Under the pieces are notes generated by a model that saw nothing but the letters and a program-made list of their open reading frames with translations, searched no databases and was not told where the DNA came from. A program made the position numbers and the translations under genes. Positions 1 through 52,719 of a stretch of DNA of 52,719 nt are shown piece after piece. Each line of letters opens with the position of its first letter. The first letter of the stretch is position 1. Origin of the DNA: Streptosporangiaceae bacterium (GTDB lineage: Bacteria; Actinomycetota; Actinomycetes; Streptosporangiales; Streptosporangiaceae); contig JASHOL010000147.1 of the NCBI GenBank assembly GCA_030041135.1, forward strand, positions 1 through 52,719, written 5' to 3'.

Positions 1-119
1 GCGAGCGAGGCGTGCGCCATGTCATGCGCAGCTTTCTCGCGGACCTCGACCTCACGTTCGCATTGAGCGGGTGCCGGACGGTAGCCGAATGCGGACCAGA
101 CGTTCTCCGACGTGTCTAG
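1..119 (+). CDS. C-terminal end of FMN-dependent alpha-hydroxy-acid oxidase (lactate 2-monooxygenase type), cut by window edge
   Basis: The frame starting at base 3 is open to a TAG at 117-119 and reads ERGVRHVMRSFLADLD, then LTFALSGCRTVAECGPDVL. This matches the usual last ~40 residues of lactate 2-monooxygenase/glycolate-oxidase-like flavoproteins, where a GVRxVLRSLLADLDLT helix is followed by a short G-rich end. These enzymes oxidise 2-hydroxy acids with FMN. Only 38 codons are visible, so no FMN or catalytic residue can be checked. The next gene starts 90 bases downstream on the same strand and may share its transcript. The family call rests on a short match. Confidence 0.6.
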   Translation, partial: ERGVRHVMRSFLADLDLTFALSGCRTVAECGPDVLRRV

Positions 120-209
120 CGAACCGACGTCCTATGCCGGTGACGGGAGCCACCTTGGCCGTCGCCGGCGCCCGCCCCGCGTGGCGCGTTTTAGTGAAAG
201 GAACCGAAC

Positions 210-1031
210 GTGAGCCAGCAGGATGAGAGTCCGATGGCCGCTGAGCTCGAGGCAGTGCTGTTCGATTTCGGCGGAACGTTGTTCGAGTACGGCTGCCTCC
301 GACCCGGGATGCACGACGCGCTGGCCCAACTCTTCGAGCAAGCGGAGCTCGCGCCCGTTGAAGCGACCGTCAGCGCCGCCGCCTACGTGGCTGCGCTGCG
401 CAAGAGTTTCTCCAAGCACGTGGGCAAGGACTTTTACCTGATGCGCGACCTGTTCCGCGATGCCGCGCTGGACACGGTGGAGTTGCTAACCGCCCTAGCG
501 CAGGTCGCTGAGGCCGGATCCGACCCGCTTTCGGGCTTAGACGACAGTCCCAGCCTGATCGCGCAAACCGCCGGTGTCCAAGATTGCGACCCATTCCTTG
601 CGGTGACAGCAGACGGGTTCGCACTTCGTCCCGGCGTCGTCGAAACCCTGCGCGCCCTGCGCTCCCTAGGCCTCCGAGTCGGCATAGTCACGAATATGGA
701 TATCGACGAACTCACGCACCTGATCGGCGTCGCCGGGCTCGAAACCGAACTCGACCTCATTCTAAGCAGTGAGGAGGCTGGGTCCTGTAAGCCCGACTCG
801 CGCATCTTCATTGAGGCTGCTCGCCGCATCGGATCGACACCCAGCGCCACCATGTTCGTCGGCGACAGCATTTATCAAGACATCGAAGGCGCCAAACGAG
901 CCGGGCTCCGGCCGGTGTACATTTCGCGCCGCACCGACGATCACGATCCGGATGGTCATGGGTCGGTACCCATTGTGCGAACCATCCCTGAACTCGTCGA
1001 CCTCATAGAGGGCCGAACTCCTTCGCCATGA
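210..1031 (+). CDS. HAD-family hydrolase (phosphatase-like)
   Basis: The 273-residue protein carries the four HAD motifs in order: FDFGGTL near residue 18 (nucleophile Asp; the usual second Asp of DxD is Gly), GIVTN near 153, the CKPDSRIF lysine near 194, and FVGDSIYQDIEGAKRAG near 217. A helical cap region lies between motifs I and II. The GTG start at 210 follows a GAAAGGA ribosome site. HAD enzymes hydrolyse phosphate esters or C-halogen bonds; loss of the second Asp is seen in members that are not classic phosphomonoesterases, so the substrate is open. It lies 59 bases before an SDR gene on the same strand, suggesting a small metabolic operon with the upstream hydroxy-acid oxidase. Confidence 0.85.
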   Translation: MSQQDESPMAAELEAVLFDFGGTLFEYGCLRPGMHDALAQLFEQAELAPVEATVSAAAYVAALRKSFSKHVGKDFYLMRDLFRDAALDTVELLTALAQVAEAGSDPLSGLDDSPSLIAQTAGVQDCDPFLAVTADGFALRPGVVETLRALRSLGLRVGIVTNMDIDELTHLIGVAGLETELDLILSSEEAGSCKPDSRIFIEAARRIGSTPSATMFVGDSIYQDIEGAKRAGLRPVYISRRTDDHDPDGHGSVPIVRTIPELVDLIEGRTPSP

Positions 1032-1090
1032 GCTCCCCTTATCAGGAACGTCGAGGTAGTTCGCTTCGATACCGCATGCAAGGAGGTGAA

Positions 1091-1924
1091 ATGCAAACGC
1101 CCACTCCGCAGTTGCCAGCCGAGGCTCTTGGCTCGGCCTTAGGCCGAGATCGGCTCGCGGGCAGGAAAATCCTCGTCGTCGGTGGTGGCCAGCAGAGCTA
1201 CGGCATTGCCGATCCACCGATCGGCAACGGCCGAGCGATGAGCCGGCTTTTCGCCAGGGAAGGAGCGCAAGTAGCCGTTGCCGACGTCGACGCGGCGGCA
1301 GCGAACGAGACCGTTCGCCAGACCCGAGCCGAGGGCTCGCGCGCGTTCGCTATCGTTGCTGACGCCGGTGTGCCAGCCGACGTAGAGCGCATGGTCGCCG
1401 AAGCTCGGCAGGGACTCGACGGCCTCGATGGAATCGTGGCGAATGTCGGCATCGTGAGCGGGTGGGGACTTGACGGGACAAGCCCCGAGGACTGGGACCG
1501 CGTCTTTGCGGTCAACGTGCGCGCGCACTTCTTGACGTGCAAGCACGCACTTCCTGTGATGCCTGACGGGTCCGCCGTGGTGCTGGTCTCGTCTATCTCC
1601 TCGCTGATGAAGGTGAATGAGATAGTCGCGTATCACTCCTCCAAGGCCGCGCTCGAGGGATTGTGCCTATGGCTGGCCAAGTACGCCGCCGAGCGCCGCA
1701 TACGTGTCAACGTCGTCGCCCCTGGGCTCATCGACACCTCACTGGGACGTCTATCAAGCGGTACCGATCCGAGACGAGAGGCGCGAGCGACGGCCGCCCC
1801 ACTCGGGCGTCAAGGCACCGCCTGGGAGCTGGCTTATGCGATCACCTTTCTCCTCTCCAATGAAGCCAGTTACATCACCGGTCACTGCCTCGTGGTAGAT
1901 GGCGGCTTCGTCGCCCTCCGCTGA
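1091..1924 (+). CDS. SDR-family NAD(P)-dependent oxidoreductase with extended glycine-rich loop
   Basis: The ATG at 1091 sits behind a near-perfect AAGGAGGTGA site (1080-1089) and is chosen over an upstream in-frame ATG at 1028. The 277-residue product is a short-chain dehydrogenase. The cofactor loop is unusual: GGGQQSYGIADPPIGNGRA, about ten residues longer than the classic GxxxGxG. It has ANVG in place of NNAG, a catalytic serine in VSSISS, YHSSK as YxxxK, and the C-terminal TGHCLVVDGG signature. SDRs oxidise or reduce alcohols and ketones with NAD(P). Context with a 2-hydroxy-acid oxidase suggests hydroxy/keto-acid metabolism, but no substrate can be assigned. Confidence 0.88.
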   Translation: MQTPTPQLPAEALGSALGRDRLAGRKILVVGGGQQSYGIADPPIGNGRAMSRLFAREGAQVAVADVDAAAANETVRQTRAEGSRAFAIVADAGVPADVERMVAEARQGLDGLDGIVANVGIVSGWGLDGTSPEDWDRVFAVNVRAHFLTCKHALPVMPDGSAVVLVSSISSLMKVNEIVAYHSSKAALEGLCLWLAKYAAERRIRVNVVAPGLIDTSLGRLSSGTDPRREARATAAPLGRQGTAWELAYAITFLLSNEASYITGHCLVVDGGFVALR

Positions 1925-2213
1925 GAGTCGCCGACTGCATTACCTGGGACCGGGCCGCGCCGCGGGCGCCCCCCGCAGGTGGCAACACGCTGATGCGGCA
2001 ACGATGCGCTGACGATGCAGCCCGCAGAGATGATCGGCCTCGGTGTCCTAGTTGATGGGCGCATGAGGTGGGACATAGTCAATTCTGCGCACGGGAGCGC
2101 TGAGCGGTGTGCGCCTGGCGGGTGCTCACGGCACTGCTCCGGTCGGCGCCGCCGGACACTCAAACCGCGACCGGTGAAGGTCCCTGATGCGCGGAGTGAG
2201 AAAGGGGGCCGGG
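1925..2213. other. Intergenic gap before the MMPL gene, with a weak promoter-like pair
   Basis: I see no convincing gene in these 289 bases. TTGATG at 2052-2057 and CATAGT at 2074-2079 are separated by 16 bases and could be a sigma-70-type promoter for the MMPL gene. Open frames across the gap are low-complexity and have no recognisable family. Confidence 0.3.
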
Positions 2214-4499
2214 ATGTACCGGCTGCAGCGCACGGAGCGGCACGAGGTGCCGTCGGCCCATGCCAGTCCTCCGCACCGCCGGGTCCGCCCGCCGGCCGTG
2301 GAAACGATCGCCGGGTGGAGCGCCCGGCACCGCAAGACCGCGGTCTTCGGCTGGCTCGCGCTGGTCGCCGTGGCCTATCTCATCGGGCAACTGCTCGGTT
2401 CCCCCAGCCAGCAGCAGAACGACCTCGGCCAGGCGGGGCAGGCCGAGCAGACCCTGGAACGCCTCGGCGTGGCCGCCCCGACGACCGAGGCCGTGCTGAT
2501 CCAGGCCCGCACCCCGGGCGCGACGTTCGCCACCGATCCCGCGATGCGCCAGGCCGTGAGCCAGGTGACGGCCGCGCTGTCGCGGCTGCCGGGCGCGGCT
2601 GCCGGGATCCGCTCCCCGCTGCGGCCCGGTGGCCGGGCCCTGGTCTCGGCGAACGGCCGCAGCGCGCTCGTCACCTTCAACGTCCCCGGTCCGGCGGCGG
2701 ACGTGACCACTGCTGTTACGCCCGCCCTGGGTGCGGTGGCCAAGGTGCAGGCCAGCCATCCTGCACTGCTGGTGGCCGAAGCAGGCGATGCCAGCCTCGA
2801 TCAGGCGGTGACCAACCAGGTCAACAGCGACTTCGGCAAGGCGACCGAGACGTCGATCCCGCTCGCGCTCATCCTGCTGGCCCTGGTATTCGGCACGCTG
2901 GTCGCGGCGAGCATCCCCGTCCTGCTCGCCCTCACCTCGGCCCTCACCGCGATCTGGCTGCTGGCGATCCCCGGCCATTGGCTGCCGGTCGGCTCGCAGA
3001 CGTCCACTGTGGTTCTGGTCATCGGCATGGCGGTCGGCGTCGACTATTCGCTGTTCTTCCTGCGCCGCCAGCGCGAGGAGCGAGCGCGCGGGGCAGCACC
3101 GCAGCAGGCGATTGCCGTCGCCGCCCGCACGTCCGGCCGGTCGATCGTGGTCTCCGGCCTGACCGTCATGACGGCGCTGGCCGGGCTGTTCCTGACCGGG
3201 TACTCGCTCTACGACGGGATGGCGATCGGGGCCATCATGGTGGTCGGCATCGCCGTCACGGGTTCGCTGGCCCTGCTGCCCGCGCTGCTGTCCTGGCTCG
3301 GCGACCGGGTCAACAAGGGCCGGATCCCGTTCATCGGCCGTCGGCGCGCGACCGCCGCCCCGTCCACGGTGTGGGCCGCCGTGGTGCACCGGGTCGTCCG
3401 CCGCCCGCTGGCGTGGGGCGGCGCGGCCACGATCGTGATGCTCGCCATCGCCGCGCCCGCGCTGGGCATTCGCCTCGCCTACCCGGCGATTGACGCCCCG
3501 GCGGACCTGCCCGTGGTGTCCACCGTCGAGGCTATCCAGGCGGCCTTCCCGCAGAGCCCCGCGCCCGCCGAGGTGGTGGTCACCGGCCGGGACCTCACCG
3601 GCCCCGCCGTCACCAGAGCGATCGCCTCACTGGGCAAACTTGCCGCCGAGCAGGGCGGCCCGATCCGCGAGCCGGTAATCGCTACCCCGGTGGCGCACGG
3701 CCAGGCGCTGATTGTCAGTGCCCCGCTGGCGGGCAACGGCGGTGACGCGGCGTCCTACAGCGCGCTTGACACGCTGCGCGACCGCATCTTGCCGGACACC
3801 CTCGGCAAGGCCGGCGTCACCTATGCGGTCACCGGCGACACGGCGGACAATCACGACACTGCCAGCCAGCTGAGCGCGCGCACGCCACTCGTGCTCGCCG
3901 TTGTCGCGGTGGTGGCCTTCTGCCTGCTCCTGTTCGCCTTCCGCTCCGTGGTCCTCCCGCTGGTCTCGATCGGGCTCAATTTCCTGTCCGTCGCCGCCGC
4001 CTACGGCCTGATCACGTTCATCTTCCAAGACGGCAGGCTGCAGGGACTGCTCGGCTATACGAGTTCCGGCGCGATCACCCCCTGGGTGCCGCTGTTCCTG
4101 TTCACGTTCCTGTTCGGGATCTCGATGGACTACCACGTCTTCATCCTGAGCCGGGTCAGGGAACTGCGGCGGCGCGGCGAGACCACGGTCGGCGCGGTCA
4201 CGGCCGGCATTTCCAGCAGCGCCGGGGTGGTCTCCAGCGCCGCGCTGATCATGGTGGCGGTGTTCTCCATCTTCATCGGTCTCGACCAGGTTGAGCTGAA
4301 GATGCTCGGCGTCGGCCTGGCCGCCGCCATCCTGCTCGACGCCACGATCGTCCGCGGCGTCCTGCTCCCCGCCGCGATGACCGTGCTCGGCGACCGCTGC
4401 TGGTACGTGCCCCGCTGGCTGTCCAGGCCGCCCGGCCGCACCCCCGCAAGCTCCGGCGCCACCGAAGGCGGACGTCCTGCCGGGGCGTCCGACAACTAG
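2214..4499 (+). CDS. MMPL/RND-family membrane transporter
   Basis: The product has about 761 residues and the two-fold MMPL layout: one N-terminal membrane helix (KTAVFGWLALVAVAYLIG), a large extracytoplasmic loop, a five-helix block, then the same pattern repeated. The two membrane Asp-Tyr pairs expected for proton-coupled MMPL pumps are present as GVDYSLFF and SMDYHVFI. These proteins export lipids, siderophores or drugs across the cytoplasmic membrane. Start ATG 2214 has an AAAGGGGG site 6 bases upstream; an in-frame ATG at 2187 is also possible. The downstream gene is translationally coupled. The substrate is unknown. Confidence 0.93.
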   Translation: MYRLQRTERHEVPSAHASPPHRRVRPPAVETIAGWSARHRKTAVFGWLALVAVAYLIGQLLGSPSQQQNDLGQAGQAEQTLERLGVAAPTTEAVLIQARTPGATFATDPAMRQAVSQVTAALSRLPGAAAGIRSPLRPGGRALVSANGRSALVTFNVPGPAADVTTAVTPALGAVAKVQASHPALLVAEAGDASLDQAVTNQVNSDFGKATETSIPLALILLALVFGTLVAASIPVLLALTSALTAIWLLAIPGHWLPVGSQTSTVVLVIGMAVGVDYSLFFLRRQREERARGAAPQQAIAVAARTSGRSIVVSGLTVMTALAGLFLTGYSLYDGMAIGAIMVVGIAVTGSLALLPALLSWLGDRVNKGRIPFIGRRRATAAPSTVWAAVVHRVVRRPLAWGGAATIVMLAIAAPALGIRLAYPAIDAPADLPVVSTVEAIQAAFPQSPAPAEVVVTGRDLTGPAVTRAIASLGKLAAEQGGPIREPVIATPVAHGQALIVSAPLAGNGGDAASYSALDTLRDRILPDTLGKAGVTYAVTGDTADNHDTASQLSARTPLVLAVVAVVAFCLLLFAFRSVVLPLVSIGLNFLSVAAAYGLITFIFQDGRLQGLLGYTSSGAITPWVPLFLFTFLFGISMDYHVFILSRVRELRRRGETTVGAVTAGISSSAGVVSSAALIMVAVFSIFIGLDQVELKMLGVGLAAAILLDATIVRGVLLPAAMTVLGDRCWYVPRWLSRPPGRTPASSGATEGGRPAGASDN

Positions 4500-4507
4500 G
4501 AGAAGTG

Positions 4508-5209
4508 GTGAACCGAACGATCAGGACGAACGCGACGACAGACATCCGGCCCCGCGGCGGGAACTGGGTGACCCGAGGTGCCGTCGCCGCCGGGCGGGGC
4601 GTCGCCCTAGCCGGGCTTACCCTGGCCGGCCTCTTGCTGTGGGCTGCGCTGTTGACTGAGGTGGCCCTCGCCCCGCTCGGTGCCGGGCTGCTGGCAGTCC
4701 CCGGCACCCTGGGGGCCTTGCGCCGACTGGACAACACGGTCCGGCGGCGATGCGGAGACTGGTGCGGTGTGGCCATCGACATCCCGTACTTGCCCGAGTC
4801 ATCCGCGGCCGAAGAGCGCACGCCGGGTCAGCCGCCAGGCCTCTGGCGAAGGCTGGGGTTCCTGCTGGCCGACCAGGCGATCTGGCGGGACCTGCTGTGG
4901 ACCGCAGTGGACATCAGTGCCGGCTGCGTGCTCACACTCACCCCGGCTGGCCTGATCGCCTGGGGACTGTTCGGCGTGGTCATGCCCGCGGTGTGGCATC
5001 CGATCGCAGCCGCAGGCGGCAACAGCTGGTACGCCTTCGTCCACGTGACCAGTCCGCTCACGGCATGGCTATCGGTACCGCTCGGCCTGGCGTTCGGCAC
5101 ACTCGGCCTGTGGACAGGACCGCGGCTGCTGCGCGGTTACGGCGCGCTCGCGCACTCGATGCTGGCACCAACCCGGCGCGCGGAACATGCGCTGCGGACG
5201 TCCGCCTAA
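4508..5209 (+). CDS. Stand-alone putative sensor-domain membrane protein (histidine-kinase N-terminal type)
   Basis: The 233-residue protein has four membrane segments (near 28-60, 65-75, 145-160 and 180-205) and the layout of the 'putative sensor' domain found at the N-terminus of many actinobacterial histidine kinases: a first helix pair, a LRRLDNTVRRRCG linker, a WRDLLW motif and a second helix pair. No dimerisation or ATPase domain follows, so the input half stands alone. AGGAGA at 4498-4503 overlaps the stop codon of the MMPL gene and points to GTG 4508 (GTG 4505 is too close). This arrangement implies translational coupling and a role with the transporter, for example as accessory subunit or sensor. 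That role is inference. Confidence 0.7.
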   Translation: MNRTIRTNATTDIRPRGGNWVTRGAVAAGRGVALAGLTLAGLLLWAALLTEVALAPLGAGLLAVPGTLGALRRLDNTVRRRCGDWCGVAIDIPYLPESSAAEERTPGQPPGLWRRLGFLLADQAIWRDLLWTAVDISAGCVLTLTPAGLIAWGLFGVVMPAVWHPIAAAGGNSWYAFVHVTSPLTAWLSVPLGLAFGTLGLWTGPRLLRGYGALAHSMLAPTRRAEHALRTSA

Positions 5210-5418
5210 CCCGGAGCCGCTTCAGGCGGCACGTAGAAGACGAAAACCGCCTCGCCCAGCAATTGAGGTCGCCACCAGAGGGTCATCTTGACGGCTGCCG
5301 GCCGCGATGGTCAGCCGGATCGAGTCTTCGCCGCCCGTGCCAGTGAGGGCGTGGCTGTCGGATGAGCACTCAGGACGCAGCCCACACACGAAGCAAGAAC
5401 AACGAGAGGAGGAAAGAC

Positions 5419-6196
5419 GTGAACTTCCAGAAGAGCCCGGCCCGCCGGGGCGTCCTGCGGCTCACCGGGGTTGCGATGGCGGTGCTCCTGGTGGCTGTCG
5501 GGTCGGCGGCGTTCACGTTCGCGCGACGCCCCGCGCCCGTGCAGGTGGTTGCGGCCCGGCCGCCGGCCCGGCTGCAACGGGCCGCCGACCAGCTGGTCAC
5601 GGACGGCGTGCCCGGCGTGATCATCATGACCCGGCGCGGGCGGCAGGTCTGGAACGAGGTGGCCGGCCTCGCCGACAAGGCCACCGGCCAGCCCATGCGC
5701 CCTGCACGGCACCTCGTTCCCGCTGACGAGCAAGCAGATCCCCGCGCCGTACGCGCACGGCTACTACGGCAGCCTGGACGTTACCAACGTGGTCAACCCG
5801 TCCAGCGCGTGGACCGCCGGGGCGATGATCTCCACCGTCGGTGACGTCGCCCGGTTCTACCTGGCCCTGCTCACCGGGCGGCTGCTGCCCCCGGCGCAGC
5901 AGCGCGAGCTGCTGTCCGCCATTGCCGTTGACGACCAGGGCGAGCTGTTCGCCGAGCGCTACGGGCTGGGCATCTACCGCGTCCAGCGCCGCTGCGGCAC
6001 CGCGTGGGGGCATGACGGCGGATACCCGGGCGGCTTCAAGGCCTTCGCCTATACCAGCCCGAACGGTTACCGCCAGGCCGTCCTCGTCTACAACGACTTC
6101 AAGATGAGCGAGCCGCCTCCGGCCGGGACTGGCACCCCCGCCTTCCAGCGCGACGTCAGGAAGGCCATCGAAATAGCCTTCTGCGGGCGGCCATAA
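5419..6196 (+). pseudogene. Serine hydrolase (class C beta-lactamase/DD-peptidase fold), internally deleted and frameshifted
   Basis: The 5' part reads from GTG 5419 (AGGAGG at 5407-5412), with a signal-anchor helix (GVAMAVLLVAVGSAAF), then GVPGVIIMTRRGRQVWNEVAG and ATGQPMRP. At about 5700 the sense frame changes. It continues as LHGTSFPLTSKQIPAPYAHG, then NPSSAWTAGAMISTVGDVAR and WGHDGGYPGGFK, to a TAA at 6194-6196. Intact relatives carry roughly 100-200 more residues between these parts, including the catalytic SxxK and YxN motifs. Here both are gone, the C-terminal HDG motif remains, and the frame is shifted. The gene is almost certainly dead. A sequencing error alone cannot explain the missing domain. 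Confidence 0.8.
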
Positions 6197-6314
6197 CGCC
6201 GGCCTGGTCCTGCGCTGCGAGCGGCAGCGGGCTCACTTAGGAGCGGCCAGTAATGAACTCGAAGGCCCGCTATCGGCGGACATAGCCTGCCGCCACCGAC
6301 GAGGGGGAGCAGAC

Positions 6315-6350
6315 ATGGCCCGCGTGGCCGGCGGTCCCGCAGGCACGTGA
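6315..6350 (+). other. Possible 11-codon leader ORF overlapping the MFS start
   Basis: ATG 6315 follows GAGGGGGAG (6301-6309) and encodes MARVAGGPAGT, ending at TGA 6348-6350. That stop overlaps the GTG start of the MFS gene at 6347 (GTGA). The MFS start itself lacks a good ribosome site, so coupled reinitiation from this mini-ORF is plausible. Confidence 0.35.
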
Positions 6351-7609
6351 CTCCGGCCGAGGCGACCACGGGCAAGCCGAGCATCTGGCGCAACCGGGAC
6401 TTCGGTCTCCTGCTCGGCGGCCAGGTCGTGTCGTACGCAGGCAACCAGTTGCAGAACCTCGCGCTGCCGCTCGTCGTGCTGGCTATCGCCCGGTCCGCGA
6501 CTCAGGCGGGCCTGACGCTCGGCCTGAACACCATCGCATACCTGTTCTTCGGCCCGCTCGCCGGCGCGCTGGCCGACCGGTGGGACCGCAAGACCACGAT
6601 GATCTGCTGCGAGATAGGCCGCGGGCTGCTCACGGCCAGCATCGTCGTCGCGCTGTCGCTTGGCCGGCTGACCATGCCTCAGTTGTACATCGTGGCGTTC
6701 GCGACCGGGATCCTCACGACGATCTTCCAGACCGCCAACACGGCCGCCATGCCGAATGCGGTCGCTCCCGGGCAGCTGCCGACGGCCCTCGGCTACACCC
6801 AGTCGGCGTTCAGCGCGATACGAGTCGCCGGCGCATCCCTCGCCGGGCTGGCCTACGGCCTTGGCCGGGCCGTGCCCTTCGCGGCCAACGCCGTCTCGTT
6901 CGCCCTGTCGGGGATGACGCTCGGGCTCATGCGCACCCGGTTCTCCGGAGAGCGCGTCGCGGCGCCCCGCAAGCTGACCGCCCAGGTCAGGGAGGGCCTG
7001 ACCTGGGCGTGGCGGCAGCCGGTCGTCCGCTTCCTCACGCTGATCGAGGCCGGCGACAACATCCGCTTCGGGGCCGGGTACCTGGTGATCATCCTGCTCG
7101 CCCAGCGCCTGGGCGCGGGTGCGCTCGTAATCGGGTTGATCTTCAGCGGCGCGGCGATCGGCGCGGTCCTCGGATCGCTGGCATCGGACTGGGTCAGCCG
7201 CCGCTACCCGCTTGGCCGCATCTGCGTTGTGATGCTCTGGGTCGAGGCGTGCGCGTTTCCGCTCTATGCCCTCGCTCCCGACCCGTTGCTGCTGGGCGCC
7301 GTCGCCGCGGCCGAGTCGCTGGTCGCGCCCATCTACACGGTCGCGATGACGACCTATTGCCTGTCGATTGTTCCCGATTCCATGCGGGGGCGCATCACCA
7401 GTGCCACGACGACCGTGACCACCGGAGCAATCTCGGTGGGCACGATCGGGGGCGCCGCGCTCCTGTCCGCCGTCGGCCCGCGATCGGTCGTCTGGCTGTC
7501 GACCGGCTGGCTGCTGGCGCTGGCACTGGCCACGACCGCCAACCGCTCGGTGCGCACCGAGCCGGGCTCGGTCAGCGCCGATTCTGGGCGCGAGCCACGG
7601 CAAAGATGA
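6347..7609 (+). CDS. MFS transporter (DHA3/enterobactin-exporter-like)
   Basis: The 420-residue protein has about twelve membrane segments and the MFS loop-2/3 motif GALADRWDRKTTMI after helix 2. Its N-terminus (WRNRDFGLLLGGQVVSYAG) is typical of DHA3-type exporters, which use the proton gradient to expel siderophores or macrolide-like drugs. The start GTG 6347 is poor on its own and overlaps a small leader ORF with a strong ribosome site. The 3' end overlaps the convergent small membrane-protein gene by 38 bases. No substrate can be inferred from neighbours. Confidence 0.88.
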   Translation: MTPAEATTGKPSIWRNRDFGLLLGGQVVSYAGNQLQNLALPLVVLAIARSATQAGLTLGLNTIAYLFFGPLAGALADRWDRKTTMICCEIGRGLLTASIVVALSLGRLTMPQLYIVAFATGILTTIFQTANTAAMPNAVAPGQLPTALGYTQSAFSAIRVAGASLAGLAYGLGRAVPFAANAVSFALSGMTLGLMRTRFSGERVAAPRKLTAQVREGLTWAWRQPVVRFLTLIEAGDNIRFGAGYLVIILLAQRLGAGALVIGLIFSGAAIGAVLGSLASDWVSRRYPLGRICVVMLWVEACAFPLYALAPDPLLLGAVAAAESLVAPIYTVAMTTYCLSIVPDSMRGRITSATTTVTTGAISVGTIGGAALLSAVGPRSVVWLSTGWLLALALATTANRSVRTEPGSVSADSGREPRQR

Positions 7610-7814
7610 TGACGAACGGGATGAGGCCGATCGCCATCACGGGCGAGTGACCTCCCGTGATCGAGGCCAGGATGACGATGAACGCGATGCACAGGGCTGA
7701 TATGAGATAGCCCTGCCATGTCCTCGGAACGTAGCCGTAGCCGTACCGCCTGGGCCCGAACCAGGGTTGCCTGCCCCGGCCGGAACCAGGGCCAAACGGA
7801 TCCTCATCGGTCAT
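7572..7814 (-). CDS. Small two-helix membrane protein, hypothetical
   Basis: The 80-residue protein starts at ATG 7814 behind GAGGGAAGAA; the open frame runs further upstream without a ribosome site. Residues 1-35 are polar and rich in Gly, Arg, Pro and Tyr (DPFGPGSGRGRQPWFGPRRYGYGYVP), followed by two hydrophobic stretches (YLISALCIAFIVILASI and AVMAIGLIPF-like) and a basic tail. The pattern matches small uncharacterised actinobacterial membrane proteins. I do not recognise a named family. It overlaps the 3' end of the convergent MFS gene and lies 85 bases downstream of the zinc-ribbon regulator gene, so it may be co-transcribed with that regulator. Confidence 0.6.
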   Translation of the reverse strand: MTDEDPFGPGSGRGRQPWFGPRRYGYGYVPRTWQGYLISALCIAFIVILASITGGHSPVMAIGLIPFVIIFAVARAQNRR

Positions 7815-7899
7815 GTGCTTCTTCCCTCTCTCCACCGGGCGTGCATGCGTGATGCTTGCGCCCCCGTATCGCCCTGGTGACAACCTTGATGCCCGATCG

Positions 7900-8703
7900 C
7901 TATGTCGACGCTGGCCGGATGAAAAGCCCGACCACTTTCGCGTCGTCATCGAAGCTCACGCGCCCGGTTCGCTCGCCTGCCTCGAAGTACAGCGGTACGT
8001 CAACGACCGTGCCGCCCTCGGTTGGGAAGGCCAGAGCCTCGCCCATTCGCTCGAAGCTGCCGATCATGCCGATCGTGCGTACCCAGCCGGCAGCCAGGCG
8101 GTCTGCATTGACCCGGGACCGCATGATCTGATCGAAGTCACGGCAAGCGCGTTCCCAGCGGCCCGCGGCCATGTCGCCGAAGATCGTGATCGCCTTGTCG
8201 GTCAGGCCGGGCGGCACGGCCCGGCTCACCGGCGCGCCGGTTCGCGGATCCACCGGCCGCCCGAACCGCTGAAACGCAGCCTGCCTGCTGGTCTCCAGCA
8301 CGTTGCCGATCTCCCTCCAGCTATGCCCGGCCGCGCGGGCGCGGTCGACTGCCTGCTGCAACGCGGCTTCCGCGGCTGTCGACTGACGCCGTGCCGACCC
8401 GATGGCCGCAAGCGGTGGTTCACCGCCAGGCGGATCCCGGTGTACCCCCGCTGTGGCGCCTGCGCCTTCTGGCCCTGTGGCGCCCGGCGTGCCCTGCATC
8501 ACGTCAAGACTGTCATGACGGTCAGAGTCTGTCAATTTGATGTTTACGTTCGGCGCAGCCGGGCCATCTGCCCGGTTCCGCTCGCGCCGCGCCGCGCTCC
8601 GGCAGGTGGCGTTACAGTACATCCGCGGCCGTCCGCGTCCCTGCGTGGGCAGCAATTCGCGGCCGCACGCCGCGCATGCGGTTCCGGTCTCGTTGTCAGG
8701 CAT
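7900..8703 (-). CDS. Zinc-ribbon/HTH protein with C-terminal DUF3887-like domain
   Basis: The 267-residue protein begins at ATG 8703 (AGGGGAG six bases upstream). Residues 9-45 hold a CAACGRELL...MYCNATCRSAARRER zinc-binding motif. Around 105-150 is a helix-turn-helix segment (RAAGHSWREIGNVLETSRQ, then AAFQRFGRP) common in actinobacterial regulators. The C-terminal half (KAITIFGDMAAGRWERACRD onward) resembles DUF3887, a small domain often attached to regulators or hydrolases. The upstream region has three copies of the half-site CACGTAATT, two forming a perfect 18-bp palindrome, which suggests autoregulation. Regulatory function is inferred; the ligand is unknown. Confidence 0.75.
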   Translation of the reverse strand: MPDNETGTACAACGRELLPTQGRGRPRMYCNATCRSAARRERNRADGPAAPNVNIKLTDSDRHDSLDVMQGTPGATGPEGAGATAGVHRDPPGGEPPLAAIGSARRQSTAAEAALQQAVDRARAAGHSWREIGNVLETSRQAAFQRFGRPVDPRTGAPVSRAVPPGLTDKAITIFGDMAAGRWERACRDFDQIMRSRVNADRLAAGWVRTIGMIGSFERMGEALAFPTEGGTVVDVPLYFEAGERTGRVSFDDDAKVVGLFIRPAST

Positions 8704-8718
8704 GAGTACGCTCCCCTG

Positions 8719-8760
8719 AATTACGTGCCGAAACCATCGTCGCACGTAATTAATTACGTG
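8719..8760. promoter_or_regulatory. Candidate operator: 18-bp perfect palindrome plus a third half-site
   Basis: CACGTAATTAATTACGTG at 8743-8760 is perfectly self-complementary. A further AATTACGTG copy sits at 8719-8727, nearer the start of the regulator gene at 8703. It is AT-rich against a GC-rich background and lies where the promoter of that gene should be, so repressor autoregulation is the simplest reading. Confidence 0.65.
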
Positions 8761-8882
8761 TCCAACGGTGCCACGAAAATAGGAAAACTGCTGGCTGCGC
8801 GACATCCGGCACGCGAGGTTGTCCTCGATTTCGCGCCGGGCTGGCCGGCGCGAGCCAAGCCGCGCACGGTGGGCGCGGCCCG

Positions 8883-10043
8883 TCAGCTGGCTATGAGCAC
8901 GCCCCGAGCGGCGAGGCCGTCGACGGCGGTTCGGTCCAGCCCGAGCCAGTCGGCCAGCACCTCGGCGTTGTGCTCGCCGCGGCGGGGAGCCCGTCGCCGG
9001 ATTGCGGGCTGAGCCGCGGAGAAGTGGTAAGGCAGGCCGGTTACGCGGCGCTCGCTGCCAGGAACGCTCACCGAGTGCGCGCCGCCCGCGAACACATCGG
9101 CGGAATCGCGGACGTCGCCCCATGCGACTCCCGCTGACTCGAGCGCCGCCACCAGGCTCTCCCGGTCGGTGAACCCGATGATCCAGTCCTGGATTGCCTG
9201 CTGGCGCAGCCGGAATTTCGTCGGCAGGTCCGTGCCGGGCGGCGCGGGATCGGTGACGAGCCCCGCGCGCGAGAGCATGGACCAGGCGTGCTTCGGTGGC
9301 GCCGCAATCAGCAGCGGGCCTCCCGGCGCCCGCCATATGGTGCCGCGCGAGGAATACGCCTCGCCGGTGCCGTCGAGCACGGCGTGGGCGTGATCGTCGG
9401 TGGCCGCGATCGCTGCCAGCATGCTCAGGTCGATGTGCTGGCCGAGCCCGGTCGCGGTCCGCTGGTGCAGGGCCGCGAGCAGCGCGACGGTGGCGTGCAG
9501 CGCGGTCAGGGTGTCGGCCAGCGCCATCGGCAGGTCTGTCGGTGGTCGCTCGTCGAGTTCGGCCTGCCGGGCGAGCAGGCCAGACTCGGCGTGGATGACC
9601 GGTGCCAGCGCCCGCCGCTGCGCGTCCGGCCCGGCGGGACCGAAGCCGGAGATTGACAGCATGACCAGCGCCGGGTTGGCCGACGACAGCTGGCCGTAGC
9701 CCAGCCCGAGACGGTCCATGACGCCAGGCCTGAAGTTCTCGATCAGCACGTCCGCGCGCCGGGCCAGGTCGGTGATCAGCCCGGTGGCACCGGCCACCGC
9801 GAGGTCCACGCCGATGCTGCGCTTGCCCGTGTTCATCTGGGCGAACATTCCGGCCCGGCCGTCCCTCACCACCCCGAAGTACTCGGTCACGTCGGTGCGA
9901 GGACTCTCGACCCGCACGACATCGGCCCCGAGGTCGGCCAGGATTCTGGCCGCATACGGACCCGAGATCGCCTGGGACATGTCCAGTACTCGCCAGGCGG
10001 GAAGTGGCGGCTTCTGGTTGCCGGGAGCCTGCGCTGAAGTCAT
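8883..10043 (-). CDS. CaiB/BaiF family (class III) CoA-transferase
   Basis: The 386-residue protein has the family's N-terminal fold: VLDMSQAISGPYAARILADL, GADVVRVESP, MNTGKRSIGVDL, ADVLIENFRPGVMDRLGLGY and ISGFGPAGPDA. An Asp in the MALADTLTALHA segment is placed like the catalytic Asp region. These enzymes move CoA between carboxylic acids. ATG 10043 overlaps the stop of the upstream phosphotransferase gene (ATGA, 10040-10043), so the two are coupled. Relatives are usually about 380-400 residues, so this one looks complete. The acyl substrate is unknown. Confidence 0.93.
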   Translation of the reverse strand: MTSAQAPGNQKPPLPAWRVLDMSQAISGPYAARILADLGADVVRVESPRTDVTEYFGVVRDGRAGMFAQMNTGKRSIGVDLAVAGATGLITDLARRADVLIENFRPGVMDRLGLGYGQLSSANPALVMLSISGFGPAGPDAQRRALAPVIHAESGLLARQAELDERPPTDLPMALADTLTALHATVALLAALHQRTATGLGQHIDLSMLAAIAATDDHAHAVLDGTGEAYSSRGTIWRAPGGPLLIAAPPKHAWSMLSRAGLVTDPAPPGTDLPTKFRLRQQAIQDWIIGFTDRESLVAALESAGVAWGDVRDSADVFAGGAHSVSVPGSERRVTGLPYHFSAAQPAIRRRAPRRGEHNAEVLADWLGLDRTAVDGLAARGVLIAS

Positions 10044-10999
10044 GCCGCGCCTGCCCGGCCGGCGAGTTTGCCGAGCGCGCTGGCGGTGAACGCCCGGAGC
10101 GCGGCCCGCATCGAGGCGAGCCTGGCCGCGGGCAGCCCCCAGGCCTGCAGGTTGAACCCGCAGGCGCGCAGCGCCGCGCGCAGGTCCCACAGCGGCAACG
10201 TCGCCGTGTCGACCTCGCGGCGCAGCGCCAGGTACTGGCCGGTGAGCATCTGGCTTGCGGCGCTGCCGTGGAACCAGCTGATCTCGAGCCGCGTGATGGC
10301 GAGGTCGGCCAGCGGGTCACCGAACAGGGCGTCTTCCCAGTCGATGATCCCGACCAGCCTGCCGTCCCTGAACAGCACGTTGCCTGGCCAGAAGTCGCCG
10401 TGGAGCACGACCGGCCGGTTGACCGGCGGCGGCGGCCAGGCTGTTTCCAGTGCCGCGCGCACCTCGGCTTCGCGGAGGTAGCTGTCAGGGGGGACAGACT
10501 TCGTTCCCAGCTTGCGAGCGAAGTGATCGCGAACATCAGCGAGAAAGGCGACCTCAGCCCGCGTGAAGCCGCAGTCGTGCACGGCCGCAAGCGCGCCCGC
10601 CAGCTGGCCGGTGAAGTCCGTCAGGTCGGCCGGGTCTTCAACGGGCTGGCCGTCGATGAGCTCCTGCAGCAGGTACGGCCCCGGCAGGATGGCGCACGAC
10701 TCGTCGGCAAGGTAGGGCCGGGGCACCGGCTGGCCCGCCGCCGCCAGCAGTTGCAGCAGCCGGTACTCGGTGCGCGCCGCATGCGGGTCGGACTTCAGGT
10801 TCGCCGCGCCGTACTGGCGCAGGACGAGCGCGGCACGCTGACCGTCCGGCTGCTCCGCCTCGATCACGCTGACGCGGGCGGATGTGGCGCCGGGCATGGG
10901 CCGGGTCCGCACCAGCCGCCAGCCGGGCCTGGCCGCGCGCAGCAGCTCGGTGACCTGCTCCTGGCTGGCTGGTTGCGGCTGGGTCACGGGCCCGATCAT
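10040..10999 (-). CDS. Phosphotransferase family protein (APH/choline-kinase fold)
   Basis: The protein has the APH kinase core: a VLRQYG N-lobe lysine-like region, catalytic loop VLHGDFWPGNVLF and metal-binding IDWEDALFGDPLADLA. The start is uncertain: ATG 10999 (319 residues) is preferred, but GTG 11026 or GTG 10990 are in frame and none has a good ribosome site. Members of this family phosphorylate small alcohols; some act on hydroxyacyl substrates near CoA enzymes. The four-base overlap with the CoA-transferase gene makes a two-gene operon and favours a metabolic role over antibiotic resistance. It is divergent from the stress-protein gene at 11041. Confidence 0.85.
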   Translation of the reverse strand: MIGPVTQPQPASQEQVTELLRAARPGWRLVRTRPMPGATSARVSVIEAEQPDGQRAALVLRQYGAANLKSDPHAARTEYRLLQLLAAAGQPVPRPYLADESCAILPGPYLLQELIDGQPVEDPADLTDFTGQLAGALAAVHDCGFTRAEVAFLADVRDHFARKLGTKSVPPDSYLREAEVRAALETAWPPPPVNRPVVLHGDFWPGNVLFRDGRLVGIIDWEDALFGDPLADLAITRLEISWFHGSAASQMLTGQYLALRREVDTATLPLWDLRAALRACGFNLQAWGLPAARLASMRAALRAFTASALGKLAGRAGAA

Positions 11000-11040
11000 G
11001 CCAGAGTGTGCGATAGAGGTATGCACCCTACACTTCGTGT

Positions 11041-11508
11041 GTGGAATCCGGCGAGACCGCTGGCTTCGAACTGGGCACCGACGGCCCTTCGGTGATCCTG
11101 CTTGGCGTCGATGACTCGACGACCTCGATCAGGGCCGGATGGTATGCGATGGGCCTGGCCCGCAGGCAGGGCGCGAAGCTCGTGGCCATCTTCGTGTCGC
11201 CGATGGCGACCATCGGCACGTCGGGGCCGGGCGGCGCCTCCCTGACGGTGGCCAAGGACCAGGCGTTCGCCGAGATGGTCAAGGACATGCGCCAGCGCGC
11301 CGCAGAAGCGGCGGAGGAGTTCGGCATCTCGCTGACGTTCCTGGCCAGGCGAGGCGAGCCGTTCGCCGAGATCTGCCGGGCCGCAGACGAGGTCAGGGCG
11401 GACGCCATCGTGGTGGGCGCGTCCACGAAGGCCGGGCACCGGTTCGTCGGATCACTGGCCGTGCGACTGGTGCGGGCCGGCCGGTGGCCGGTCACCGTCG
11501 TGCCATGA
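11041..11508 (+). CDS. Universal stress protein (UspA family)
   Basis: The 155-residue protein is a single Usp domain. It has SVILLGVDDSTTSIRAGWYA at the N-terminus (beta-1 with the ATP-contacting Asp), and ADAIVVGASTKAGHRFVGSL followed by RAGRWPVTVVP at the C-terminus. The glycine-rich end corresponds to the nucleotide-binding GxxG-x9-GS region, with AGHRFVGS spacing typical of actinobacterial members. GTG 11041 has no clear ribosome site and may be leaderless. It is divergent from the phosphotransferase gene, and its 3' end overlaps the convergent sirtuin gene by 57 bases. Usp proteins act in dormancy and stress; the exact role is unknown. Confidence 0.88.
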   Translation: MESGETAGFELGTDGPSVILLGVDDSTTSIRAGWYAMGLARRQGAKLVAIFVSPMATIGTSGPGGASLTVAKDQAFAEMVKDMRQRAAEAAEEFGISLTFLARRGEPFAEICRAADEVRADAIVVGASTKAGHRFVGSLAVRLVRAGRWPVTVVP

Positions 11509-12294
11509 CTGGCTGGCCGGGACCGGAGAGCGGGCCAGCAGCGCGGCGACCAGAGCAGGGATGGCCTCACCGATGGGCTCGCGGATCGTCGCGTCGGCCA
11601 GGACGTCGTAGGGAGTCGGGTCCCGGTTCACGATGACCAGCCTGGCGCCGTGGTCGACGGCCAGCCCGCACAGCGAGGCGGCCGGCTCGACCGTGAGCGT
11701 GCTGCCGACCGCGAGGAACAGGTCGCACGCCTCGGCGGCATCCATCGCGCGGCCGAGCACGTCGCGGTCGAGCGGCTGGCCGAACATCACGGTGGCGGAC
11801 TTGAGGATGCCGCCGCATGCGGCGCACGCCGGGTCGTCCTCGCCCGCTCTGACCCTGGCCAGGGCATCGGCCATCGCCGTCGCATCGCCGCAGCTCACGC
11901 ACACCACTCGGTGCATCGTGCCGTGCAGTTCGAGCACCCGGTCCGGCGGCGAGCCGGCCTTCTGGTGCAGGCCGTCGATGTTCTGCGTGATGACCCAGAT
12001 TTCGGCGCCGCCTGCCGCCAGCCCGGCCAGCGCCAGGTGCGCGGCGTTCGGCCGCGCGGTCCAGGCCGGGTGCGCGAGCCGGTTCTGCCAGGATCGCCTG
12101 CGCAACTCGGGGTCGGACACATAGTTCTGGTAGGTCGACAGCTTCTCCGCGGCGGGGTTCCTGGTCCAGATGCCCTGCGGCCCGCGGAAGTCCGGGATGC
12201 CCGAGTCGGTAGATATGCCCGCGCCGGTCAGGACCGCCACGGCCCTGACTGCGCCGCGGTCGGTGCCGACCACGGCGTCGTAATTGGTCACCAC
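11452..12294 (-). CDS. Sir2-family NAD-dependent protein deacylase
   Basis: The 280-residue product shows all sirtuin hallmarks: VLTGAGISTDSGIPDFRG, the ITQNIDGLH loop, catalytic His in LELHGT, two zinc-binding CxxC pairs (CVSCGD and CAACGG), the FGQPL segment, VGSTLTVEPAASL and IVNRDPTPYD. It removes acyl groups from lysine using NAD, making O-acyl-ADP-ribose and nicotinamide. Start GTG 12294 has GAGGA seven bases upstream; GTG 12291 is an alternative. The window also carries AcuC, a zinc-dependent lysine deacetylase, at 40.8-42.0 kb, so two deacylase chemistries are encoded 29 kb apart. Confidence 0.95.
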   Translation of the reverse strand: MVTNYDAVVGTDRGAVRAVAVLTGAGISTDSGIPDFRGPQGIWTRNPAAEKLSTYQNYVSDPELRRRSWQNRLAHPAWTARPNAAHLALAGLAAGGAEIWVITQNIDGLHQKAGSPPDRVLELHGTMHRVVCVSCGDATAMADALARVRAGEDDPACAACGGILKSATVMFGQPLDRDVLGRAMDAAEACDLFLAVGSTLTVEPAASLCGLAVDHGARLVIVNRDPTPYDVLADATIREPIGEAIPALVAALLARSPVPASQSWHDGDRPPAGPHQSHGQ

Positions 12295-12330
12295 CGGTTC
12301 ATCCTCGGGTGACGACCGGCCGGGCCGCAA

Positions 12331-12377
12331 GTCGTGGTCCTGTGCGCGGAGGTGTCGTGGTCCTGTGCGCGGGAGGT
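12331..12377. repeat. 23-bp direct tandem repeat, two copies
   Basis: GTCGTGGTCCTGTGCGCGG begins at 12331 and again at 12354, each followed by (G)AGGT; the second copy has one extra G. It lies between the divergent sirtuin and SDR genes and could be a simple duplication or a pair of protein-binding sites. Confidence 0.6.
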
Positions 12378-12514
12378 GCGGCCGGCGTCGGCCGCAAGGG
12401 CTGAGGGATGCGGCCACCTCGGCGCGGTCAGGTGACGCGGCGGGCTAACTTGGCCGAAGGCCGTTCGTTCTGGCCGTGAGTGACGGGGCCTACGGTGATC
12501 GGTTAAGGAGGCGC

Positions 12515-13282
12515 ATGCGCGGACTGGCTGGCCGGCGAGTCCTGGTGTGCGGCGGCAGCAGCGGGATCGGGCTTGCCGCCGCCCGCAGGTTCGGCGAGGA
12601 GGGCTGCAGCGTCTTCATCTGCGGGCTGGATGCGGCGGAGGTCGAGGTCGCGGTCACGAGCGTGCGCGAGGCCGGTGCCGAGGTCGCTGGATTGGCCTGC
12701 GACGTCAGCTCCGAGGCGGAGGTCGCGAGGATGTCGGCGGCGGCCGAGGCGGCCCTCGGCGGCATCGACATCCTGGCCAATAACGCGGGGACGGCGCGGC
12801 GCGATCCGTTCCTGACGATCAGCGCTGAGGACTGGGACCGGATACTGGCCGTGAACCTCCGCGGCATGTTCCTGGTCGCGCGCGACGTCAGCAGGCTCAT
12901 GGTCCGCCGGGGGACGCGTGGCGTGATCATCAACATGTCGTCGACCAACGGCCTGGCCGGCGAGGCCGACTATGCCCACTACAACGCGTCCAAGGGCGGT
13001 GTCCTCCAGCTCACCCGCACCATGGCGGTGGAACTCGGCCAGTACGGGATCAGGGTGAACGCGCTGTGCCCCGGCTACATCCAGAGCCCGCTCAACGCGG
13101 CCATCGCGGCCGGGCTGGACGACGGTTTCGAGGCCGCCTACGCGCGCGAGAAGATCCCGCTCGGCCGCGTCGGGCGGCCAGAGGAGGTGGCCGCCGCGTA
13201 TGCGTTCCTGGCCTCAGACGACGCGTCCTTCGTGCACGGCGCCGCGCTGGTCATCGACGGCGGCCAGCTCGCGGTTATGTAG
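12515..13282 (+). CDS. SDR-family oxidoreductase (FabG-like)
   Basis: ATG 12515 is preferred because AAGGAGG lies just upstream at 12505-12511; GTG 12476 is an in-frame alternative. The 255-residue protein is a classic SDR: cofactor motif VCGGSSGIG, CDVSS, LANNAGTAR, active-site Ser in NMSSTNG, YNASK, then LCPGYIQSPL and the C-terminal HGAALVIDGG. Length and motifs match 3-oxoacyl-ACP reductase-like and dihydrodiol/alcohol dehydrogenases. NAD versus NADP preference and substrate are not clear. It converges on the GH27 gene, separated by a strong hairpin. Confidence 0.92.
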   Translation: MRGLAGRRVLVCGGSSGIGLAAARRFGEEGCSVFICGLDAAEVEVAVTSVREAGAEVAGLACDVSSEAEVARMSAAAEAALGGIDILANNAGTARRDPFLTISAEDWDRILAVNLRGMFLVARDVSRLMVRRGTRGVIINMSSTNGLAGEADYAHYNASKGGVLQLTRTMAVELGQYGIRVNALCPGYIQSPLNAAIAAGLDDGFEAAYAREKIPLGRVGRPEEVAAAYAFLASDDASFVHGAALVIDGGQLAVM

Positions 13283-13306
13283 CCCGCCACTGCCGGCGCT
13301 TGGTCT

Positions 13307-13349
13307 GCGACGGGCACGCCCTGGCGCGGGTCGAGGGCGTGCCCGTCGC
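13307..13349. terminator. Bidirectional hairpin terminator between convergent genes
   Basis: GCGACGGGCACGCCCT (13307-13322) pairs perfectly with AGGGCGTGCCCGTCGC (13334-13349) across an 11-base loop. The 16-bp GC-rich stem sits between the stop codons of the SDR and GH27 genes. There is no U-tract, as is common in actinomycetes. Confidence 0.8.
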
Positions 13350-13355
13350 CGCCTG

Positions 13356-14864
13356 TCACCGCAGCGGGATGATTCTGTACAACGCCACGCCCTCGGGCGG
13401 GACGGTCGCGGTGATCACCCCGGCCGATGAGATGCGGAACCACGCGTGTCCGCCGACGACCACCGACCGGTCGCCCCACAGGTCCTGCACCAGGTAGCCA
13501 TGCGGATCGGGTGGCAGGCCCATCGCGGCCGCCGTGGTCGAGATCGAGACCGGAGCCGAGCTCAGCTTCGTGGTCGTGTTGAACAGCCCGACGATCCCGT
13601 CGCCGCGCCGTTCCACCTTGGCGAAGACCTGATCGCCGGCGCCGCGGCCCGGCTTGCCGACATCCGCGATCCTCGATGCGTCGATGGCGTCCTGGTCGAC
13701 CTCGATGACCTGCCTGTTCATCAGGAGGCTGCGATCCCTGGGGGTAAGGCCGGCACTGGTGCCGTAGGCGTTTGTTACCGACTTGGTCAGGTCGCTGCCG
13801 AGGATCAGCGGGGCCGAGCCCAGTGACCACAGGCTGAGCTGCGACTCCGAGGCGGCCAGAGACATCCCGGAGTCCTTGCTGCCGTCGCCGACCTCGATCG
13901 AGTCGTAGTCGTTGAATCCGCCGGGACCACCGTAGGGCTGCCAGTCGGCGACACCGTTGAAGCGGTCGCTCCAGTGGATGTAGCTGGTCAGCGGGAACAC
14001 GCTCAGGCAGCCGGTGAACGGCGGTGCGTTGCAGGCATTCGCCGAGCCCTCGTCCGGGCCGTTGATCTCAATATCGGGGTCGAACTCCCACTGGTTGGAG
14101 TACTTCTTCAACGTCGGCGCGAGCTTGATCGTGAAGCTGCCCTGGGTGGTGTCAAGCACCATCGGGCGGTGCGAGTGATGGATCGCGGCCTGCCAGGCCC
14201 TGATGTCGGGGCCGTTGCTGTTGGTGATGCCGTCGAGCTTTACGTAGTCAACGCCCCAGGACGCGAGTTCGTCCACGACCGAGTCCACGTACGCCTGGGC
14301 GCCGGGCTTACTGTAGTTGATCTCTACCATGCCGCCGCAGTTGTAGTTGTTCTGCGGCCTGGTGGTGGCGATCTCGTCGGCGGTGTAGCGGGTGCCGAGG
14401 ATGCGGGTGTTCCGCTTGACTGCCTGCTCGGAGATGCCCGCGGTCTCGTAGATGCCGAACTTCAGGCCGAGCCTGTGCACGTACGCGGCGAGCGCCTTGA
14501 TGCCGTTATCTGAGCCGACACTGGGGTAGTTCGCGGCGTTTACGACCCAGCGGCCGTACTTGTCGACGTTCGGACCCTGCGGGCCCGGGCACTGGTACCA
14601 GCCGTCATCGATGTTGACGTACCGGTAGCCGACCGACGACAGGCCGGTACTCACCAGCGCCCGCGCCTCCCCCTCGACGGCGGCCTCATTCTCTGCTTCC
14701 CTGAGGAAGCTCCATCCACTCCAGCCCATTACGGGCGTCTGGTCCGGTCCGCCGGGCGGATACGCCGTGGCGGCCTGGGCGGCCGGCGCGGCGGGTGTCA
14801 CCGAGGCCATCGCGATCGGCACCACGAGAGCTGCAACCGCTAACGCGGGCGTCCACTTTCTCAT
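13356..14864 (-). CDS. Secreted glycoside hydrolase family 27 (alpha-galactosidase-like)
   Basis: The 502-residue protein has a Sec-type signal peptide (KWTPALAVAALVVPIAMASV, cleavage near residue 32). GH27 motifs follow in order: TPVMGWSGWS (43-52), YVNIDDGWY (82-90), LKFGIYE (134-140), nucleophile Asp in YVKLDG (D211), a probable acid/base Asp in WEFDPDIE (about D264), FNDYDSIEVG (318-327) and a C-terminal beta domain. GH27 retains configuration and removes alpha-linked galactose, GalNAc or beta-L-arabinopyranose. The recognition segment reads MVLDTTQGSF rather than the CEWP or CSWP loop of galactosidases and GalNAc-ases, so specificity is open. ATG 14864 has GGAGG five bases upstream. It likely supplies sugar to the ABC importer nearby. 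Confidence 0.85.
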   Translation of the reverse strand: MRKWTPALAVAALVVPIAMASVTPAAPAAQAATAYPPGGPDQTPVMGWSGWSFLREAENEAAVEGEARALVSTGLSSVGYRYVNIDDGWYQCPGPQGPNVDKYGRWVVNAANYPSVGSDNGIKALAAYVHRLGLKFGIYETAGISEQAVKRNTRILGTRYTADEIATTRPQNNYNCGGMVEINYSKPGAQAYVDSVVDELASWGVDYVKLDGITNSNGPDIRAWQAAIHHSHRPMVLDTTQGSFTIKLAPTLKKYSNQWEFDPDIEINGPDEGSANACNAPPFTGCLSVFPLTSYIHWSDRFNGVADWQPYGGPGGFNDYDSIEVGDGSKDSGMSLAASESQLSLWSLGSAPLILGSDLTKSVTNAYGTSAGLTPRDRSLLMNRQVIEVDQDAIDASRIADVGKPGRGAGDQVFAKVERRGDGIVGLFNTTTKLSSAPVSISTTAAAMGLPPDPHGYLVQDLWGDRSVVVGGHAWFRISSAGVITATVPPEGVALYRIIPLR

Positions 14865-15084
14865 GAGTCCTCCAACATAGGCGCACATGAACGGGCCGCA
14901 TCTCCGGCGGCCGGCACAATCGCTCGGGTGACGTAACTCCGTACGAATGCCATCTTGATTGCCGGCGTCTAACGCGCCAAGGGCGAGCGGCAAGTGCGCA
15001 CAAAATCCGTCACATAGTGCTCACAACGCGCAGAAATTCGGCGCGTCAGTGCGCGGCGCCCAGTCTCTGATTACTGAGCCCTGG
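14865..15084. promoter_or_regulatory. Upstream region of the GH27 gene with a motif shared with the SIS promoter region
   Basis: This 220-base region must hold the promoter of the GH27 gene on the minus strand. AAGTGCGCACA at 14992-15002 reads TGTGCGCACTT on the minus strand, and the same 11-mer occurs at 16087-16097 upstream of the SIS gene. That makes it a candidate binding site for one of the local DeoR-family regulators. Confidence 0.4.
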
Positions 15085-15846
15085 CTACGTCGCGCAGATG
15101 ACGCGACAGCCCTGGCGCCGGATGAGCCCGAGCTTGTCCTCGGGCGCCCGGCCATCGGTGATCAGGACGTGCACCTCCGACATCCGGCAGACCTGCGCGA
15201 GCGTGACCCGGCCGACCTTGGTCGCGTCAGCCAGGACGATCCTCATCCGGGCGCGCCGGAGCAGCATCGCGTTCACGCGAGCCCCGGCCGGGTCGTAGTT
15301 GGTGCATCCGGCCTCGGCGTCGACGCCGTCGACGCCGAGGAACGCAACGTCGATGTTGTACTCGGACAGGAACGACTCAGCGCTATGGCCGACCGACTCC
15401 TGGCTGCTGCCGCGTACTTCGCCGCCGGCCACGAAGACTCGCAGCCGGCGGTTGCTGACCAGTTCGACCGCCACGTTCAGCGCATTCGTCACGATCGTGA
15501 GGTCCTCCCGGTCGCGCAACAGGCGGACGAACTGCGCCACCGTGGTGCCGCCCGTCGTGCCGATGACCCTCGCGTCGGCCAGGAACTCAACGGCGCGGCG
15601 GGCGATCTGCTGTTTCTCCCGCAGGTCCAGGGTCGTCTTGTAGCTCAGCGGCAGGTCGTTGAACGCTGCGTGGATGGTCGCGCCGCCGTGGGTGCGGCAG
15701 ACGAGCTGCTGATGCTGCAGAGCCTCCAGGTCGCGCCTGATCGTGGCGTGCGAGACGCCGAACTCGGTCGCGAGCCAGGGCACGTCGACCTGGCCGCGCT
15801 TCACCACCGCGGACACTATGTGGTTCAACCGGTCGCGACGATGCAC
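15085..15846 (-). CDS. DeoR/GlpR-family transcriptional repressor (first copy)
   Basis: The 253-residue protein has an N-terminal DeoR winged helix (RRDRLNHIVSAVVKRGQVDV, then WLATEFGVSHATIRRDLEAL and CRTHGGA) and a C-terminal sugar-phosphate sensor domain of the ribose-5-phosphate-isomerase-like fold. The latter has IGTTGGTTVAQF, IVTNALNVAVEL and FLGVDGVDAEAGCTNYDPAG. Such repressors bind phosphorylated sugars; AgaR and GlpR are examples. GTG 15846 has no ribosome site and may be leaderless. A paralogue lies at 20.9 kb and aligns throughout, including the start (GTG-His-Arg). It is divergent from the SIS gene. Confidence 0.92.
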   Translation of the reverse strand: MHRRDRLNHIVSAVVKRGQVDVPWLATEFGVSHATIRRDLEALQHQQLVCRTHGGATIHAAFNDLPLSYKTTLDLREKQQIARRAVEFLADARVIGTTGGTTVAQFVRLLRDREDLTIVTNALNVAVELVSNRRLRVFVAGGEVRGSSQESVGHSAESFLSEYNIDVAFLGVDGVDAEAGCTNYDPAGARVNAMLLRRARMRIVLADATKVGRVTLAQVCRMSEVHVLITDGRAPEDKLGLIRRQGCRVICAT

Positions 15847-16222
15847 TGTTGAAAGGGATGCGGTTCCTGGGTCTGACCTGCGCTTCCCGTCCTCATTTCA
15901 TCGGGTCAGCTGCCTTGCGGATGTCGGTGGCCGGCCTGGGCCCGATTCGGGTGGGCGGCGCCGCCGGCCGGGCTTCACGTGCTAACGCTCACACGATGGC
16001 GTCGTTGACGCGACGCTTGAGATGTGATCACACGTGTCGTATAGTCGTTTAAAGTACACTAGATCGTGCATTATAACTGAGCAAGATGTGCGCACTTCGG
16101 GGTTCGGGAGCGCACTTTTCTTTCGGGTTTCCGCCCGCGCCGCGCTCGCGGCAGCCGGAGCGGGGCGCGAGCGAACTGGCCCCCGGCGGCCGCCCCGGCA
16201 GGGGTCGGCGAAGGGACTGCCT
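15847..16222. promoter_or_regulatory. Divergent control region between DeoR and SIS genes (376 bases, no gene)
   Basis: No coding region is recognisable here; the long frame continuing upstream of the SIS start has no family match and no ribosome site. It holds a promoter-like pair (16017-16045), the palindrome TGTGATCACA (16023-16032), ATCGTGC (16063-16069) and TGTGCGCACTT (16087-16097). Several of these recur in other promoter regions of the locus. Confidence 0.6.
16017..16045 (+). promoter_or_regulatory. Sigma-70-like promoter for the SIS gene with palindrome in spacer
   Basis: TTGAGA (16017-16022) and TATAGT (16040-16045) are 17 bases apart, an optimal vegetative promoter. The spacer contains TGTGATCACA, a perfect 10-bp palindrome, so a repressor bound there would block RNA polymerase. 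ATCGTGC lies just past the expected start of transcription. Confidence 0.6.
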
Positions 16223-17134
16223 GTGCAGGGACGTCAGCCGTACGCGCTCGCGGAGATCGCCAGCCAGCCTGACTGCTGGTCCAGGGCGCTGGACTCCATG
16301 ACCGATGCCGCGAAGGTCCTGCCAGGTCGGGGGGAGCGTGTCGCGGTCATCGGCTGCGGCACGTCATGGCACATGGCGACCGCGATAGCGATCGCGCGAC
16401 AGGTAGCAGGGCTGGGCGAGACCGATGCGTATCCCGCCTCGGAGTTCCTCTCCTCTGGCCTCGACGCCCGTCCGTACGACACGGTGATCGCCGTGACGCG
16501 CTCAGGTACCACTACCGAGGTGCTCGACGCCCTGCAGGGCCTGCCGCGCTCCGTGCGCAAGGTTGGCATCACCGCCGATGCCGCCACTCCGATCGCGGAG
16601 GCGGCGGACCAGCTGCTTGTGCTCGACTATGCCGACGAGCAGTCCGTGGTACAGACGCGGTTCGCCACGACGGTCCTGACCCTGGCGCGGGCGCATTTCG
16701 GGCACGATCTCCGGCCCGTCATCGAACAGGCGAGGGCGGCGCTCGCGGCCGACGTTGACCAGCGCATGCTGAACCGGGCGCACTACGTGTTCCTTGGCCA
16801 CGGCTGGGCGGTCGGCGTGGCACGTGAGGCGGCCCTCAAGGTGCAGGAGGCCGCCTCGGCCTGGAGCGAGGCATATCCCCCGATGGAGTACCGGCACGGG
16901 CCCATAGCCGTCGCCTCGGAGAACTCCGTGGTGTGGCTGCTCGGGGCCGCCGGCGATGGCGCGCTTGCCAGTGACATCAGGCGCACGGGCGCCACCGTCA
17001 TCGAGGGAGAGGCCGACCCGCAAGCCGAGCTCGTGGTCGCCCAGCGCGTCGCCGTCACCACGGCCGAGATCCGCGGTCTTGACCCCGACCGGCCCAGGTT
17101 CCTTGATCGTTCCGTCGTGCAGGCCGGGCGGTAG
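16223..17134 (+). CDS. SIS-domain sugar isomerase/deaminase (GlmS C-terminal/AgaS-like)
   Basis: GTG 16223 has AAGGGA six bases upstream and gives 303 residues; longer in-frame starts add only low-complexity sequence. It holds two SIS domains: RVAVIGCGTSWHMATAIAIA with TRSGTTTEVLDAL in the first, and FLGHGWAVGVAREAALKVQE, SEAYPPMEYRHGPIA in the second. The second set matches the GlmS isomerase half (ALK-x-E...AEAY...E-x-HGP). No glutaminase domain is present, as in AgaS and FrlB, which convert amino-sugar or fructosamine phosphates. With DeoR regulators, a GH27 enzyme and a sugar importer nearby, an amino-sugar phosphate is the likely substrate. Its end is 14 bases from the convergent permease gene. 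Confidence 0.85.
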   Translation: MQGRQPYALAEIASQPDCWSRALDSMTDAAKVLPGRGERVAVIGCGTSWHMATAIAIARQVAGLGETDAYPASEFLSSGLDARPYDTVIAVTRSGTTTEVLDALQGLPRSVRKVGITADAATPIAEAADQLLVLDYADEQSVVQTRFATTVLTLARAHFGHDLRPVIEQARAALAADVDQRMLNRAHYVFLGHGWAVGVAREAALKVQEAASAWSEAYPPMEYRHGPIAVASENSVVWLLGAAGDGALASDIRRTGATVIEGEADPQAELVVAQRVAVTTAEIRGLDPDRPRFLDRSVVQAGR

Positions 17135-17148
17135 CGGCTTGCGGGCAC

Positions 17149-18081
17149 CTACTTGACCGACCCCGCGGTGACGCCCTCGACGATGTAGCGGTTCAGTATC
17201 AGCGCCAGGACGCCGGGCACCGCGGCCGCCAGTACCCCGCACGCCATCATCAGCGTGAACGGGACGATGCGCTGCTGGTTCAGCGCCGCCACGATGACCG
17301 TGACCGGCTGCGTGCTCAGGTCCGTGGTCAGTACCAGCGGGAACAGGAACTGCGCCCAGCCGAGCAGGAACGCGATGATGGCGGCGGCTGCGATTCCCGG
17401 CATCGCCACCGGGACCACGACGCGAAGCAGGGCCCTCATGGGCGATGCGCCGTCGACGAACGCCGCCTCTTCGAGTTCCCGCGGGATGCTGTTGAAGTAG
17501 TTGTAGAGGATCCAGATTGCCAGCGGCAGGAACCCGGAGGTATACACCAGGATCACCGCGATGTAGGTGTTTATCAGCCCGAGGCTGCCCATGATCCGGT
17601 AGAGCGGTATCAGCGTGGCGTAGGCGGGCAGCAAGAGCGTGGCCAGGACGCTCACGAAGATCGTCCGCTTGAACCGGAACTGCAGCCGGGCGAAGGCGTA
17701 CGCGGCGAATACGGCGATCACCACCGTCAGGATCATCGCTCCGCCGGACTCGACTGCGGAGTTCAGCAGAGACCGTCCGAGCTGACTGGAGATTCCGTCC
17801 TGGCTCACCCCGCCGATGCCGAACACCGACCGGTAGCTGGTCCCGACCAGCGGGGAGGGAACGTAGTGAGCGGGTGTGCTGTCAGCCGCCGACAGCGTGG
17901 TGAGGCTGGTGTTGAGCGCCCAGTAGATGGGGAACAGCGACCACAGCAAGATCACTGCGAGCGTGACGAGGCGGCCGAGCGCGCGCGCCGGGCGGCGCGA
18001 CAGCGCGCGGGCGAGCCGGCGGGCCGTGAGGCTGTCGACGGCGCGCGTCAGCCCGGTCTGCGCCTGGTAGTCCGCCGTCAC
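17149..18081 (-). CDS. Carbohydrate ABC transporter permease (MalG type)
   Basis: The protein has 310 residues with about six membrane helices and the inner-membrane EAA loop ELEEAAFVDGASPMRALLRV, then VPVAMPGIAAAA, which docks on the ATPase. The N-terminus up to residue 35 is cytoplasmic and Arg-rich. GTG 18081 overlaps the stop of the partner permease gene (GTGA, 18078-18081), so the two are translationally coupled. The CUT1 family imports oligosaccharides and amino sugars. It is the last gene of the importer operon, and no ATPase gene follows. Confidence 0.95.
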   Translation of the reverse strand: MTADYQAQTGLTRAVDSLTARRLARALSRRPARALGRLVTLAVILLWSLFPIYWALNTSLTTLSAADSTPAHYVPSPLVGTSYRSVFGIGGVSQDGISSQLGRSLLNSAVESGGAMILTVVIAVFAAYAFARLQFRFKRTIFVSVLATLLLPAYATLIPLYRIMGSLGLINTYIAVILVYTSGFLPLAIWILYNYFNSIPRELEEAAFVDGASPMRALLRVVVPVAMPGIAAAAIIAFLLGWAQFLFPLVLTTDLSTQPVTVIVAALNQQRIVPFTLMMACGVLAAAVPGVLALILNRYIVEGVTAGSVK

Positions 18082-18965
18082 GTGACCGCCGCCTCCGTCC
18101 GGCGGTACAGCAGCGCCAGCATCGCCATCGACAGCAGCGCGGTGGCCGCCGTGACCAGCAGCGACAGCGCGTACCCGCCCCCGAAGTTGAGGTCCTCGAA
18201 CGTCGTCACGTAGGTCTGCAGCATGACCGAGGAGCCGAGGGGCGCGATCCCGTTGAGTATGTACACCTGGTCGAAGATGTTCAGCGACAGGACGAGCGCC
18301 TCGACCGCGGCAACGGCCACCGCTGGCCTGATCAGCGGCAGCGAGATCCGCCGGAAGGACGACAGTGCCCCGGCGCCGTCGACTCGCGCCGCCTCGTACA
18401 GGTCGGGCGGGATCGACTGCAGCGCGGCCATGATGATCAGCGCGGACAGGGGCGTGATCTGCCACACTTGCACGATCTCGATCAGCGCGATGGTGAGCCA
18501 GCGGTCAAGGCCGAGCCATACGTGGTACCCGCCGATTGCGTGCAGGGAGCGGAGGAAGCTGTCAAGCACGCCGAACGTCGGGTTGTAGATCCAGTTCCAG
18601 ATCACGGCCTCGACCACCGAGGGCAGCGCCCAGGGCAAGACGACGAGGGCGAGCATGATCCCGCGGAACCGGAACCGCCGCCGAAGCGCCACCGCGATCG
18701 CGGTACCGAGCACGACCGAGGCCACCACGCCGATGGCAACGTAGACCGCGGTGTTCACCCACGACGTCACGATCGCGGGATTGTCGAACAGGGCACGGAA
18801 GTTGCCCACGCCGGTGAACGTCGTGGGCGGATCGAGCGGCATGATCCGGAAGAACGCCTCGACCGTCGTGTCGACGGCCGGGACGAAGGACAGGGCCACG
18901 ATAAACACCAGCAACGGCGAGACCAGGATGTAGGGCAACAGCTGGCGGCGCAGTCGCGTTCTCAA
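18078..18965 (-). CDS. Carbohydrate ABC transporter permease (MalF type)
   Basis: The 295-residue protein has six membrane segments (first: YILVSPLLVFIVALSFVPAV) and the EAA loop DLYEAARVDGAGALSSFRRI, then SLPLIRPAVAVA. The start is TTG 18965, with AGGAGG nine bases upstream; no ATG or GTG fits better. It partners the MalG-type permease gene it overlaps. A long hairpin lies between it and the upstream binding-protein gene, as in operons where the binding protein is made in excess. Confidence 0.95.
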   Translation of the reverse strand: MRTRLRRQLLPYILVSPLLVFIVALSFVPAVDTTVEAFFRIMPLDPPTTFTGVGNFRALFDNPAIVTSWVNTAVYVAIGVVASVVLGTAIAVALRRRFRFRGIMLALVVLPWALPSVVEAVIWNWIYNPTFGVLDSFLRSLHAIGGYHVWLGLDRWLTIALIEIVQVWQITPLSALIIMAALQSIPPDLYEAARVDGAGALSSFRRISLPLIRPAVAVAAVEALVLSLNIFDQVYILNGIAPLGSSVMLQTYVTTFEDLNFGGGYALSLLVTAATALLSMAMLALLYRRTEAAVT

Positions 18966-19004
18966 GCTTCAGGGCCTCCTGACTGGCCGTCGCGGGTCCG
19001 TCGG

Positions 19005-19064
19005 CTCCCGGCACCAGGACCTGGCGGCCTGGTGCCGGGAGCTGGCTAGGCGGGCGCCTAGCCA
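19005..19064 (-). terminator. Double hairpin between binding-protein and permease genes (attenuator/RNA-stabiliser)
   Basis: CTCCCGGCACCAGG (19005-19018) pairs perfectly with CCTGGTGCCGGGAG (19028-19041) over a 9-base loop. A second stem pairs TGGCTAGGC (19043-19051) with GCCTAGCCA (19056-19064) and includes the stop codon of the binding-protein gene. Structures at this place often protect the upstream message or limit read-through so that binding protein exceeds permease. Confidence 0.75.
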
Positions 19065-20380
19065 GACGCCTTGAGCTGGTTCACGGTGCTGGCGATCGCG
19101 CTCACCGCCTGGGCTATCGTTTCCTGCCCGGCGGCGGCCTCGTGGATATTGGTCTGGACGGCCGCGCTGAACTGGACGTACCACGGCGGCGCGCCGTTGG
19201 GGAACGGTGCCTTCGCGTGCGCGGCCAGGATTGCGGCCAGCTGCGATGCCTGACCGATGTTGCCGGCCTTTTCCAGCAGCTTGAAGCTGGAAAGCCTGGC
19301 CGGCAGCGGGAACGTGCTCACCACGTCCTTCGGGCCGTCCAGGCCGGCCCAGATGGCCTGGTTCTCGGTGGAGGTGAACCACTTGATGAACTTCACCGCG
19401 CCGGCCACGTTGTGTGCGTTCCTCGGGATCCCGATCCCATCCGGGTTGGCGACGTTCATGCCGGGACCGGTGGCCCCTGGCGTCTGCACGTATTCGGTCT
19501 GGTTCACGACCGACGATGACGAAGGGACGTTGTAGATGGAGGCGACGCTCCCTGAGTAGTCGCACAGAACGGCCGCGACCCGGTTCTTGGCCATCTCGGT
19601 GGTGAACCCGTCGTAGTCGGTGACGTTGATGTTCGCCTTCGGCACCAGGCCGCTCTTGTAGGCGTTGACCATCCAGGTCATCGCCTTGTAGCCGGGCGAG
19701 CTCGGTGAGGTGAACTCGGGGCTGTAGCTCGAGCTGAGCACCGACCCGCCAAATGCCGCCGTCATCTGGTACCAGCAGGTCGACAGGCCCTCGGCGGTCG
19801 CGAACTGGATGTCAAGCGGGTTGGCCATGCCGTTGGCCTTCCCGACCTTCGCCAGCGCCGAGGAGAAGCCGCCAAGCGTGGTCGGCATGCTGGTGACGCC
19901 CGCCTTCTTGAAGTCGTTCGCGTTCGCCGTGGTGACGATGAACGAGGAGTCAAACGGCATCCCGATCAGCTTGCCGTCAACGATGAACGTGCCGAGCTGC
20001 GGCATGTCCGAACTGAGGCTGCTGATGCTGAAGTAGTTGTTGAGCGGAATGAACCAGCCGGTCTTCTCGTACTCACCGACCTTCGACCAGTCGACGTCGG
20101 CCGCGTCGGCAAAGTAGGTGTTCGCCGACATGGCCGCGGCGATCTTCGTCTGCAGGTCGTCCCAGCCGATGTTGACCCAGTTCACCGTGATGCCGGTCTG
20201 CTTGGTGAACTGGTCAAGCAGCGCCTTGGGCGGAGCCGGGTAGGCCACCGCGACGGTAATGGAGCTCGAGCTGGAGCTTGAGGAAGGGCTGCTCGAACCG
20301 CAGGCCGCGCCGGCCGTGACCAGTGCTATCGCGGCGGCGAGGGCTCCGGTGCGTCTGCCAACAATGCGTAGATCCTTCAT
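19058..20380 (-). CDS. Extracellular sugar-binding lipoprotein of ABC importer
   Basis: The 440-residue product has a lipoprotein signal (ALAAAIALVTAGAAC, lipid Cys near residue 29) followed by a Ser-rich linker and a family-1 solute-binding fold: ITVAVAYPAPPKALLDQFTK, then KQTGITVNWVNIGWDDLQTK, a typical CUT1 N-lobe. A later segment, GIGIPRNAHNVAGAVKFIKW, is also characteristic. ATG 20380 has AAGGAAG about six bases upstream; ATG 20386 is too close to that site. It heads the importer operon. The ligand cannot be read from sequence, but context with GH27 and SIS suggests an alpha-galactoside or amino sugar. Confidence 0.93.
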   Translation of the reverse strand: MKDLRIVGRRTGALAAAIALVTAGAACGSSSPSSSSSSSSITVAVAYPAPPKALLDQFTKQTGITVNWVNIGWDDLQTKIAAAMSANTYFADAADVDWSKVGEYEKTGWFIPLNNYFSISSLSSDMPQLGTFIVDGKLIGMPFDSSFIVTTANANDFKKAGVTSMPTTLGGFSSALAKVGKANGMANPLDIQFATAEGLSTCWYQMTAAFGGSVLSSSYSPEFTSPSSPGYKAMTWMVNAYKSGLVPKANINVTDYDGFTTEMAKNRVAAVLCDYSGSVASIYNVPSSSSVVNQTEYVQTPGATGPGMNVANPDGIGIPRNAHNVAGAVKFIKWFTSTENQAIWAGLDGPKDVVSTFPLPARLSSFKLLEKAGNIGQASQLAAILAAHAKAPFPNGAPPWYVQFSAAVQTNIHEAAAGQETIAQAVSAIASTVNQLKASG

Positions 20381-20862
20381 CTGCATCTTCCTTCAGCGAA
20401 ACGCTTGTGTTCGGCGGGCTCGCCGACGGCGTCAGCGACGGCCGTCGGACCGAGCCCGGCAGCAATGACGCGGGACGGGGCCGCGCGCGCAGCCGGGCAC
20501 GGACCTGCGAGGCCTGCCGCCCGTACCGTGGCCGCGGGCTCTCGCCGCGCGCGAACCGGGTGCATCGCGTTCTGAGCAAGGTCGCCGACCGGCATTGCTG
20601 GCGCGGCCGCGACCGCGGTAGCTCGCGCGCTCGGGCTGGGCTGAGCGGAGCACGATGCAGGTCGCCGGGAGCGCACGACTAGTGCCGACCTGATCGATTA
20701 CGCTCATAACTCGCCAATCTAGAAGAGATTCCGTCATTAAGGCAAGGTTTCCTGTGCGCTCAGACGAACCAATCGTGCATAAGTGACCACCCAACCGCAG
20801 CACGCCACTCCCGGCTCATATCGTGCCGAAGCTTGCAACCAGGCACGATAGGATCTCTCGCT
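20381..20862. promoter_or_regulatory. Divergent control region between importer operon and second DeoR gene (482 bases, no gene)
   Basis: No convincing coding region is seen. ATCGTGC or its complement occurs at 20650-20656, 20772-20778, 20820-20826 and 20843-20849. The last two are part of a 9-bp inverted repeat. TTGCCT and TAGATT on the minus strand (about 20715-20745, 18-base spacer) could be the importer promoter, but this is weak. Confidence 0.55.
20819..20850. promoter_or_regulatory. Candidate DeoR operator: 9-bp inverted repeat
   Basis: TATCGTGCC (20819-20827) and GGCACGATA (20842-20850) are perfect inverted copies 14 bases apart, ending 12 bases before the GTG start of the DeoR-family gene. 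The same ATCGTGC core occurs twice more upstream and once in the SIS promoter region. Confidence 0.65.
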
Positions 20863-21621
20863 GTGCACAGAGCGGCGCGGTTGAGCGCGATCCTGGAACG
20901 GCTCGCGGATGGCGGGTCTGTCGCGGTGGCCGATCTTGCCGTTGATCTCGCCGCGTCGCCCGCGACGATTCGCCGCGACCTCGTACATCTGGAGCGACAG
21001 CGGCTGCTGGCCCGGACCCACGGCGGAGCCATCGCCCACGCCGTCTCCTACGAGCTGCCACTTCGGTACAAGGGCGTCAGGCACGCCGAGTCCAAGCGGC
21101 GCATTGCCAGGGAGGCCGCGACCTACGTCACCGAAGGAATGGCGATCGGCCTGACCGGGGGGACGACGGCTACCGAGGTAGCGCGCGCGCTCGCGGACCA
21201 GCAGAAGCTGACCATAGTGACCAACGCGCTCAACATCGCCTCCGAACTCGCGGTCCGGCCGAAGCTCAAGCTGATCGTCACCGGCGGCGTGGTCAGGAGC
21301 GAGTCGTATGAGCTGTCGGGGCCAATCGCGGAGGCAAGCCTGACCGGGCTCAACCTCGACGTGGCGTTCATCGGGGTTGACGGGATCGATGCGAGGGCTG
21401 GCTGCACCACGCATCAGGAGGTGGAGGCGCACACGAACGGCGTCATGATCAGCTGCTCACGGCGGGTCGTCGTGGTGGCCGACAGCTCCAAGATCGGGAA
21501 GATCGCCTTCGCCCGGATCTGCGAGGTGGCCGCGGTCAGCGAGCTGATCACCGACCGGGATGCCGACCCAGAAGCAGCGGCGGCCCTCGCCGAGTCCGGG
21601 GTGCACGTCAAGTTCGTGTGA
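20863..21621 (+). CDS. DeoR/GlpR-family transcriptional repressor (second copy)
   Basis: The 252-residue protein has the DeoR winged helix (RAARLSAILERLADGGSVAV, then LAVDLAASPATIRRDLVHLE and ARTHGGAIAHA) and the sensor domain with IGLTGGTTATEVAR, IVTNALNIASEL, FIGVDGIDARAGCTTHQEVE and ADSSKIGKIAF. GTG 20863 is chosen because it aligns with the start of the paralogue at 15.8 kb and leaves the inverted repeat upstream; TTG 20833 would place the operator inside the gene. It is divergent from the sugar importer and followed by a hairpin terminator, so it is probably its own repressor and that of the importer. Confidence 0.92.
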   Translation: MHRAARLSAILERLADGGSVAVADLAVDLAASPATIRRDLVHLERQRLLARTHGGAIAHAVSYELPLRYKGVRHAESKRRIAREAATYVTEGMAIGLTGGTTATEVARALADQQKLTIVTNALNIASELAVRPKLKLIVTGGVVRSESYELSGPIAEASLTGLNLDVAFIGVDGIDARAGCTTHQEVEAHTNGVMISCSRRVVVVADSSKIGKIAFARICEVAAVSELITDRDADPEAAAALAESGVHVKFV

Positions 21622-21662
21622 GCGGCCGGGACCGCTACCCGCTCCGGCGGCGTGCCTAAAGG

Positions 21663-21685
21663 GAGCCTTTCGCAGCGAAAGGCTC
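21663..21685 (+). terminator. Hairpin terminator after second DeoR gene
   Basis: GAGCCTTTCG (21663-21672) pairs with CGAAAGGCTC (21676-21685) around a 3-base loop, and a TTTT run follows at about 21700. It separates the sugar locus from the Liv-type operon. Confidence 0.75.
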
Positions 21686-21802
21686 GCCTATAGGTCTCGT
21701 TTTGGCAACAAATGGAAGCCGACCTTGCGCGGGGTAGCGCCGGTCGTGAATCTTGGTTCATTCCGTTGCGGCGGCGCGGGGCCTGAGCGAGGACCATGCA
21801 CG

Positions 21803-22648
21803 ATGAATAACGGTTCACCTGGCGCAGGAGAGCACGTCGGCACGGCAGACGACAGCCTGGACGTGCGCGGGATAACCGTTCACTTTGGCGGCCTGGTCGC
21901 GCTGGAGGATGTCTCGCTGACCGCGGCGGCCCGGCAGGTGACCGGCATCATCGGGCCCAACGGTGCCGGGAAGACCACGCTGCTGAACGTCCTGTGCGGG
22001 TTCGTCCGGCCGCAGGCAGGAACGATTGCCTTCGGCGGCAGGGAACTCAGCCGGATGCGACCTCATCGGCTGGCAGGCCTGGGCATCGCCAGGACGCTCC
22101 AGGGCATCGGCCTGTTCAGCGGGCTTACCGTCGTCGAGAACGTGATGGTGGGCGCGACCAGCAGGGCCAGGGCTGGGTTCTGGTCCGGCTTACTCGGGCT
22201 GACACGGTCCGACGCGGATGAGCGCAGGCTGCGCGGTGACTCGATGCAGGCGCTGGAGTTGGTCGGCGTCGACGAGTATGCCGATGACAACCCCGATACG
22301 CTCCCGCACGGCGTGCGCAAGCGGGTGGCGCTCGCCAGGGCGCTGGTAGCCAAGCCCAGGCTGCTGCTTCTGGACGAGCCCGCCAGCGGGTTGTCGGAGT
22401 CCGAGCTGGCCGATCTCAGCGCCCTGATGACGTCTCTGGCGCGCCAGTGCACGGTGGTCGTCATCGAGCACCGGATGGATCTGATGATGTCGGTCTGCCA
22501 GCAGATCTTCGTGCTCGACTTCGGCAAGCTGATCGCCTCAGGGACACCGGAGGAGATACAGGCAGACTCCGCGGTCACCGCCGCCTATCTCGGCTCCGAC
22601 GTGGCCGAGGCGGACGCAGCCGGCCAGCGCGAGGAGGCGAGCCAGTAA
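21803..22648 (+). CDS. Liv-type ABC transporter ATP-binding protein (LivG-like)
   Basis: The 281-residue protein has Walker A GPNGAGKTT, Walker B LLLLDEPASGL and switch His in VVIEHRMDLM. The signature is degenerate (LPHGVRKRVALARAL for LSGGQ), as is usual for LivG. The helical insertion ENVMVGATSRARAG is typical of branched-chain amino-acid importers. ATG 21803 has GAGG about ten bases upstream; the open frame extends to 21560 inside the DeoR gene without support. Its stop overlaps the start of the next ATPase gene by one base (TAATG). It drives import together with the four following genes. Confidence 0.94.
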   Translation: MNNGSPGAGEHVGTADDSLDVRGITVHFGGLVALEDVSLTAAARQVTGIIGPNGAGKTTLLNVLCGFVRPQAGTIAFGGRELSRMRPHRLAGLGIARTLQGIGLFSGLTVVENVMVGATSRARAGFWSGLLGLTRSDADERRLRGDSMQALELVGVDEYADDNPDTLPHGVRKRVALARALVAKPRLLLLDEPASGLSESELADLSALMTSLARQCTVVVIEHRMDLMMSVCQQIFVLDFGKLIASGTPEEIQADSAVTAAYLGSDVAEADAAGQREEASQ

Positions 22649-23364
22649 TGCCGGCTTCATCGCTCGCCGTCACCGACGTTGTCGCGGGTTATGGCAGTGC
22701 GCCGGTGCTGAACGGAGTCTCGATCACCGCCAGGCCCGCCACTATCACCGCCGTCCTCGGTGCCAACGGCGCGGGGAAGACCACCTTGCTGCGGACGATT
22801 TCCGGGTTCGTCCGGACGCGCAGCGGTCAGGTGCGGCTGGACGAGGTCAGCCTGACCAGGCTTGCGCCCGATCACATCGCCAGGTCCGGTGTCGCGCACG
22901 TGCCCGAGGGCCAGGGCGTCATCACGGAGCTGACCGTCGAGGAGAACCTCAGGCTCGGGCTGCTACTGCGGCGCCGCGCCGACCGTGCCGCTGCGCTCGA
23001 TGACGCCTACCGCCGGTTCGGCATCCTGGCCGACCGGCGGCGCAGGCACGCGGCGACCTTGTCGGGCGGGGAGCGGCAGATGCTCGTCATCGCCAGGGCG
23101 CTGTTGTCTGCGCCGCGGGTGCTGCTGCTCGACGAGCCGTCTCTCGGACTCGCACCGAAGATCGTGGCCCAGGTGATGGATCTGGTGCGGCAGCTGCGTG
23201 ACGACAGCGGGCTCACCGTGCTGCTGGTCGAGCAGAACGCGCGCAGTGCGCTATCCATCGCCGACCAGGGCGTGGTGCTGAATCTCGGCAAGGTGGTCGC
23301 GACGGCGCCCGCCGGCGAGCTGGCGGCCGACGTCGCGTTGCGTCGGCACTACCTGGGTTTCTAG
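22648..23364 (+). CDS. Liv-type ABC transporter ATP-binding protein (LivF-like)
   Basis: The 238-residue ATPase has Walker A GANGAGKTT, a perfect signature LSGGERQMLVIARAL, Walker B VLLLDEPSLGL and switch His replaced by Gln in LLVEQNAR, as is normal for LivF. The GVAHVPEGQGVITELTVEEN segment is characteristic. ATG 22648 overlaps the previous stop, and GAGGAGG lies about ten bases upstream. It is the second ATPase of the hetero-dimeric importer. Confidence 0.95.
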   Translation: MPASSLAVTDVVAGYGSAPVLNGVSITARPATITAVLGANGAGKTTLLRTISGFVRTRSGQVRLDEVSLTRLAPDHIARSGVAHVPEGQGVITELTVEENLRLGLLLRRRADRAAALDDAYRRFGILADRRRRHAATLSGGERQMLVIARALLSAPRVLLLDEPSLGLAPKIVAQVMDLVRQLRDDSGLTVLLVEQNARSALSIADQGVVLNLGKVVATAPAGELAADVALRRHYLGF

Positions 23365-23376
23365 CGGAGGGCGCGG

Positions 23377-24261
23377 ATGCAGGAGTTTGTCGAGTTCACG
23401 CTCGGAGGCGTGAGTGACGGCGTGATCTACGCCGCCATCGGGCTGTCGCTCGTGCTGATCTGGCGCGCGACGAGGGTGCTCAACTACGCCCAGGGCGGCA
23501 TGGCCATGTTCACCAGCTACATAGCGCTGATCGTGATCAACTCCACCGGCAATTACTGGCTCGGGTTCATCGTCGCGCTGGCCGCTGGGCTGGTCATGGG
23601 CGGCGTCGTGGAACGCGTCGTCATCCGGCCGACCGCCGGAAAGCCGCACCTGAACGCGGTGATCGTGACCATCGGCCTGCTCATCCTCGTCGAGGGTCTC
23701 GCCGGGATCATCTACGGCAGCAAGAACCGCTCGTTCCCGACGCCGTACTCGATCGTCGGGGCGAAGATCGGGAGCTTTGACCTCGGCGAGGGCTCGTCGC
23801 CGAGCGCAATCTTCACCGCCTTCGCGGTGCTGGCCGCAGCCGGCCTGCTGGCTGTCCTCTTCCGGTACACCGCGGTCGGGCTGCGCATGCGCGCCTCGGC
23901 CTTCAGCGGGACCGTCGCCCAGCTCATGGGCGTCCGGGTGGGCCGCATTACAACGCTGGGCTGGGCGCTGGCCGGACTCATCGGCGCCCTGGCCGGGATG
24001 CTCGTCACGCCCCAGACCTTCCTGTACCCGAACAGCATGGACTCGATCTTCGTGCTGGGTTTCACCGCGGCCGTTATCGGCGGACTGGACAGCCCAGGCG
24101 GCGCGATTGTCGGCGGACTGATCCTCGGCGTCCTGCTGAGCTACGTGACCGGGTACGTCGGCAGCAACCTGCCTGAGCTCGCGGGCCTCGCGCTCCTGAT
24201 CCTGGTGCTGATGTTCCGGCCGTCAGGACTGTTCGCCTCGACCGCCACCAGGCAGGTGTAG
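23377..24261 (+). CDS. Liv-type ABC transporter permease (LivH-like)
   Basis: The 294-residue protein has about eight membrane helices, the N-terminal motif GVSDGVIYAAIGLSLVLIWR, NYAQGGMAMFTSY and the C-terminal GGLDSPGGAIVGGLILGVLL found in LivH. GGAGG lies six bases before ATG 23377. It forms the membrane channel with the LivM-like protein encoded four bases downstream. Substrates of such systems include branched-chain amino acids, amides, urea and aromatic or dicarboxylic acids. Confidence 0.95.
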   Translation: MQEFVEFTLGGVSDGVIYAAIGLSLVLIWRATRVLNYAQGGMAMFTSYIALIVINSTGNYWLGFIVALAAGLVMGGVVERVVIRPTAGKPHLNAVIVTIGLLILVEGLAGIIYGSKNRSFPTPYSIVGAKIGSFDLGEGSSPSAIFTAFAVLAAAGLLAVLFRYTAVGLRMRASAFSGTVAQLMGVRVGRITTLGWALAGLIGALAGMLVTPQTFLYPNSMDSIFVLGFTAAVIGGLDSPGGAIVGGLILGVLLSYVTGYVGSNLPELAGLALLILVLMFRPSGLFASTATRQV

Positions 24262-24265
24262 TCAC

Positions 24266-25330
24266 ATGACTCTAGCCAGGCACGCCGGGCTCGGCATCCT
24301 CGCTTGCGTCGTGCTGCTCGTGCTGGCCAGCAGGCTGGATGCCTACCGTCAATACCAGATGGCGCAGGTAGCGGCCACGGTAGTCGCCGTCGCCGGGCTG
24401 ACCGTGCTGATCGGGGTCAGCGGCCAGCTGTCGATCGGCCACGGAGCCTTCATGTTCGTCGGCGGCTACGCCACGGCCCTGCTGGTCATGCACCTGAACT
24501 GGCCGCTGGCCCTGGTGATCGTGGCCAGCGCCGCTGTCGCGGCGCTGGCCGGCGGGGTCATGGGCGTCGCCGCAGCCCGGTTGCGCGGGCCGTACCTGGC
24601 GGGGGCAACGCTGATGCTCGCGGTGGCGCTGCCCGCGGTCGCCTACCAGTGGCAGGGCGTGTTCGGCGGGGACCAGGGCCTCGACTTCACGGTCACGACA
24701 CCCCGCTTCCTTGGTGCCTCGTTCCAGCTGACGGAGTGGCAGGCCTGGGTGTGCTGCATCTGCCTGGTCATCGTGATGGTGCTGCTAGCCAATCTGCTCC
24801 GCAGCCGGATCGGCCGGAGCTGGCGGGCGCTGCGGGACAACGAGACGGCGGCCGCTCTCTCCGGCCTGAATGTCGCCAGGCTGCGGGTACTGGCCTTCGC
24901 CCTGAGCGCGGGATGCGCGGGCGTGGCCGGTTCCCTCCTGGCCATGACCATGCTGAACGTGACGCCAGGGGCGTTCACCCTGGCGCTGTCGATCCAGTTG
25001 CTCACCGCCGTGGTGCTCGGCGGGCTCGGCAGCCTGGCCGGCGCGGTCTGGGGCGGGATCATCCTGGTTCTCGTCCCGCCGTTCCTGACCGACTTCGCTG
25101 CCAGCCACGGTTTCTCCTCGGCCAGCGCGAGCGTGCCCGTCGCCGGCTACGGCCTGGTGCTCATCGTCGTGATGCTCCTGTTCCCGGCCGGCATCCAAGG
25201 CGGCGTGCGCCGGCTGCTGGGTCCGGTGGCGCCAGCCGCGACCGGCCCCGTCGGCGCGATCGGCAGGCGCCTGGCCCATCGGCTGCAAGAAAGCTCCAGT
25301 GCAGAGACCCGCGAAGAACGCAGTGGATAG
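24266..25330 (+). CDS. Liv-type ABC transporter permease (LivM-like)
   Basis: The 354-residue protein has roughly ten membrane helices and LivM signatures: TVLIGVSGQLSIGHGAFMFV, RGPYLAGATLMLAVALP, WRALRDNETAAALSGLNVAR (the cytoplasmic ATPase-docking loop) and GGLGSLAGAVWGGIIL. The C-terminal ~35 residues are a hydrophilic tail. ATG 24266 follows the LivH stop by four bases. It is part of the same operon. Confidence 0.94.
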   Translation: MTLARHAGLGILACVVLLVLASRLDAYRQYQMAQVAATVVAVAGLTVLIGVSGQLSIGHGAFMFVGGYATALLVMHLNWPLALVIVASAAVAALAGGVMGVAAARLRGPYLAGATLMLAVALPAVAYQWQGVFGGDQGLDFTVTTPRFLGASFQLTEWQAWVCCICLVIVMVLLANLLRSRIGRSWRALRDNETAAALSGLNVARLRVLAFALSAGCAGVAGSLLAMTMLNVTPGAFTLALSIQLLTAVVLGGLGSLAGAVWGGIILVLVPPFLTDFAASHGFSSASASVPVAGYGLVLIVVMLLFPAGIQGGVRRLLGPVAPAATGPVGAIGRRLAHRLQESSSAETREERSG

Positions 25331-25342
25331 GGAAGGGACTAG

Positions 25343-26668
25343 ATGGCCAGATACCGCAAACTGGGCCTCGCGCCCGTCACCGCCCTGGCGGCGCTGAGCA
25401 TGATGCTGGCCGCCTGCGGCAGCAGCTCACCATCGTCGTCAGGCGCGCTGCAGGCCTCCGCGCCCGGCATCACCGCCAAGACGATTACCATCGGCAGCCA
25501 CCAGCCCTTAACGGGCATCGCGGCGCCGGGCTACGACGAGATCGCGCCCGCATCGAACGCCTACTTCCAGTACGTGAACGCGCACGGCGGGGTCTACGGC
25601 CGCAAGATCATCTATAAGTACCTGAACGACCAGTACAACTCCTCGATCACGACGACGGTCGTCCGCCAGCTGATCCTCCAGGACCACGTCTTCGCCATCT
25701 TCAACGGGCTCGGCACGCCCACCCATCTGGCCGTGGCCCCGTTCATCAACGCGGAGGGGGTCCCCGACTTGTTCGTGGCCTCCGGCTGCGCATGCTGGAA
25801 CGCGCCGTCTACCTGGCCGGAGACGTTCGGCTGGCAGATCAACTACATCAGGGAGGGCAAGATTCTCGGCGCCTACGTCGCCGCGCACTTCAAGGGCAAG
25901 AAGATCGCCTACTTCTACCAGGACGACGAGTTCGGGCTGGACGGCATCAAGGGCCTCGGGTACGAGATTCCCGCGTCGCAGGTCGTGGCGAAGGAGCCCT
26001 ATAACGTGAACGCCGCCAACCCGGCCGCCGAGGTCGAAACCCTGACCGCGGCGCTCAAGGCGTCCAGGGCGCAGGTCGTCATCGCGTTCGCGGTACCGGC
26101 CTTCATGGCGCTCCTGCGGCTGTCCGAGCTCGGCCTCAGCTACAGCCCGCAGCTGGTCAGCAGCGACGTCGGCTCTGATCCGATCACGCTTTCCGGTCTG
26201 CTCAACGCGTACGCGAAGAAGACCGGCAGCTTCGGGGACTCGCTGATCCAGGGCATCATCACCGACAGCTACCTGCCCTCGCTTGGCAGCACGGGCAGCA
26301 GCTGGATCGCGCTGTTCACCAAGATTCACAATCAGTACATCCCGAGGCTGCCCATGGACGGCAACGTGCTGTACGGGATGGCCGTCGCCTACACGTTCGT
26401 GCAGGCGATGTTCAAGGCCGGCCGCAATCCGACCAGGCAGGACCTGGTCAACGCGGTGAACTCCGGCTTGCCGCAGGGCGTCTCGGTCGCGCCGTATGCG
26501 TACTCTTCCACCGATCACGATGGGATCACCGGCGCTTACATCGCCGAGATCGAGTCGGGCGTGCTCGTCAAGCTCGGTCCGGTGCAGGTGACCGACAACA
26601 CCCCCACCGGCGCGGTCACGACGTATACGACTGCGCAGCCGCCGGCTCCCTCCAGCGGCATACCGTAG
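25343..26668 (+). CDS. Liv-type periplasmic binding lipoprotein (Peripla_BP_6)
   Basis: The 441-residue protein has a lipoprotein signal with lipobox LAAC (lipid Cys about residue 25) and a Ser linker. The type-I periplasmic fold follows: ITAKTITIGSHQPLTGIAAP, NAHGGVYGRKIIYKYLNDQY, then KIAYFYQDDEFGLDGIKGL and DGNVLYGMAVAYTFVQAM. It captures the substrate for the importer encoded just upstream. A strong hairpin at 26688-26716 follows. Such proteins bind amino acids or small organic acids; the CoA-ligase and lyase-like genes downstream favour a carboxylic acid. Confidence 0.94.
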   Translation: MARYRKLGLAPVTALAALSMMLAACGSSSPSSSGALQASAPGITAKTITIGSHQPLTGIAAPGYDEIAPASNAYFQYVNAHGGVYGRKIIYKYLNDQYNSSITTTVVRQLILQDHVFAIFNGLGTPTHLAVAPFINAEGVPDLFVASGCACWNAPSTWPETFGWQINYIREGKILGAYVAAHFKGKKIAYFYQDDEFGLDGIKGLGYEIPASQVVAKEPYNVNAANPAAEVETLTAALKASRAQVVIAFAVPAFMALLRLSELGLSYSPQLVSSDVGSDPITLSGLLNAYAKKTGSFGDSLIQGIITDSYLPSLGSTGSSWIALFTKIHNQYIPRLPMDGNVLYGMAVAYTFVQAMFKAGRNPTRQDLVNAVNSGLPQGVSVAPYAYSSTDHDGITGAYIAEIESGVLVKLGPVQVTDNTPTGAVTTYTTAQPPAPSSGIP

Positions 26669-26687
26669 CCTGACGGCGTCAGTGGTT

Positions 26688-26716
26688 CGGCCGCCCGCGA
26701 GTTTCGCGGGCGGCCG
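26688..26716 (+). terminator. Hairpin after the Liv operon
   Basis: CGGCCGCCCGCG (26688-26699) pairs perfectly with CGCGGGCGGCCG (26705-26716) around a 5-base AGTTT loop. It sits between the binding-protein stop and the TetR start and may end or attenuate the Liv transcript. Confidence 0.7.
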
Positions 26717-26751
26717 GACCGGGCGGGACGAGCGTCGGAGCAGGGGTCAGT

Positions 26752-27522
26752 GTGGCAAGCACCCTCGGCCGGAGGTCGGCCGCATCTACGGAGCCGCCGG
26801 GCGAGCGGCTGCTGGTAGCCGCGGAGCACTTGTTCGGCGAGCGCAGCTACCGCCGCACGTCGGTCGCAGATATCTGCGCCGCGGCCGGCATCGCCACGGG
26901 CAGCTTCTACGCTCACTTCGCGTCCAAGGCCGAGATCTTCACGGCCGTGATCCGGCGCGTCAACGCCGACCTCAGGGCGGCCATGGCGGCCGCGCTGCAG
27001 ACCGCGGCCGGCAACCAGCGGGCCAGGGAGCGGGCAGCATTCCGGGCGTACTTCGACCTGATGTCGCAGCGCCCGTGGATATTCCGGATCCTTCGCGAGG
27101 CGGAGTTCCTCGCGCCGAGCGAGTTCCGCGGCTACTACGAGCGGCTAGTCCGCGGGTACGCCAGGGGCGTGCGGGTAGCCCAGCTGGCGGGCGAGGTCGA
27201 CCCCAAATATGACCCGGAAGTGATCGCCTATATCTACACCGGGCTCGGGCACTTCGTCGGCATGCGGTGGACGGAGTGGACGGAGGGCGGTCGCGTGCCG
27301 GACGACGTGTTCGAAGACCTCTTGGACGTGCTGGCCAGAGGCCTGCCGCCGGTCAGCCGAGCCGGCAGGGATGACTCGGCCGACACGGTCGGCTCGGCCG
27401 GCGCGGACGGCGCCGTCGAAGCCGCCAGCTCGCCCCGCGAGCCAGCCGTGAGTCGGGACGGACAGGAAGGCCAGCCGGCTGCCACGCGGTCGGCCGCAGC
27501 CCGGCCTCGATCGCAGCCCTGA
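26752..27522 (+). CDS. TetR/AcrR-family transcriptional regulator
   Basis: The 256-residue protein has an N-terminal TetR helix-turn-helix: ERLLVAAEHLFGERSYRRTS, then VADICAAAGIATGSFYAHFA and SKAEIFTAV (residues 18-62). A ligand domain with an RPWIFRILREAEFLAPSEFR stretch follows, seen in regulators of acyl-CoA metabolism. The last ~50 residues are disordered and rich in Asp, Ala and Ser. GTG 26752 has AGGGG five bases upstream. Its place between importer and CoA-ligase genes suggests that it controls both, sensing the acid or its CoA ester. Confidence 0.9.
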   Translation: MASTLGRRSAASTEPPGERLLVAAEHLFGERSYRRTSVADICAAAGIATGSFYAHFASKAEIFTAVIRRVNADLRAAMAAALQTAAGNQRARERAAFRAYFDLMSQRPWIFRILREAEFLAPSEFRGYYERLVRGYARGVRVAQLAGEVDPKYDPEVIAYIYTGLGHFVGMRWTEWTEGGRVPDDVFEDLLDVLARGLPPVSRAGRDDSADTVGSAGADGAVEAASSPREPAVSRDGQEGQPAATRSAAARPRSQP

Positions 27523-27577
27523 TCGAGTCGCCGGTGACATCACGAGCGCCTGAGGCGTCTTGTCCTGGGTCAAGTAC

Positions 27578-27593
27578 CGCACGGTAACGTGCG
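27578..27593. promoter_or_regulatory. Candidate TetR operator upstream of the CoA-ligase gene
   Basis: CGCACGGTAACGTGCG is an inverted repeat with 6-bp arms and a 4-base centre, lying 138 bases before the GTG of the ligase gene and 55 bases after the TetR gene. Size and place fit a TetR site, but the evidence is only symmetry. Confidence 0.4.
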
Positions 27594-27730
27594 TGGGGTG
27601 ACGACGACCGGACCAGCCTGGCGCCTTACCGGCACTGCCAGGGACTTCCTGACGTCGCCGAGCACTGGCGCGCTTGCGGGATGAAGGCCTACCTGATGAA
27701 GACAACCCTCACCAGGATCGGAGGGGCGGG

Positions 27731-29350
27731 GTGACGCTCGAGACCTACTCCAGGACGATCCCGCGGATCCTGGTGAGCGCGGCAGACCGGGACCCGGCCG
27801 GGACCTGGCTGCGCAGTGACGACGGCTCGCTGACGTTCGAGGGCGCCGTCGCGGCGGTGGGCCTGACCGCGGGAGCGCTCGACGACGCGGGCGTACGCGC
27901 CGGCGATGTGGTCATGATGACGGCCGGCACCACCGTGCCGTACCTGCTGTGCTGGCTGGCGTCGGCCGCTCTGGGTGCGATCACGGTCGCGGTGAACCCG
28001 CGCAGCACCCCCGCCGAGCTGGCCGGCCTGGCCGGCCAGACCCGGCCACGGGTGATCCTCACCGGCCCCGGGCTTGGCGGCCCTGTGACTGCGACGGCCC
28101 CCTGGGATGGCACTCCCGGCCTGCCGAAGCAGGAGCAGGCCAAGGTGGTCGATGTCACGACGCTCGTGCCGCGCGACTGGGCCGACCACGCCGCGATGGC
28201 CGCGGCGGCCGGGCGGGTGGCCCTGTCCGACCGGCCGTCTCCTGACGACCTCGCCGTCCTGATTCCGACCTCAGGCACGACCGGACGCTCCAAGCTGGTT
28301 ATGCAGACGCACCGGGCCTACGCGATGGCCGGGGAAGGCTTCCCGTTCTGGATGGAGCTGACGTCCGAGGACCGGCTCATGACCACGCTGCCGTTGTTCC
28401 ACGTCAACGCCCCCGCGTACTCGGTCATGGGCTCCCTCGCGAGCGGCGCCGGCCTGGTCCTCGTCGAGCGGTTCTCCGCCAGCGGTTTCCTGGACGCGGC
28501 GCGGCGCCATGCGGCGACCGAGTTCAACGCGATCGGCGCGATGCTCGAGATCCTCATGCGCCAGCCTGAGCGGCCCGACGATGCCGACACCCCGCTGCGA
28601 CTGTGCTACACCGGGCCTGCGCCCGAGCGCGAGCGGCAGCTGGAGATGGAGAAACGTTTCGGGCTGCGCATCGTCGTCGGATATGCGCTGTCCGAGTCGC
28701 CGTACGGGCTGATCTGGGCCCGCGGCACCCGGCCGTACGGCACGCTCGGCTCGGTCCGCCAGCACCCCTACCTGGGCGACATCAACGAGGCCAGGGTCGC
28801 GAGTGAGGACGGCCGGGTGCTGAGCCCCGGCGCTACCGGCGAGCTGCAGCTGCGTAACCCCGTCCTGACGCCCGGCTACTGGGGCATGCCCGAGGAGACG
28901 GCCCAGGTCATGTCCGACGGCTGGCTGCGCACCGGCGACCTTGTCACCGCCAACGCGGACGGCACCTACACCTTCGTCGCCAGGGTCAAGGAGGTGATCA
29001 GGCGGCGCGGCGAAAACCTGTCTCCCCTCGAGGTCGAAGAGGTGCTGCAGGCCCACCCCGCGGTGCTGGAGTGCGCCGTCGTAGGCGTGCCGTCTGAGCT
29101 GTCCGAGGAGGAAGTCAAGGCGTTCCTCGTCGCGGCGCCGGGTGAGGAGCTCAGCTTTCCCGAGCTGCGTGCCTTCGCCGCCGGCCGGCTTGCGGCCTTC
29201 AAGGTTCCCAGGTACTGGGAGCAGGTGGCCGAGCTGCCGAGAACGCCCACGGCCAGGGTGGCCAAGCACCGGCTGCCGGCCGGTCATCCGCCCGGCGAAT
29301 ACGACGCGGACGCGAACGGCCAGGCGCGCACGCTTAAGGGAGAGAAGTGA
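27731..29350 (+). CDS. AMP-forming acyl-CoA ligase (ANL superfamily)
   Basis: The 539-residue enzyme has the adenylation core motifs: LIPTSGTTGRSKLVMQTH (P-loop), GYALSESPYGL, GWLRTGD, hinge RVKEVIRRRGENLSPLEVEE and the C-terminal catalytic Lys in PRTPTARVAKHRL. It activates a carboxylic acid to acyl-AMP and then acyl-CoA. GTG 27731 has GGAGG six bases upstream. Its stop overlaps the start of the citryl-CoA-lyase-like gene (GTGA), so the two products are made together. The likely substrate is whatever the Liv-type importer brings in, possibly a hydroxy- or keto-acid; this is inference. Confidence 0.93.
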   Translation: MTLETYSRTIPRILVSAADRDPAGTWLRSDDGSLTFEGAVAAVGLTAGALDDAGVRAGDVVMMTAGTTVPYLLCWLASAALGAITVAVNPRSTPAELAGLAGQTRPRVILTGPGLGGPVTATAPWDGTPGLPKQEQAKVVDVTTLVPRDWADHAAMAAAAGRVALSDRPSPDDLAVLIPTSGTTGRSKLVMQTHRAYAMAGEGFPFWMELTSEDRLMTTLPLFHVNAPAYSVMGSLASGAGLVLVERFSASGFLDAARRHAATEFNAIGAMLEILMRQPERPDDADTPLRLCYTGPAPERERQLEMEKRFGLRIVVGYALSESPYGLIWARGTRPYGTLGSVRQHPYLGDINEARVASEDGRVLSPGATGELQLRNPVLTPGYWGMPEETAQVMSDGWLRTGDLVTANADGTYTFVARVKEVIRRRGENLSPLEVEEVLQAHPAVLECAVVGVPSELSEEEVKAFLVAAPGEELSFPELRAFAAGRLAAFKVPRYWEQVAELPRTPTARVAKHRLPAGHPPGEYDADANGQARTLKGEK

Positions 29351-30135
29351 CCGAGTACCACACCTCCATCGGCACCTCAGACGCGGAGTCGATCACGCTG
29401 CTCGGGCATGACCTGGCCGGCGAGCTTATGGGCAAGGTCAGCTTCGGTGAACTCGCGTTCTGGCTGACGGCGCTGCGGCGCCCGTCGGCGGGCGAGTTGT
29501 CGGTCTTCGAGGCGGTGCTCGTGGCGCTCGCGGATCACGGGTTCACCCCGTCCGCGATTGCGGCCCGCCTGACGCTGACCGGAGCGCCGGAGTCCCTGCA
29601 GGGAGCACTCGCGGCCGGCCTGCTGGGCGGCGGATCGCGGTACCTGGGGGTCACCGAGGACTGCGGCAAGTTCCTGGCCGCCGCGCTCGCCGCCCATGAC
29701 GGACCGCTGCCCGTCGACGAGGCCGGCTGGGACGAACTAGCGGCACGTGCAGTCACTGCCCAGAAGGCAGCGGGGCGGCTGGTGCCGGGTCTCGGCCATC
29801 CCATCCACAAGCACGGCGACCCGCGCACGCCGGTCATCTTCCAGGTCGCGGCCGACGCCGGGCTGCTCGGGCCTCACCTGCGGCTGTTCGCGGCGGTTGG
29901 CCGCGCGCACCCGCCGATCCTCGGCCGCACCCTCCCACTGAACGGCGCCGGGGTGTGCGGGGCGGCACTGGCCGATCTGGGCTTCCCGCCCGACCTGCTC
30001 CGCGGTTTCGCGCTGCTGGCCAGGACGGCCGGGCTCCTCGGTCACCTGGCCGAGGAGATGCGCAACCCGGTCGGCCAGAGCATCTACCGGCAGACCGACG
30101 AGTCCGTTCGCTATATCCCGCCGCCTGAGCCCTAG
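29347..30135 (+). CDS. Citrate-synthase-fold protein, citryl-CoA-lyase-like
   Basis: The 262-residue protein corresponds to the large domain of citrate synthase. GLGHPIHKHGDPR (148-160) keeps the oxaloacetate-binding His and Arg, as in GxGHPxYxxxDPR. The segment where synthases have GPLHGG reads GGGSRYLG (94-101), so the first catalytic His is absent, and no catalytic Asp is visible in the LNGAGVCGAALADLG region (198-212). Short proteins like this are annotated citryl-CoA lyase or citrate-synthase family protein. They may cleave or form CoA thioesters. GTG 29347 overlaps the ligase stop. Paired with a CoA ligase, it could split an activated acid. Confidence 0.75.
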   Translation: MTEYHTSIGTSDAESITLLGHDLAGELMGKVSFGELAFWLTALRRPSAGELSVFEAVLVALADHGFTPSAIAARLTLTGAPESLQGALAAGLLGGGSRYLGVTEDCGKFLAAALAAHDGPLPVDEAGWDELAARAVTAQKAAGRLVPGLGHPIHKHGDPRTPVIFQVAADAGLLGPHLRLFAAVGRAHPPILGRTLPLNGAGVCGAALADLGFPPDLLRGFALLARTAGLLGHLAEEMRNPVGQSIYRQTDESVRYIPPPEP

Positions 30136-30203
30136 TGCTCCAGCCGTAGATCGAGATCTGGCTCGAAACTGGGGCCCGCTATGGGAGACCTGAGGGAGGA
30201 CAA

Positions 30204-30219
30204 GGCCTCTGCGGAGGCC
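30204..30219. terminator. Weak hairpin after the lyase-like gene
   Basis: GGCCTC (30204-30209) pairs with GAGGCC (30214-30219) around TGCG. The stem is short. It lies in the 184-base gap between two convergent genes, where a terminator is expected; nothing else was seen in the gap. Confidence 0.35.
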
Positions 30220-30319
30220 CTGCCAGGATCAGGCCGTGGTCTTGCACGGCGCGGAGGCCATGGACCGCATCTTCTCGGCGGCCGGGAGTGAAAGGCGACC
30301 TGACGTGCGGAACCTCGCC

Positions 30320-31234
30320 TCATGTTGTGGTGGCCGCGAGCTGCAGCAAGAGTCGTGTGGTGTCATCTGGTGGACGACGGCGTAGTTGCAGGACGGCGAT
30401 CACCGCGGCGGTGGCCTGGCACCAGCGCCAGAGCCTGTCGCGGTCCAGGTCCGGGACTAGCGCGCAGAGTTGCCCGGCCCGGTCGTCGATCTCAGCTGTG
30501 CTGGTGGCCCGGCCTAGGGTCCACTCGATCGCGTCCCATGCCAGGTCGCCCAGGCGGGGCCCGGGGTCGATGGCGACGAGTCCCCGCCCGGGGCCGCCCT
30601 GGAGGATGTTGGAGAGGTGGAGGTCTCCGTGGAGCAATCCGGGGGCGCCGCCGGCGGCGGCGAGCTCACGCGCCAGCCGGTGTCCATGTGCCAGCAGGCT
30701 CGGTGCGACCAGCGGACTTACCCGTGGGCTGCTGAGCCGTCTGCCGGTCCGGGAAAACATCGCGTCCATGCCTTCTGCCAGTGTGGGCAGTTTCCCGGCA
30801 TAGCCGCCGGGGGTGCACCGCAGGCCGGTGAGCAGTTCGGCCATCTCACTGGCCGCAGGGAGTTCCGGCTGGTCACTGACCTTGGTCCCCGGCTCGATCT
30901 TCTCCAGCAGCAGGGCTCCTGCATCCAGCTTCGCGTCGATAAGGTCCACCACGTGCGCGGTGCCCGACCAAGCGCGCAGTGCCAGTGCTTCATCCGCCGC
31001 GATGGCCAGACCTGGCGTCAGTTTGAGCACCACGCCGCGAGCGTCATACTGCCTGCCGGTGAAGACATAAGACCCGTTGCCCAGTACTACCTCATCCAGC
31101 TCCAGGTGCCAGCGCTGGCAGCACAGCTCGACCAGCCTGGGCAACGCCGCCAACCACGAGTGAGCTCCCTGGCCGAACCGGGCGACGAGCCGGTCTCGGC
31201 CGTCCGCTTCCAGCGACAGGTCGAGGTTCAGCAT
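30320..31234 (-). CDS. Aminoglycoside/hydroxyurea antibiotic kinase-like protein (APH(6) family)
   Basis: ATG 31234 gives 304 residues starting MLNLDLSLEADGRDRL, which fits the usual start of APH(6)/streptomycin-6-kinase-like proteins; GTG or ATG codons further upstream are in frame to 31318. Motifs are WLAALPRLVELCCQRWHLEL, the N-lobe LGNGSYVF and VVLKLTP, catalytic loop LLHGDLHLSNIL and metal site AIDPGPRLGDLAWDAIEW. The family phosphorylates streptomycin or hydroxyurea, and many members have unknown natural substrates. No antibiotic cluster surrounds it, so resistance should not be assumed. Confidence 0.8.
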   Translation of the reverse strand: MLNLDLSLEADGRDRLVARFGQGAHSWLAALPRLVELCCQRWHLELDEVVLGNGSYVFTGRQYDARGVVLKLTPGLAIAADEALALRAWSGTAHVVDLIDAKLDAGALLLEKIEPGTKVSDQPELPAASEMAELLTGLRCTPGGYAGKLPTLAEGMDAMFSRTGRRLSSPRVSPLVAPSLLAHGHRLARELAAAGGAPGLLHGDLHLSNILQGGPGRGLVAIDPGPRLGDLAWDAIEWTLGRATSTAEIDDRAGQLCALVPDLDRDRLWRWCQATAAVIAVLQLRRRPPDDTTRLLLQLAATTT

Positions 31235-31411
31235 GCGCTCATCGTGGCGGTGGGCCGCCGCGTCCGCAACCGAGGTCAGCGCATCACCCCTGGCCGGCCT
31301 CGCCAAGACCACCCTCATCCTTAGATCTCGTGACGAGGCCGGGCCAGCTCTCGCGGCTAATGGCCCAGCATGTGGCCAGGAGCCTGATACCGATGCTGAG
31401 CTGCGCGGATC

Positions 31412-32224
31412 CTAAATGCGGTAGAAGAGATTGAGGAAGCGATTGGCCAGGGCCTGGTCGCCGGTCGCGGTGCCGCCGTTGACCCGGCCGAACGCGGTAA
31501 GCACCATGCTGCCGGGGTCGAACTCCAGTATGGCGGGCAGGTCGGAAATGTCGCCGGACTCGTAGCTCATGCCCTGGTCGCCGATCGAGACGCGGGTGTC
31601 GCCGCCGTTGCGGCCGCCGACCCGCACGCCTATGGAGAACGGCGACAGGTCCGCGTCCGGCCTGATGGTGGACTGCCAGATGATGAACATGAACGGAACG
31701 AGCAGGTCAGCCGTGTCTGCCGACAGGACGTGCGCCTGCCCGCTGCCCTGGCGGATGTCCCAGGTGTGCACGCCGTAGTCCATCAGCTGGCCGGCCGCGT
31801 AGATGAACGCGGGCACTGGTCCCATGTAGAAGTGCGGGACGATCAGCCCGCCCCACTCCTCGGCCGTCAGCGGCTCGAGAATTCCCATCATCTGGTTCAG
31901 GTCGGCGCGGGCTCGCGCCACCATCTCCTCCTGGGACAGGTCGAACGCCTTGGCGCTCTGGCCCGCCCGCTCGTGCATGCCGACGAGGCCGTACGCGGCC
32001 GGGGCCTCGGCGCCGCTCCTGGCGATGTCGAAGGCCCTGAAGTAGCCCTCGGTGGTGTCGACGATATGGCCGATGACGTCCTTGACCCGCCAGTTCTCGC
32101 AGGCGGTCGGCGCATCCCACGCGCCGGGCCGTTCCGCGAGCTCGAACATCTGCCCTGCGTCGTCGCGGACAACGCGGAGGATGGTGTCCTTACCCTCGTA
32201 GGTCATGGCATTCCACTCGCTCAA
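31412..32224 (-). CDS. DinB/maleylpyruvate-isomerase-type (mycothiol-associated) protein
   Basis: TTG 32224 has AGAGAGG eight bases upstream and gives a 270-residue product; ATG 32206 is the alternative. The N-terminal four-helix DinB-like domain carries the metal ligands in VKDVIGHIVDTTEGY and MDYGVHTWDIRQG. A C-terminal sterol-carrier-like region follows (FSIGVRVGGRNGGDTRVSIG, VLTAFGRVNGG). Members of this family include mycothiol-dependent isomerases and S-transferases, which fits an actinomycete. Substrate unknown. The region upstream (32225-32569) holds its promoter, and a frame extending to 32323 is not supported. Confidence 0.82.
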   Translation of the reverse strand: MSEWNAMTYEGKDTILRVVRDDAGQMFELAERPGAWDAPTACENWRVKDVIGHIVDTTEGYFRAFDIARSGAEAPAAYGLVGMHERAGQSAKAFDLSQEEMVARARADLNQMMGILEPLTAEEWGGLIVPHFYMGPVPAFIYAAGQLMDYGVHTWDIRQGSGQAHVLSADTADLLVPFMFIIWQSTIRPDADLSPFSIGVRVGGRNGGDTRVSIGDQGMSYESGDISDLPAILEFDPGSMVLTAFGRVNGGTATGDQALANRFLNLFYRI

Positions 32225-32569
32225 GCCGTTCACCTCTCTCGGGCTGCAGGCGTCGCCGGTTCGTGGCGGCACGAGGTCCGGCGATGCCCCGGAGTTCGTA
32301 TTGTGAACCACTGTGCGGCCCACAGGATGAAGCCCAGCGCACCAGACCCGTGGGTGTCAACGGAATGCCGTGAGGTGGCAGTCTTTTAACGCCGGGAACG
32401 AGGTGTCACCCGCCCCGCAGCGCTCTAGCCGCCGGGCTCCTACGGGGCTGACCGAAGGGCCAGCGGCGGCAAGCGGTGTCCGGCAGGACTCAGCCCGGCC
32501 CGCCAGTCCCGCTCAGCCGGCTTGGTCGGTCCGCCCAGCCGGCTTGGTCGGTCCGCTCAGCCGGTCGGC
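32225..32569. other. Intergenic gap (345 bases) with repeat array, no gene seen
   Basis: The left part should hold the promoter for the DinB-type gene on the minus strand. The right part holds a 22-bp repeat directly after the CbiX-like stop codon. Open frames crossing it are low-complexity. Confidence 0.5.
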
Positions 32570-32580
32570 TCAACCGGCCG
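32514..32580. repeat. 22-bp tandem repeat, two full copies plus partial copies
   Basis: CAGCCGGCTTGGTCGGTCCG starts at 32514 and 32536, followed by a shortened CAGCCGGTCGGCT at 32558 and a decayed copy after it. The array begins at the stop codon of the CbiX-like gene and extends downstream of it. Confidence 0.7.
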
Positions 32581-33628
32581 CGACGCTCATCCGGGCGAGG
32601 GCCGCGCCATACCGAATGGCGACGAGTTGCCCGACCGCCTGGTGCGCGCCAAGCGGCGAGGCGATCGGCGCGCCGAGTGCGGTGCTGAGACTCTCTAGCA
32701 CGTGCGATGGGACCTCGGGCCCGATCAGGCAGGGGGCGAGCGCCGGGCTGGCCGCGCCGGACATGTCGAGGCGGGTCACCGCGTCGGCGATGCTCGCCGG
32801 CTCACCGAGCGAGGCGGGCATGACCGGGACAGAAAGACGCGAGGCTAGCAGCACAGCCGCCACGGCGGCAGCATTGGCGGCCTCCTCCCCAACGTCCGAC
32901 AATACGATGACGCCGCGGCCGCCGGTGGAAATACTCAGACCGCTCGAGCGGGCGTGGCGGACGAGCCCGGCTTCGGCCAGCCTGGCGTGCAGGCCCTCGG
33001 CCACGAGCGGGTGCGGGGCCAGGTGAGCGGCCACGATGACCTGCTCGCCAGCTCCCGCCGTAAGTCGGCTGACGGCCGCGTCGGCCCTGGCGTTCGGACT
33101 GAGGAGCAGGGGAACAACCACGCAGCCTGGCTGCTCTGAGTCGGCTGAGACCTCCAGGCAGCCCGACAGCGGGTCGGTCGTCCCCTCCAGGTAGCCGACG
33201 CGGACGTCGACGCCCGGGCAAGACGCCGAGGCAGTTGCAGCCACCGCGGCCGCGATCCCCTCGGTGTCGGCCTCGATCGAGCCGGGGACGGCGATGACCA
33301 AGGCCGGCGCACCAGAGGCGACTGACAGGCGGTGCGGGCTGCGATGCCGCCCGGCTGGCCTGGTCCGCCCGGTCCGCCTCGGCAGCGGGGCGCTGTCCTG
33401 GGAATCGGATGCCGCGCCGCCGCGCTGGGGCAGTGGCGCTCCGCGCTGCGGGAGTTCCCCGTCGGCCGGGGTTGCCGGGCCGCCGCGGCGCGGGAGTTCC
33501 CCGTCGGCCGGGGTCGCCGGGCCACCACGCTGCGGGAGCTCGCCGCTACGCTGCGCGAGTGGCTCGCCGCGCTTCGGCAGCGGCTGGCGCACCGGGAGGG
33601 GCTCCGCTTGCGGGCTTAGGTCATTCAC
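32570..33628 (-). CDS. CbiX/sirohydrochlorin-chelatase-like protein with Pro-rich repeat N-terminus
   Basis: The 352-residue protein begins with about 100 disordered residues holding a 14-residue repeat, GELPQRGGPATPAD, near 29, 43 and 57. From about 107 it follows the two-lobe CbiX fold: ALVIAVPGSIEADTEGIAAA, CVVVPLLLSPNARAD, VIVAAHLAPHPLVAEGL, and a degenerate second lobe (RGVIVLSDVGEEAANA). CbiX chelatases insert Co or Fe into sirohydrochlorin using His from a GHGS motif. Here that motif is VPGS, so the metal His is gone, while APHPL in the first lobe keeps its His. Chelatase activity is doubtful. ATG 33628 has no good ribosome site. It lies downstream of the XRE gene. Confidence 0.75.
   Translation of the reverse strand: MNDLSPQAEPLPVRQPLPKRGEPLAQRSGELPQRGGPATPADGELPRRGGPATPADGELPQRGAPLPQRGGAASDSQDSAPLPRRTGRTRPAGRHRSPHRLSVASGAPALVIAVPGSIEADTEGIAAAVAATASASCPGVDVRVGYLEGTTDPLSGCLEVSADSEQPGCVVVPLLLSPNARADAAVSRLTAGAGEQVIVAAHLAPHPLVAEGLHARLAEAGLVRHARSSGLSISTGGRGVIVLSDVGEEAANAAAVAAVLLASRLSVPVMPASLGEPASIADAVTRLDMSGAASPALAPCLIGPEVPSHVLESLSTALGAPIASPLGAHQAVGQLVAIRYGAALARMSVAAG
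33461..33544. repeat. 42-bp coding tandem repeat in the CbiX-like gene
   Basis: Two near-identical 42-bp units encode the 14-residue repeat (residues 29-56), with a third partial unit on the downstream side to about 33440. Unit-number change would keep the frame, so length variation between strains is expected. Confidence 0.7.
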
Positions 33629-33713
33629 GCTGTCGTATCGTAATCGGAGCGCTGAGTGCTCGGACGACCTTCTGCGATGTTCGCGCCAAACCTGCTTCTG
33701 TCACCGTTTCGTA

Positions 33714-34082
33714 CTACTCGGTCGGTAGCATGCTTCGGAACACCGATATCAGAGCGTTCTTCTGCTCGTCGGTGAGGCGGCTTTCTGCCTGTATGGCGGC
33801 CTCCACGCTGATTTCCGCCGTCGCGGAGGCATCGTGCCTGTCCCGGTGGTGGAGCAGGCCGGCCTGCGTGAGCAGCGTCTGGGCGGGGACGTTCAGCGCG
33901 TCGGATATGAGCCGGATCACCCTGACCGAGGGCTGGTGCAGGCCTCTCTCAATCTGGCTCAGGTACGGGTTGGAGAGCTTGGTCCGCTCGGCGAGCTGCC
34001 GCAACGACAGGTTGGCCAGCTTGCGCTTGTTCCTGATGAACGCGCCCAGGGCCTCCAACTGGGAATCCCGCGGCTCGGTCAT
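33714..34082 (-). CDS. XRE-family regulator, Rv0474/MLDSR-like (cassette A)
   Basis: The 122-residue protein has an XRE helix-turn-helix: LGAFIRNKRKLANLSLRQLA, then ERTKLSNPYLSQIERGLHQP and VRVIRLISDALNVPAQTLL. A C-terminal helix TDEQKNALISVFRSML follows. GGGAGGGAG lies six bases before ATG 34082. It is downstream of the HbhA/phasin-like gene by 79 bases. In mycobacteria Rv0474 neighbours hbhA, and in Rhodococcus MLDSR controls the lipid-droplet protein MLDS; the layout here matches. A close paralogue is encoded at 42.5 kb. It probably represses its own cassette. Confidence 0.88.
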   Translation of the reverse strand: MTEPRDSQLEALGAFIRNKRKLANLSLRQLAERTKLSNPYLSQIERGLHQPSVRVIRLISDALNVPAQTLLTQAGLLHHRDRHDASATAEISVEAAIQAESRLTDEQKNALISVFRSMLPTE

Positions 34083-34161
34083 CTAGCTCCCTCCCTGAGC
34101 GGGACGCGCCCGGCGGCTGATTTGCGGCAGCCGCCGGGTATCACTGTGGTGCGCGGCCCGG

Positions 34162-34911
34162 CTACTTGTCGGCCTCGCGCGGCTTCGGAGAGCTGGCTCT
34201 GGCCTTCGGCGTGGTGGCCTTGGCTGGCCGAGCGCCCTTCGCCTTCGCGGTGTCCGCGTTGGTGGTCTTGGTGGTGTCTGCCTTGGTGGTGTTGGCCTTG
34301 GCCGTACTCGACTTGGCCGTACTCGACTTGGCCGTACTCGACTTCTCCGGGCTCGGCTTGGCTGGGGTCGCCTGCGCCTGATCCTGCTCCGGCTCGGCCA
34401 CCGTGGCGGTGTTCTGCGCAACCGGGCTGCTCCCGGCAGGAGCTGCGGTCACGCTCGCTGACCGGGTCGGCGCCGCGTGCTCGCTGCGCCGGGCAGAAGA
34501 CAGCGAACCCGCCACGCGAGTGAGCCGGCTTACTCCCTCGGTCACAAGTGGGGTCCCAAGCTCGACCGCCTTGCCGGCCAGCTTCCGCTGGGTGGCGAGC
34601 ACCTGGCCCGCACCGTCGGCAAACTTCCGCTGAGTGGCGCGGGCCTGCCCGGCCAGGTCATGGGCGTGCGAACGGAGCTTGTCTGGGTTGGTCAGGTCGC
34701 TGACCGAGGGCAGGTGCACCTCCGGCCTCCGCAGTGGCGGCAGGCTAGGCAGGACCGCCCTTGCGAGCTGGTTGCCGGCCCGAACGGCCACGCCAACGGT
34801 CTCCCGCCCCTTGCGCACCTGGTGCTGGCCCTTGCGGAACCGCTCGTGGCCCTTCTGCATGGCGGCGGCCACCTGATCCTGAACTTCCTTCGCGACGGCG
34901 CGAGTGTCCAT
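34162..34911 (-). CDS. HbhA/phasin-like protein with Lys-Ala-Thr tail (cassette A)
   Basis: ATG 34911 has AGGAGG eight bases upstream and gives 249 residues. Residues 1-125 are mostly helical and charged, with two QRK motifs (ATQRKFADG and ATQRKLAGK near 90-110). The last ~100 residues are disordered and basic, with three SSTAK repeats and AK/TK runs, like the heparin- and DNA-binding tail of mycobacterial HbhA. HbhA and its rhodococcal relatives coat lipid droplets or bind surfaces. It aligns in the QRKFA core with the small protein encoded at 42.1 kb. No signal peptide is seen. The role as a granule coat is inference from family and neighbour. Confidence 0.72.
   Translation of the reverse strand: MDTRAVAKEVQDQVAAAMQKGHERFRKGQHQVRKGRETVGVAVRAGNQLARAVLPSLPPLRRPEVHLPSVSDLTNPDKLRSHAHDLAGQARATQRKFADGAGQVLATQRKLAGKAVELGTPLVTEGVSRLTRVAGSLSSARRSEHAAPTRSASVTAAPAGSSPVAQNTATVAEPEQDQAQATPAKPSPEKSSTAKSSTAKSSTAKANTTKADTTKTTNADTAKAKGARPAKATTPKARASSPKPREADK
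34297..34341. repeat. 15-bp tandem repeat, three perfect copies, in the HbhA-like tail
   Basis: CTTGGCCGTACTCGA is repeated at 34297, 34312 and 34327 without change and encodes the SSTAK repeats on the minus strand. Perfect identity suggests recent expansion. Confidence 0.85.
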
Positions 34912-34943
34912 CACTGAATCCTCCTCTAGGTTCAACACTGCAA

Positions 34944-34974
34944 ACTATATCAAGCGAGCCGCGTTATTTGTCAA
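34944..34974 (-). promoter_or_regulatory. Promoter-like element for cassette A
   Basis: On the minus strand TTGACA (34974-34969) and TATAGT (34949-34944) are 19 bases apart, slightly long. Between them lies GCTCGCTTGA (34959-34950), a 10-mer also present in the promoter of cassette B. Confidence 0.5.
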
Positions 34975-35052
34975 GCGGCCAGCTGAGGAACTGCGACGCT
35001 GGGCGCTTCAGCGTTGGACAGGTGCACGCACGGGCTGAGATCGTTGTGTGCC

Positions 35053-35793
35053 GTGCGGCAGGAAGAGATCTGGGATCACGAGACTGCTCAGGGCTACGAC
35101 ACGCCGGGCACCGGGATGTTCGACCCGGAGTTGCTCGGGCTGACCGTCGACCGGCTTGCCGACCTGGCAGGCGATGGCCGGGCTCTGGAGTTCGCAATTG
35201 GCACCGGCCGCGTCGCCGTGCCGCTGGCCGAGCGCGGAGTGCCGGTTACCGGCATCGAGTTGTCGCATCCGATGATCGACCAGCTACGCACCAGGGCCGA
35301 TGAGACAGCAATCCCGGTGATCGCCGGTGACATGGCCACCGCCCGCGCTCCTGGCACCTACACGCTGGTCTACCTCGTCTATAACACGATCTCCAACCTG
35401 CTGACGCAGGGAGAGCAAGTAGCCTGCTTCCGCAACGCAGCGCGGCATCTCACGCCCGGCGGCCGGTTCGTCATCGAGCTGTGGGTACCCCAGTTGCGCA
35501 CGCTGCCACCGGGCCAGCAGGCCACGGTCTGGGCGTCGGAGCCCGGTTACATCGGCCTGGATACCTATGATGTGCTGCGCCAGCAGGTGATCTCGCATCA
35601 CTTCCGCTTCGGCACCGACAAGCAGGCACGGCTGTTCCGCAGCCAGCATCGTTACATCTGGCCGTCGGAACTCGACCTGATGGCGGAACTTGCCGGGTTC
35701 GAGCTCGAGGCGCGACACGCCAACTGGGCCAGGGCCGAGTTCACCGCCGAGTCCTCGTCGCATGTCTCGGTTTACCGGCTCGCTGCGGCCTAG
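35053..35793 (+). CDS. Class I SAM-dependent methyltransferase
   Basis: The protein of about 246 residues has motif I LEFAIGTGRVAVPLAERG (acidic residue at the end of strand 2 in TGIELS), motif II-like IAGDMATARAPGTYTLVYLV and post-motif LTPGGRFVIELW. The start is uncertain: GTG 35053 is preferred, but TTG 35044 and TTG 35014 are in frame and none has a clear ribosome site. The substrate is unknown. It converges on the monooxygenase gene across a large palindromic element. Confidence 0.85.
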   Translation: MRQEEIWDHETAQGYDTPGTGMFDPELLGLTVDRLADLAGDGRALEFAIGTGRVAVPLAERGVPVTGIELSHPMIDQLRTRADETAIPVIAGDMATARAPGTYTLVYLVYNTISNLLTQGEQVACFRNAARHLTPGGRFVIELWVPQLRTLPPGQQATVWASEPGYIGLDTYDVLRQQVISHHFRFGTDKQARLFRSQHRYIWPSELDLMAELAGFELEARHANWARAEFTAESSSHVSVYRLAAA

Positions 35794-35798
35794 CGACC

Positions 35799-35908
35799 GT
35801 CCCCGCTCCGCGTGTGATCATGTAGTGCTGTTCGGCTATTGGGCGAGCACCACTACATGATCATGGAAGACCGCGAGCGGAGCGAGCTGCCGCGCGGTGG
35901 GCGGGGAC
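35799..35908. repeat. 110-bp multi-arm palindromic element (possible REP/MITE-like unit or terminator)
   Basis: Three nested inverted pairs are visible: GTCCCCGC (35799-35806) with GCGGGGAC (35901-35908); CGCTCCG (35804-35810) with CGGAGCG (35878-35884); and an AT-rich core TGATCATGTAGTG (35815-35827) with CACTACATGATCA (35851-35863) around a 23-base loop. The core is AT-rich, unlike normal terminators in this DNA. It lies between convergent genes, so it could end transcription both ways, but the architecture resembles a small palindromic mobile repeat. Confidence 0.7.
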
Positions 35909-35926
35909 CCAGACTGGCGTCGTGGG

Positions 35927-37552
35927 TCAGGCGGTCGCGGGCTCGCCGACCGGACGCAGGGTGAAGCCGCGGTAGTTGTCGGCCGCGATCTCGTCACAGA
36001 TCTGCCGGTAGGTGCCGACGCCGCCGATGTACGGCAGGAACACCCGTGCCTTGCCCGGCACGTTCGCGCCCATGTACCAGGAATCGGCCAGCGGGAACAG
36101 CGTGAGCGACCCGACCTCAGCCGCGTGCTTTACCCATCCGGCCTCGGCCTCCGGTGCTGCCTCGATCGCGGCCGAGCCGGCCGACCGCACGTGCGCGATG
36201 CAGTCGCTGATCCACTCCACGTGCTGCTCGATCGAGACCACCATGTTGCTGAGCACCGACGGGCTCAGCGGACCGGTGACCGTGAAGAGGTTCGGGAAAC
36301 CGGCGACCGCGATGCCAAGGTAAGTACGCGGGCCGGCCGCCCACTCCTCGGCGAGGGACACTCCGTCGCGCCCGCGGATATCGATGGCGTTCAGCGCGCC
36401 GGTCATCGCGTCGAACCCGGTCGCGAAGACGATCGCGTCGAACTCGAACTCGCGATCCGTCGTGCGCAGGCCGGCCGGCGTGAACTCGACCAGCGGCGTC
36501 TTGCGCAGGTCCACCAGGTGCACATGCGGTTTGTTGAACGTCTCGTAGTACCCCGTGTCGAGGCACAGCCGCTTGGTCCCGATCGGGAACGCGCGCGGCG
36601 ACAGCGCCTCCGCGAGCTCTGGGTCGTTGACGACCCCGCGAATCTTCGAGCGCGCGAACTCAGCCGCGCTCTCGTTCGCCGCCGGGTCAATCAGGATGTC
36701 GGCGTAGCAGGTGATCAGGCCGACGATCTCGCCCTTCGCCCAGCCGGCCTCATACGTGGCCAGACGTTCGCCCTCGGGCACTGACAGCGCGAGCTCGGTG
36801 GCCGGCTCGGCCGGCACCCCGTACCCCGAGGTCCGCTGCGCGGCGCGGTAGGCGCGGTAGTTCGCCTTCACCTCGGTGACCTGGGCGGGGTCAAGCGGCC
36901 GGTTGCCGGCTGGGGTTGAGAAGTTCGCGGTCCGCTGGAACACGGTCAGGTCGGCGGCCTGCTCGGCGATCAGCGGGATGGACTGGATGCCGGATGAGCC
37001 GGTCCCGATGACCGCAACTCGCAGGCCGTCGAAGCGGACCTCGTCCTCACCCCAGTGAGCGGTGTGATGCGTGCGTCCCTGGTAACGCTCCAGGCCTGGT
37101 ACCTCCGGCAGTTTGGGCGCGGAGAGAACGCCGGTGGCCATGATGACGAACTGCGCATCCACCCGCTCACCGGCGTCGGTCGCGACCGTCCACTTACTCG
37201 TGGTGTCGTCCCAGTGCGCGCTGACCACCCTCGTGCCGAGCGTGATGTCGCGCAGCAGGTCGAACCGTTCGGCGACGTGGTTGAGGTAGCGCAGGACTTC
37301 GGGCTGGGTCGGATACTTCTCCGTCCACTCCCACTCCTGCTCAAGTTCGGGGGAGAACGAATAGGAGTAAGCCACGCTGTGGATGTCGCAGCGCGCGCCA
37401 GGGTAGCGATTCCAGTACCAGGTGCCGCCCACGCCGTCGCCGGCCTCGAACAGCCGCGTGCTCAGCCCGAGCTCACGCAGCCGGTACAGCTGGTAAAGGC
37501 CAGAGAACCCGGCTCCGACGACTACGGCGTCCACCTCTTGCTGGCCGGCCAT
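35927..37552 (-). CDS. Flavin-containing monooxygenase (Baeyer-Villiger type)
   Basis: ATG 37552 has GGAGG five bases upstream; the frame runs further upstream without support. The 541-residue enzyme has an FAD Rossmann motif VVVGAGFSGLYQLYRL at the N-terminus, the NADPH motif VAVIGTGSSGIQ near 180, and the BVMO fingerprint FxGxxxHxxxW as YQGRTHHTAHW (Tyr for Phe). The TGFDAMTG segment is also typical. BVMOs insert oxygen next to a ketone with NADPH and O2, giving esters or lactones. The SRPBCC-ArsR regulator and VOC genes lie upstream on the same strand and may form one operon. The substrate is not known. Confidence 0.93.
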   Translation of the reverse strand: MAGQQEVDAVVVGAGFSGLYQLYRLRELGLSTRLFEAGDGVGGTWYWNRYPGARCDIHSVAYSYSFSPELEQEWEWTEKYPTQPEVLRYLNHVAERFDLLRDITLGTRVVSAHWDDTTSKWTVATDAGERVDAQFVIMATGVLSAPKLPEVPGLERYQGRTHHTAHWGEDEVRFDGLRVAVIGTGSSGIQSIPLIAEQAADLTVFQRTANFSTPAGNRPLDPAQVTEVKANYRAYRAAQRTSGYGVPAEPATELALSVPEGERLATYEAGWAKGEIVGLITCYADILIDPAANESAAEFARSKIRGVVNDPELAEALSPRAFPIGTKRLCLDTGYYETFNKPHVHLVDLRKTPLVEFTPAGLRTTDREFEFDAIVFATGFDAMTGALNAIDIRGRDGVSLAEEWAAGPRTYLGIAVAGFPNLFTVTGPLSPSVLSNMVVSIEQHVEWISDCIAHVRSAGSAAIEAAPEAEAGWVKHAAEVGSLTLFPLADSWYMGANVPGKARVFLPYIGGVGTYRQICDEIAADNYRGFTLRPVGEPATA

Positions 37553-37686
37553 GGCACCTCCCTCTGCGGTCGAGCGCGCTACCTGGCCCCTTTTGGACGC
37601 TACTCCAGCCGAATTAGCGCGGCAATCGGCGTTTGGTCCCGGCCGTCCGGTTTGGCGCGTCCGGTCGCGCAGGCAAGAACTGGCGC

Positions 37687-38064
37687 TCAGGCCTGCTCCA
37701 CGACCTCCATCCGATTCCCGTCCTGGTCCCTGAAGGCGAACATGGCCGGCACGCCCGGCCACCGCAGCACGTCATCGACAGCGGTGCCTGCTGCCAGGAG
37801 TTCGGCGTGCACGACGTCGGCGTCCGCGGCTGTCAGCCTGAGCCCGGTCTCGACTCCGGCGGCGAGGCCATCCTTCGCCTGGATTAGCGCGATCGAGGTC
37901 GGTGCGCCCTCCGGTGCCACCTCGATCCACCGCCGGCCGCCGATCGCGACGTCAAGGCGCTCGGTGAAGCCGAGCGTGCCGGTGTAGTACTCGAGTGCCT
38001 TGTCCTGGTCACGGACTGGCACGCCAATCGCGTGGACGCCGGTGATGCGCGTCGTTCCTGCCAT
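37687..38064 (-). CDS. VOC-family protein (glyoxalase/dioxygenase fold)
   Basis: The 125-residue protein has paired beta-alpha-beta-beta-beta modules: GVHAIGVPVRDQDKALEYYT, GTLGFTERLDV at the start and MFAFRDQDGNRMEVVE at the end, the latter with the metal-ligand Glu. AGAGGAGG lies eight bases before ATG 38064. VOC proteins include glyoxalases, extradiol dioxygenases and binding proteins; a single short copy next to an SRPBCC-ArsR gene is a common pairing in actinomycetes. Substrate unknown. Confidence 0.88.
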   Translation of the reverse strand: MAGTTRITGVHAIGVPVRDQDKALEYYTGTLGFTERLDVAIGGRRWIEVAPEGAPTSIALIQAKDGLAAGVETGLRLTAADADVVHAELLAAGTAVDDVLRWPGVPAMFAFRDQDGNRMEVVEQA

Positions 38065-38091
38065 TGCTGATCCTCCTCTAGTCGGGTCAGT

Positions 38092-38847
38092 TCACCGCTC
38101 GCCGTACATGAGCGAACCGGGCGTGGTCAGCAGCTGACCCGTCTCCAGCCAGGTCTTCAGGCCGGAGAGGACCATCGGCCAGCCGCCGTAGAGCTGGCTG
38201 CTGGCGCCCTCGCGCAGCTGGTCGTGGATGACCCGCAGCCGGCACGAGTCGCCCACGGGCTCGATCTCCCAGGTGATCCTCGTGGTGCCCTCGTTCTTCG
38301 CCTCATCGCTCCACAGCGCGACCATCGACTGCACCAGCCGCGTGGGCGGATCGACTTCGAGGTTCACGCCCCGGCCGAGCAGCTGGCCGCTCGCGTGACC
38401 GAACTCAAAATTCGACCCAGGCACCCAGTCCGAGGTAACCCCGGCGCCGAAGTGGTACTTCGCGCGAATCTCCGGGTTCGTGATCGCTTGCCAGAGCCGC
38501 TCCGGAGTGGTGCGGATGTAGATCTCGAAAACCTTCTCCATCGACTTCTCCAGGTCTCGCTTGAGGTCAGACAGCCCAGCGGCCCACGGCTCGGCGTACT
38601 TGCTGACCCATCGGTCGTGGATGAGCCGGATCGGGACCGGGTTCAGGAAGTGGAGCTTTTGCCGGCCGCGGCGCTCGGTCACAACTAGGCCCGCCTCCTC
38701 GAGCTGCTTCAGGTGCTTCATGACCCCGAAGCGTGTCATCGAGAAGCGCTCTCCGAGCGCGCTCAGAGTCTGGCCGTCCACCTGGAACAGCTCATCGAGC
38801 AGCTCACGCCTGGTCGGGTCGGCGAGCGCCTTGAATACCTCGTCCAC
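38092..38847 (-). CDS. ArsR-family regulator fused to an SRPBCC (AHSA1-type) domain
   Basis: GTG 38847 gives 251 residues starting VDEVFKALADPTRRELLDEL, the normal start of ArsR winged helices (FSMTRFGVMKHLKQLEEAGL, VVTERRGRQKLHFLNP). From about residue 103 an AHSA1/SRPBCC ligand-binding domain follows: KVFEIYIRTTPERLWQAITN, then FEFGHASGQLLGRG and GGWPMVLSGLKTWLE. A TTG start at 38868 would fall in the palindrome GTGACCAATTAGTCAC, so GTG is preferred. The fusion lets a hydrophobic ligand directly control DNA binding, although two adjacent genes for these domains are the more usual form. It likely controls itself, the VOC gene and perhaps the monooxygenase gene. Confidence 0.9.
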   Translation of the reverse strand: MDEVFKALADPTRRELLDELFQVDGQTLSALGERFSMTRFGVMKHLKQLEEAGLVVTERRGRQKLHFLNPVPIRLIHDRWVSKYAEPWAAGLSDLKRDLEKSMEKVFEIYIRTTPERLWQAITNPEIRAKYHFGAGVTSDWVPGSNFEFGHASGQLLGRGVNLEVDPPTRLVQSMVALWSDEAKNEGTTRITWEIEPVGDSCRLRVIHDQLREGASSQLYGGWPMVLSGLKTWLETGQLLTTPGSLMYGER

Positions 38848-38860
38848 GCCCCGAGAATAG

Positions 38861-38876
38861 GTGACCAATTAGTCAC
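38861..38876. promoter_or_regulatory. Candidate ArsR operator
   Basis: GTGACCAATTAGTCAC is a 16-bp palindrome with one mismatched pair, 13 bases before the GTG start of the ArsR-SRPBCC gene. Palindromes with an ACCAATTAGT-like core are typical of ArsR-SRPBCC regulators. Its place predicts that binding blocks transcription of a nearly leaderless message. Confidence 0.65.
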
Positions 38877-38966
38877 ATGTCAAGCGCAGATGCAGAGGAC
38901 CGCCATGAGGGCCAGCGGGATCAGGCGGCCAAGGAGGCGGCTCGAGGACATGTGCGGATCTCCCTA

Positions 38967-39263
38967 TCAGCCGTGATGTCCGGCGGGCTGGAACAAGTCA
39001 GCCGCCACCGAACGTCCGGATCGCTCGTCTGGAATCAGCAGCCAGCCGGCCAGGTACAACACCACGCCGACCGCGCCGAGCAGGGTCAGCATGACGAAGG
39101 CGATGCGCACGACGACCGGATCGATCCCGACGAGCCTGGCCGTACCTGAGGCCACGCCCGCGATCATCCGGTCGTCGGCGGGCCGGCGCAGTGGCGGCAT
39201 GGGGGGCTGCGGGCTGGCTGAGTTTCCTGTGCTGTTTGCTGCGTTGTCAGTTGCTGTATTCAT
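38967..39263 (-). CDS. PspC-domain membrane protein
   Basis: The 98-residue protein has a PspC domain: PLRRPADDRMIAGVASGTAR, then LVGIDPVVVRIAFVMLTLLG and VVLYLAGWLLIPDE, with two membrane helices. The first ~30 residues are Asn/Ser/Pro-rich. ATG 39263 is preferred because the longer frame upstream is low-complexity. PspC-type proteins act in envelope stress responses. It is divergent from the AI-2E-family permease gene. Confidence 0.85.
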   Translation of the reverse strand: MNTATDNAANSTGNSASPQPPMPPLRRPADDRMIAGVASGTARLVGIDPVVVRIAFVMLTLLGAVGVVLYLAGWLLIPDERSGRSVAADLFQPAGHHG

Positions 39264-39486
39264 GCCTTCAGCCTGCTCCGGCGGACGACCGGTGGGTATC
39301 AGGAAGAGCCCCGACCTGACCCGGAATGCGAGCCTGCCGGCCGCAGCGAGGCCCTGAGGCTGGTCCGGCCTGGTCCACCTAGGGGCAACTGGCAATGACC
39401 TAACTTGGCCCACGGGCCAGCCAAGTCCAACGCCCAGAAGCTGGCCACGAGTGCAGTCACTCAACGCCACCTGTCATGCTGGCGAG

Positions 39487-40746
39487 GTGACTGACGAGAT
39501 CAGGGAGTCCGACACCCGGCGGGCGCGGCTGTGGCGGTTCGCGGAGTCGAGGCACATCCCGCTGCGCGCGATCCTGGCCGCGGTGGCGGCGGTGGTCCTC
39601 GCTTATCTCGCGGGCAAGCTTGTGGACCGCCTCCGCGGCGTCCTCCTGCTGTTCGTGGTTGCCGGGTTCATCGCGCTGCTGCTCAACCCCCTAGTGGTGA
39701 CGCTTCAGCGGTTCTTGCGGCGGCGCGGGTTCGCGGTCACTGTGGTCGCACTGGTGAGCGTGGCGGCATTCGCCGGGCTGGCCGTCGCGTTCGGTTACCC
39801 GTTGATCAACGGCTTGTCCCACCTTGCTAGCTACCTGCCGAACGCCGTGACGACCGCCGAGCACGGCAAGGGCTGGGTGGGGAAGCTGGTCATGAGGTAC
39901 CACCTGCAGCAGTGGGTGACGAAGAACTCGCCGAAGCTGGTGGTGTACGCCAAGGACCTGGCCCAGCCGGCCCTGAGCCTGGGTGAGGGCGCGGCGTCGA
40001 TCGCGTTCGAACTGTTCACGATCTTCGTGCTGGTGGTCCTGCTCCTGCTCGAGGGGCCGAGGTTGCGGCGCGGCCTGCTGGGCCTGATGCGGCCGAGCAG
40101 GGCCTCGCGCTTCATCCTGGTCGCCAGCGAGGTGAATCGCTCGGTGACGGGATTCATGCTGGGCAACTTCGCGACCTCGGTGATAGCGGGCATCGTCGTG
40201 CTGGTGACCCTGCTCGCGCTCGGGGTCCAGTTCCCGTTCCTGTGGGCGCTGTGGGTCGCGCTGGTCGACTTCCTGCCGATGATCGGGGGCGCGCTGGCCG
40301 GGATCCCCGTAGTCCTGTTCGCTGCTGCCCACTCCGTCTGGCCTGCGGGCATCGTCACGCTTATCGTCTTCCTCGTCTACACCCAGATCGAGAACCACGT
40401 CCTGAACCCGGTGATCATGAGCCGGACGGTCAAGATCAGCCCGCTGCTGGTGCTCGCCGCGATCCTGGTCGGCGCGTCGATCGGCAACTGGATCGGCGGG
40501 CTCTTCGGTGGGTTCGTGGCCGCGCTGCTGGCCATCCCGGTCGCCGGGGCCATGCAGGTGATCGTCCGCGAGATCTGGCGAGCCACGGCGCCGGCTGAGG
40601 CGCGCTCAGCCGGGCCGCCGTCGGATGAGACGGCTCAAGCGCCCGTGGCAGGCGCGCTGCAGGACGCTGCGGCGGTGGCCGAGCCGGAAGTGGCCGCCGG
40701 GCCAGCCGCCGCCAGCGCGGCCGGCTCCGCCACGCTTACCCCCTGA
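39487..40746 (+). CDS. AI-2E-family membrane protein
   Basis: The ~419-residue protein has seven to eight membrane helices and the family pattern: an N-terminal helix pair (AILAAVAAVVLAYLAGKLVD), the amphipathic region before the core, ALWVALVDFLPMIGGALAGI, YTQIENHVLNPVIMSRTVKI and a final GGLFGGFVAALLAIPVAGAM helix. The C-terminal ~50 residues are Ala/Glu/Pro-rich and disordered. GTG 39487 is preferred over GTG 39451, though neither has a clear ribosome site. The family includes Na+/H+ antiporters and the AI-2 exporter TqsA; substrate unknown here. Confidence 0.9.
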   Translation: MTDEIRESDTRRARLWRFAESRHIPLRAILAAVAAVVLAYLAGKLVDRLRGVLLLFVVAGFIALLLNPLVVTLQRFLRRRGFAVTVVALVSVAAFAGLAVAFGYPLINGLSHLASYLPNAVTTAEHGKGWVGKLVMRYHLQQWVTKNSPKLVVYAKDLAQPALSLGEGAASIAFELFTIFVLVVLLLLEGPRLRRGLLGLMRPSRASRFILVASEVNRSVTGFMLGNFATSVIAGIVVLVTLLALGVQFPFLWALWVALVDFLPMIGGALAGIPVVLFAAAHSVWPAGIVTLIVFLVYTQIENHVLNPVIMSRTVKISPLLVLAAILVGASIGNWIGGLFGGFVAALLAIPVAGAMQVIVREIWRATAPAEARSAGPPSDETAQAPVAGALQDAAAVAEPEVAAGPAAASAAGSATLTP

Positions 40747-40758
40747 CTGACTGGCCGG

Positions 40759-41967
40759 TCACGGCGTTGGCATCAGGCCATGCGAGGGGAACACGGCATT
40801 CCTGGTCGCCATGATGGCCTGGTCGATTGGATCGGCCGGATCGTATCCGGTGTCGAACGCGGGGAAACTGCCGCTGCTGCCCTCGGTCATGAGCTCCGGC
40901 GCGGATTCTGCGGAGACCCGGCTCACGTACTCGCGCCAGCTCTGGGGCGTGGGAGTGGACGGGGCGATCGGCTCGCCCGCCGCCTCCGCTAGCAGGTGCG
41001 TCCATGACCTCGGCACCACCTGCACGAGCTGGTACCCCCCACCTCCGGTAAGCAGCCAGCGGCCGCCGGCTGCCTCGTGCGCGAGCCGATGCAGGGCGGC
41101 GTGCGCACTGCGCTGAGCATCGATGGTGAGCTGCAGGTTGGCCAGGGGATCGGTGCGGTGCGTATCGCAGCCGTGCTGGCTGACCAGGATCTGCGGACTG
41201 AAATCTTGCACCAGCGCCGGCACGACGGCGTGAAAGGCACGCAGCCAGCCCGCATCCCCGGTGCCGGCCGGCAGGGGCAGGTTGACCGCGAATCCGTCGG
41301 CGTCGGGCCCGCCGGTATCGGTCGGCAGGCCCGTGCCGGGGAAGAGCGTGGCCGGATGCTCGTGCAGGCTGATCGTGAGAACGCGCGGGTCATTCCAGAA
41401 CGCAGCCTGGACGCCGTCTCCGTGATGCACGTCGATGTCGACATAGGCGATCCGTTCGACCCCCTGGCCGAGCAGCCACGCGATCGCGATCGCAGGGTCG
41501 TTGTAGATGCAGAAGCCACTGGCGCTCGCGCGCATGGCATGGTGCAGACCGCCCGCGATGCTGGCCCCGTGCTGGGCGGCGCCCGCCCACACGGCCCTGA
41601 CCGCGCCGAGGGTGGCGCCGGCGATGAGCGCCGAGGCCTCGTGCATTCCGGCGAAGATGGGATCGTCCGGCGTGCCGAGGCCATGTTGGAGCAGGGTTCT
41701 CACCTCCACGGGCGTCCCGCTGTCGTCGTATCGCAGTCCGCCGGCGTACCGGACGGCAGCCAGGTAGCCAGGGTCGTGGACGAGCTCAAGCTCGGCATCC
41801 GAGGCCGGCGGCGCGGCCTGCACGCTGACGTGCTCGCTGGCTAGGACGCCGAACGCGGTGGCAAGCTCGATGGTCAGCTTTACCCGGATCGGGGCGAGCG
41901 GGTGCTGCGGTCCGAAGTCATAGCCCGTCAGCTTCTCGTCCCAGGACAGGTGCAGTGTGCAGGCCAT
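40759..41967 (-). CDS. acuC: Acetoin utilization protein AcuC (zinc-dependent lysine deacetylase)
   Basis: ATG 41967 has AAGGA eight bases upstream. The 402-residue protein has the class I/II deacetylase motifs: SIAGGLHHAM (active-site His pair), YVDIDVHHGDGVQAAFW (zinc Asp and His), ISLHEHPATLFPGTG, SQHGCDTH and LTGGGGYQ (catalytic Tyr). AcuC deacetylates and so reactivates acetyl-CoA synthetase. It usually works opposite a GNAT acetyltransferase; a broken Pat-like gene lies 1 kb away at 43.0 kb. It is divergent from cassette B. Confidence 0.92.
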   Translation of the reverse strand: MACTLHLSWDEKLTGYDFGPQHPLAPIRVKLTIELATAFGVLASEHVSVQAAPPASDAELELVHDPGYLAAVRYAGGLRYDDSGTPVEVRTLLQHGLGTPDDPIFAGMHEASALIAGATLGAVRAVWAGAAQHGASIAGGLHHAMRASASGFCIYNDPAIAIAWLLGQGVERIAYVDIDVHHGDGVQAAFWNDPRVLTISLHEHPATLFPGTGLPTDTGGPDADGFAVNLPLPAGTGDAGWLRAFHAVVPALVQDFSPQILVSQHGCDTHRTDPLANLQLTIDAQRSAHAALHRLAHEAAGGRWLLTGGGGYQLVQVVPRSWTHLLAEAAGEPIAPSTPTPQSWREYVSRVSAESAPELMTEGSSGSFPAFDTGYDPADPIDQAIMATRNAVFPSHGLMPTP

Positions 41968-42009
41968 CCCCAGATCCTTCCACGCCTGCGGTTGGCCCGG
42001 CGGGACGGC

Positions 42010-42045
42010 GCTCGCTTGACGTATCGATCGTGTGCTAGTTATACT
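42010..42045 (+). promoter_or_regulatory. Promoter for cassette B with motif shared with cassette A
   Basis: TTGACG (42016-42021) and TATACT (42040-42045) are 18 bases apart, a good vegetative promoter 47 bases before the ATG at 42092. GCTCGCTTGA (42010-42019) overlaps the -35 box and is identical to a 10-mer in the promoter of cassette A. Confidence 0.7.
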
Positions 42046-42091
42046 GAGCACAGTAGATGTCTTACGAGCAGGCGTCTTACAAGGAGGAGAA

Positions 42092-42415
42092 ATGGCCAGT
42101 CAGGCATTCCAGAACGAGATCATGAAGGCGATCAGCAAGAGCCAGGCGGCCGTCGTGGAAGCCATCCAGAAGTGGGCCGCCACCGTCCACTCCATGAAGC
42201 CGGAGCTGCCCGGGCTGAACCTGCCGTTTGCCGACAGCCTGAACGTTGCCGACAAGCTGCCGAAGCCGGAGGACCTGGTGAAGAGCGCCTACGACTTCGC
42301 CGAGCAGCTGCTCGCTAACCAGCGCAAGTTCGCCGAGGACGTGCTCAAGGCGGCGGCCCCGCTCCGTGGCAGCGCTAACGGCCGTGACACGAGCAAGGAG
42401 GCGAGCAAAGCCTGA
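42092..42415 (+). CDS. Small phasin/MLDS-like protein (cassette B)
   Basis: The 107-residue helical protein starts at ATG 42092 behind AAGGAGGAGA. It has an amphipathic N-terminal helix (FQNEIMKAISKSQAAVVEAI), a Pro-rich linker (KPELPGLNLPF), and the core DLVKSAYDFAEQLLANQRKF with AEDVLKAAAPL. The core matches the QRKFA region of the HbhA-like protein at 34.2-34.9 kb. There is no basic tail. Size and layout fit small lipid-droplet or polymer-granule coat proteins (MLDS, phasins). The XRE regulator gene follows 127 bases downstream. A strong promoter suggests abundant expression. Confidence 0.72.
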   Translation: MASQAFQNEIMKAISKSQAAVVEAIQKWAATVHSMKPELPGLNLPFADSLNVADKLPKPEDLVKSAYDFAEQLLANQRKFAEDVLKAAAPLRGSANGRDTSKEASKA

Positions 42416-42542
42416 CGAGCAGGCGAGGATGGTCCGAACCCCTGGATGCGAGCCGCATCGGGGGTTCGGTGCGCGTGAGCGACTTGCGATACTTGCTCCG
42501 CGCGCATTTGGCCACCAACCGCGAGCCTGGACGGGGAGAACC

Positions 42543-42929
42543 ATGGCCAGCCAGTGGGATGCACAGATGGAGGCGTTCGGCGCGTTCATCCGCAGCCAGC
42601 GCAAGCTGGCTAACCTCACGCTTCGCCAGCTCGCCGAGCTGACGAGCCTGTCGAACCCGTACCTGAGCGAGCTGGAACGGGGCATGCACCAGCCGACGGT
42701 CCGGGTGCTCAAGCAGTTGTCCGACGCGCTCAACGTGTCGGCCGAGATGCTGCTAGCGCAGGCTGGCCTGCTGGAGCGCGAGGACGCCGCGCAGGCAGAA
42801 CCTGGCCGGCCGGCCGCCGACAGCGTCGAGCGCGCGATCCGGACCGATGGCCAGCTCGACGAGAGCCAGAAGGCCGCGCTGCTGGCGGTTTACCAGAGCA
42901 TGACCAGGGCGCAGCCGCCGCAGAGCTGA
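42543..42929 (+). CDS. XRE-family regulator, Rv0474/MLDSR-like (cassette B)
   Basis: The 128-residue protein is a close paralogue of the one at 33.7-34.1 kb: AFGAFIRSQRKLANLTLRQL, then AELTSLSNPYLSELERGMHQ and VRVLKQLSDALNVSAEMLL. It has a similar C-terminal helix (LDESQKAALLAVYQSM). ATG 42543 has GGGGAG four to five bases upstream. The order granule-type protein then regulator is the same as in cassette A. It is likely to bind the shared promoter motif and repress the small coat-like protein, by analogy with MLDSR. Confidence 0.88.
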   Translation: MASQWDAQMEAFGAFIRSQRKLANLTLRQLAELTSLSNPYLSELERGMHQPTVRVLKQLSDALNVSAEMLLAQAGLLEREDAAQAEPGRPAADSVERAIRTDGQLDESQKAALLAVYQSMTRAQPPQS

Positions 42930-43006
42930 ACGGCATGCTGGACTAGGTAGTTGTGCCGGTCAGGCCGGCCGGGCTGGGCCGTGCTGACTGGGCGGGCGGT
43001 GATCCG

Positions 43007-43590
43007 ATGGCCGATTCATCCGTTCCCAGCACATATGCACTGTTGGCAGACGGCAGCACCGTGCACATCCGGCCCGCCGCGACTCCGCTGCTGACCCAGG
43101 AGGCGCTATTCGGCCAGGCCGGCATCATCGCCGCGCACAGCCTCGGTGAGCTGGTCGAGACCGCGGCGATGCTGCCGTGCCAGCCGCTGCCGGCCGGCCC
43201 GCGGGTCGCGATCGTCTCGAACACAGGTGGCACTGGCGTCCTGGCCGCCGACGCATGCGCCGACGTCGGGCTGAGCGTGGCGGTCCTGACGCGATCGATC
43301 CGGGTGAAGCCCGTGCCGTTGTGTCGGGTTTTCTGGCCTCGAGCTCCGGCGGTGGCTGGCTGCCGGACGACGGGTGCGCCCGGCTGCTGGCCGCCTACCG
43401 GATCCCCCTGGTGACCAGCCGCCTCGTTACCGGCAGCGACGCGGCCGTTCGCGGTGTCGAGACGCTGATCGGAGTCGTGCAGGAGCCGGTATTCGGCCCG
43501 CTTATCGTGTTCGGGCTCGGGGGCGTGGCGTCCGAGGTGCTCGGCGACCACGTGGCCAGGCTGTCACCGCTGACCGACACCGATGAATAT
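43007..43590 (+). pseudogene. Remnant of GNAT/ADP-forming acyl-CoA ligase (Pat-like), several deletions
   Basis: Three pieces of one large protein are visible. First, from ATG 43007, VPSTYALLADGSTVHIRPA, the start of the GNAT domain. Second, directly joined in the same frame, LLTQEALFGQAGIIAAHSLG, ELVETAAMLPCQPLPAG and RVAIVSNTGGTGVLAADACA from the CoA-ligase middle. Third, in another frame, FLASSSGGGWLPDDGCARLL, AAYRIPLVTSRLV and VETLIGVVQEPVFGPLIVFG, then LGGVASEVLGDHVARLSPLT from the ATP-grasp domain. Intact relatives have around 900 residues, so most of the gene is missing and the frame is broken. The remnant covers under 600 bases. It lies next to acuC and may have been its partner acetyltransferase. 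Confidence 0.82.
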
Positions 43591-43687
43591 GGAAATTTTC
43601 GGCTGCCGAGCTTTCCCTACCCCCTTCTGCCGTGCCCGGATTCGGAGGACGATGGCAACGACGGCGTGGATCGGAGGTGGATCCTCG

Positions 43688-44269
43688 GTGAAGCTGCGGT
43701 TGATCATCCAGCAGTTGGGTCGGCGCGACACAAATCCGCTGTTCCGCGGCGTGGACAGGGCCGAAGCCGTCGTCATGACCGTACTGATTGCCGCCTCTGT
43801 CGTGGCCTGGGTGGTCGTGGCGACCCTCGCCGGCCGCTGGGCGGATCACGAGATGCTGGCGGCCGAGCACGCCCAACGGGGCGTGCACTTGGTCTGGGCC
43901 AGGCAGCTGGAAAGCGGAGCCGAGGCGGCCTCTACGCCGGAGCTGAGCATGGCCTGGGTGCCGGCCGAATGGAAGCTCCCTGGCGGGCGGGAAGGGCATG
44001 GTCAGATTCCCGTCGCGCTGAATTCGACGACCGGGCAGCAGACCCAGATCTACGTTGACGCCCAGGGCCAGGAGGTCCGGCCGCCGATCGACGCCGCCGA
44101 CGTGTACGACCAGGTGGCCTTCACGGTGTTCTCGGTGACGATGGGCTTCGGTGTCGTGTTCGCGACCGGCTACGGCTGCGTGCGGCTGGCGTTCAACCGG
44201 CGCCGCATGGCGGGGTGGCAGCGAGACTGGGACGCCGTCGGGCCGACCTGGTCGCGGCAGGGCGGCTAG
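43688..44269 (+). CDS. Rv1733c-family membrane protein
   Basis: GTG 43688 has GGAGG about ten bases upstream; the frame runs further upstream into the pseudogene without support. The 193-residue protein starts VKLRLIIQQLGRRDTNPLFR, then has a membrane helix (VMTVLIAASVVAWVVVATLA), an extracytoplasmic domain of about 90 residues with WVPAEWKLPGGREGHGQIPV, and a second helix (VAFTVFSVTMGFGVVFATGY), with a short basic tail. This matches the mycobacterial Rv1733c family of unknown function, known as a dormancy-related membrane protein in M. tuberculosis. Confidence 0.78.
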   Translation: MKLRLIIQQLGRRDTNPLFRGVDRAEAVVMTVLIAASVVAWVVVATLAGRWADHEMLAAEHAQRGVHLVWARQLESGAEAASTPELSMAWVPAEWKLPGGREGHGQIPVALNSTTGQQTQIYVDAQGQEVRPPIDAADVYDQVAFTVFSVTMGFGVVFATGYGCVRLAFNRRRMAGWQRDWDAVGPTWSRQGG

Positions 44270-44299
44270 CGGCGCCGGCTTACTGAGTCGGCCCGCTGC

Positions 44300-44629
44300 T
44301 CAGGCCAGCGGCGGGGGGCAGGCGTCGTGCACCCACGTGCCGTCGGCCCGGCGCCTTACCTCATCGCCGGGCTGGAAGGGCCGGCCGCAGCGGGCGCAGC
44401 TCTGCACCGGGGCGGCCTGGAGTTCGTTCTCGTCATGCGGGTCGGCTTCCAAGGCGTCGAGGGTCTTGTCCCTGTGCGTGTGCCACGTGATGTTGTCCCT
44501 GAAGATGATGAGGTCAGGCTCAACTCGAGGGGCCTCCTCGGGGTTGCGGTCCCCGATGGGCTCGGGGTGGAGTTCCCCGACATCCGGGAAGGAGAGGTCG
44601 GGTTCGTCAGACTCTGGCGGTACCGTCAT
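44300..44629 (-). CDS. Small acidic protein with C-terminal zinc-finger-like motif
   Basis: ATG 44629 has GGGAGG five bases upstream and gives 109 residues. The N-terminal two thirds are acidic and probably disordered (ESDEPDLSFPDVGELHPEPI). The C-terminal ~35 residues hold CARCGRPFQPGDEVRRRADG, then WVHDACPP, a C-x2-C...H-x2-C pattern that can bind zinc. No named family is recognised. It ends 30 bases from the convergent Rv1733c-like gene. Confidence 0.6.
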   Translation of the reverse strand: MTVPPESDEPDLSFPDVGELHPEPIGDRNPEEAPRVEPDLIIFRDNITWHTHRDKTLDALEADPHDENELQAAPVQSCARCGRPFQPGDEVRRRADGTWVHDACPPPLA

Positions 44630-44766
44630 GGTGCCTCCCGGTTTCCTCGGGCTATGCCGGCAAGGAGCTGGCAAGATCGCTGCTCTCTCAGCGTAGCCAA
44701 ACCCCGGCCTGCCAGCAGCTTACGAGAGCAGCGGGCTCTCGGGCCGGCGACGACAGGGCCGCGAGC

Positions 44767-47061
44767 TTACTGCTCGGACAAGATCGCCTCAAGCTCGGCC
44801 AGCGGGTCGCGGAGCACCGGACCGGCGGTCTGCACCCAGGCTCCGCGGATCGTCCCGGCGAACGGGAACGGGGCTGTATACCCGGTGCCGATGGCCGGCC
44901 CCCACTCGTAGCCGCAGGTAAGTCCCGCGCCGACGCCGTTAAAGCCAGAGGGCGTGAACCGGGGGATGACCGCCCGGCCGACCTCGCGCCCGTCGCAACG
45001 CAGCATTCCGGTACCGCCGAGGCCGTCGTCCTTGGTGAACTCGTACTCGACCCGGTGCTCGCCGGCCGGAATGACCTCGGTCGACTCGACGACGTGCCGC
45101 TCCTTGCCGTACAGGTTGTGCACATACCGGAGCCGGCCGCCGAGGACGTGCAGCGACCATCCGCCCAGCGCGGAGCCGAGCGCCAGCAGCACGCCGTCGG
45201 CCGCGCCTGGCTCGCGCGCCACGAAGTCGACGATCAGGATGTGCGAGCGGTTCCGCACGTTCACCGCGACGGACTCAGGCACCTGCGCCCCGCCGGGGAA
45301 GTAGCGGTACCTCTCGCGCGGCCGCCGCCGGTCGGGTTTGGGGTGGACGAGCGCCCAGAGCACCCGGTTATCCAGCGGCAGGACGTGGTTGCGGCGGGCC
45401 TCGTGCCACCACAGCTCGGTCAGCTCATTCAGCATGCGCGGGTGCTCGCCGGCCAGGTCGCGCGTTTCCGACAGGTCCTGCGCCACGTGGTAGAGCTCCC
45501 AGACGTCGTCGTCGAACGGCGCGTTCGGGTTCTGGTCGTCATACAGCGGCCCGATCGGGTGGAACGTCACCGCCTTCCAGCCGCGGTGGTAGATCGCGCG
45601 CGAGCCGAACATCTCGAAGTACTGCGTGACGTGACGCTCCGCGGCCGCGCTGCCGTCGGCGGGCAGCAAGTAGGCGAAGCTCACTCCGTCGAGCGGCGCC
45701 TGCTCGATGTTCTCGATCTGAGCCGGAGGCTCGACCCCGGCCAGTTCGACCAGGGTCGGCAGCACGTCGATCGCGTGGGTGAACTGGTGGCGGATGGCGC
45801 CGCCCTGGAGCTGGCCGCCCGGCCAGGAGATGATGCACGGGTCGGCCACTCCGCCCTCGTGGACCTCGCGCTTCCACCGGCGGAACGGCGTGTTGCCCGC
45901 CATGGTCCAGCCCCACGGGTAGTTGTTGTGGGTCAGCGGCCCGCCAATCTGGTCGAGCCTGGCGAACATCTCCTCCGGTGACGCCGGGTCGATATTCAGC
46001 ATGCGAATGTCGTTGATCGACCCCTGAGCGCCGCCCTCGGCACTGGCCCCGTTGTCCGAGACGATCAGGACGATGGTGAGGTCAGACTCCCCTAGTTCCG
46101 AAATGAAACCGAGTATCCGGCCGATCTGCTCGTCTGCGTGCGACAGGAAGCCGGCGAAGCATTCCATGAAGCGGGCCGCGACCGCGCGCTCCTGACCGTC
46201 CAGGCTGGTCCATGGCGGCACCCAGTCCGGCCGTCGCGACAGCGCGGTCGAGGGCGGCAGCAGGCCCATCGCCAGCTGACGCTCGAAGACCCGCTCCCGC
46301 CAGGCGTCCCAGCCAAGGTCGAACCGGCCACGGTAGCGCTCCAGCCAGCGGGCCGGCGGCTGGTGCGGTGAGTGGCACGCGCCGGTCGCGAAGTACAGGA
46401 AGAACGGCCGGTCAGCGTCGACCGCGCGCAGGTCGCCCAGGAACTCGATCGCGTGGCTGGCCAGGTCCTCGCTCAGGTGATAGCCGTCCTCGATCGACCT
46501 CGGTGGCCGGACACTGTGGTTGTCGTGAAAGAGCGCAGGCACGAACTGGTGAGTCTCGCCGCCGTGAAAGCCGTACCAGCGGTCGAAGCCGCGCGCCAGC
46601 GGCCAGGTCGCGCGGGATGCGGCCATGTTGGTCTCGTCCTCGGGGGACAGGTGCCACTTGCCGACCGCGTAGGTGGCGTAGCCGGCGGCCCGCAGGATCT
46701 CCGACAGGTAGCCGTTCTCCCGCGGCGGCTTGCCCCAGTAGCCGGGGTAGCCGATGGCCAGGTCGGCGATGCGGCCCATGCCGCTGCGGTGATGGTTACG
46801 CCCGGTGAGCAGGCAGGCACGGGTCGGCGAGCACAGTGACGTGGTGTGGAAGTTGGCCAGCCTGACGCCGCTTTCGGCCAGCTGGTCAAGTACCGGCGTG
46901 TGCAGGTCGGAGCCGTAACAGCCGAGCTGCGCGTAGCCGACGTCGTCGAGCACCACGAGCACGATGTTCGGCGCTCCCGCCGGCGCCGCCGGCTCCGGTG
47001 GCCACCACGGCTCGGAGTCCCGCCAGTCGCGGCCGATGATCCCGCCGAACTCATGCGCCAC
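44767..47061 (-). CDS. Arylsulfatase (type I sulfatase)
   Basis: GTG 47061 gives 764 residues; the frame continues about 840 bases upstream only by chance. Motifs are NIVLVVLDDVGYAQLGCYG (calcium Asp pair), the formylglycine site CSPTRACLLTGR (Cys type, CxPxR), AVGKWHLSPEDE (Lys-Trp-His), YFATGACHSPHQPP, IVLIVSDNGASAEGG and WKREVHEGGVADPCIISWPG. The protein hydrolyses sulfate esters after Cys is converted to formylglycine. The C-terminal ~200 residues form a beta-rich domain. No secretion signal is seen, so it may be cytoplasmic or exported otherwise. It is divergent from the LPG-synthase-like gene. Confidence 0.93.
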   Translation of the reverse strand: MAHEFGGIIGRDWRDSEPWWPPEPAAPAGAPNIVLVVLDDVGYAQLGCYGSDLHTPVLDQLAESGVRLANFHTTSLCSPTRACLLTGRNHHRSGMGRIADLAIGYPGYWGKPPRENGYLSEILRAAGYATYAVGKWHLSPEDETNMAASRATWPLARGFDRWYGFHGGETHQFVPALFHDNHSVRPPRSIEDGYHLSEDLASHAIEFLGDLRAVDADRPFFLYFATGACHSPHQPPARWLERYRGRFDLGWDAWRERVFERQLAMGLLPPSTALSRRPDWVPPWTSLDGQERAVAARFMECFAGFLSHADEQIGRILGFISELGESDLTIVLIVSDNGASAEGGAQGSINDIRMLNIDPASPEEMFARLDQIGGPLTHNNYPWGWTMAGNTPFRRWKREVHEGGVADPCIISWPGGQLQGGAIRHQFTHAIDVLPTLVELAGVEPPAQIENIEQAPLDGVSFAYLLPADGSAAAERHVTQYFEMFGSRAIYHRGWKAVTFHPIGPLYDDQNPNAPFDDDVWELYHVAQDLSETRDLAGEHPRMLNELTELWWHEARRNHVLPLDNRVLWALVHPKPDRRRPRERYRYFPGGAQVPESVAVNVRNRSHILIVDFVAREPGAADGVLLALGSALGGWSLHVLGGRLRYVHNLYGKERHVVESTEVIPAGEHRVEYEFTKDDGLGGTGMLRCDGREVGRAVIPRFTPSGFNGVGAGLTCGYEWGPAIGTGYTAPFPFAGTIRGAWVQTAGPVLRDPLAELEAILSEQ

Positions 47062-47078
47062 TGCTGCACGTCCTCTCG

Positions 47079-47104
47079 ACCGGTGAACCGGTGTATCCGG
47101 TGAA
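47079..47104. promoter_or_regulatory. Three close CCGGTG repeats between divergent genes
   Basis: ACCGGTGAA (47079), ACCGGTG (47087) and TCCGGTGAA (47096) are direct repeats spaced 8-9 bases apart in the 66-base gap between the sulfatase and LPG-synthase-like genes. They could be a shared regulator site. The evidence is repetition only. Confidence 0.35.
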
Positions 47105-47127
47105 CCTAACTGGCCAGTCTGTAGTTT

Positions 47128-48216
47128 GTGTGGGTGGCCGTCGAGTACACCGCTCCCCGTGAGGGACACCGTCTCAAGCGGGCCGGGCGTTATGTACTGG
47201 GCGCGGCGTTCGGGGTCCTGATCCTGTTCCTGCTGTTCGGTAAGCGGTCGCAGCTCGTCGCGTCCTGGCACCAGCTTGGGCAGGTGAGCCCTGGCTGGGT
47301 CGTCGCCGCGGTCGCGGCCGAGGCGACCTCGATGTGGGCATTCGCCTTCCTGCAGCGCCGGGTGCTCGGGCTCAGCGGAACCCGGATTGCGCTGCCCGCG
47401 CTGTTCCTGCTGACCCTGGCCAACGACGCCATCGCCAACACGGCGCCGGGCGAGCCCGCGGTTTCCAGCGCGTACCGCTATCGGTACTACCGGCGGCGCG
47501 GCGCCACCGGAGCGAGCGCCGGCTGGACGATTTTCACGATCCTGATCGCGCAGGCGATCGGGATGGCCCTGCTCCTGCTCGTGGGCGTGCTCGTGGCCCT
47601 GTCCGCCAGCACGAGCCTGGCCGGCGCCGGAGTCGCGGTACTCGGGCTCGTCATCGTCCTGGCGGCAGGCGTGGTGCTCGTCCGCCGTGACCTGGTCATG
47701 TCGGTGGCCGGAGCCCTCGTGCGCGGGTGCCGGCGCGTGACCGGGCGTCCGCGCGGGAGCCTCGGCGCGCGGATCGAAGCCACCCTGGCGCGGATGCGGG
47801 AGATCCCGCTTTCCGCGGCGTCCACCGCGTGGGTCGTCGCTATCGCGCTTGCAGTATGGGGCTGTGACTTCCTCTGCCTGGCCTGCAGCTTCCGTGCCGT
47901 GCACGGTTCGATCCCCTGGGACGGCGTGCTGGTGGCCTACGGCGCGGCCCAGGTCGTCGGCTCGGTCCCGATAGTGCCCGGCGGGCTTGGCATCATCGAG
48001 GGCAGCCTCGCGGTCATCCTCGTCGCCTACGGTGCGAGCCGGGTCATAGCCCTGTCCGCGGCGATCGTCTACCGCCTCGTCAGCTTCTGGCTGGCGATAG
48101 CCGTCGGCTGGCTCAGCGTCGGGATCATCGCCTATCAGGCGCGGCGCCGCGGCGGCCCGGTAACGGCCGACGCCTCGCTCCTGAGCCTGGCCGGGCCGCC
48201 AGAACCGGACGGCTGA
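47128..48216 (+). CDS. Lysylphosphatidylglycerol-synthase-like/UPF0104 membrane protein
   Basis: The 362-residue protein has about eight membrane helices and family motifs: LFLLTLANDAIANTAPGEPA (the ALNxxxP-like region), SAYRYRYYRRRGATGASAGW, SVPIVPGGLGIIEGSLAVIL and VIYRLVSFWLAIAVGW. It corresponds to the flippase part of MprF and lacks the soluble aminoacyl-transfer domain. It probably moves a lipid across the membrane. GTG 47128 is the start. Its last 82 bases overlap the convergent GAF-SpoIIE gene. Confidence 0.88.
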   Translation: MWVAVEYTAPREGHRLKRAGRYVLGAAFGVLILFLLFGKRSQLVASWHQLGQVSPGWVVAAVAAEATSMWAFAFLQRRVLGLSGTRIALPALFLLTLANDAIANTAPGEPAVSSAYRYRYYRRRGATGASAGWTIFTILIAQAIGMALLLLVGVLVALSASTSLAGAGVAVLGLVIVLAAGVVLVRRDLVMSVAGALVRGCRRVTGRPRGSLGARIEATLARMREIPLSAASTAWVVAIALAVWGCDFLCLACSFRAVHGSIPWDGVLVAYGAAQVVGSVPIVPGGLGIIEGSLAVILVAYGASRVIALSAAIVYRLVSFWLAIAVGWLSVGIIAYQARRRGGPVTADASLLSLAGPPEPDG

Positions 48217-49418
48217 CGGCGCATGATGAGCAGGGCGACGTCATCCTGGGCCTGCTCGTTGCCGATAAGCGCCCCCATTACGGCCGAGCATGCCACTTCC
48301 GGTGCGGTCGGTACGAGCGCGTCGCGGAGCCGGTCGAGTCCCTCGTCCAGCGGGTAATCGCGGCGCTCAACCAGCCCGTCGGTGTACAGGCACAGCAGCG
48401 TGCCCGGCGAGATCTTCTCCGTGGTCACGTGCCGTGGCACGCGGGGCGCCACCCCGATCATCAGATCGGCCGGGAGCTCGGCCAGCTCCGCCGGCCTCCC
48501 CGGATGCGCCAGCACCGGGGGGAGGTGGCCTGCCGAGGAGAAGTGGACCTGGTCGAGCGCCGGCTCGAACACGGCGTACAGCACGGTCGCCAGCGCGTCG
48601 GGCTCGAAATGCTGCATATCGCGGTCGAGCCTGGCCAGGACCTCGGCCGGATCGCTGGTCTCCAGGGCATAGGCCCGCAGCGCGCTTCGCATCCGGCCCA
48701 TGATCACCGCAGCGAGCAGGCCGGAGCCGGCGACATCGCCGATGACCATGCACAGCTCGCCCGAGGGCAGGGTGAACACGTCATACCAGTCGCCGCCGAC
48801 GCCGCCGTTGCCCGGAATGAGACGAGCCGCGATCTCGGCTCCTGGTACCGGCGGCAGGGCGGACGGAAGCAGGCTGCGCTGCAGCGCCGCGGCGGCGGCC
48901 CGGTCGGTCCTGACGGTCATCGACTGCACGGCCATCGCGGCTCGGTCGGCCGCCAGCTGGAGGAGCCTGGCATCCTCGGCGTTGAACTGGCGACCGGTGA
49001 GCGAGCCGACGTGCATGACCCCGATCACCCGGCCGCCGGCCACCATGGGCACGCCTATCATCGACCGGATCCCCTTGTCGAGGAGGATCTGACTGTGCAC
49101 TGTCGTGTCGTCGACCCGGTCCAGGATGACCGGCTTGTGCTCGGCCGCGATCCTCCCGGCGAAGCCCCGTCCGACCGGAATGCGCACGCCCTGGCGCACT
49201 TCTTCCTCAAGGCCGGCCGCCGCGGTGGCGATGAGCTGGCCGGAGGAGAAGTCGAGCAGCAGCGCGGCCGCGGTGTCGGCCTGCAGAATGTCCTTCGTGC
49301 GGGCGAGCAGTTCGGCTAGAAGCTCTTGGTCATCGAGCCGGGATAGCTCAGAATCGGTCAGGGACCTGATGTCCCTCAGTCTGTCCGGAGCCGAGTCGGT
49401 GGTGTCTGATCCTGTCAA
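48135..49418 (-). CDS. GAF domain-SpoIIE-type PP2C serine phosphatase
   Basis: The 427-residue protein starts at TTG 49418. Residues 30-170 are a GAF domain (VRIPVGRGFAGRIAAEHKPV, then IRSMIGVPMVAGGRVIGVMH). Residues 180-405 are the SpoIIE/RsbU phosphatase with metal Asp in VGGDWYDVF, IGDVAGSG, SSAGHLPPVL, LYTDGLVERRDYPLDEGLDR and DDVALLIMR. Such proteins dephosphorylate anti-anti-sigma factors in response to a signal sensed by GAF. The last ~20 residues lie in the overlap with the convergent gene and are basic and poorly conserved-looking. No anti-sigma gene is adjacent. Confidence 0.92.
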   Translation of the reverse strand: MTGSDTTDSAPDRLRDIRSLTDSELSRLDDQELLAELLARTKDILQADTAAALLLDFSSGQLIATAAAGLEEEVRQGVRIPVGRGFAGRIAAEHKPVILDRVDDTTVHSQILLDKGIRSMIGVPMVAGGRVIGVMHVGSLTGRQFNAEDARLLQLAADRAAMAVQSMTVRTDRAAAAALQRSLLPSALPPVPGAEIAARLIPGNGGVGGDWYDVFTLPSGELCMVIGDVAGSGLLAAVIMGRMRSALRAYALETSDPAEVLARLDRDMQHFEPDALATVLYAVFEPALDQVHFSSAGHLPPVLAHPGRPAELAELPADLMIGVAPRVPRHVTTEKISPGTLLCLYTDGLVERRDYPLDEGLDRLRDALVPTAPEVACSAVMGALIGNEQAQDDVALLIMRRQPSGSGGPARLRSEASAVTGPPRRRA

Positions 49419-49657
49419 CCTGAATGTCTCTCACCTGGCGAACTGCGTTGCCTTGCCGCATGGAGCCGGCCCGTTGACCCCGCTGGCCCGGGCAGCCGAA
49501 TTGCATTGCCCCTCCACCGGTCGGACTCTACGCTCAAGCTGTCGCTGCAGTGGCCGTGGATCGACGACGAGGACTCCGAGCATGAGATGCGCATGGCGCT
49601 GAGCTGGCGGGCTGATCCCGTTACGTTGCGGTGCATGAGACGGCGCGGGAGCGGTGC

Positions 49658-50584
49658 ATGAACCACCTTGCTCGCGAACCCGCGAGGGAACGCCTCGGCT
49701 GGCTCCTTGACGGCCTCAGCGGCGCTCCGGGCTGGGGCGAGGACCTGGCGGCGAGCATGGCACCTGAGTTTGCCGCGGCCACGCCGCCTGAACGCCTGGC
49801 CCAGGTCTTCCGGCGGCACGGGGCCGCTCTCGCGCCGGTGTCGGTGATCGGGCTCGACCTGGCCAGGACTCGCGCGAAGGCGCGCGTCCGCGCTCGTGAC
49901 GGCCACATCTACGTGATCACGTGCGCAGTCGAGCCCGAGCCGCCTCACCGCCTGACGTCAGCATGGCTGACGAGCCTGGTGCCTGCCGTCCTGACTCCCG
50001 GGCTCCCCATGGACTTCGCGGAATATCCACTGCCCGCCATGACTGGCGAAACCAGGCTGATCGTCTTTTCCGGCGTGCCCGGCTCCGGCAAGAGCAGCCT
50101 GGCTGATGCGACCGGGGCCGCTCTCGGCGTTCCGGTCTTCGCGATTGACTGGCTGCTCGGCTCCCTGACCCCGTTCGGCGGCTACCACCTGGACGAGTCG
50201 TGGGGCATGGGCTATGAGCTACTGACAACCCTCGCGCTGCGGCAGCTGCAGCTAGGTCAGTCCGCCATCCTCGACAGCCCGGCCGAGGAAACGGCTGTCC
50301 GCGACCGGTGGAGATCCCTGGCGGCCAGAGTCGGCTCGGACTTCAGGGTCGTCGTGTGCGTCTGCCCGGACGAGGCGGAGCACAAGAGACGGCTGGCGGG
50401 ACGTCAGCGGGGCATTCCCGGTTGGCACAACCCCGGCAACTGGGCCAACGCGCAGCGGCGGCTGGCCGCGTTCCCGCGGTGGGCCGATGAGGTGCTGACG
50501 GTCGATACCACCAGGCCGCAAGCCGATACCCTCGCCGAGATCCTGGATTACTGCGGCGCTCCGGCTAGCCCTAAGGCGAGATGA
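49658..50584 (+). CDS. P-loop kinase (AAA_33-type) with an N-terminal small domain
   Basis: ATG 49658 with GGGAG eight bases upstream gives 308 residues; GTG 49631 is the alternative. Residues 1-115 form a small mixed domain (RERLGWLLDGLSGAPGWGED, ARVRARDGHIYVITCAVEPE) that resembles the NTF2-like N-terminal region of some actinobacterial serine hydrolases. The rest is a P-loop kinase: RLIVFSGVPGSGKSSLADAT, AIDWLLGSLTPFGGY, AILDSPAEE and VVVCVCPDEAEHKRRLAGRQ. The likely substrate is a small molecule or tRNA/RNA end; it is not known. The combination is unusual, and the N-terminal assignment is tentative. Confidence 0.7.
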   Translation: MNHLAREPARERLGWLLDGLSGAPGWGEDLAASMAPEFAAATPPERLAQVFRRHGAALAPVSVIGLDLARTRAKARVRARDGHIYVITCAVEPEPPHRLTSAWLTSLVPAVLTPGLPMDFAEYPLPAMTGETRLIVFSGVPGSGKSSLADATGAALGVPVFAIDWLLGSLTPFGGYHLDESWGMGYELLTTLALRQLQLGQSAILDSPAEETAVRDRWRSLAARVGSDFRVVVCVCPDEAEHKRRLAGRQRGIPGWHNPGNWANAQRRLAAFPRWADEVLTVDTTRPQADTLAEILDYCGAPASPKAR

Positions 50585-50803
50585 GAGATATCCGGAGCGT
50601 CTGCGACGCACAATGGCTCAACCGCGGCTGAACGAGAATGGAAGGCATCGATGCCGCAAATCGGGCTGGGCAATGACTTTGCCAAATCATGGGTTTCACG
50701 AGTTTCCGGCCGCAGGCCAGACGACTCTCACCCCGGAGCACAGCCCCTGGAGTCCGCTGGGGCCCGCCTGGCCATTGCCCAGCCGGGAAGCAGACCGGGA
50801 TCG
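50585..50803. other. 219-base gap between convergent kinase and TetR genes; nothing recognised
   Basis: Short open frames exist, but none has a ribosome site with a recognisable product. No strong hairpin was found by eye. Confidence 0.5.
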
Positions 50804-51667
50804 CTAGGAACGGAACGCGGCGTAGATGATCGCGGCCACCCGGTCATTCATCTCTTCCCTGGGCAGCTGAACCTCCACGGCGCTGAGCAGGTAGTTGACT
50901 CGCTCCAGCATCATCAGGCAGGCGAGCGCGGTCAGCTCGGCATGCGGGGTGGGCTCCGCGGTGCCCTGCGCCTTCTCGGCGGCCGTCATCCCCTGGGTGA
51001 TCGACTCTGACAGCCGGAAGAGCAACTGCAGTCCATCGGCGAAGACTTCTTCGCCGACGATTTCCGCTTGGCTGAGAATGCGAATTACCGTGGCATGGGC
51101 GGCATACGTTTCGCTAAATCGCGAAACCCATCGGCGCAGCGCGGCTCGCCCGGACTCGTTGCTCGTGACGACCGGGAATTCATCGGTGATAATCGACATG
51201 TCGTGCAAGGCGTCGCGCAGCAGGGTGCGGAATAGGTCGTCCTTGTTAGCAAAATACAGATAGAACGTGCCATGCGAAGTCTTCGCGCGACGGACAATAT
51301 CCTCGACCCGGGTCGCCTGCAAGCCAGTTACCTCGAACTCGGCCAGCCCCGCGTCGAGCAGTCGCCTGATCGTCTCGCGGCCCTGCGCGCCGAGGTCGCG
51401 CTGCTGCGCGGGGATCCCCCCGCCATGCGACGGACGCTGCGGGCGGGCCACTTCCGGCGCCTTGCCGACGTTCGGCTCGGCGGATGCGGCAATGCCGTCC
51501 GCGGCTTGAACGGCGCCCGACCTGGGCTTAACGGCTGACGGCTGCCGCTGTCCAGCGGCCTGCGCTGCTGCGTCACGCCGGACTGCTGGCTCGCGATCGC
51601 CATGATGGCTGGCCGCTGGGGCGGCGGTGGCGCGCCCTGGCGAGCCCAGCGTAGGTTCCCGGCTCAT
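50804..51667 (-). CDS. TetR-family regulator with long disordered N-terminal extension
   Basis: The 287-residue protein has about 90 low-complexity residues rich in Ala, Pro, Arg and Gln before a standard TetR helix-turn-helix: RETIRRLLDAGLAEFEVTGL, then QATRVEDIVRRAKTSHGTFY and LYFANKDDLFRTLL. A TetR ligand domain follows. ATG 51667 lacks a clear ribosome site, so the true start may be further inside and the extension shorter. It is divergent from hpnC across 277 bases and may regulate it. Confidence 0.82.
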   Translation of the reverse strand: MSREPTLGSPGRATAAPAASHHGDREPAVRRDAAAQAAGQRQPSAVKPRSGAVQAADGIAASAEPNVGKAPEVARPQRPSHGGGIPAQQRDLGAQGRETIRRLLDAGLAEFEVTGLQATRVEDIVRRAKTSHGTFYLYFANKDDLFRTLLRDALHDMSIITDEFPVVTSNESGRAALRRWVSRFSETYAAHATVIRILSQAEIVGEEVFADGLQLLFRLSESITQGMTAAEKAQGTAEPTPHAELTALACLMMLERVNYLLSAVEVQLPREEMNDRVAAIIYAAFRS

Positions 51668-51944
51668 GTTCGAAGGCTAGCCCTGTGTGTCGGTCCCGGC
51701 CAACGCGCACCCCGATTTCCGGGCGGCGGAAGCACGCGCAACATCAACAACTCGGCCCCGCGCGCGTAAATTGCGGCTACTCTCCGGAGCCAGCAGGGCG
51801 ATTCGGCAGCATCTGCCCCGGGTAGAACGCTGTCGGCTCACGGGGATAGTTGCCGTCGCCTGAGGGGGAAAGCTGACACGCATATCAGGTGACGCACATG
51901 TCATTGTTTGCATCCAATTAAGAAACGTGCCGAAAATAGAGATC
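51668..51944. promoter_or_regulatory. Divergent control region between TetR and hpnC (277 bases, no gene)
   Basis: No gene is recognised. The part nearest hpnC (about 51895-51940) is clearly AT-richer than the rest and is the likely promoter. No convincing palindrome was found by eye. Confidence 0.4.
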
Positions 51945-52719
51945 ATGACTTCCGACCGGTCGGCCCCTGCTGCCGCTATGCCCGCGGCAGGCCGGGTGGC
52001 CGACGAGTTTGCGGCTGAGGGGTCCTGGCTTTCCGATGCGGGCCGGCAGGCACCGGCGAAGGCGGGAAGCGAGAACTTTCCTGTCGCGCTTCGGCTGTTG
52101 CCTGCCCGGCATCGGCGGCACCTGATGGCCGTCTACGCGTTCGCGCGAACGGCCGACGATGCTGGCGACCTGGCGCCGCCGGAGCAGCGCCTTGACCTGC
52201 TCGCCGACCTGGCGCGCGATGTCACGCGCCTGTACGCCGGCGAGGAGGCGGTCGGGTCCGCGACCGGCGGGGCCGGCCACGCCGGCGGGACCGGTCACCC
52301 TGGCGGGGCCGGCGACCCCGGCGAGCCGAAGCTGGCCGCCGTGCGCGGGCTCGGCGGGCTGATAGCCGACTGCGCGGTCCCGATGCAGCTATTCCTCGAC
52401 CTCATCCAGGCCGGCATCCAGGACCAGAACGTCGCCCGCTACGAGACCTTTGACGACCTGGTCGGCTACTGCCGGCTCTCGGCCAACCCGGTCGGACGGA
52501 TCGTCCTGTACGTCTTCGGCGCCTTCTCCCCGCAGCGCGCTGAACTCTCCGACTCCATCTGCACCGGACTTCAGCTGGCCGAGCACCTGCAGGACGTCGG
52601 CGAGGACATGCGGGCCGGCCGGGTCTACCTGCCGGCCGAGGACCTGCGCGCCTACGGCTGCACCGAAGAAGACCTGCGGGCCGGCACTGCGGGCCCGCAG
52701 CTGCGGCAGCTGCTCGCGT
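51945..52719 (+). CDS. hpnC: Squalene synthase HpnC, 5' part, runs off window
   Basis: From ATG 51945 an open frame continues to the last base (258 codons). It has SENFPVALRLLPARHRRHLM, then AVYAFARTADDAGD (first Asp-rich motif), FDDLVGYCRLSANPVGRIVL, LQLAEHLQDVGEDMRAGRVY (second Asp-rich motif) and LPAEDL, as in HpnC. HpnC acts with HpnD and HpnE to make squalene from farnesyl diphosphate for hopanoids. A Gly-rich insert (about 52260-52320: GGAGHAGG, GGTGHPGG-like) interrupts the usual fold between helices. AGAGA near the start is a weak ribosome site. Confidence 0.9.
   Translation, partial: MTSDRSAPAAAMPAAGRVADEFAAEGSWLSDAGRQAPAKAGSENFPVALRLLPARHRRHLMAVYAFARTADDAGDLAPPEQRLDLLADLARDVTRLYAGEEAVGSATGGAGHAGGTGHPGGAGDPGEPKLAAVRGLGGLIADCAVPMQLFLDLIQAGIQDQNVARYETFDDLVGYCRLSANPVGRIVLYVFGAFSPQRAELSDSICTGLQLAEHLQDVGEDMRAGRVYLPAEDLRAYGCTEEDLRAGTAGPQLRQLLA

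Follow-up and report, generated by a model that had tools for sequence, protein, structure and literature searches.

A ligase–lyase gene pair with two altered active sites beside a Liv-type importer in a Streptosporangiaceae bacterium

Gene content of the locus

We analyzed a 52.7-kb stretch of Streptosporangiaceae DNA (the window), in which positions 21803–30135 encode an importer, a regulator, an acid:CoA ligase, and a citrate-synthase-fold protein, all on the + strand. Family scans revealed a complete Liv/HAAT importer set, composed of livG-type (21803–22648) and livF-type (22648–23364) ATP-binding subunits, two BPD_transp_2 permeases of livH type (23377–24261) and livM type (24266–25330; PF02653 for both), and one Peripla_BP_6 substrate-binding lipoprotein (25343–26668; PF13458). 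The livF start was corrected to the ATG at 22648, where the gene overlaps livG by one base. Downstream lie a TetR-family regulator (26752–27522; PF00440), an AMP-forming acid:CoA ligase (27731–29350), and a citryl-CoA-lyase-like protein of the citrate synthase fold (29347–30135). The ligase start, matched to relatives, was corrected to a GTG at 27731, giving a product of 539 aa. Its AMP-binding (PF00501) and AMP-binding_C (PF13193) domains place it among the ANL acid:CoA ligases. The ligase and lyase-fold genes share a four-base overlap (GTGA, 29347–29350). Gene order, shared strand, and this overlap, as described in the original prediction, were all confirmed by sequence and family scans.

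The nearest named relatives of the window are actinobacterial, mostly metagenome assemblies, and include several Streptosporangiaceae. The source genome is itself fragmented (528 contigs) with 7.9% contamination. Between the binding-protein and TetR genes is a GC-rich inverted repeat with 10-base arms, GGCCGCCCGCGAGTTTCGCGGGCGGCC (26688–26715), possibly a terminator or attenuator. On the other side of the locus, an APH(6)/hydroxyurea-kinase-like gene (PF04655; 30320–31318, − strand) lies between the lyase gene and an MDMPI_N gene; it is absent from that spot in the related loci L116, L117, and L118.

Importer and ligase–lyase genes in congeneric genomes

Comparison with congeneric genomes divided the locus in two. 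The importer binding protein was found in 3/9 of these genomes (G000, G006, and G008) and the ligase in 8/9. In the two closest relatives, G008 (L116) and G006 (L128), the stretch between TetR and the ligase holds a DUF6314 gene and a bioY on the opposite strand. The loci of G004 (L117) and G007 (L118) lack the importer, and bioY there directly faces DUF6314–ligase–lyase. Four congeners have a single bioY each, at this locus, and the whole assembly of the window genome, G000, gave no bioY match; its absence elsewhere in G000 could reflect an assembly gap, although the junction falls within a single contig.

Within the window, the TetR and ligase genes are 208 bases apart (27523–27730), a gap on which the original prediction made no comment. 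Alignment with relatives showed that this gap keeps the first and last pieces of the DUF6314 gene, with the middle gone. The truncated, frame-shifted remnant spans 27598–27684 (+ strand) and was recognized by alignment with the intact genes of L116 and L128; the corresponding gene of L037 matches PF19834. As bioY is lost and DUF6314 internally deleted relative to the congeners, the contiguity seen in the window results from deletion rather than from a conserved operon.

Short sequence elements were compared on both sides of this junction. The palindrome TGAA-N6-TTCA occurs exactly twice in the window, against 0.11 expected: TGAATCTTGGTTCA at 21747–21760 and TGAATAACGGTTCA at 21804–21817, the latter over the livG start. 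The first is found at the same position in L116 and L128, the second is also conserved there, and the spacing of the pair is about equal in all three (56–57 bases). These paired palindromes are putative operators at which the TetR protein would act; we infer its binding there. A search for a palindrome common to the livG and ligase promoters found none, and no site like the pair stands before the ligase. On the ligase side, a −10-like element, TAACGT (27585–27590, + strand), stands 7 bases before a GTG. The pattern TANNNT-N7-GTG is kept in four genomes, preceding the DUF6314 gene in L116, L128, and L037, and is typical of leaderless actinobacterial promoters. The ligase side thus appears to retain a promoter-like element of its own, in a leaderless-type arrangement.

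Our data suggest two modules. Module A (21747–27522) would comprise the Liv-type importer with its own TetR regulator. Module B would be a separate operon with its own promoter, ancestrally an opposite-strand bioY facing DUF6314–ligase–lyase. Loss of bioY and most of the DUF6314 gene in this genome would have left module B abutting module A. We lean toward a joint reading in which the two modules are independent, each with its own regulation, and module B carries out CoA activation and C–C cleavage (or formation) with altered active sites.

The original prediction had instead described a single regulated unit that imports, senses, activates, and cleaves one acid. Such a unit would account for genes that are contiguous and co-directional, the last two overlapping, and for an importer within about 1.3 kb of the ligase in every importer-bearing congener (n = 3). 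It is at odds with the bioY and DUF6314 genes between the halves in both close relatives, with ligase–lyase genes where the importer is missing, with operator-like palindromes only at livG, and with importer relatives elsewhere that occur without the lyase. On this comparative evidence importer and ligase appear to be regulated separately, an outcome that the original prediction had itself named as refuting it; a single unit is improbable, and the one-unit interpretation of the locus is mostly wrong.

The importer relatives just mentioned share 52–56% identity and come from two other genera of the same family. Their neighbors are a different TetR and, depending on the locus, a FadD-like ligase, an acyl-CoA dehydrogenase, an ACAD10/11-like phosphotransferase, or a thiolase (the dehydrogenase, phosphotransferase, and thiolase were named by reading sequences; Liv, TetR, and ligase were search matches). 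No lyase homologue was found near them in the stretches read. Our best guess, of low certainty, is that the importer ligand is a hydrophobic or fatty-acid-like carboxylate. The closest solved chain to the binding protein, 4n03 (E 9.8e-14), which we take to be a fatty-acid binder, is too distant to settle specificity, and a literature search on its ligand found nothing useful.

A citryl-CoA-lyase-like protein without the catalytic aspartate

The lyase-fold protein scored 283.7 bits against NF004868 (cut-off 193), and its structural model (pLDDT 91.1) is closest to 6hxp, the citryl-CoA lyase of Hydrogenobacter thermophilus (Z 24.4, TM 0.82). From this model we confidently predict a citryl-CoA-lyase fold. 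Assignment as a citrate or 2-methylcitrate synthase was rejected for want of a full-length profile match: only positions 155–355 of the 357 in the citrate synthase profile were matched, and citrate synthase family models gave 20–31 bits against cut-offs above 330. A CitE-type citramalyl-CoA lyase was rejected because the protein has the citrate synthase fold.

Six residues (His64, His151, His154, Asp158, Arg160, and Arg226) are invariant across 108 lyase homologues, and the two catalytic histidines of citryl-CoA lyase, His64 and His151, are kept in the window protein. Position 201 is the aspartate of the LN-V-D-G motif in citrate synthase, ATP-citrate lyase, and citryl-CoA lyase. The window protein has Ala201 (motif LNGAG) and lacks this catalytic aspartate, as do most homologues (Ala in 98, Thr in 4, Ser in 1, Asp in 5). 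The five Asp-bearing proteins are distant paralogues (L027, L028, L031, L034, and L035; motif MN[VIL]D) and provide a natural control for the Asp-less family. L027, the only one of them scanned, belongs to NF004864; the scanned Asp-less proteins belong to NF004868.

Like 6hxp, the window protein stands alone with a short citrate-synthase fold (about 260 residues), keeps the catalytic His pair and the DPR arginine, and would act after a CoA-activating partner. It differs in sequence (about 28% identity), in the exchange of the catalytic Asp for Ala and of the Arg after the GxGH motif for Pro, and in its partner, here an AMP-forming ligase.

The same residue change in the same motif has been engineered in ATP-citrate lyase. 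In the human enzyme, D1026A traps citryl-CoA and abolishes acetyl-CoA formation (PMC10115795). According to its entry title, 6znw is Methanosaeta ATP-citrate lyase D541A solved with citryl-CoA, an equivalence that rests on the title and not on an alignment of the position. These trap mutants are products of engineering and carry a fused acyl-CoA synthetase module, the human one being inactive; the proteins of the window family are natural, conserved, and stand-alone. Whether the aspartate of ATP-citrate lyase has a catalytic or an allosteric role is debated (PMC10115795).

The window protein is a member of the NF004868 "citryl-CoA lyase" subfamily, whose sampled members share the loss of Asp. 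Our literature search found no biochemical study of any NF004868 member. The name is thus an annotation, and the lack of the aspartate in the sampled members renders it doubtful. This matters because a large family in many bacteria and some archaea bears the name, yet its sampled members lack a residue needed in ATP-citrate lyase. One possibility is that a great many genes are misnamed; the other is that the reaction can do without the aspartate, which would bear directly on the published debate about its role (PMC10115795).

Arginine at the A10 position of the ligase

The ligase presents a second oddity, linked to the Asp-less lyase. The A10 lysine is a key catalytic residue, highly conserved throughout acyl-CoA ligases (PMC8388817). 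In the window ligase, the corresponding motif, PTARVAKHRL, has arginine in its place. The AMP-binding domains and the P-loop, A7, and A8 motifs are otherwise like those of ANL-superfamily acid:CoA ligases such as feruloyl- and oxalyl-CoA synthetase. The exchange of A10 lysine for arginine sets apart each readable ligase adjacent to and paired with the lyase: Arg was present in all 16 readable lyase-paired ligases and in 3 unpaired congeners, and Lys in the own-genome paralogues with a readable motif and in the solved relatives compared. A strict tie between Arg at A10 and lyase pairing was rejected, both for the unpaired congeners and for L084, where a 45%-identical ligase about 2.4 kb from the lyase keeps the lysine. 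Arginine at A10 may impair adenylation. The family of the ligase did not reveal its acid, as NF004808 scored 355.8 bits against a cut-off of 722 and no equivalog was assigned.

Recurrence of the ligase–lyase pair

Neighborhoods were counted over 90 loci with a readable lyase gene. A CaiB-type CoA-transferase lies directly beside the lyase in 68/90, and a ligase of the window type in 12/90, over several orders; the 12 comprise 11 automatic assignments and L044, whose ligase is cut short by a frame break and ends at a greater distance. CoA activation, by transferase or ligase, thus adjoins this lyase family in 80/90 loci. Most of the ligase-linked lyases group in a single 13-row clade (support 87/79) that excludes L038 and L077, and the same ligase–lyase pair occurs in four more distant actinobacteria. 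The pair is a real two-gene module recurring across actinobacteria. The predicted association of ligase and lyase-fold genes therefore held, and CoA activation beside this lyase family proved general; citrate-type cleavage is doubtful, as the protein lacks the catalytic aspartate.

The pair is not obligate, since G001–G003 carry the ligase without an adjacent lyase gene (in G003 the contig continues past the ligase). Each of these three has a CoA-transferase-cluster-type lyase elsewhere, and one lyase was found per congener. In this small, non-independent sample, the pattern hints that ligase-type and CoA-transferase-type lyases can stand in for one another. The two types are separated by residues at positions 69, 77–79, 82, and 233.

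Proposed reaction

We propose that the ligase would make an acyl-CoA from an acid, and that its partner would then cleave (or in reverse form) the C–C bond beside the thioester. The product would be a carboxylate-bearing carbonyl, held by two invariant arginines. Both enzymes would work with altered active sites, Lys to Arg at A10 in the ligase and Asp to Ala in the lyase, which suggests that substrate and details differ from citrate and citryl-CoA. The two lyase arginines match those that hold oxaloacetate in citrate synthase. This correspondence favors a product in which carboxylate and carbonyl are neighbors, and with it a substrate that is a hydroxy-polycarboxylate or yields a keto acid. 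Such a substrate also fits the wider plasmid contexts of the family, which include LeuCD-type dehydratase, MmgE/PrpD, CitE-like lyase, TRAP or tricarboxylate transporters, and LigB-type ring cleavage.

We favor a function in which the pair would activate a hydroxy-polycarboxylate-like acid with CoA and, through a variant active site, cleave a C–C bond in it, with retro-Claisen-type cleavage the most likely activity of the lyase protein. As each enzyme lacks a normally catalytic residue, the pair probably does something other than citryl-CoA cleavage. More tentatively, NF004868 may be a natural Asp-less branch of the citrate synthase fold with a different CoA-dependent C–C reaction; the ligase and lyase of the window would then make up a pathway of two enzymes, each with an active site changed to suit one unusual acid.

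The main rival, which we consider unlikely, is that the lyase-fold protein does not cleave at all and is thioesterase-like, or a binding or allosteric partner of the ligase. The loss of the catalytic Asp is in keeping with this. By analogy with the human Asp-to-Ala ATP-citrate lyase, which makes no acetyl-CoA, the protein may lack cleavage activity, and in one model the role of the ACLY citrate synthase domain is allosteric (PMC10115795). However, the catalytic His pair and both substrate Arg do not vary, and a catalytic step would suit the recurrence of the family by CoA-transferases and ring-cleavage or hydratase genes. That the protein is an ordinary citryl-CoA lyase, supplied by the ligase with citryl-CoA made from citrate, is highly improbable. 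In its favor are an NF004868 score above the cut-off and the Hydrogenobacter citryl-CoA lyase as the nearest solved structure. Against it, alanine takes the place of the catalytic Asp, an exchange that leaves citryl-CoA trapped in ATP-citrate lyase from human and Methanosaeta (PMC10115795; 6znw title), and the ligase is AMP-forming rather than a succinyl-CoA-synthetase-type citryl-CoA synthetase. The doubly altered ligase–lyase pair, together with the doubtful name of NF004868, is a more interesting fact than the one-unit reading of the locus.

Related clusters with ring-cleavage genes

Clusters that combine a CaiB/BaiF CoA-transferase and an NF004868 protein with LigB-type or intradiol dioxygenases resemble the window in placing CoA activation directly beside the same lyase family; they have a CoA-transferase and aromatic ring-cleavage genes where the window has a ligase. 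A literature search for clusters of CaiB, citryl-CoA lyase, and ring-cleavage genes found none. Dozens of actinobacteria carry a CoA-transferase III, an NF004868 protein, and a LigB-type dioxygenase with a ~120-aa small partner (or an intradiol dioxygenase), for example at L131:7361–12079, L135:8971–12208, and L046–L115. These clusters look like an undescribed ring-cleavage route. They are often accompanied by an amidohydrolase and an IclR regulator, and are found in part on the Aminobacter plasmid pUSP2.
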